DNA from: a virus
IMG/VR virus record: IMGVR_UViG_3300030117_003878
Location: 5,604-30,103 of that record
DNA length: 24,500 bases
Reading direction: 5' to 3' (one strand)
The translations under genes and the position numbers were made by a program. Of this stretch, positions 1 through 24,500 are shown one piece after another. Position 1 is the stretch's first letter, and each line of letters begins with the position of its first letter. The notes under the pieces were generated by a model. It was not told the DNA's origin, made no database searches, and saw only the letters and a program-made list of their open reading frames with translations.

Positions 1-486
1 GGGGTCGCGATCCCAGGTCCCGTCCACGACGACCTCGAAGCGTTCGATCTCGTCCATGTCCACCAGGATCATCCGAGCGATCTGACCGCGCCACCGACCC
101 CGCTGAGCCATGTCCCGCAGATCATCAACCGAGGAGAACACGCTCGCGTTGTCGTCGTCGCCCAAAGCGACGGTGCAAGTCACATCCGAGAGGGCCTGGA
201 CCGTCTGCGATAGATCGCCAAGCGTCGCGTCGTAGCGCCCACGGGTGAGCCGTGTCTCCCAGGCGACGGGCGCGAGAGGCGTCTCTCCGGGCTGAGACTG
301 CGCTGGAGGGAAGGAGTTGGGGCCTAGTGTCGCGTAAGCGCTAAAACCGCTTCCTGTGCGGCCTGGAGGCCCGCACCAGCGGACGTATTTCGGTGACACG
401 CTGTTCGGCGGAAGGAAGATCCCCTCAATCAAGTACGCGATTCGAAGGTTCGGCTTCGTCCAGTCAATCGGCTTTCGGAGGGACAT
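1..486 (-). CDS. Phage tail-associated protein, C-terminus missing (partial)
   Basis: The reading frame is open from an ATG at 486-484 to the window edge (162 codons, no stop), so only the N-terminal part is visible. The start overlaps the stop of the upstream tail gene by one base (TGATG), which suggests translational coupling. The protein begins MSLRKPIDWTKPNLRI and contains a Gly/Pro-rich stretch, then a segment rich in Asp and hydrophobic residues that looks like beta structure. I see no signal peptide or membrane helix. I do not recognise the family. Its place two genes after the tape measure gene is where siphophages encode distal tail, baseplate hub or receptor-binding proteins, so a tail-tip role is inferred from position only. 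Confidence 0.75.
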   Translation of the reverse strand, partial: MSLRKPIDWTKPNLRIAYLIEGIFLPPNSVSPKYVRWCGPPGRTGSGFSAYATLGPNSFPPAQSQPGETPLAPVAWETRLTRGRYDATLGDLSQTVQALSDVTCTVALGDDDNASVFSSVDDLRDMAQRGRWRGQIARMILVDMDEIERFEVVVDGTWDRDP

Positions 487-1700
487 CAGCGGACCTGTTG
501 GATCGTAAGCTCACCCGAAATGTACCCGGACGAGCCTGCCCCGCTGTACGTCCCTTGACCATAGTTCGTGATCGCGCCCCAAAGGAGGAACCCTTTGTCG
601 GCCTCGCTTTGAGCGGTGTAGGTGTTGTCTGTAATCTTGTCCCACCGCAGAGCCCAGAGGAGCCCGCTGGAGCGCCCCTCTCGGACGACCCGCTGCACAG
701 TGTCCCGGTAGGTCGTGGCCTCCCATGCGTTGAAGTTCAAGGGGGCGACCCAGTGAAGGAGGTCCTGGGCCGGGTAGTAGTTGCCAACCTGGAGGGACTG
801 GGTGGGGTCGACGAGTCCGTGCCCGGACAGCTCGGTGATCTGGCGCTCTGTGCTCGTGTACTTCTTCAGCGCTTTCAGAATCCCGACAGCGTGATACGGG
901 TCCTCATCGAAGAAGCGATAGCTGAAGGCCCAGTAGCGGTAGCTCATCGCCGCTCCGTTGGTGTCGTAGGCGACCTGGATCGTGTTCTCTGCCTCGGTAG
1001 GGACAAGGGTGAAGGTCATTTTCTTCGCCGCTCCAGCCTCCCAATAGGTCCGATTGAGCGAGCCTAGGTCTGTCGCGTTGGCATAGGCCCGGATGCTGCT
1101 GTATTTGTCTTCGTTGATTGAGGCACCCTCGCCGGCTTCAAGCACGAGAGCGAGCGCATCGACGGTCTTTGCCTCTCCGAGGTCGAAGGTGATCCATAGC
1201 TCGGTTCCATACCTTTTCTCGGGAGCTTCGTGGCTTGTCGCGGAGGAGGTGTCTGATGGATTGATACCCCACCCGAGCCACTGCCGAGGGTTGGCTCCAC
1301 CATCCCCTCCATGCGTGCCTGATGACCAGAGGATCGAGAAGTTGCCCGTGGCAGAGATGGTGAACTTCGAACTCACCGTGTCGTAGCTGACCGTGTAGGT
1401 CCGGGTGGTTGAGGTCGACGCGTTGAGGAATGCCTGGATTGACAGGGCGAACTGGGCCGCATCACCAGAGGCTGGTGGCAGCAGCACAGAGATCTCACCT
1501 GAGCCTTCGTTCAGGTCAAGATAATGGTTCGTCGGCAAGGCCCAGTATCCAGGGGTCGGGGCTTGCCAGACAAGCCGAGGACGGTCATCCAGAGCATTCT
1601 TGTAGGGCGAGTCTGGCGAGCTGAGGAGGGCTTCGGGGAAGTTGACCGAGGTGTCCTTATGGGAGAATCGGTCCTGAGCGAAGAAAGCTGTGTGGGGCAT
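486..1700 (-). CDS. Minor tail protein with discoidin-like domain
   Basis: This 404-residue protein is encoded directly after the tape measure gene, with a one-base TGATG overlap. Residues about 60-155 form a beta-rich module with the pattern tYTVSYD...kFTIS.tGnFsiLWSSG. I recall this pattern from tail-tip proteins of many phages. Residues about 166-290 contain LWITFDLGEAKTVDALALV, the typical core of a discoidin or F5/8C-like jelly-roll fold that often binds carbohydrate. No catalytic motif is visible. The likely role is a structural tail-tip protein that may help adsorption to surface glycans. The placement is well supported, but the binding function is inferred. Confidence 0.8.
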   Translation of the reverse strand: MPHTAFFAQDRFSHKDTSVNFPEALLSSPDSPYKNALDDRPRLVWQAPTPGYWALPTNHYLDLNEGSGEISVLLPPASGDAAQFALSIQAFLNASTSTTRTYTVSYDTVSSKFTISATGNFSILWSSGTHGGDGGANPRQWLGWGINPSDTSSATSHEAPEKRYGTELWITFDLGEAKTVDALALVLEAGEGASINEDKYSSIRAYANATDLGSLNRTYWEAGAAKKMTFTLVPTEAENTIQVAYDTNGAAMSYRYWAFSYRFFDEDPYHAVGILKALKKYTSTERQITELSGHGLVDPTQSLQVGNYYPAQDLLHWVAPLNFNAWEATTYRDTVQRVVREGRSSGLLWALRWDKITDNTYTAQSEADKGFLLWGAITNYGQGTYSGAGSSGYISGELTIQQVR

Positions 1701-3886
1701 CAGTATCGGATCCTTCTCTCGTAGCCCAGGCCCCTCTCGGAGGACCGGACGAGGTGGTTGTCAACGCTGCGCCCGAGGACCTCGCCGTCAAGCTCGACCG
1801 AGGCGTTGACCATGATCGGCTGACCTTGGCCTGTCGCGCGCTGCTCCAGCATACGGGAGATCGCAGCCGTGCCAACCGGATCGAGTACCATCTCGTCGTT
1901 GCGGACGGCCAAGACCGTGTGCTGGTTAAGTCCGGCTGAACGCAAGGCACCCGGAGGAAGGCCAGCGTCCGCGACTCCTGAGATTGACGCTGCTGTGATA
2001 GCTGCGATTTGAGCCGCGCCGGTAGCTGCCGCCGCCACGATCCCAGGAACATTGAACGGTGGTGGGAAAGCCGCGTTCGCCTTTCCAATTGCCATAGCCA
2101 TTGACATTCCGGCATCAGCTAGAGCGACCGCTTGCTGGATACCGAACATGACCCTGGCGGCTTTCTTCGCCTCCTTAGACTCCTCGCCCATCGTCGCGCT
2201 GACCATCTGGGAGATTGACTGCGCGAAGCTAGCAGTGGACCCGAGCACCGCTTCAGCCGCTGCGACTTGATCAGCTCGATACTTTTCGTCCTTGGCCTTC
2301 TGATCCGCTATCAGCTGATCTGCCTCATCCAGCTTCTTTTGGTTCGCCGAACGCTCGCTCTCGACGTCCCGCTGGCGCATCTCGTCAAGCCGACCGTAGT
2401 ACTGGAGCTGGAGCTGGTTGTCGAGATCGAGGTAGCGCTCCAGGCTGATCAGGTTCTGCTCGTAGGAGTTGAAAAGCTCGTCACGCTGCTGCTTCAGACT
2501 GTCCGCAAGCCGCTCCTCCTGTGACATCAGGGACATCTCAATGGATCGGAGCTGAGCCTCGGCCTGCATCCGCAACTGATCTACCAGCGCCTTCCTTAGA
2601 TCAATCTGCCTGCCGATGACCTTGTTCGACTTCGTCCCGCTCTTATTTTCGTTGTTGATCTCTTTGACAAGGTTCTTCCGGACACCCGTATCAGCCTCCA
2701 TCTCCTTGATGAACTCTTTTGTCTTGCCAAACCTCTCCTCAACAATCTTGTTGAGGTCAACTGTTCCGAAGAACTCTTGGTAGACGAGGTCAACCTTCTT
2801 GGCACTGACGAGGTTGAAGTTGTCATTCGCCGCGGCGGCTTGTTTGACAATTTCCGCAGCTTCTCCGGTCAGCTCATTGAGCAGCCCCAGGTCGCGAGCC
2901 TGGGTCAGGACTTGCTTCTGCCTCTGTGTGAACCTCTGAGTACCTTGCTCGCTGTAGTTGTCTTCGACAGCGTTTTGCTTCTTGAGCAGCTCTCTATAGC
3001 TCTCGTCCGTTTCAATGGCTGTATTTACTGCGTCCTGGGCCGCCTCAACCGCGGCAGCCCTTTGCTTCTGGGCCTCATTCAGCCCGAGGATCTCCCTCGC
3101 AGCTAGGTTGGCCCCCTCAGCGATGGACAGGAACGTCGGGAGGTATGCCCTTGTTGCTTGCTGAACAAAGCCGTTGAAGGTCGTCCCGAGGCGCGTCAAG
3201 GCGTCGTTAAACTGGGCGGCCGCGACCGCGTCTTCCTGACTGAAGACGATCCCCAGGGCTTCGGCCTCCTCCCTCATCGCCGCGAGTCCGTCAGCTCCCT
3301 GATTGAGGAACGGGATCAACTCGGCCCCCTGCCTTCCCATCAGATCCATCGCGATCTGAGTCTTCAGCGTGCCGTCCTCCATCTGCCTCATGTTCTCTGC
3401 GATCTCAGGCAGCATCTCGTCAACGTCCCGGAGCGACCCGTCCGCGTTCTGGAACTCCATCCCCAGGTTCTTGAACGCTACTGCGGCGGCCGACGTAGGG
3501 CTCCGCAGGGCCGCGCCCATGTTCTTCTGGAGCCTCTGGAGACCTGAGATCAGCCCGTCCTGAGATGTTCCGGCAAGCTCTGCCCCGAGCTTGTAGGCAG
3601 ACAAGGACTCGACCGCGACTCCGGTCTTCTGGGCTGTCTTCTCCAGGTGATCCCCGTAGTCAATCGCCTTCTTGATAGCAACGCCGACCCCGCCTGCTAT
3701 GAGCGCCGGGGCGGCCATGAAGGCCAGGCTGAGGGCCTGCATCGCAGCGGTCGAAGCCTTGACGCCGGCACTCGCAACGCTGAACTTAGTCCCCATCAAG
3801 GCGGCAGAATCGCCGACCGCCTTGAGGTCAGCGCCGACAGCCCGAGCGCCGACCGCTTTCAATCGAAGGGTGATCCCGTCTGCCAT
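1700..3886 (-). CDS. Tail tape measure protein
   Basis: This 728-residue protein sits where the tape measure gene is expected, immediately after the frameshifted tail chaperone pair. It is Ala/Gln/Glu-rich with long predicted helices and coiled-coil stretches (about residues 270-520). It has a hydrophobic segment at about 49-70 (LSLAFMAAPALIAGGVGVAI) and another small-residue-rich hydrophobic stretch near the C-terminus. The part around residues 75-200 (DYGDHLEKTAQKTGVAVESL and following) matches the conserved core of phage tail tape measure proteins. From the usual relation of about 0.15 nm of tail per residue, a tail of roughly 110 nm is expected. The ATG at 3886-3884 follows AGGAGATAGCG, a good ribosome binding site that overlaps the end of the upstream frame. 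Confidence 0.93.
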   Translation of the reverse strand: MADGITLRLKAVGARAVGADLKAVGDSAALMGTKFSVASAGVKASTAAMQALSLAFMAAPALIAGGVGVAIKKAIDYGDHLEKTAQKTGVAVESLSAYKLGAELAGTSQDGLISGLQRLQKNMGAALRSPTSAAAVAFKNLGMEFQNADGSLRDVDEMLPEIAENMRQMEDGTLKTQIAMDLMGRQGAELIPFLNQGADGLAAMREEAEALGIVFSQEDAVAAAQFNDALTRLGTTFNGFVQQATRAYLPTFLSIAEGANLAAREILGLNEAQKQRAAAVEAAQDAVNTAIETDESYRELLKKQNAVEDNYSEQGTQRFTQRQKQVLTQARDLGLLNELTGEAAEIVKQAAAANDNFNLVSAKKVDLVYQEFFGTVDLNKIVEERFGKTKEFIKEMEADTGVRKNLVKEINNENKSGTKSNKVIGRQIDLRKALVDQLRMQAEAQLRSIEMSLMSQEERLADSLKQQRDELFNSYEQNLISLERYLDLDNQLQLQYYGRLDEMRQRDVESERSANQKKLDEADQLIADQKAKDEKYRADQVAAAEAVLGSTASFAQSISQMVSATMGEESKEAKKAARVMFGIQQAVALADAGMSMAMAIGKANAAFPPPFNVPGIVAAAATGAAQIAAITAASISGVADAGLPPGALRSAGLNQHTVLAVRNDEMVLDPVGTAAISRMLEQRATGQGQPIMVNASVELDGEVLGRSVDNHLVRSSERGLGYERRIRY

Positions 3887-3888
3887 CG

Positions 3889-4685
3889 CTATCTCCTGGA
3901 GCGCTCCCGGCGCTCGGATTCTTCTTGAAGGTACGCGGCTATCATATCTGACTCAGCATCGAGCACACTAAAAGCATCGACAAGACGGGCGTCCTGCTCC
4001 TCCAGCGAGCCGGGTCCAGGCAGCCCGCCAAACTGCTTCCAGGCATTCCAGAGCGCGACGTGACGCCACTCGGCCCCCTGGACGTGGTCCTTCGGGCACA
4101 CCCGAAGCCGGGCGCGCTCAGGATGGACTCCTGGCGGCCTCCTCTTCGGGTACTTGACCGGAGTCCCCCACCGGGATCCGTCCTTGCACTTGGTGCCCCG
4201 GCAACTCCCCCAGAGCTTGCATCCGTTCCAGTCCTCCCCCCACTGCTCGGTCTGCTCGGGGCTTGGCTCTGGGTGGGAGGCGTACTGGAGAGCTGCCCTT
4301 AGTCTTTTCCCTCGGACTTGCTGACCGACCCCTCCGAGATGATCGCGAGGAACACCTCCTCTCGGAGCCCCTCGTTGTCCGTGATGAAAGAGATCGCATC
4401 CTCGCGGGAGACCGACCGCCCCTCCATCGTCAGGTTCTCGATCCCCAGGATGAGGTCGGAGAAGAGGTCAGCGCGGAACCGCTCGACCCCCTTCGCCCAG
4501 TCCTCCAGGAGCTTGACGGCCCCCTCATCGTTGGGGTCCTTCGGGACGCTTGCGACGACCTCCCTCCACCGCGCCATCCACCCCACGGTTGGCGGGGCGA
4601 AGACGACGATGCAGGGCTCGTCCTCAAGATGATTGTCCCCCCATTGGGGGGTGAAGCGACGACGCTTCCACTTGCTCAGTTCCAC
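3889..4685 (-). CDS. Tail assembly chaperone GT (-1 frameshift product)
   Basis: This is the longer product expected when ribosomes slip back one base at GGGAAAA (4311-4305) near the end of the G gene. Residues 1-127 are shared with G. The -1 frame then stays open for 138 more codons to a TAG at 3891-3889, giving about 265 residues. No stop interrupts that frame between the slip site and 3891, and its only internal candidate start is a GTG at 4101. The extension has clustered cysteines (CX5C, CX4C and a later Cys), a basic stretch and an acidic helical C-terminus. In lambda-like phages the T extension binds the tail tube protein while the G part coats the tape measure protein, and the position between tail tube and tape measure genes fits this. 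The frameshift is inferred from sequence. Confidence 0.82.
4259..4311 (-). promoter_or_regulatory. Programmed -1 ribosomal frameshift site with stem-loop
   Basis: On the minus-strand mRNA the codons read GAG GGA AAA GAC TAA. The bases G GGA AAA (4311-4305) form a canonical X XXY YYZ slippery heptamer in the zero frame. Six bases downstream lies a possible stem: GGGC (4298-4295) with GCCC (4262-4259), then GCTCT (4293-4289) with AGAGC (4270-4266), separated by short internal loops and closed by an 18-base loop. The spacing is typical of -1 stimulatory structures. The heptamer is a strong match; the stem is moderate and was judged by eye. Confidence 0.8.
4299..4685 (-). CDS. Tail assembly chaperone G (unshifted product)
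   Basis: This 128-residue protein starts at GTG 4685-4683, after GGGAGCGTCACC, and ends at TAA 4301-4299. It has a Trp/Arg-rich N-terminus, a central segment with GWMARWREVVASVPKD and a helical, acidic C-terminal half. Its size, acidity and position between the tail tube and tape measure genes match the lambda gpG class of tail assembly chaperones, which bind the tape measure protein and are absent from the mature virion. The stop codon lies just downstream of the slippery heptamer, as in other G/GT pairs. Sequence resemblance to gpG alone is weak, so the call rests on context and the frameshift architecture. Confidence 0.85.
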   Translation of the reverse strand: MELSKWKRRRFTPQWGDNHLEDEPCIVVFAPPTVGWMARWREVVASVPKDPNDEGAVKLLEDWAKGVERFRADLFSDLILGIENLTMEGRSVSREDAISFITDNEGLREEVFLAIISEGSVSKSEGKD

Positions 4686-4715
4686 GGTGACGCTCCCGTG
4701 CTTGAGGGTTGTTGA

Positions 4716-6188
4716 TTAGGCGAAGATGATCAGGATCTCATCGGCTCCCGAGGACGTGCCTTCGCAGACTCCGGTCATATCGAGCGTGACCTCCTCGGCC
4801 CCACGGTCAAGACTCACGTCCTGCTGGCGCATTCGGGGGGCGACCCACGCGAAGATCGAGCCGGCAGCTTGTCCCGTCTGACAGACGACGCTGAGTTGCT
4901 GTGAATTAGCCCCAGCGACCTCGGCAGCCTGGAAGGCGTAGGTATGGGCTGCCATGTTGTCGTCCTTGAGCGTCCAACCGGACAAGGTGGCCGTGATCTC
5001 GCGCTGGTTCATCGTGTAGCCCTGGGCCTTGTAAAGGGTGCCGAGCACATCGTCGCGGGTTGTGACCCCGAAGGAGCAAGACAGGCTCGCGTTGTTGATC
5101 TGCAGAGGCAGCCCCCCAGCTAGACCGTAGGGCGAGACGACAAGCTGACCGCTCGTGGCAGGCACGGGCGATCCGGCATAAGTCCCGGTCGGACGGAATG
5201 GGCGCATCGTCGTGTTGGTGGCTGACCACGTTGAGCCGGGGTTGGGATAGCCGCCGATTGCTCCTCGGGTAATTGTCCAGGTTGCCCCTGAGATCGCCGT
5301 GACCTTCACAGCCTCGGGGGCAGTGACGCCTCCATTCTCAAGGAGCCAATAGGTATTCAGCGCATCACCCGACGAGGCGAGCCCTTCGACCACGGTGACG
5401 CTCCCTTGGCCTGTTGTCAGATCAGTGTCAAGCCCCGTCTGGAAGAGGCGGTCGTGCCGCTGTCCGGTGCCCGAGACAGTGAACCGAGCAGCGTCATCAC
5501 CGCCCATCGTGAACTCGTAGGAGTCCGGGGTCCAGCCGCTGATTCGGTCGGCTGAGTTGTTGTTCATCAGCCAGAGGCAGCAAGCGTCTTCGGCGTCGTC
5601 TCGCTCATCGCTGGGCTTGTAGGAAATGACTCCCTTGACGGTGGCCGAAGCTGCTGGGGTGAAGGTGAGAGCGGGCTCGACCTTGATGTAGTCAGGGGTT
5701 GCGGCAGAGTTCACCTCGACGATGCGGCGAGCTTCAAAGAAGCCGGTTCCGTTCCCTGTCTCAACGATAACCCCATCTCCGACCGAGAAGCCTGTCACGC
5801 TGTTCACGTCCACCTTGACGACAGTGGATGAGCCACCACTGACCGCCGTCGTGGTGCTGGAGTTGTTGACGATCTTCCAGCCACCCTTGACGAGTAGGTC
5901 CGCGCCCATGTCAGGGATCGTGGTCAGCGTGCCCGAGGGCATCACATAGCCCTCGATGGAGCCCTCGGCGGTGCGCTTCTGCTCGATGCCGGGAACGCCC
6001 GTGGCGGTGCCGAACTTGTCCTCTCGGAGAGCAAAGGGAACCGACCCCCCGGCAGAGCCGCCGATCACTCGGATCGCGTCGGCCGCCTCGGGGTAGGACT
6101 CGCCAGCGGTGTCGGAAAGAGAATAGGAGGACTGGCCTGCGACGAAGGCCACAAGATCCCGCCCGATGTCAACCTTGGGTCCGGTCAT
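4716..6188 (-). CDS. Major tail tube protein
   Basis: This 490-residue, Gly/Ser/Thr-rich beta protein is encoded immediately upstream of the chaperone pair, the standard place for the tail tube subunit. It begins MTGPKVDIGRDLVAFVAGQS and is longer than most tube proteins. Residues about 115-200 contain VDVNSVTGFSVGDGVIVETG, resembling an inserted beta domain, and a similar short motif recurs around residues 250-320 (TGQGSVTVVEGLASSGDALN). This suggests two Ig-like or hub-like insertions on the tube. No enzymatic motif is seen. The ATG at 6188-6186 follows AGGAG at somewhat long spacing. The structural call is position-driven and fits the protein's composition. Confidence 0.82.
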   Translation of the reverse strand: MTGPKVDIGRDLVAFVAGQSSYSLSDTAGESYPEAADAIRVIGGSAGGSVPFALREDKFGTATGVPGIEQKRTAEGSIEGYVMPSGTLTTIPDMGADLLVKGGWKIVNNSSTTTAVSGGSSTVVKVDVNSVTGFSVGDGVIVETGNGTGFFEARRIVEVNSAATPDYIKVEPALTFTPAASATVKGVISYKPSDERDDAEDACCLWLMNNNSADRISGWTPDSYEFTMGGDDAARFTVSGTGQRHDRLFQTGLDTDLTTGQGSVTVVEGLASSGDALNTYWLLENGGVTAPEAVKVTAISGATWTITRGAIGGYPNPGSTWSATNTTMRPFRPTGTYAGSPVPATSGQLVVSPYGLAGGLPLQINNASLSCSFGVTTRDDVLGTLYKAQGYTMNQREITATLSGWTLKDDNMAAHTYAFQAAEVAGANSQQLSVVCQTGQAAGSIFAWVAPRMRQQDVSLDRGAEEVTLDMTGVCEGTSSGADEILIIFA

Positions 6189-6192
6189 TTTC

Positions 6193-6714
6193 TCAATACT
6201 CCTCGGAGGTCACGACCTCCAGCGTTGTTAGTAGTGCGACATTCGGCACCGAGAGCCCGGGGTCTGCCCCGACCTGCTGGGAGGTGACCTCTGCCCGTAT
6301 GATGCCGGATGCGTTGCCCAGGGTCCAGCCTTGTCCTCCAGCCCCTACACGGCGCTGGAACAGCGTCTTGATGGCGTCCCCGTAGCGCCAGCCGGCGACA
6401 AGCACGTCCCTCTCATTGCCGTCGATGTTCGCGTCCAGTGTGACGATGGCGAGGTCGAAGGTGACGCTGTAGAAGCGCGAGTTGGTCTCCGTCTCTCCGG
6501 TCGTTGAGTTGACGACGATCGACATATAAGGGAAGGAGTTGGCCTGCTCGGCTCGGTGATACCACGTCTCGAAGGTGGCGATGTTGGGCAGATCCCCCGT
6601 TCCAATGCTGAGAGCTGTCCGGAGCGCTGGGAGGGTGGCCGCGTTGAGGCCCGTCGACCCATCGGTGAGGATCGCGTTCACGGCGTCCACTGCTCGCTCT
6701 GTAAAGGTCGCCAT
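6193..6714 (-). CDS. Tail terminator (gpU-like) protein
   Basis: This 173-residue protein lies between the gpG-like morphogenesis gene and the tail tube gene, where the tail terminator is normally found. It starts MATFTERAVDAVNAIL, has a helix-strand pattern and contains FPYMSIVVNSTTGETETNSRFYSVTFDLAIVT split over a conserved-looking strand pair, as in gpU-like and minor tail proteins. It ends in a beta strand (VALLTTLEVVTSEEY). Terminators cap the finished tail tube and dock it to the head connector. The start ATG directly follows the TAG of the upstream gene. The family assignment is inferred from gene order and fold pattern. Confidence 0.7.
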   Translation of the reverse strand: MATFTERAVDAVNAILTDGSTGLNAATLPALRTALSIGTGDLPNIATFETWYHRAEQANSFPYMSIVVNSTTGETETNSRFYSVTFDLAIVTLDANIDGNERDVLVAGWRYGDAIKTLFQRRVGAGGQGWTLGNASGIIRAEVTSQQVGADPGLSVPNVALLTTLEVVTSEEY

Positions 6715-7377
6715 CTACTTCGTCTTCCCGGCGAGCTTCATCACGCCTCGGCGCTTAGCCCTCCAGTCAAACTTCTGGACGGCGATGTCGTCAAGACCGG
6801 AGACCTTCCGAGCCTTGACAATGTAGACCTGGAACACCTGGGCAATCGCAGACCCGAGGGGCACGCGGCCGCCGATGTTCCCGACCCGCTTGAAGGAGGT
6901 GTAATGAACCTGTGGGTCGTAGCGTACCGGGGGCCGCTTCGGCACCCTGCCCCCCTTGCGCTTGCCTTCAGAGTGGGCGCGAGCATAGACCGCGGTCGCG
7001 CTGTTGGGGTCGATTCCGACGACGAGGCTGTCTCGGGTGATCTTGCGGATGCCGTCAGTACCCTGGCCGCCCTTCACCAGGGCCGTTCGGAGCGTCCCGC
7101 GCAGCACGAGGATCGGACGACCAGGGTATGCCTTGGACTTCCACTTGCGATAGTTCTCGGAGAGCTTGCGGAACTTGCGACCGGTGCTTCGCCCCTCTGT
7201 CTCAAAATGCTGCTTCTCGTGGGCCTGGAATAGCCGAACCACATCCCCGAAGGCTGGCCCCCAGTTGTCGATCAGGTTCGCCCACTTCGAGAAACCCATC
7301 TCGATGTTCTTCGCGTCGGGCTCCATCTCCAGGGTGAAGCGAAACCCACCCGGGCCACCTCGTGAGGATCTCGCCAT
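6715..7377 (-). CDS. Phage virion morphogenesis protein (gpG/HK97 gp10-like)
   Basis: This 220-residue basic protein shows FETEGRSTGRKFRKLSENY at about residues 60-80. It continues with KSKAYPGRPILVLRGTLRTA, the characteristic core of the Mu gpG and HK97 gp10-like morphogenesis family. In that family a 'W..LS..Y...K....pg..iL..tG.L..sl' pattern is conserved. Such proteins act at the head-tail joining region or in tail completion. A YARAHSEGK segment follows (about residue 130), also typical of the family (ya..HqfG). The ATG overlaps the upstream stop by one base (TGATG). Confidence 0.8.
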   Translation of the reverse strand: MARSSRGGPGGFRFTLEMEPDAKNIEMGFSKWANLIDNWGPAFGDVVRLFQAHEKQHFETEGRSTGRKFRKLSENYRKWKSKAYPGRPILVLRGTLRTALVKGGQGTDGIRKITRDSLVVGIDPNSATAVYARAHSEGKRKGGRVPKRPPVRYDPQVHYTSFKRVGNIGGRVPLGSAIAQVFQVYIVKARKVSGLDDIAVQKFDWRAKRRGVMKLAGKTK

Positions 7378-7871
7378 CAGAGATCCGAGCGGTCAGGGAA
7401 GATCGGGTTGGCCGCATAGGGCACATCGTCACCGCCGGGCGTGGAGTCCCACTCGGGGTCCTTCGCTCGGGTCCAGTGACTTCCCATTCGGCTGTCGGCT
7501 CCTCCGACGTTCTCGGAGCCCCCGTTGTCGATCAAGACTTGGCGGATGCTCGGGATGCTGTCGAGCATCGCCTGACCCATCTCGACCAACGCGGGGCCTG
7601 TGCTCTCGGCGTTGACTCCGATGGAGCCCTTCGCCATGAGGATCTCACCGCTGGCAAGGTACATCTCAGCGCGCTGAGCCCAGCCCTCGGCCACGCTGGA
7701 GGCCGTGAAGCTGTCGCTGATCCCGTTGGCGAGCAGAGCTACCCGGACCCGGTCGTAAGACCCGGCCCAGATCACATTAGCTTGCGTGACTGTGGGGGTG
7801 CTGGTTCCCGACAGCGTCCCCAGCTGGGGAGCCATTGAGGTCGCCGTGGCGAGGTCGGAGTTATAGGCCAC
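7377..7871 (-). CDS. Probable head-tail connector or head completion protein
   Basis: This 164-residue protein starts at GTG 7871-7869, after AGGAGTCAGCC. The N-terminal half is alpha-helical with a VAEGWAQRAEMYLASGEILMAKG core; the C-terminal tail is Gly/Asp/Pro-rich and probably flexible. I do not recognise a specific family from the sequence. Its place between the head genes and the gpG-like gene, in a string with no gaps, suggests a role as connector, stopper or adaptor. It could equally be an accessory head protein. Confidence 0.6.
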   Translation of the reverse strand: MAYNSDLATATSMAPQLGTLSGTSTPTVTQANVIWAGSYDRVRVALLANGISDSFTASSVAEGWAQRAEMYLASGEILMAKGSIGVNAESTGPALVEMGQAMLDSIPSIRQVLIDNGGSENVGGADSRMGSHWTRAKDPEWDSTPGGDDVPYAANPIFPDRSDL

Positions 7872-7880
7872 GGCTGACTC

Positions 7881-8048
7881 CTATTCGGCGGCGGGCTTCT
7901 TCGCTGCCTTCTTCTTCTTCTTGGCGGGGAGGGCGACCGCGCCTCGCTGAATAAGCTTCTCGGCGCTGTAGTCGGACAGCTCCAGCTCTTGACCGATCTC
8001 GATCTTGTCCTGGCCCATCAAAAGAGGAACCAATGCGATCACCTTCAT
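7881..8048 (-). CDS. Small lysine-rich head-region protein
   Basis: This 55-residue ORF runs from ATG 8048-8046 to TAG 7883-7881. It reads MKVIALVPLLMGQDKIEIGQ at the start, then a short acidic and hydrophobic region, and ends in a polybasic tail with five consecutive Lys, then AAKKPAAE. The start overlaps the upstream stop by four bases (ATGA), and the next gene starts 10 bases beyond its stop with its own ribosome binding site. The N-terminal part resembles small phage proteins with a compact 'G..y..g..ield...a..Li..GaA' fold, common near head-tail connectors. The basic tail could touch DNA or acidic head surfaces. Function is unknown. Confidence 0.72.
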   Translation of the reverse strand: MKVIALVPLLMGQDKIEIGQELELSDYSAEKLIQRGAVALPAKKKKKAAKKPAAE

Positions 8049-8401
8049 GTTGTCAGCTCTCCGATGCGCTCCTCGATGCGGTCCTTGCCTCCCTTGCGGG
8101 TTTCAAGGGCGTGCATCTCCTTGAGCACGTCCACGTCGTCGACCTCGGCCAAGCAGTCGGCAAGGTAGCGAAGCGGGACAGCCTTGACGCTACTGGGATC
8201 ACCCGCGTCGAAGGCGGCGTGAGGTGTGCCCTTTGCCTTCACAGGCTCGGGGCGCTTCACCTCTTTGACCTCGACCGCCCGGATGGTCCCGTTCTCGACG
8301 AGCAGGTCCATGCCATCGAAGACGGGAACCAGTGCCCCGGGTGGGTAGGTAGCTTTGCCCATCTTGACCATGCGGCCGGGGCAGACTTCGTATTGATCCA
8401 T
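8045..8401 (-). CDS. Hypothetical head-region protein
   Basis: This 118-residue protein begins MDQYEVCPGRMVKMGKATYP. I chose ATG 8401-8399 because CAGGAGGAG lies about 10 bases upstream and because longer starts would run into the upstream gene. The N-terminal half has a small beta-barrel feel (YPPGALVPVFDGMDLLVENG), followed by a charged linker (EVKRPEPVKAKG) and a helical C-terminus rich in Asp, Glu and Arg. No known motif was recognised. It is co-transcribed with connector genes and overlaps the following small gene by four bases, so a head-completion role is plausible. Confidence 0.68.
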   Translation of the reverse strand: MDQYEVCPGRMVKMGKATYPPGALVPVFDGMDLLVENGTIRAVEVKEVKRPEPVKAKGTPHAAFDAGDPSSVKAVPLRYLADCLAEVDDVDVLKEMHALETRKGGKDRIEERIGELTT

Positions 8402-8423
8402 GAGGGACGCTCCTCCTGTTTCG

Positions 8424-8750
8424 TTACTCAATGACAACCCAAGCAGTCCCGTTGCAAACGACGAAATACTGCTTCTCTGTGCCAATCGTTCCAGGGCCAC
8501 CGCTGCCAGCCGAATCCAAGATCGTCAAGTCGTGGGACGCGGACTCATTCTTAATGAAAAAGAAGGAGCCCTGAGACGCAGCCTCAGCCGGCATCGTGAC
8601 GTTCCTTGCCGCGTCGGGTGTGATGGACAGGAACTGGGCATTCTGGTTGGTGAGCGTGAGGTGGTCCGAAAGGTTGAACACCTCAAACCCGAGGCGAACC
8701 CGGAGGCCATTCTCCGGGTTCTCTGCGACGCCCTTGTAGCGAAGAGTCAT
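8424..8750 (-). CDS. Hypothetical beta-rich virion protein
   Basis: This 108-residue protein starts at ATG 8750-8748 (MTLRYKGVAENPENGLRVRL), after GGGGGTTGTT, 10 bases past the major capsid stop. A longer in-frame start at 8918 would overlap the capsid gene by about 160 bases and was rejected. The sequence is a run of beta strands with an NVTMPAEAASQGSFFFIKN segment. It ends in GTEKQYFVVCNGTAWVVIE, a pattern found in decoration or fibre-like beta-prism proteins ('...r..yvcdGt.W'). Its position between capsid and connector genes suggests a surface or decoration component. That role is inference. Confidence 0.7.
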   Translation of the reverse strand: MTLRYKGVAENPENGLRVRLGFEVFNLSDHLTLTNQNAQFLSITPDAARNVTMPAEAASQGSFFFIKNESASHDLTILDSAGSGGPGTIGTEKQYFVVCNGTAWVVIE

Positions 8751-8760
8751 AACAACCCCC

Positions 8761-9717
8761 CTACGAGACGACGGTGTCGTATAGGTAGCCCAGCTCAGTG
8801 GTCGGAGCAGCGAACTGGTCGTTCCACAGCATGTCGATCTGCTCGATGTAGGGAGTGGGCTCCCACCGACGAACAGCACCGTCCTGCGAACCCTGGAAGC
8901 GCCATCGCTGGAGGGCACTCTGGGGGCTCATCGGAGCGGGGCTCTGGCGCAGTCTGGCGAACAGACAGAGCTTGCCCCAGATGTATGCGTTCTCTGCCGT
9001 CTGGCCCTCGACCTTGGTGTTGGCTACAGCCTTGCCGACGTAGATCGTCTCGACGTCAAGAGCGCGGGCGATGTCCTCGTTGGACACAATGCCGACGCTG
9101 TTGGAGGTGCGCGAGACGTACTCCAAGATCAAGGGATGAGTTCTGAGGGCGGTATAGACCTCGTATCCCATGATCGCGACGTTGGGCTCCTCGCCCGAGT
9201 TCTTGATGATGTTGTCCTTGGCGGTCATCGCATCAGAGATCGGGTCCGAGGCGGCGTTGTCCCAGCGGGACGCGCCAGCCAGGGCGGCGGTCTTGCCTGC
9301 GAAAACGGTGGTCGAGAAAGCCACGGCCGCAGCCTGTCGCTCTCGGTTGATCATCGTCTCACGAGCCAGCAGAGCCGTCTTCGCCTGTCGGAGGTTCAGC
9401 CCGTTGCCCGTGGCATATTCTGCCGAGGACTTCGAGAGCTGGCATCCGAGGCCACCGAGATCGACTTCCCAGCCGTCAACCTTGCTGATGCTCGTGCTGA
9501 CGAGGAGAGGCGATGCCTGACCGTCTGCCATCACCATATCGTGGCCGGGAGACGCTGAAGCAAAACCCCCGTCTACGTTGTAGAATTTTCCGCTCTTGGT
9601 CGGCACGTCCACGGCGGGGAAAATGTCCTCCGCGATGAAGCTGCCGAGGCTCGGCCCGAGGAGCCGAGCGTACCGCTGGAGCATGATGTCTTGCTTGAAG
9701 CCCAACACGTTCGCCAT
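8761..9717 (-). CDS. Major capsid protein
   Basis: This 318-residue protein lies directly after the decoration protein and protease/scaffold genes, the normal head-gene order. It begins MANVLGFKQDIMLQRYARLL and contains a segment at about residues 140-185 (AVAFSTTVFAGKTAALAGAS, then RWDNAASDPISDAMTAKDNI) typical of Mu/gpE-like HK97-fold capsids, where a 'W....sdP..dI..a...i' motif is conserved. It goes on to an NVAIMGYEVYTALRTHP segment, which is also conserved in that group. The ATG at 9717 follows AGGAG about 10 bases upstream. There is no N-terminal scaffold extension, consistent with a separate nested scaffold gene upstream. Confidence 0.9.
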   Translation of the reverse strand: MANVLGFKQDIMLQRYARLLGPSLGSFIAEDIFPAVDVPTKSGKFYNVDGGFASASPGHDMVMADGQASPLLVSTSISKVDGWEVDLGGLGCQLSKSSAEYATGNGLNLRQAKTALLARETMINRERQAAAVAFSTTVFAGKTAALAGASRWDNAASDPISDAMTAKDNIIKNSGEEPNVAIMGYEVYTALRTHPLILEYVSRTSNSVGIVSNEDIARALDVETIYVGKAVANTKVEGQTAENAYIWGKLCLFARLRQSPAPMSPQSALQRWRFQGSQDGAVRRWEPTPYIEQIDMLWNDQFAAPTTELGYLYDTVVS

Positions 9718-9741
9718 TGTAAATTTCTCCTAAAAAGCCGG

Positions 9742-10140
9742 TTAGACCGAGAGGTAAGAAGGCGACCAGAGGAAGGCTCCAATGTCACCGTTAGCGTAAG
9801 TCTCAAGAGCGATTCCAAAGGCGTGCGAGTTGGTTCCGCCACCATGAGCACCAGCAACCGCCACAGCCTTGCCAGCGGCGTCCGAGCCAGCGAGGTTGCC
9901 AGCAGTGATCGCACCACCGCACTTGACCTTGATGATCTGGCCGACCTGAACAGGAACGTAGATCGGGTCACTTGCGGTGCCCGTGCCAACGTCGTTGGTC
10001 AGAGCGCCGATGGGGAGGTCGTGAAGTCCAGTGAGGGTGATGTCGTCGTCACCGTTCGGCTTGACGAGGAAGTATTCCTTCCCGGCGAGGTCCTCGTTGC
10101 ACTTGCGAGTTAGGACGTAGGGGTCGAAGGGCACAGACAT
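9742..10140 (-). CDS. Head decoration / DUF2190-like protein
   Basis: This 132-residue protein starts at ATG 10140-10138 after AAGGAGCCGAGAAC. It is Gly/Ala/Val-rich and beta-structured, with a GQIIKVKCGGAITAGNLAGS segment followed by DAAGKAVAVAGA and a 'HAFGIALETYANGDIGAFLW' end. This arrangement (G..v.v..gg.ItAG..v..d..G.a....g....G.a......G....v) is the pattern of capsid cement or decoration proteins of the DUF2190 kind. It lies between the protease/scaffold and major capsid genes, as usual. The role is outer-capsid stabilisation. Confidence 0.8.
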   Translation of the reverse strand: MSVPFDPYVLTRKCNEDLAGKEYFLVKPNGDDDITLTGLHDLPIGALTNDVGTGTASDPIYVPVQVGQIIKVKCGGAITAGNLAGSDAAGKAVAVAGAHGGGTNSHAFGIALETYANGDIGAFLWSPSYLSV

Positions 10141-10152
10141 GTTCTCGGCTCC

Positions 10153-10674
10153 TTAGTTGAGAGTCTCAGATTCGTAGAGAGCGAGCTTGCTGGGGTCAGT
10201 CAGGACCTCCACCATCGCTCGGGAGTAGGCGGCTGCCTCGTTGAGGCCCTGCTCGGAGACGAGGCGCTCGGCAAGCTGCTGCACGGCGTTGTCCAGGCTC
10301 TCCTGGCTCGTCTCGATGACGGTGGCCTCGGAGGATTCCTTCTTGCCGACAGGGGCGACTCGACCCTCAGCGAAGAGGCGGTGAGCCTTCTGCTCGCCCA
10401 GTGTCGTGACGATCTGCCAGTAGTCCTCACGCTCGGTGGGAGCGATGCGGCCCTGAGCACAGGCGTCGTCGAGCAGGCGAACCCTCTCGGACGCCTCCAG
10501 CTCTTCCTTGCGGGTACGAAGCTGCTCGATCTCTTTCGTCGCAGTTTCAAGAGTTTCGGTGAGGGCTTCGACCTTCTCGGCCTCAGCCTGAAGGCGTCGA
10601 ACCTCAGCGAGAAGCTCGGGAGCCTCTGCCGGGAGTCCGGTGGCCTCGGCCAACTTGAGGATGATGTCACTCAT
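10153..10674 (-). CDS. Nested scaffold protein (internal start within protease gene)
   Basis: An in-frame ATG at 10674-10672 (MSDIILKLAEATGLPAEAPE) is preceded by GGAG with a six-base spacer (GGAGAACACGATG), an unusually good ribosome binding site inside a coding region. Translation from here would yield a 173-residue protein identical to the helical C-terminal part of the protease gene product. In Mu and lambda, a scaffold made from an internal start of the protease gene (I/Z, C/Nu3) is well known, and domain boundary and start coincide here. I infer that a separate scaffold is made in excess over the protease. Confidence 0.75.
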   Translation of the reverse strand: MSDIILKLAEATGLPAEAPELLAEVRRLQAEAEKVEALTETLETATKEIEQLRTRKEELEASERVRLLDDACAQGRIAPTEREDYWQIVTTLGEQKAHRLFAEGRVAPVGKKESSEATVIETSQESLDNAVQQLAERLVSEQGLNEAAAYSRAMVEVLTDPSKLALYESETLN

Positions 10675-11565
10675 CGTGTTCTCCAAAGGTTCCGGGGCTG
10701 TCTCTTCGGACAACATGATCCGGCGTGGGGTTTCACTTGCGGCGAGCGTAGCAGAGATGGTTGGCGCTTGCATACCTGGAATCATCGGCGTGTTCGTCAA
10801 AGTCGCACCGACCAACGTGTAGCCGCCAAGTTTTTCGCCGCTGAGCTTTGACGTGGCGGCGCTCGGTGGGATGAGTTCGGCGCTAATTGAGCTGAACTCC
10901 TGGGCCTCGACTCGTCGCGCCCCTTCATCCGTCCAGGTGAACAGACCCCAGAGCGAGAGGCCCCCGTGATCGTTGGGCCTGACCTCGACCTCCTGGATCC
11001 GTGCTGCTGCCCGGGTGGCCTCTGGGGTCCTGTCGCCCATCGCCTGAGCGTGGTTGTATCCGACCGGCGCGCCACCGTTGAACCAGCCCTCCGAGAGGAC
11101 GTGCTTGTAGGTCGAAGCCATCGCCATAATGTCGTCCTCGGACAGCTCGACACGCCGGGGGCTCGGACCCGTGTTGCCGAAGAATCGACCCGAGCGGACG
11201 ATCTCGACCCACCCCACCGCGCCCTCAGCTAGGAGGTAAGCGACCCCGGAATAGACCTCGGAGTAGGTGCGATCCTTCTCTCCGAACTCCTCGTCAATCC
11301 GGCCGTAGTCGTCCTCGTCCATGCCCTCGGCTACCGCTTCCTCGATGTCGGTCCTCATCTCGTTCGCCTCCAGCCACTCCCGGAACTCGTCCGGGGTGAT
11401 CTTGCTTGAGTCTGCTCGGATTGATTGAATCTCGGTCTTGCCATCCTCACGCACCCCGAAGATCGCGTCAATGCCACCTCGGGCTCCTTCGATCTCTCCG
11501 CGTCGAAAGCTAACGAAGCGATCCGGGTCTTGTTGTCTTGCGGCGTGTTCGTTGGGGTAAGGCAT
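10153..11565 (-). CDS. Capsid maturation protease with C-terminal scaffold (Mu I-like)
   Basis: This 470-residue protein combines a protease and a scaffold. The N-terminal ~120 residues are a charged module I do not recognise. Residues about 120-290 match the Mu gpI-like protease family: WFNGGAPVGYNHAQAMGDRT (candidate catalytic His172) and VEAQEFSSISAELIPP (candidate Ser in the 225-228 region). A strand-rich segment, LVGATLTNTPMIPGM, follows and is also typical. Residues 298-470 form a helical, Glu/Gln-rich scaffold with a coiled coil at about 318-370. The gene's ATG abuts the upstream stop (TAAATG), with GGAGG upstream. It makes the prohead protease that removes the scaffold during maturation. 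The exact catalytic residues are inferred by family pattern. Confidence 0.87.
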   Translation of the reverse strand: MPYPNEHAARQQDPDRFVSFRRGEIEGARGGIDAIFGVREDGKTEIQSIRADSSKITPDEFREWLEANEMRTDIEEAVAEGMDEDDYGRIDEEFGEKDRTYSEVYSGVAYLLAEGAVGWVEIVRSGRFFGNTGPSPRRVELSEDDIMAMASTYKHVLSEGWFNGGAPVGYNHAQAMGDRTPEATRAAARIQEVEVRPNDHGGLSLWGLFTWTDEGARRVEAQEFSSISAELIPPSAATSKLSGEKLGGYTLVGATLTNTPMIPGMQAPTISATLAASETPRRIMLSEETAPEPLENTMSDIILKLAEATGLPAEAPELLAEVRRLQAEAEKVEALTETLETATKEIEQLRTRKEELEASERVRLLDDACAQGRIAPTEREDYWQIVTTLGEQKAHRLFAEGRVAPVGKKESSEATVIETSQESLDNAVQQLAERLVSEQGLNEAAAYSRAMVEVLTDPSKLALYESETLN

Positions 11566-12456
11566 TTAGTCCTCCTTCGGGACAAAGATGACGATGCAGT
11601 TGCATTGGTCACCGCCAGCACAGTCCGGGTCGGGTGTTGCGTATTCGTCTAGCTCATCCATTGAGAAGCGGGCTCCGTCCTTGCTGAGGCAGACCTGACA
11701 AGTCGCAGACTCCAGCATGGCTGAGCGGATCCCCTCGACGGCGTCCTCGGCCCTGGCTTCCTGCATCCGGCCCAGACCGAAGATCGTGTTCGTGTCTCGC
11801 TGGCCTGCCACGAGGTCGGCCCCGGGCGAGAGGGAGGTGACAGCCCCGGCGACGGTCTCGGCAATCGCGGAAGCCTCCAGCACCCCACCGATGGCCGCAC
11901 TTTGGATCGCGGTCAGGCTGGCGGCTCGGGCTCGGTCAGCCGCAGCCAGCGCCGATTTGCGGGCGATGTTTTCGATGGCCTCTTCGGGATCGATCTCGTC
12001 TGCCACGCTCTCGCCCTCGGCGGTCGGCTTCGGTGCCTTCACCTTCCGGCGGCTCGGGGCGAGCAGGAGCCGGTCGTCGGGCTCCATGCTGAGGAGATAG
12101 CTGAGTCCGGTCTCTGACATTGTTTTCCCATCCCTGATCTGCTTGACCAGCTTCTCGCTCCAGGGCACGGCAGGATCGCCACCCCAGAGCGCCCATGCAA
12201 CACGGCCCGGAGAAGGGAAGCCACGCTCGCCGGGCTTGAACCCCTCCCCCCGCTTGTCGACCTCGTGCCGCGCAAGCCATGCCCGCATCTTGATCGCCTT
12301 GTCCCGGCTGATCGGATCGCCGCCCGCCATCCTCCGAGCCCACGATACGGTGGCAGGGCGCAGCCCGTCGCCCGAGCGCCCCTCCTCGTGCCACTTCAGG
12401 CCGCGACGAAGCTCCGCCTTGACGCCCTCGGGCACGGTGAAGTTGATCTCACTCAT
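11566..12456 (-). CDS. Head morphogenesis-like protein with N-terminal phage domain
   Basis: This 296-residue protein overlaps the portal gene by eight bases. Residues about 9-107 carry a domain I recall from several phage structural proteins: RRGL, then RMAGGDPISRDKAIKMRAW, ARHEVDK, and RVAWALWGGDPAVPWSEKLV. Its function is not known to me. The middle is Ala-rich and helical. The C-terminus has C253xxC256 and C279, C285, C287 around a Pro/Asp-rich loop, matching the Cys/His end of SPP1 gp7 / Mu gpF-like minor head proteins (CxxC...G......P..C.C). This suggests a zinc-binding minor capsid protein near the portal. The assignment of the C-terminal half is moderate. Confidence 0.72.
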   Translation of the reverse strand: MSEINFTVPEGVKAELRRGLKWHEEGRSGDGLRPATVSWARRMAGGDPISRDKAIKMRAWLARHEVDKRGEGFKPGERGFPSPGRVAWALWGGDPAVPWSEKLVKQIRDGKTMSETGLSYLLSMEPDDRLLLAPSRRKVKAPKPTAEGESVADEIDPEEAIENIARKSALAAADRARAASLTAIQSAAIGGVLEASAIAETVAGAVTSLSPGADLVAGQRDTNTIFGLGRMQEARAEDAVEGIRSAMLESATCQVCLSKDGARFSMDELDEYATPDPDCAGGDQCNCIVIFVPKED

Positions 12457-15046
12457 CCTTGTCCCTTGATGCCCTGGGGTGGCCCTTCGGGAGGAGGTCG
12501 TTGTCGGTGATGTACTTCGGGTTACCTGGGCGGCCGGTGCGGAGCAGACGAAGGAAGGCGTTGACCCGACCCATCGACCACTGACCCCGAGTCATCCCTG
12601 GACGGTGCGAGACGCTGAACGCTCCCGAGCCTCGCCTGTAGACGGCCTTGAGCATCCGGTTGGTTGCTCGCTTGCTGGAGTCGTCGCCGACCGCCTCGTT
12701 GTGGGCCTTGACCTTGCGCTCCAGGGCCAGCTCGGTCTCCTTGCCGAGGTCCACGCCCTCGCCCTCAGCGCTTGCGCTGCCCGGCTTGTTCCGCTTTGAC
12801 CCCTCGATCCGATCTTCGGGAGGCGCGGGGGTGCTCGCGTCGTTGAGCACCTGGACCTCGTCGGGAGTCTCGACGACGATCCCGTCTCGGGTTGTCTCGA
12901 AGTCGCCCTCGTCAACAGACTTCGCTAGCTCCGGGTTTCGGGCCAGCCGGTCCATCTCCTCGCGGACGGAGCCAGTGCCGGCACGGTAGGCGCGGCGAAG
13001 CTCATCGCGGAAGACCTCGGCCAGCTTACCGACATCGGGGACGTCGACCTCGCGCATCTTCATCAGGTCGCCAGCACGGGCCATGCGCTCGGCGTACTTC
13101 GGGGCCATCGCCTCGCGCCAATCGACAGCGGCCTGGGCCATCGCCTCCTTTACGCCCTGCATCGGTGCCAGAGTCTCATCGAAGCGGACGACCTTCTCGT
13201 AATCGTAGAGATCGCGCCCGTTGATCGCCTTGCGGCCTGGAAGCTCCGCGAGCGTCTGCATCGACTCGCCCTCGGCCTCCACCTTGTCGCCCTGGTCGTC
13301 TGTTACCTCGTCCACTTTGGGCGCTGCCTTTGAAGCAGGGGGGGCTGGGCGCAAAACCTCTTTTTCTTCAATGGGCCTCGTGCGAGCCTCCTCTGGGGCA
13401 CGCTCTCCACCTAGAATCTCATCAGCTACCTCTCTCGGAAGGTTGAAGAAGTGAGCGATCATTGCTGCGCCAGTCTCACGACTCATCTCGCCAGCGTTGA
13501 CTGCCCTAACAATCTCGATTCCGCTGGTGACCTGGGCTCCATTGAGAGCAGTATCAGCCGCCTTGGATTGACCACCCCGCGATGCGAGTCCAACCTCAGC
13601 GGGTGACTCATTCTTGAGCCGGTGCTCCATCTCCTCCTTACTCTCGACCTCGGGCATCTCTGGCAGGCCGAGAGCGGCACGGACAGCCTCTTCGATACCC
13701 TGGTCAGGGAGCAGCGCACCTGCGTCGGCAGCGGTCTTGATTGCCTCGACAAGCTGCTTCGGGTCTCCGATGCTAATCGACCCGGGGACGATCTTCGGGA
13801 AGCCAGACGAGCGCTCGTAGTTCCACATGCAGAGCCGCTGGACGAGCGAGTGAGGACCGTGCGAGAGGACGGCTCCGATCATGTCCGCGGCGCTCTGGAG
13901 CGCCATCGTAAAGAAGTCCTGTTGGCCCTGGATGAGGCTGTAGGCCCCAGCCTTCTCTCCGGTGAAGAGGAAGGGGGCGAGGGCAGCCCGGGCCATGTCC
14001 TGTCCCGCCGACTTGCGAGCCTCACGAATGTCTGCGCCCTTCATCGGGAAGTCAGCGAACTTGAGCGAATAGCCGGGGGGCAGGCTTGCCCAGGCCCGAG
14101 CGCCCGTCCGCAGCTCTCGGAGGATCTCGTTGACCGTGGCTGAGTCGCCAGCGCGCGCGGTCGGGGCGACCTCGACGTAGGGGATCCCGAAAGCCCCGCG
14201 CTCGTAGCCCGACGCCTCCAGCTTGAGATACAGGCGGCGAGACTTCCAGCCCCCGTAGCAGGGACGGAGGATCGAGGTGCCCTCGGGTGCGTCTCCGTCT
14301 GGATCCCACACGAAGTGGAGCAGCTTCTCGGGGGGTAGGCTTGCGCCCACCGAACTGAACGAAGCCTGCTCGCCAAGGTCGGGATCGCCCACGTTGCTCG
14401 TCTGAGTGACCCCCCAGCCCGCTCCGTCCGGGTAACGGGTCCACTCGTAAACCGTTCGGGGCAGCATCGGAGAGAGCTGGTCGAGTCGGATCATCTTCGT
14501 CTCGCGGTCGAAGCGAGCCACGATCTCAAAGAGACTGAAGCCACGCCACACCGCCGAGACGGCTTGCTCGACGAACTGATAGAAGCCGCCGTGGACGTAC
14601 TCAAAAAAATTGGCCCGGATGAACTCCGCCTCCTCAAGCGCCGCTCGGTCGTCGCCAGCCGGCTCGACCTTCCAGTGTGACCGAATGATCGGCAAGCACC
14701 AAGCTAGGGTGATCGCCTTGATCACCGGGTCTTCTTGCCTCATCTGGTCGACGATTCCGACCTGATCCTGATAACCCCGCCACAAGTCCGGGGTCAGGTT
14801 GCTGTTCGCGTTCATATCGACGACGCCCGACGATGGATAGGTGCCCACGTCGGTCAGCCGGTCCCGCATCAGCCGAGCCGAGGCGGTGCGCGGCATCTCG
14901 CCCACGCCGGGGACGAAGCCATCCTCTAGGGCTTCCATGCCCTCCGGGTAGACCTTGAGCGCCCGACCCTCGACGGCGGCTGCCTCGGCCTGTTGTCGGG
15001 TAACGTAGATCGGGCCGAGCTTCGCCCATTCGGGAGCCTGGGACAT
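12449..15046 (-). CDS. Portal protein (Mu gp29-like) with long C-terminal extension
   Basis: This 865-residue protein is much longer than a typical gp29-like portal (about 500). Residues about 75-480 follow the family pattern: DQMRQEDPVIKAITLAWCLP, VSAVWRGFSLFEIVAR, LLHFVWDPDGDAPEGTSILR, and PFLFTGEKAGAYSLIQGQQD. It ends with the repeated helix pair around KQLVEAIKTAADAGALLPDQ. Residues about 480-620 are a Glu/Lys/Pro-rich linker. A helical region at about 620-720 resembles the N-terminal helices of Mu F-like head morphogenesis proteins. The last ~60 residues hold a second recurrent phage domain (SHRPGMTRGQWSMGRVNAFL, then NPKYITDNDLLPKGHP). The ATG at 15046 abuts the terminase stop (TAGATG). 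The portal forms the DNA entry vertex. Confidence 0.88.
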   Translation of the reverse strand: MSQAPEWAKLGPIYVTRQQAEAAAVEGRALKVYPEGMEALEDGFVPGVGEMPRTASARLMRDRLTDVGTYPSSGVVDMNANSNLTPDLWRGYQDQVGIVDQMRQEDPVIKAITLAWCLPIIRSHWKVEPAGDDRAALEEAEFIRANFFEYVHGGFYQFVEQAVSAVWRGFSLFEIVARFDRETKMIRLDQLSPMLPRTVYEWTRYPDGAGWGVTQTSNVGDPDLGEQASFSSVGASLPPEKLLHFVWDPDGDAPEGTSILRPCYGGWKSRRLYLKLEASGYERGAFGIPYVEVAPTARAGDSATVNEILRELRTGARAWASLPPGYSLKFADFPMKGADIREARKSAGQDMARAALAPFLFTGEKAGAYSLIQGQQDFFTMALQSAADMIGAVLSHGPHSLVQRLCMWNYERSSGFPKIVPGSISIGDPKQLVEAIKTAADAGALLPDQGIEEAVRAALGLPEMPEVESKEEMEHRLKNESPAEVGLASRGGQSKAADTALNGAQVTSGIEIVRAVNAGEMSRETGAAMIAHFFNLPREVADEILGGERAPEEARTRPIEEKEVLRPAPPASKAAPKVDEVTDDQGDKVEAEGESMQTLAELPGRKAINGRDLYDYEKVVRFDETLAPMQGVKEAMAQAAVDWREAMAPKYAERMARAGDLMKMREVDVPDVGKLAEVFRDELRRAYRAGTGSVREEMDRLARNPELAKSVDEGDFETTRDGIVVETPDEVQVLNDASTPAPPEDRIEGSKRNKPGSASAEGEGVDLGKETELALERKVKAHNEAVGDDSSKRATNRMLKAVYRRGSGAFSVSHRPGMTRGQWSMGRVNAFLRLLRTGRPGNPKYITDNDLLPKGHPRASRDKDE

Positions 15047-16480
15047 CTAGAAGTCCTCCATTGAGAATCCGCCCCCACCATACCGGAGGGCGGAGCGGGG
15101 AGCACGGATCTCATTCATCGCGGCAATGTCCGGCTGCTCCATGACACCGTGCCGGCCAATGACGTAGTAGCGAAGAGCATCAGGGAAGTGATCATCCTCG
15201 CCGGTCTTCCTCGGGACGTTGCTATGCGCCTTATCGTTGTAGCGATAGGAGAGGAGTGACCCGTGTATCCCCAGGACCCCGGCTGGATAGCGACTCGTGC
15301 GACTTGTCTCAGTTAGGTGGCGAGACACAAAGAGGTGACGCTTGCCGGTGTGATCCTGGAAGCGTGCCCGCGTTGCTTCAATCCCGTTGGGGATATGTCT
15401 CTCGATAGGGTTGAGACTGTACTGAAGGTCACCCACAAGGACCCCGGCAGACCGGAATGTGTTTTCATAGATGTGCACGGAGTTGAGCCCCGTCTGAGCG
15501 TTGCGTGCCTTCCCGGCGGGGTCGACGTAGCAGTCCAGCATCGACATTCCATACGACTGGAGTAGGTCCGCACACTGGTTCGCGTGGACTTGCTCCAGAG
15601 TGTCCGACACGCAGACCTCCTCGACTACCACCTCACCGAGCCCATCTACATCCTGGATCACAAGGAAGGCAGGGCGGCGACCCCCGAAGTCAAGCGCCCC
15701 GTAGGTGGGTCGGGTTGGGTCGGGCTGCACATCTACGACGGACCCATTTGCGGGATCGTAGGTCCAGAAGACCACCCCCGAGAGCACTACGAACTCGCCT
15801 TCCAAATAGGCTTGAGCCAGCTTGTCAGACAGGTTCAGGCTCTCGATATACCCCAGTGGGAGGTGGGGGTTGTCTGCCGTCCTTGCTTTGATCATCACGC
15901 GATTGGGGGCAGGCTTGCCGAACTCCTCAAACATCCAGCCCATCGCGGGCACTCCAGCGATAGACCTTCGGAGCTGGACCGAGCGGTTGTCTCGGATACG
16001 GGAGTTGAAGATCCTCCACGCGTCGTGGCGCACGAGGCGAGGCTCATCCAGGCAGCCCCACGCATAGGTGGCCCCTTCAAGGGAGCCCGGGTCATCAGCG
16101 GACCCAAAGACCCACTCAGCCCCATTCCACATCGTCAGCATCCGGTCCCGAGCGGACCAGTCAGACACTAGCGGGCCGAGGCATTCAGTGGCGACAGCCG
16201 AGCCAGAGGGCCACCGAGTAGCTCCAGGGAAGAAGTCTACGATTGCCCGATACAGAGTCCTCCGCTGGACGGGATAGGTGGGCGACACGAGGAGCCCCGT
16301 CAGCCCTGGGTTGAGGACAGTGTTGCGAAGGGCCTCGGCTATCAGCCAGGAGGTCTTACCCGAGCCCCAGCCGCCTGCGAGCAGGACAATATCTTCTGGG
16401 GCTTCATGCGCTACGGCTTGAGCACCGAAGGGCTTGTAAGGGATCTCAATCTGTTTCACTCTTGAGCACATCAGGGACAT
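15047..16480 (-). CDS. terL: Terminase large subunit (packaging ATPase/nuclease)
   Basis: From the ATG at 16480 this is a 477-residue protein. The Walker A motif is GGWGSGKT (residues 36-43) and the Walker B is YAWGCLDE (about 139-146). The C-terminal RNase H-like nuclease shows ALDFGG (261-266), CYVDPAG (Asp319) and DDHFPDALRY (428 on), which are the expected metal-binding acidic positions. It cuts and pumps phage DNA into proheads. The start is uncertain: a longer TTG start at 16552 lies deep inside the small terminase gene and lacks a good ribosome binding site, while ATGs at 16480 and 16471 and a GTG slightly downstream are alternatives. All overlap the upstream gene, so coupling is likely. 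Confidence 0.93.
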   Translation of the reverse strand: MSLMCSRVKQIEIPYKPFGAQAVAHEAPEDIVLLAGGWGSGKTSWLIAEALRNTVLNPGLTGLLVSPTYPVQRRTLYRAIVDFFPGATRWPSGSAVATECLGPLVSDWSARDRMLTMWNGAEWVFGSADDPGSLEGATYAWGCLDEPRLVRHDAWRIFNSRIRDNRSVQLRRSIAGVPAMGWMFEEFGKPAPNRVMIKARTADNPHLPLGYIESLNLSDKLAQAYLEGEFVVLSGVVFWTYDPANGSVVDVQPDPTRPTYGALDFGGRRPAFLVIQDVDGLGEVVVEEVCVSDTLEQVHANQCADLLQSYGMSMLDCYVDPAGKARNAQTGLNSVHIYENTFRSAGVLVGDLQYSLNPIERHIPNGIEATRARFQDHTGKRHLFVSRHLTETSRTSRYPAGVLGIHGSLLSYRYNDKAHSNVPRKTGEDDHFPDALRYYVIGRHGVMEQPDIAAMNEIRAPRSALRYGGGGFSMEDF

Positions 16481-16835
16481 TGAGCAGGACCTGAACCTGC
16501 CCTGAACCCTGCCCAGATTCGGCTTGTTCAAGCCCAGAGATACGAGCCTCAAGGTTGAGCATTGAAGCCAGTGGTCCGAGCCTCCCGCTGCCTAGCGCGG
16601 CCCGCTGATGACCCCGTAGGCGACCAATGAACTCAGCCCTCTTGAAGTCGAGATCGTCCTCACTCATCTCCTGCTGATAGCCCTGGATCAACTCTTCTCG
16701 GTAGCGGTCAATCGTTCGGGTGGTTACTCCAAACTCGTTCGCCATCGCCCGCTTGATCTGAAGGCTCCATCCCCTCTCCGAGATAGCTCTTTCAAGGATT
16801 GAGATCCGCCTCATCTTCTCTTCTTGCGTGGTCAT
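16446..16835 (-). CDS. Probable terminase small subunit (HTH)
   Basis: This 129-residue protein is encoded just before terL. I chose ATG 16835-16833 because AGGTG is placed six bases upstream; a GTG at 16844 would put that ribosome binding site inside the gene. Residues 24-50 (SLQIKRAMANEFGVTTRTID) form a clear helix-turn-helix, followed by a basic and helical middle and an Asn/Val/Gln C-terminal tail. Small terminase subunits carry an N-terminal HTH that recognises pac or cos sites and a C-terminus that contacts TerL. The gene order fits. No sequence-specific hallmark beyond the HTH was seen. Confidence 0.78.
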   Translation of the reverse strand: MTTQEEKMRRISILERAISERGWSLQIKRAMANEFGVTTRTIDRYREELIQGYQQEMSEDDLDFKRAEFIGRLRGHQRAALGSGRLGPLASMLNLEARISGLEQAESGQGSGQVQVLLNVPDVLKSETD

Positions 16836-16872
16836 TTTGTTCACCTATAGGGACGAATTCTTGTCTTGTACG

Positions 16873-17307
16873 CTACCAGCCGACCCGCACAATGACCCGA
16901 GGAGATTCATCCCCAGAGCAGTAGAGAGACACGCAATCAATCGACCAAACCACCTTGTCATCACGGACGATCCCAGCCTTTTCCATAGCGTCCAGCGCTG
17001 CCTTGACCACGTTGTCCATATCCGGCTTCTGAGTGTAGGGCTCGCGCTCCATTGGCTTCGTCTTCCAGACCATCCGCTGGGGCCTCGGGAAGAGGGCGAG
17101 GACGCTGACGGACACGGGGCAATCAAGTGGAGGGGAGCCCCACGACCTCATCATTGTCGAGGCTGCCACCGCTTCCCACTGCGCGGTCTTCTTCGGGGTG
17201 TAGGTCCTGACCCTTCCGCGCGCAACCGTAGCCCTCGGCCTTCCCTTGCCCACGGGCGGGCCTGGGATCGTTGCCGACCACAAGCGCTCCTCTTGGTCTG
17301 CCGTCAC
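16873..17307 (-). CDS. rusA: RusA-family Holliday junction resolvase
   Basis: This 144-residue protein matches the RusA family in length and motifs: an N-terminal IPGPPVGKGRPR (residues 14-25), YTQKPDMDN at about 91-99 with the acidic KPDxDN motif, and KAGIVRDDKVV (110-120) with the second acidic pair. These Asp residues bind the catalytic metal in RusA. The enzyme resolves branched DNA, which in phages clears junctions before packaging. The start is GTG 17307, overlapping the upstream stop by four bases (GTGA). Its place between the modification genes and terminase supports a role in preparing replicated DNA for packaging. Confidence 0.93.
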   Translation of the reverse strand: MTADQEERLWSATIPGPPVGKGRPRATVARGRVRTYTPKKTAQWEAVAASTMMRSWGSPPLDCPVSVSVLALFPRPQRMVWKTKPMEREPYTQKPDMDNVVKAALDAMEKAGIVRDDKVVWSIDCVSLYCSGDESPRVIVRVGW

Positions 17308-18056
17308 GACTGACCCTTCCTCACTAAGCTGATCTCCGGGTAATCGCTTTTCGTCTTCTTCATGCGGACAAGCTCGGGGTAGCGGCGAGTCAATTTTCTA
17401 ATTGAGCGCAAGTCTTTCATTTTCCGCGCGGTGACCCCGTCAGACTGGAGCCCGCCTTGCCCCGAGTAAACCTTCGACTTCGCCGCAATGTAGTCCATTC
17501 GCATCACTGCTCCATCTCGAACGTAATGAATCAGACTAAGCTCGTAATCTTCTTTAGTCTCGCACTCTAGCGTCACATGTGGCTCTCTGATTACAATTCC
17601 GTACATCTGTCCAATGCAGAAGCGTAAGCCGAACTCTGTCCTGTGCTTCATGAACATCGCGTTAGCCGTTGGGTAAATCCCCCAAAAACTAAGCCCTCGC
17701 GAAAGCACTTCCCTGAAAGCCTTTACGGTGAGCTTGGGGAGGTCCGTCACCGGAGCCACTTTTTTGTCGTTCACCTTGCGCAGCAAGCCGTTTAAGTCAT
17801 CGTCTAAAACGACGAGATTGGTTCCTTCTGCGTAAGAGGAGTGAATCGTGTTCCGAGCCTCCCTGACGCCCTTCGTTGTTAGCTTTAAGTTGAACCCCAT
17901 CGAGCGCGCGGGTTCGGCATACATCTCAGCCTGCTCTTCCCCGGCGACATAGACGTCCACGAGGCCAGGGTCGACCCCAGCGTCCACGATAGTCTTCCCG
18001 GTTCTTTTCGTCAGGCTGTCAGGCCTGTTGTAGCTCGGTATCGCGTAACGGATCAT
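17304..18056 (-). CDS. TAGT-like glycosyltransferase (GT-A fold)
   Basis: This 250-residue protein begins MIRYAIPSYNRPDSL, the nucleotide-sugar-binding strand of GT-A transferases. It has LVVLDDDLNGLLRK at 81-94, where D85-D87 would be the metal-binding acidic motif, and ETKEDYELSLIHYVRDG at about 166-182, which fits the ED catalytic-base region. A GQGGLQSDG loop follows at about 199-207, then a helical, basic C-terminus. This architecture matches the TET/JBP-associated glycosyltransferase (TAGT) group described in phages by comparative genomics. The neighbouring dioxygenase and the four-base overlap with it support sugar transfer to a hydroxymethylated DNA base. The sugar and base are not identifiable from sequence. 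Confidence 0.8.
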   Translation of the reverse strand: MIRYAIPSYNRPDSLTKRTGKTIVDAGVDPGLVDVYVAGEEQAEMYAEPARSMGFNLKLTTKGVREARNTIHSSYAEGTNLVVLDDDLNGLLRKVNDKKVAPVTDLPKLTVKAFREVLSRGLSFWGIYPTANAMFMKHRTEFGLRFCIGQMYGIVIREPHVTLECETKEDYELSLIHYVRDGAVMRMDYIAAKSKVYSGQGGLQSDGVTARKMKDLRSIRKLTRRYPELVRMKKTKSDYPEISLVRKGQS

Positions 18057-19015
18057 ATTGGCCTCGCCGCCAACTCTTCGGCGCGTTTCCTTGCCCGCTC
18101 AAGCTCTTGTTTCGGCGGCAAGCACTTTTTCATATTTTCTCTAGCGTAAAACACGACACTGATGCGCTCCCAGCCACCCTGCTCAGGCAGCATTTTCGGC
18201 CCAACCCCCTCCATTAAAGGCATCCCGTGCATTTCGTGCGGGTCGAAGAAGATAACGTCGCCGTCCTGCGCATCAATGGCGAATCGGTGCCGTGGGAAAC
18301 AAAGCTCGCCACCCGTGTACTCGCCGCGACGGTAGTAAGTCATGGCCCCAAACCCTGGACGATAATCACCGGCGTCGAAGTGGTACCCGGCTGAGACGGA
18401 GTTGTTTACCGTCAACGTGGTAAATGGTGTTCCAGCGATAGTGTACGCACTAGGTATTTTGCCGACGAACTGCTCCTGAGCTAAACAGCGTCGCCTAACG
18501 TGCTTCCTCATCAGGCTGTGTACTCTTTCGCACAGCGGGACGAGGGTGTCCCACCTCACTCGGTCTTGAGCCGTAAAAGCTGTCTCTCGGCAATACTTAA
18601 AACGCCCGTCACGACCGAAATACCCAACGATTGCAGAAGAGACAGTGGCCGCCCTTGTTGACCTGCTTAGGGTCCCGTCTGGGTTAATGTTGCGGTAACG
18701 CTTGCCGTCCCACGCACGAGTCTCCCCCTCCCAGTCACTTTTTGCTGTGACCGCATAGGTTCCACGGTTGTCAGATGTGCGCTTTCGGACCTCATGAAGA
18801 GCTTCGTATGCGCCGGAAAATGAGTCATCCCCAGCCAGCGCTTTCGGCAGGTAAACAGCGACCAGCTTACCGTCCGCTGAATAAACCCTCGTAGGAGCAC
18901 TACCCTTCCCCAACAAGAGGTCCCAGTCTTCTTTCTGGCAAACGGTGCCCTCAAGGCTAGCCACCGCTTCCGGCGTGGCGACAGACGGCATCCTAATGCG
19001 CTCAACCAAGGACAC
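18053..19015 (-). CDS. TET/JBP-type 2OG-Fe(II) DNA dioxygenase
   Basis: This 320-residue protein has the double-stranded beta-helix core of 2-oxoglutarate/Fe(II) oxygenases in its C-terminal half: YHFDAGDY at about 211-218 (H212, D214 iron ligands), YTGGELCFP at 233-241, DGDVIFFDPHEMHG at 251-264 (H263 probable third ligand), and WERISVVFYARENM at 282-295 (R284 for the cosubstrate). The 'GD...GFG..TYYRRGEYTGG' spacing and the 'RISVVFY' ending resemble TET/JBP enzymes more than prolyl hydroxylases. It would oxidise a pyrimidine methyl group in DNA. The N-terminal ~180 residues are less clear and may bind DNA. The GTG start overlaps the upstream TAG (TAGTG), after GGAGGAGGGG. Confidence 0.8.
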   Translation of the reverse strand: MSLVERIRMPSVATPEAVASLEGTVCQKEDWDLLLGKGSAPTRVYSADGKLVAVYLPKALAGDDSFSGAYEALHEVRKRTSDNRGTYAVTAKSDWEGETRAWDGKRYRNINPDGTLSRSTRAATVSSAIVGYFGRDGRFKYCRETAFTAQDRVRWDTLVPLCERVHSLMRKHVRRRCLAQEQFVGKIPSAYTIAGTPFTTLTVNNSVSAGYHFDAGDYRPGFGAMTYYRRGEYTGGELCFPRHRFAIDAQDGDVIFFDPHEMHGMPLMEGVGPKMLPEQGGWERISVVFYARENMKKCLPPKQELERARKRAEELAARPI

Positions 19016-19701
19016 TACCCCTCCTCCGCAAGCAATCCTTCTGCAGTCACAGAAACAGCACGAACAACAGCCTCGGTAGAGGACAATCCGTCAGAAGCCC
19101 AAAACGCTTTCAACACTTCAATGTCGGCCATGAATGCCGGGTGGTTTTCCGTCGTAAGTAAAAGCTGAAACATTCTCAGGTGGGCCTCAGCCACCCCAGC
19201 ATCCGCCTCACTTGTGGCACTAGGGCTGTCGGCGCTTTCACTCGCCTCTACCTCGCGCACGCTCGCTGGAAGCGCTTCCTCAAGGGAAGCTAGTAGGCGC
19301 ATCGTTTCGTCTTCATCAAACCCAGCAACCAGGGCTCCCTCTTCGCCTATCTCAGAGATGATCCTGGCAAGCTCGCCTTCATCCCAAAAAGCAAGCTCGT
19401 TCAGTTTATTGTCGGCAAGGGCGAGAAGTTCGCTGTCTGTTGGATCTAGGTCCATCAAGCGGACGGGGACGGAGGAGAGCCCGAGAAGCTTCGCCGCCTT
19501 CAGTCTTGTGTGCCCCGCGATGACCATTTTGTCAGCCTTGCGCGCGATAATGGGAGCGGAAAAGCCGAATCTTTTTATAGAGTTAGCGACGTCGTCAACT
19601 GCGTGATCGTTGACCCTCGGGTTCTTGTCCCAGGGGACGAGTGAGCCGATATCCATCCACTCAGCGGCTGGTTCGTTATCTCTAGTTCCCGCTTTCGCCA
19701 T
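19015..19701 (-). CDS. ParB-like domain protein
   Basis: This 228-residue protein has an N-terminal ParB/sulfiredoxin-like domain at about 18-107: IGSLVPWDKNPRVNDHAVDD, then SIKRFGFSAPIIAR, MVIAGHTRLKAAKLLGLSSV and DSELLALADNKLNELAFWDE. The GHTR motif (63-66) marks the nucleotide-binding or catalytic loop of the family. The C-terminal helical domain (about 170-222) resembles those found on ParB proteins linked to DNA methylases. Phage ParB-like proteins often accompany base-modification genes, where they may bind target sites or act as nucleases. It is first in the minus-strand set and overlaps the dioxygenase start by one base. The ATG follows GAGG. Confidence 0.85.
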   Translation of the reverse strand: MAKAGTRDNEPAAEWMDIGSLVPWDKNPRVNDHAVDDVANSIKRFGFSAPIIARKADKMVIAGHTRLKAAKLLGLSSVPVRLMDLDPTDSELLALADNKLNELAFWDEGELARIISEIGEEGALVAGFDEDETMRLLASLEEALPASVREVEASESADSPSATSEADAGVAEAHLRMFQLLLTTENHPAFMADIEVLKAFWASDGLSSTEAVVRAVSVTAEGLLAEEG

Positions 19702-19801
19702 TTTTAACCTCGTTGTAAAGTGTTACGCCCTTTGCCTGCCCGTTTAGGGCTCGGCAGTAGCGTAACGCAACAGGCGCTCCAGGCGCAAGGAGGTGAGAAA
19801 A
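19702..19801. promoter_or_regulatory. Divergent intergenic region with nested inverted repeat
   Basis: This 100-bp gap separates the leftward modification/packaging/structural block from the rightward replication block, so promoters for both are expected here. It holds GTTACGC (19722-19728) and GCGTAAC (19760-19766), a perfect 7-bp inverted repeat. Inside it lie CTGCC (19736-19740) and GGCAG (19753-19757). The two pairs are nearly concentric, as in an operator for a dimeric regulator. I could not find a convincing sigma70 -35/-10 pair on either strand. An AAGGAGGTGA ribosome binding site for the right-hand gene sits at its end. Confidence 0.5.
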
Positions 19802-20023
19802 ATGAAGAATTTTGCTGAAGACGCGCGGTGGATCATGTCCACCGCAGAGGCGAGCCGCCTCATTAGGGTCAGCCCAAACAAGTTGAGAGAGATGGCTGAA
19901 AAGGGGGAGATCCCCGCGTTCCGCCTCGGCAAGAACTGGAGGTACCGCAGGGACGACCTCTTTGATTGGGTTGAAGAGCAAGTCATGGCTTCCCAGAAGG
20001 GAGGCTCTGATGCCGAGGTCTAG
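19802..20023 (+). CDS. Excisionase-like HTH protein
   Basis: This 73-residue protein starts at ATG 19802 after AAGGAGGTGAGAAAA; a GTG at 19793 inside that ribosome binding site is less likely. Residues about 12-60 show the HTH_17/excisionase pattern: STAEASRLIRVSPNKLREMA, then KGEIPAFRLGKNWRYRRDDL and FDWVEEQ. These winged-helix proteins bind DNA as small regulators or recombination-directionality factors. No integrase is seen in the window, so a transcriptional regulator acting at the adjacent divergent region is the simpler reading. Its 3' end overlaps the next gene's start by 14 bases. Confidence 0.87.
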   Translation: MKNFAEDARWIMSTAEASRLIRVSPNKLREMAEKGEIPAFRLGKNWRYRRDDLFDWVEEQVMASQKGGSDAEV

Positions 20024-20867
20024 AATAATCAACCCTGAATTCTTTCTGCACGAAGGTCTCGGAAGGTGTACGCCTCACGCTCGTCTCTTGTTCATAGCTC
20101 TGTGGACCCAAGCTGACCGGGAAGGCCGTGTTCGGTGGCTCCCCCTTCGCATCCACGGGGAGGCCTTCCCACACGAACCGAGACTGGACATCTCAGCGCT
20201 GGCCGCCGAACTAGTCGAGGCTGGGACGTTTATCCTCTATGAGCACGAGGGGCGAGTTTACGGAGAGGTGACAGGCTTCACGAAATGGCAGAACCCGCAC
20301 AGAAACGAAAGCGCATCAAAACTTCCGCCGCCGCCCGACGAGCCGGACTTTGACGTCACGTTTTCAACCCTGGGGCAACCTAAAGAAAACCTAAGGTCGA
20401 CCCAGGGGCAGTCAATGGACCGGCCAATACTAGTTACCAGTTACCAGTTACCAGCTACTAGTTCAGAGTTACCAGTCACTAGTAGGACTTCATCTAAAGA
20501 TGAAGTTTGTCCGACACGAAGTCGTCCCGACTCCGGTGCCGCACCTCCTCCGGTTGAGTTTGAAGATCCAGTGTTGAGGTATCTAGCCTCGCAGTGGGGA
20601 CCGCTCCTCGGAAAGCACGAGAGCCTGCCCAAGTGGATTCAGACTGCGCGTGACGCATACCCCGGTGTGGACCTCCTATCCGAAGCGAAGAAGGCAGCAG
20701 CCTGGGAGATGGCGAACCCTGCAAATAAGAAGAAGCAGATCCGAGCCTTCCTCACTCGCTGGTGGGGACGGGCTCAAGACCGAGGAGCCCCTGGACAGAG
20801 GGCCGTAGGATCTAGCAAGACCGAGGATGCAATCGCCCTCGCGCTGAAGTTGGGAGCAACACAATGA
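20010..20867 (+). CDS. Phage replication initiator / replisome organizer-like protein
   Basis: This 285-residue protein starts at ATG 20010, after AGAAGGGAGGCTCTG; a longer TTG start would run inside the HTH gene. Residues about 1-105 are a winged-helix domain (NPEFFLHEGLGRCTPHARLL, then FTKWQNPHRNESASKLP) typical of phage replisome organizers. Residues about 105-190 form a Ser/Thr/Pro-rich linker whose DNA contains a 7-bp repeat array. The C-terminal part (KKAAAWEMANPANKKKQIRA, then FLTRWWGRAQDRG) is a helical module often seen at the end of such initiators. It should recruit the helicase at the origin. It overlaps the next gene by four bases (ATGA). Confidence 0.8.
   Translation: MPRSRIINPEFFLHEGLGRCTPHARLLFIALWTQADREGRVRWLPLRIHGEAFPHEPRLDISALAAELVEAGTFILYEHEGRVYGEVTGFTKWQNPHRNESASKLPPPPDEPDFDVTFSTLGQPKENLRSTQGQSMDRPILVTSYQLPATSSELPVTSRTSSKDEVCPTRSRPDSGAAPPPVEFEDPVLRYLASQWGPLLGKHESLPKWIQTARDAYPGVDLLSEAKKAAAWEMANPANKKKQIRAFLTRWWGRAQDRGAPGQRAVGSSKTEDAIALALKLGATQ
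20432..20487 (+). repeat. Phased 7-bp repeat array (candidate replication origin iterons)
   Basis: Eight consecutive heptads start every 7 bp from 20432 to 20487: AGTTACC three times, AGCTACT, AGTTCAG, AGTTACC, AGTCACT and AGTAGGA. Four are perfect AGTTACC. ACTAGT occurs at 20429, 20457 and 20478, spaced 28 and 21 bp, both multiples of seven. The array lies within the linker-coding part of the replication initiator gene, as the lambda iterons lie in gene O. This suggests it is the binding array of the encoded initiator. Confidence 0.72.
20487..20506 (+). other. Perfect 8-bp hairpin next to the repeat array
   Basis: ACTTCATC (20487-20494) and GATGAAGT (20499-20506) form a perfect inverted repeat with a TAAA loop. 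It directly abuts the last heptad of the array. It is followed by TTTGTCC rather than a T-run and lies inside the coding sequence, so a Rho-independent terminator is unlikely. As part of an origin it could act as an unwinding or primosome element; this is inference. Confidence 0.55.
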
Positions 20868-21466
20868 GCATGGAAAGAAGAGCACTGATCATCCAGGCGC
20901 AGCTGGAGGCTATCAGCCGGGGCAGGTCTCCGACCGCAGAGCAAGTGGCTGTCTGGATCAAGGAGCTGGAGGGTATCGACCTTGCGGACCTAGAAGAGCG
21001 AATCAAGCAAGCCCGCAAGGAGCACGCTGACAAGATCGCCAGGGGCAATGGGTGGGGACACATAACCCCGGACGACGTGCTGACGGTCCACAGACGCGTG
21101 CGCAGCGCAGAGCAGAGGACTACAGGCGGACCTCCTTCGAATCCTGACTGCTCCTACAGATGCCTCGAAGGTCAGGTCAGCATGATTGACCCGGACGGAT
21201 ATGAGACGTGCGTGCGCTGCTACTGCTTCGCGGGCGACTGGTGGAAAAGTCACCCAATATTCGGAGCCGGACACGATGTTGTGGAGCTTAGTCAGAAGGG
21301 CTGGAAACCCGTCCGAGAAGCCCGCCAGACCCTTCCCACTGAACACGTTGAATGGCTCCGAAAAAGAGCAGCCCAGGTGGGCTTCGGTAGAGCCATTGCG
21401 GAGTATCGCAATCACGAAAAGTCGGCCCAAATGACAAGGAACTGTAAACTTTCTGAAAACATTTGA
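20864..21466 (+). CDS. Zinc-ribbon-containing replication-region protein
   Basis: This 200-residue protein starts at ATG 20864 (GGGAG eight bases upstream). The N-terminal helical part (residues 1-80) includes GIDLADLEERIKQARKEHAD and a GWGHITPDDVLTVHRR end, a pattern found in phage replication accessory or helicase-loader proteins. Residues 96-121 carry C96xxxC100 and C116xxC119xC121, which could form a zinc ribbon around a Gly/Tyr-rich loop. The C-terminus is basic. It follows the initiator with a four-base overlap, so a partner role in replication is plausible. I do not recognise a defined family. Confidence 0.72.
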   Translation: MSMERRALIIQAQLEAISRGRSPTAEQVAVWIKELEGIDLADLEERIKQARKEHADKIARGNGWGHITPDDVLTVHRRVRSAEQRTTGGPPSNPDCSYRCLEGQVSMIDPDGYETCVRCYCFAGDWWKSHPIFGAGHDVVELSQKGWKPVREARQTLPTEHVEWLRKRAAQVGFGRAIAEYRNHEKSAQMTRNCKLSENI

Positions 21467-21556
21467 CCTCGCTTGACGTTTTTTAGCCCCTTTTCGCTTG
21501 TTTCCAGGCAATAATGAACACGCGAACGGGCACTGCCCACAACGAACGGAACGAAC
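21467..21556 (+). promoter_or_regulatory. Intergenic leader with palindrome and AAC-rich stretch
   Basis: This 90-bp gap is the largest on the plus strand. It contains TTGACG close to its start, a T-rich run, a perfect palindrome GGGCA-C-TGCCC (21528-21538) and a stretch of repeated GAAC units leading to the next ATG. I could not find a good -10 element at standard spacing, so no promoter is called. The palindrome could be an operator or a short hairpin. Confidence 0.35.
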
Positions 21557-21835
21557 ATGAACAACGCGAACACGAAAAACTGCTGCACCGGCTTCCCACT
21601 GATCATCAAGTGCGACCTCGATGACCGGACCCCCCGCGAAGACGGACTGACCGACCTTCAGTTCCTCCGCGAGATTCAGGCGAACTGGAGGCGGAACGGC
21701 AGCCCGAACTACCTTTGCACCAGCAGGCTCAACGGTGACGAGCCCTCCTCCTCCGTCTTCCTTGTGCTCCGGCACGAGATCGAGTCCACGATCAAGTGGC
21801 TTGTCGCGAACAACCTTCAGGTTGCATCGAACTAA
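21557..21835 (+). CDS. Hypothetical small protein
   Basis: This 92-residue protein starts at ATG 21557 after GAACGGAACGAAC, a modest ribosome binding site. It begins MNNANTKNCCTGFPLIIKCD and then has a charged helix-rich centre (REDGLTDLQFLREIQANWRR) and a hydrophobic end (SSSVFLVLRHEIESTIKWLV). There is no membrane helix or known motif. Its first bases closely repeat those of the next gene. Function unknown; it is the first of several small genes in the early or middle region. Confidence 0.65.
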   Translation: MNNANTKNCCTGFPLIIKCDLDDRTPREDGLTDLQFLREIQANWRRNGSPNYLCTSRLNGDEPSSSVFLVLRHEIESTIKWLVANNLQVASN

Positions 21836-21864
21836 CCCGTATCAATAGCGAAGGAGATACGAAC

Positions 21865-22575
21865 ATGAACAACACAAACACGAACCCCGCAGCCCTCCTC
21901 ACTCCTCCGGTCTATTCCTCGCCCTCGCACGCTAGGGCAGGGGCAGAGGAGGCTGCCGGGGAGGAGCTGTCCGTGGACCGTCTCATCTGCTCGAACCCCA
22001 ACTGCGTCAGCCACGAGCACGCTGAGGGCGCTCGATTCCAGGTGACGGTAGAGGTGGACGCATACGGTGGGCTCCTGACGGACCTGGACAGCGTCGAGAG
22101 CTATCACTTCACCTGCTGCGACTGCGGGGACGAGGCGACCACGAAGAGGGCTCAGGCCCCGGTCGCTGAGCACGCGGAGGAGGCCGCGCCCGATGGGGAC
22201 AGCATCAAGCACGCTAAGCGAATCGAGAAGAAGCTAGACGAGCACTTTGCCGGGAAGAGGGAGTTGGACCTTCACGATGTTGAGCAGATGGCGGAAGACG
22301 CCTGGGCAAGGTCAAACGCTGCAAACGACCTAGCGGAGATGAGAGCTTGGGAAGTTGTTGAAGATAAGTGCTGCGATGTTTTCAGGGAGATAGGGATCTC
22401 CAATGCAGAGTTCGCGATTGATCAAGCTAGTAACTACGACTCGCCGGACAGGGCTATTCACGCCCACGAGCAAAACGTATTCGATACGACCTCCGGGTGC
22501 CGGGTAGCTCAGGACATAGCCTTTGAGGCTTTCCATAAAGTCATTAACCAGATGAACCAAGAAGGAGGTGCGTGA
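21865..22575 (+). CDS. Hypothetical protein with zinc-ribbon-like cysteines
   Basis: This 236-residue protein starts at ATG 21865 after AAGGAGATACGAAC; a longer frame start at 21796 would overlap the upstream gene. The N-terminus is Asn/Thr/Pro-rich and low-complexity. C42/C47 (CSNPNC) and C84, C85, C87 (CCDCGD) flank a beta segment (ARFQVTVEVDAYG), a likely single zinc ribbon. The rest is helical and acidic (AKRIEKKLDEHFAGKRELDL, VEQMAEDAWARSNAANDLAE), with a C-terminus ending in INQMNQEGGA. No enzymatic motif is seen. The stop overlaps the next start by one base. Confidence 0.68.
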   Translation: MNNTNTNPAALLTPPVYSSPSHARAGAEEAAGEELSVDRLICSNPNCVSHEHAEGARFQVTVEVDAYGGLLTDLDSVESYHFTCCDCGDEATTKRAQAPVAEHAEEAAPDGDSIKHAKRIEKKLDEHFAGKRELDLHDVEQMAEDAWARSNAANDLAEMRAWEVVEDKCCDVFREIGISNAEFAIDQASNYDSPDRAIHAHEQNVFDTTSGCRVAQDIAFEAFHKVINQMNQEGGA

Positions 22576-22844
22576 TGAGAAACCCCCGAACACTGAAGGA
22601 GCTATCGGAAGATCCCAGGGTGGAGTCTGTCCACTGGGAATATGACGGTTACGGAGACACCCCCCAGGAGGAGAGCAGGCCCTCTTTGTGGGTTGGCCTC
22701 AAGGCTGGCTGGTACGACTACCGGGAGCGGGGCTCAATTCACACTAAAACAGTCAAGGAGGCTTGTCGGAGACTGAAAGACTTCACCTTCGACGCAGAGC
22801 TATACGAGCAAATCAACACACACAAGATCGGAGGTGCGCGATGA
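22575..22844 (+). CDS. Hypothetical small protein
   Basis: This 89-residue protein starts at ATG 22575, overlapping the previous TGA by one base, with GGAGGTGCGTG upstream; an adjacent GTG three bases earlier is a weaker choice. The N-terminus reads MRNPRTLKELSEDPRVESVH, followed by an aromatic middle (WEYDGYGDTPQ, LWVGLKAGWYDYRERGSIHT) and a helix (KEACRRLKDFTFDAELYEQI). It has the look of a small, folded beta-alpha phage protein. The family is not recognised. Confidence 0.65.
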   Translation: MRNPRTLKELSEDPRVESVHWEYDGYGDTPQEESRPSLWVGLKAGWYDYRERGSIHTKTVKEACRRLKDFTFDAELYEQINTHKIGGAR

Positions 22845-23032
22845 AGTACGAATCAAAGGAAGTCTTAGAGGTTATCAAGGAGATCGACAAGGCCCTGGAG
22901 TTTATCGCCTCGTCGGTTGATGAAGAGTCAAAGGCCCTCGCAGGAACACTAGTAGCGACCCCCTTGTACCTCTCGCAGCATGTACTCACTATCACCCGAA
23001 ATTTCTTAGCCAAAGAAGGAGGTGCGCGATGA
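22841..23032 (+). CDS. Hypothetical helical small protein
   Basis: This 63-residue protein starts at ATG 22841 within the previous stop (ATGA overlap), with GGAGGTGCGCG upstream. The whole protein is predicted helical (KEVLEVIKEIDKALEFIASS, ALAGTLVATPLYLSQHVLTI) with a basic end. An in-frame start at 22763 would overlap the previous gene by about 80 bases and was rejected. It ends in KEGGAR, nearly the same as the two genes before it, because the ribosome binding site of the next gene is embedded in the coding end. Function unknown. Confidence 0.6.
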   Translation: MKYESKEVLEVIKEIDKALEFIASSVDEESKALAGTLVATPLYLSQHVLTITRNFLAKEGGAR

Positions 23033-23481
23033 GCGACACGAAGAAGATGATCGACGGACTATTCGAGTCCATGTTCGGGGGCGAGGAAGTCCCCACAACC
23101 CACGAGGTCAGCGCGAGCGATGAGGTAGGAGCCCCGATCCTCACCGCGAGCACTACCTACTACACCCAAGAGAGCAAGGAGGAGGAGCCTGTTCCCGAGC
23201 GCAAGGCTGAGGAGCCTACTGAGCAAAGCCCCTGCAGGTCGCGCGACTTTAGGTGGGCTGCCCTAGAAGGAGAACACCCGGGGACAGTGCGAGCAATGGA
23301 ATCGCTAAACAAGTCCAATCTCTGGCTTGCGGACTCCCTGACCAATGCACATGAGCGACTCAAAGAGGTGGAGGACAAGCTTGCCTCCACCGAGAGTCAC
23401 GTCGCGTCCTTAGTCAGACGTCAAGCCGAAGTGGATAGCCTCATCAAGGGACTGCGTGAGCTTCTTCACGCAGCCCTGTAA
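23029..23481 (+). CDS. Hypothetical coiled-coil protein
   Basis: This 150-residue protein starts at ATG 23029 within the previous stop (ATGA), after GGAGGTGCGCG. The N-terminal half is acidic and low-complexity (KEEEPVPERKAEEPTEQSP). The C-terminal half (about 95-150) is a heptad-like coiled coil (LTNAHERLKEVEDKLASTES, HVASLVRRQAEVDSLIKGLR). An oligomerising or scaffold-type accessory role is possible. The gene's 3' end contains a strong hairpin. Confidence 0.68.
   Translation: MSDTKKMIDGLFESMFGGEEVPTTHEVSASDEVGAPILTASTTYYTQESKEEEPVPERKAEEPTEQSPCRSRDFRWAALEGEHPGTVRAMESLNKSNLWLADSLTNAHERLKEVEDKLASTESHVASLVRRQAEVDSLIKGLRELLHAAL
23448..23476 (+). other. Strong hairpin at the 3' end of a coding gene
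   Basis: GGG (23448-23450), a bulged A, CTGCGTGA (23452-23459), loop GCTTCT and TCACGCAG (23466-23473) followed by CCC form an 11-bp stem with one bulge. It lies just before the stop of the coiled-coil gene and 35 bases upstream of the next ATG. No T-run follows, so it is not a classical terminator. It could stabilise the upstream mRNA or modulate read-through. Confidence 0.5.
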
Positions 23482-23511
23482 CCCCCACAACCCCGCGAAG
23501 GAGTGGATCCA

Positions 23512-24500
23512 ATGAATATCGAAGTCAACAACGAGAGCACCCTCCCAACCCACAACGTCGAAGCGCTCATCGAGTCGCGTCAGCAGAAGGGTGAGTTCAT
23601 CCCCAAGAGCATCTTCACGCTGCTACACAAGCTCGGAGACCTGTATCACGAGCTTGATCCCCGCGATGAGGTCCGCCCGCTGAACCAGGGGATCCTCCGA
23701 TTCTCCGAGGGCAAGGCTCTCTGGGGGTTCCGGGAGATCGACGGGAGCATCCCCGAGTGGGTGACCTTCACCGACCACTCGTACCGTCAGCTTGCTGACA
23801 AGGTACTCGGGGCTGGAGGCCTGAAGTTCACCGAGCGGCAGCGCAAGATGGACGCGACCGGCGAGAAGATGGCGATGATCAACTGGAGGCAGATGCTTGA
23901 CCACGCCGACAAGTCCAGTCTCTTTCGCACGATTCAGTTGGCTGGCAAGGAGTACCGCACTGCGCGAGGAGTCCTCTCTGGAGGATTCACCACGAACCTG
24001 GATCACATGGACGTGATCGGGATCCTCGCAGAGCACGAGGACTTCAGTCAGCTGCCCCTCATTTCGTGGACGGTAACAGCGGACACGATGCGGGTGCGCG
24101 GACTTCTCAACCCGGCAGATGCGCGACACTTTGACGAGAGCGGTCGCCCGATTGACCCTGAGCTAGTGAGAGCCCGAATCCCGGTGCCCATGTTCGAGAT
24201 CGGCAACGGGGAGGTCGGCAACGGCTCAGTCAGCTTCAGGTCAGGCGCATACACCTATGCTTGCCTGAACGGGATGGGCGGGTGGGGAGACACCTCATTC
24301 ATCCAGCGGTGGAACCACGTCGGAGGTGACCGCAAGGCTGAGAAGGTCCAGACCGCAATCGGAGACGCCATCAAGTCAGCCCGCGTTGCCTCCTCAGGGA
24401 TTATCGAGAAGTTCAAGGACGCGACCACGGTCGCTGTAGACGACGCTTTTGCCTTCCTAGATAACTGGGGCAGGAAGTCGGGCCACATCACGTCTAAACA
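23512..24500 (+). CDS. DUF932-like phage protein, C-terminus missing (partial)
   Basis: The frame is open from ATG 23512 (after AAGGAG) to the window edge, 329 codons. Residues about 75-85 have LWGFREIDGS and residues 148-165 have YRTARGVLSGGFTTNLDHMD, the conserved start of DUF932 proteins ('fRa.lS..y...D...v'). A later FEIGNGEVGNGSVSFRSGAY is followed by C251LNG and RWNHVGGD, again matching the family's '...NSe.G..sl.v..g.y...C.NG......' pattern. DUF932 proteins occur widely in phages and plasmids and are often near recombination or replication genes; their biochemical role is not established to my knowledge. Long helical stretches after residue 270 are typical. Confidence 0.82.
   Translation, partial: MNIEVNNESTLPTHNVEALIESRQQKGEFIPKSIFTLLHKLGDLYHELDPRDEVRPLNQGILRFSEGKALWGFREIDGSIPEWVTFTDHSYRQLADKVLGAGGLKFTERQRKMDATGEKMAMINWRQMLDHADKSSLFRTIQLAGKEYRTARGVLSGGFTTNLDHMDVIGILAEHEDFSQLPLISWTVTADTMRVRGLLNPADARHFDESGRPIDPELVRARIPVPMFEIGNGEVGNGSVSFRSGAYTYACLNGMGGWGDTSFIQRWNHVGGDRKAEKVQTAIGDAIKSARVASSGIIEKFKDATTVAVDDAFAFLDNWGRKSGHITSK

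Follow-up and report, generated by a model that had tools for sequence, protein, structure and literature searches.

The glycosyltransferases of Pfam family PF20691 are called TAGT, for TET-associated glycosyltransferase, and their linkage to TET genes was reportedly already described by Iyer in 2013. Burke 2021 and Pyle 2024 are said to report a methyltransferase-linked phage pathway of TET activity and 5hmC glycosylation. In the passage of PMC12730594 that cites Burke 2021, a phage TET acts on 5mC; the same paper describes the kinetoplastid base J pathway, in which T is oxidised by TET/JBP and then glycosylated. The trio of ParB-like, TET/JBP dioxygenase and TAGT genes is itself already known in isolates and is not unique to the phage studied here. 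Arthrobacter phage Altadena (gp60/62/63) and Mycobacterium phage Indlovu (gp1-3) carry the three genes in the same order as our locus, and neither genome has a C5-methyltransferase. The Indlovu cassette also adjoins the terminase, as ours does. Both differ from our locus in having an extra PIG-L-type deacetylase, to which Indlovu adds a P-loop kinase ahead of the terminase, and their TETs are only ~20-23% identical to ours.

The DNA analysed (the window) is a stretch of 24,500 nucleotides that covers bases 5604–30103 of a linear IMG/VR virus record, 30,103 bp long and probably a fragment of a phage genome. Ten Ns at record position 5594-5603 stand immediately before window position 1, so the record is probably a scaffold join there. 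The cassette comprises three minus-strand genes at window 17304–19701, encoding in transcription order the ParB-like protein, the TET and the glycosyltransferase (Table 1). The ParB and TET genes overlap by 1 base (stop TAG, start GTG), the TET and glycosyltransferase genes by 4 bases, and the glycosyltransferase and RusA genes by another 4. The initial annotation had placed three overlapping genes of these kinds here, directly upstream of RusA and terminase. Its coordinates were right, and downstream on the same strand come RusA, then a small ORF where a terminase small subunit would be expected, then TerL. A Pfam search with the small ORF gave no match. The RusA-like resolvase, although directly after the cassette, is not itself a modification enzyme. 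As listed from TTG, the TerL ORF overlaps its upstream gene by ~100 bases, and its true start is probably downstream of that codon. The portal protein (window 12449-15046, 865 aa) has a C-terminal extension of >300 aa with a sub-threshold match to DUF5824 (23.7 vs 25 bits). A scan for promoters gave no result better than chance. By their curated-family matches and their recurrence as neighbours in unrelated phages, the cassette ORFs are judged not to be chance ORFs.

Table 1. Positions of the cassette and the genes downstream of it, in window coordinates.
Feature	Coordinates	Strand	Details
ParB-like protein	19015..19701	-	228 aa, start ATG; first gene of leftward operon
TET/JBP 2-oxoglutarate/Fe(II) dioxygenase	18053..19015	-	320 aa, start GTG
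TAGT-family GT-A glycosyltransferase	17304..18056	-	250 aa, start ATG
RusA-like Holliday-junction resolvase	16873..17307	-	PF05866 100.3 bits (cut-off 22.8)
Small protein at terminase-small-subunit position	16446..16844	-	Assigned by position only
Terminase large subunit (TerL)	15047..16552	-	phrog_2 97.9 bits

All three cassette products exceeded their Pfam cut-offs. The first matched ParB_N (PF02195) at 35.0 bits against a cut-off of 26.3, and a motif alignment showed that it retains NPR and GHTRLKAA, two motifs of the ParB N-terminal fold. PHROG profile searches gave phrog_620 at 130.9 bits and phrog_498 at 111.4 bits, the latter annotated as a phage DNA methyltransferase and matched over its positions 31-173. 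Against TIGR00180 the protein scored 41.2 bits, below the cut-off of 58.45. Among the genes examined, none stood out as a ParA.

The second product matched Tet_JBP (PF12851) at 58.1 bits (cut-off 34.9) and no other Pfam family. H212, D214, H263 and R284, the residues singled out in the initial annotation, are all in place, and none of them varies across the 41 relatives aligned. From alignment and model, they are read as an HxD...H iron site plus an R for 2-oxoglutarate on a double-stranded beta-helix fold. When the AlphaFold2 model (pLDDT 88.7) was compared with the PDB, the best 26 fold matches were all of the TET/JBP family (CcTet, NgTet1, human TET2, CMD1), with FTO and AlkB only after them; the enzyme thus did not group with protein or small-molecule hydroxylases. 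Its predicted activity is oxidation of a pyrimidine 5-methyl group in DNA. Mycobacteriophage TET/JBP genes (gene 2 of loci L006 and L012) are annotated 'queuine tRNA-ribosyltransferase', a label also carried by PHROG 6059 and probably a propagated error.

The third product matched TAGT (PF20691) at 34.9 bits (cut-off 27.5) and phrog_842, beta-glucosyl-HMC-alpha-glucosyltransferase, at 33.3 bits. Its DxD-type metal motif, DDD, lies at residues 85-87, as annotated, with D85 and D86 invariant in 28 relatives. The AlphaFold2 model (pLDDT 90.3) matched mostly GT-A glycosyltransferases in the PDB, plus some sugar-nucleotide transferases, and the protein is predicted to transfer a sugar to a hydroxymethylated DNA base. 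The first alignment of this family took in neighbouring genes of Phelemich (gp3), MO526 and HTVC112P, none of which is a TAGT: the Phelemich and MO526 proteins proved to be ADDT and the HTVC112P neighbour is annotated as an FkbM methyltransferase. Loci L065 and L070 each have one ParB-TET pair next to two to three genes of the TAGT family, which suggests longer or mixed sugar chains.

Scanning viral contigs for exact peptides of the window TET brought up no relative, and an alignment profile was required instead. The closest TET relative found, at 38% identity, belongs to a Haloechinothrix alba prophage (L167), whose locus runs ParB, TAGT-like glycosyltransferase, TET and then TerL. The order of its trio thus differs from that of the window, and its glycosyltransferase and ParB fall under the Pfam cut-offs, at 17 and 22 bits. 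The initial annotation had emphasised the exact trio: its order was confirmed, but the trio is shared with Altadena, Indlovu and, reordered, this prophage. Other phages have TETs of the same broad group, likewise with no C5-methyltransferase, and an amino-acid tail (kinase, ADDT, FAD oxidoreductase) where the window has a glycosyltransferase. Mycobacterium phage Phelemich carries ParB, TET, ADDT, FAD oxidoreductase and kinase ahead of the terminase; Microbacterium phage MO526 has TET-ADDT-FAD oxidoreductase-kinase in the same position, with an unconfirmed ParB-like neighbour. Several IMG/VR contigs contain ParB-TET-ADDT-kinase modules. Pelagiphage HTVC112P combines ParB and TET with the FkbM-type methyltransferase, and two more actinobacterial chromosomal loci read ParB–kinase–TET and ParB–TET–ADDT–kinase. 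Phage DLP6 has a TET and a TAGT and lacks a C5-methyltransferase. Its DNA is restriction-resistant, the text leaving unsaid which enzymes failed to cut (PMC8228603), a phenotype that fits modification with no particular base indicated.

The cassette is very likely a DNA base hypermodification pathway. The combination of TET/JBP, TAGT and ParB had been read in this way from the start, and that reading is well supported by the profiles, by the fold comparison and by synteny seen across phages and prophages that are unrelated. We propose, with moderate confidence in the statement as a whole, that it works after replication. On phage DNA, the TET/JBP enzyme would hydroxylate thymine at its 5-methyl group to give 5-hydroxymethyluracil (5hmU). 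TAGT would then attach a sugar at the hydroxyl so created, and the product would be a glycosylated hydroxymethyluracil resembling base J. The ParB-like protein, whose translation immediately precedes that of TET and is coupled to it, would probably carry the oxidase to phage DNA or select its sites. Late action on replicated DNA, before packaging, is plausible because the cassette stands at the start of a leftward structural-gene operon running on through terminase and head genes. The modified base would presumably shield phage DNA from host nucleases; the timing of such protection before or during packaging, suggested in the initial annotation, is read from gene position. No chemistry on any ParB-type TET was found in the literature surveyed, and no dUMP hydroxymethylase was noticed among the genes examined.

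Judged from gene context, thymine is a likelier substrate than 5mC, because the window-like branch lacks a methyltransferase and occurs alongside thymidine-hypermodification enzymes. The competing account starts from cytosine: a methyltransferase outside the fragment, or the host, would supply 5mC, which TET would oxidise to 5hmC for glycosylation by TAGT. We consider this unlikely, though it is the alternative that survives best. The 30-kb record, probably a fragment, contains no C5-methyltransferase by the phage C5-methyltransferase profile; such a gene could lie beyond it, or the host may provide the mark. The absence nevertheless extends to nearly all related records. Whole-record profile searches of 55 of them found a C5-methyltransferase over the cut-off in two, phage Melnitz and one IMG/VR contig; in 44 of them ParB reached E<=0.001. 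Only one of 45 window-like viral records had a C5-methyltransferase over the cut-off. None was present in the complete genomes with ParB near TET (HTVC112P, Phelemich, Altadena, Indlovu), and MO526 was also without one.

ParB and the methyltransferase split between two groups of TETs. Among 80 viral loci with window-like TETs, with ParB scored by a custom profile, ParB lay upstream of TET on the same strand in 73 and overlapped the TET start in about 45. A contrast set was seeded with the TET of Melnitz, whose neighbour is an HhaI-like methylase; this methyltransferase-linked clade had a methyltransferase in 38/39 cases and ParB in 0/39. On a tree of 51 TETs the split is a single change, so these tallies describe two lineages, with relatives counted in place of independent events. 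The window TET itself sits on a long branch whose placement in the TET tree is uncertain. One window-like locus only (L029, G015) combines ParB with a strong match to a C5-methyltransferase, and is possibly an intermediate between the two groups. The initial annotation had cited phage TET activity on cytosine as a precedent. This precedent belongs to methyltransferase-linked TETs; the window branch has no methyltransferase and sits beside thymidine-hypermodification enzymes.

Those enzymes are ADDT, an amino acid:DNA transferase, and its P-loop kinase partner. ADDT (PF18724) was found in 22 of 47 ParB-type records, and P-loop nucleotide kinase 3 exceeded its Pfam cut-off in 11 of the 47. With local HMMs, ADDT was detected in 23/80 window-like loci vs 0/71 methyltransferase-type loci. 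A two-round kinase HMM proved too broad, matching 27/71 methyltransferase-type loci as well, and only the Pfam kinase counts were used. ADDT and TAGT never co-occurred where ~6 cases were expected (hypergeometric 3.7e-5, relatedness ignored). At least nine switches from one tail to the other are needed on the TET tree, some of them between near sisters (Phelemich/Indlovu, L036/L024), and this alternation means that one TET product seems to serve both, sugar and amino acid. In phages M6, ViI and phiW-14, which have hypermodified T, 5hmdU is thought to be the common intermediate and is phosphorylated by a 5hmdU DNA kinase (PMC6449724). By analogy, 5hmU made through TET oxidation of thymine would be the simplest common intermediate for both tails. 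This alternation with thymidine-type tails argues against a cytosine substrate, although it is possible that kinase/ADDT chemistry acts on 5hmC instead of 5hmU. Also on the side of cytosine are the published precedent of a phage TET on 5mC, in the Burke 2021 passage already mentioned, TAGT-like transferases in 10/71 methyltransferase-type loci, and the TAGT of phages T2/T6, which acts on glucosylated 5hmC (PMC13216743).

The base-contact residues, as read from alignments, do not decide between thymine and 5mC. D217 and R292 align with the base-reading positions of TET2 (N1387/H1904). D217 is common to the methyltransferase-linked TETs (34/34), in favour of cytosine, while N stands there in those actinophage ParB-type TETs that were checked, with L or I at the second position (N/L or N/I in Altadena and Indlovu), so the residues do not point to thymine. 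Against cytosine, all window-like TETs (79/79) have R at position 292, but all methyltransferase-type TETs (34/34) have D or G. D217 as a mark of a 5mC enzyme was dropped, as the H. alba TET, from a genome with no C5-methyltransferase, also has it. In the 4.7-Mb H. alba genome (a draft assembly) a PF00145 search found no C5-methyltransferase, while a control search did find the chromosomal ParB. This absence from a whole host genome also speaks against cytosine; first treated as decisive, it was demoted to suggestive only because about half of the sampled actinobacterial genomes lack PF00145.

Returning to oxidation of thymine, a targeting role for ParB is inferred from its recurrent linkage to TET and their translational overlap. 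Phages commonly carry ParB-like genes, and in some relatives other genes stand between ParB and TET, so ParB might be an independent partition or regulatory protein, a mere neighbour of the modification genes. This appears doubtful given its same-strand, often overlapping position in most window-like loci, its presence on the same strand at three actinobacterial chromosomal loci and its absence from the methyltransferase-type records. In many loci (the group of L024, L025, L028, L031, L040 and L045-L049) two tandem ParB-like genes lie upstream of a TAGT-like gene and TET. It is very improbable that the TET/GT pair acts on RNA or a small molecule and not on DNA: the queuine label on related phage genes favours this, but the best fold matches are all TET-family DNA dioxygenases, ahead of FTO and AlkB, Pfam gives Tet_JBP alone, and the partners are ParB and, in relatives, the DNA-modification enzymes ADDT and kinase.

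For the ParB-TET group as a whole, we put at about even the chance that it is a methyltransferase-free, ParB-targeted head acting on thymine, with interchangeable tails (TAGT, or kinase plus ADDT), and so a phage counterpart of base J differing in substrate from the 5mC TETs. If so, ParB-type phage TETs would offer a way to write 5hmU or its glycosides into ordinary DNA in a single step, and hypermodification pathways would prove to combine a common oxidising head with decorating tails that can be exchanged. The choice between thymine and 5mC is addressable with existing isolates, namely Altadena, Indlovu and Phelemich.

What this study adds to the known systems is the partner split, ParB vs methyltransferase, and the replacement of TAGT by ADDT tails behind ParB–TET. 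Like the window, the methyltransferase-linked TET/5hmC pathway of Melnitz-type phages follows TET oxidation with glycosyltransferases, some of them TAGT-like; by contrast, it starts from phage-made 5mC and has no ParB. The base J pathway (JBP plus glucosyltransferase) resembles the route proposed here in that T is oxidised and then glycosylated, and oxidation of thymine in phages with no methyltransferase would be its bacterial parallel. Base J synthesis is eukaryotic, with a J-binding domain, a different transferase and no known ParB.
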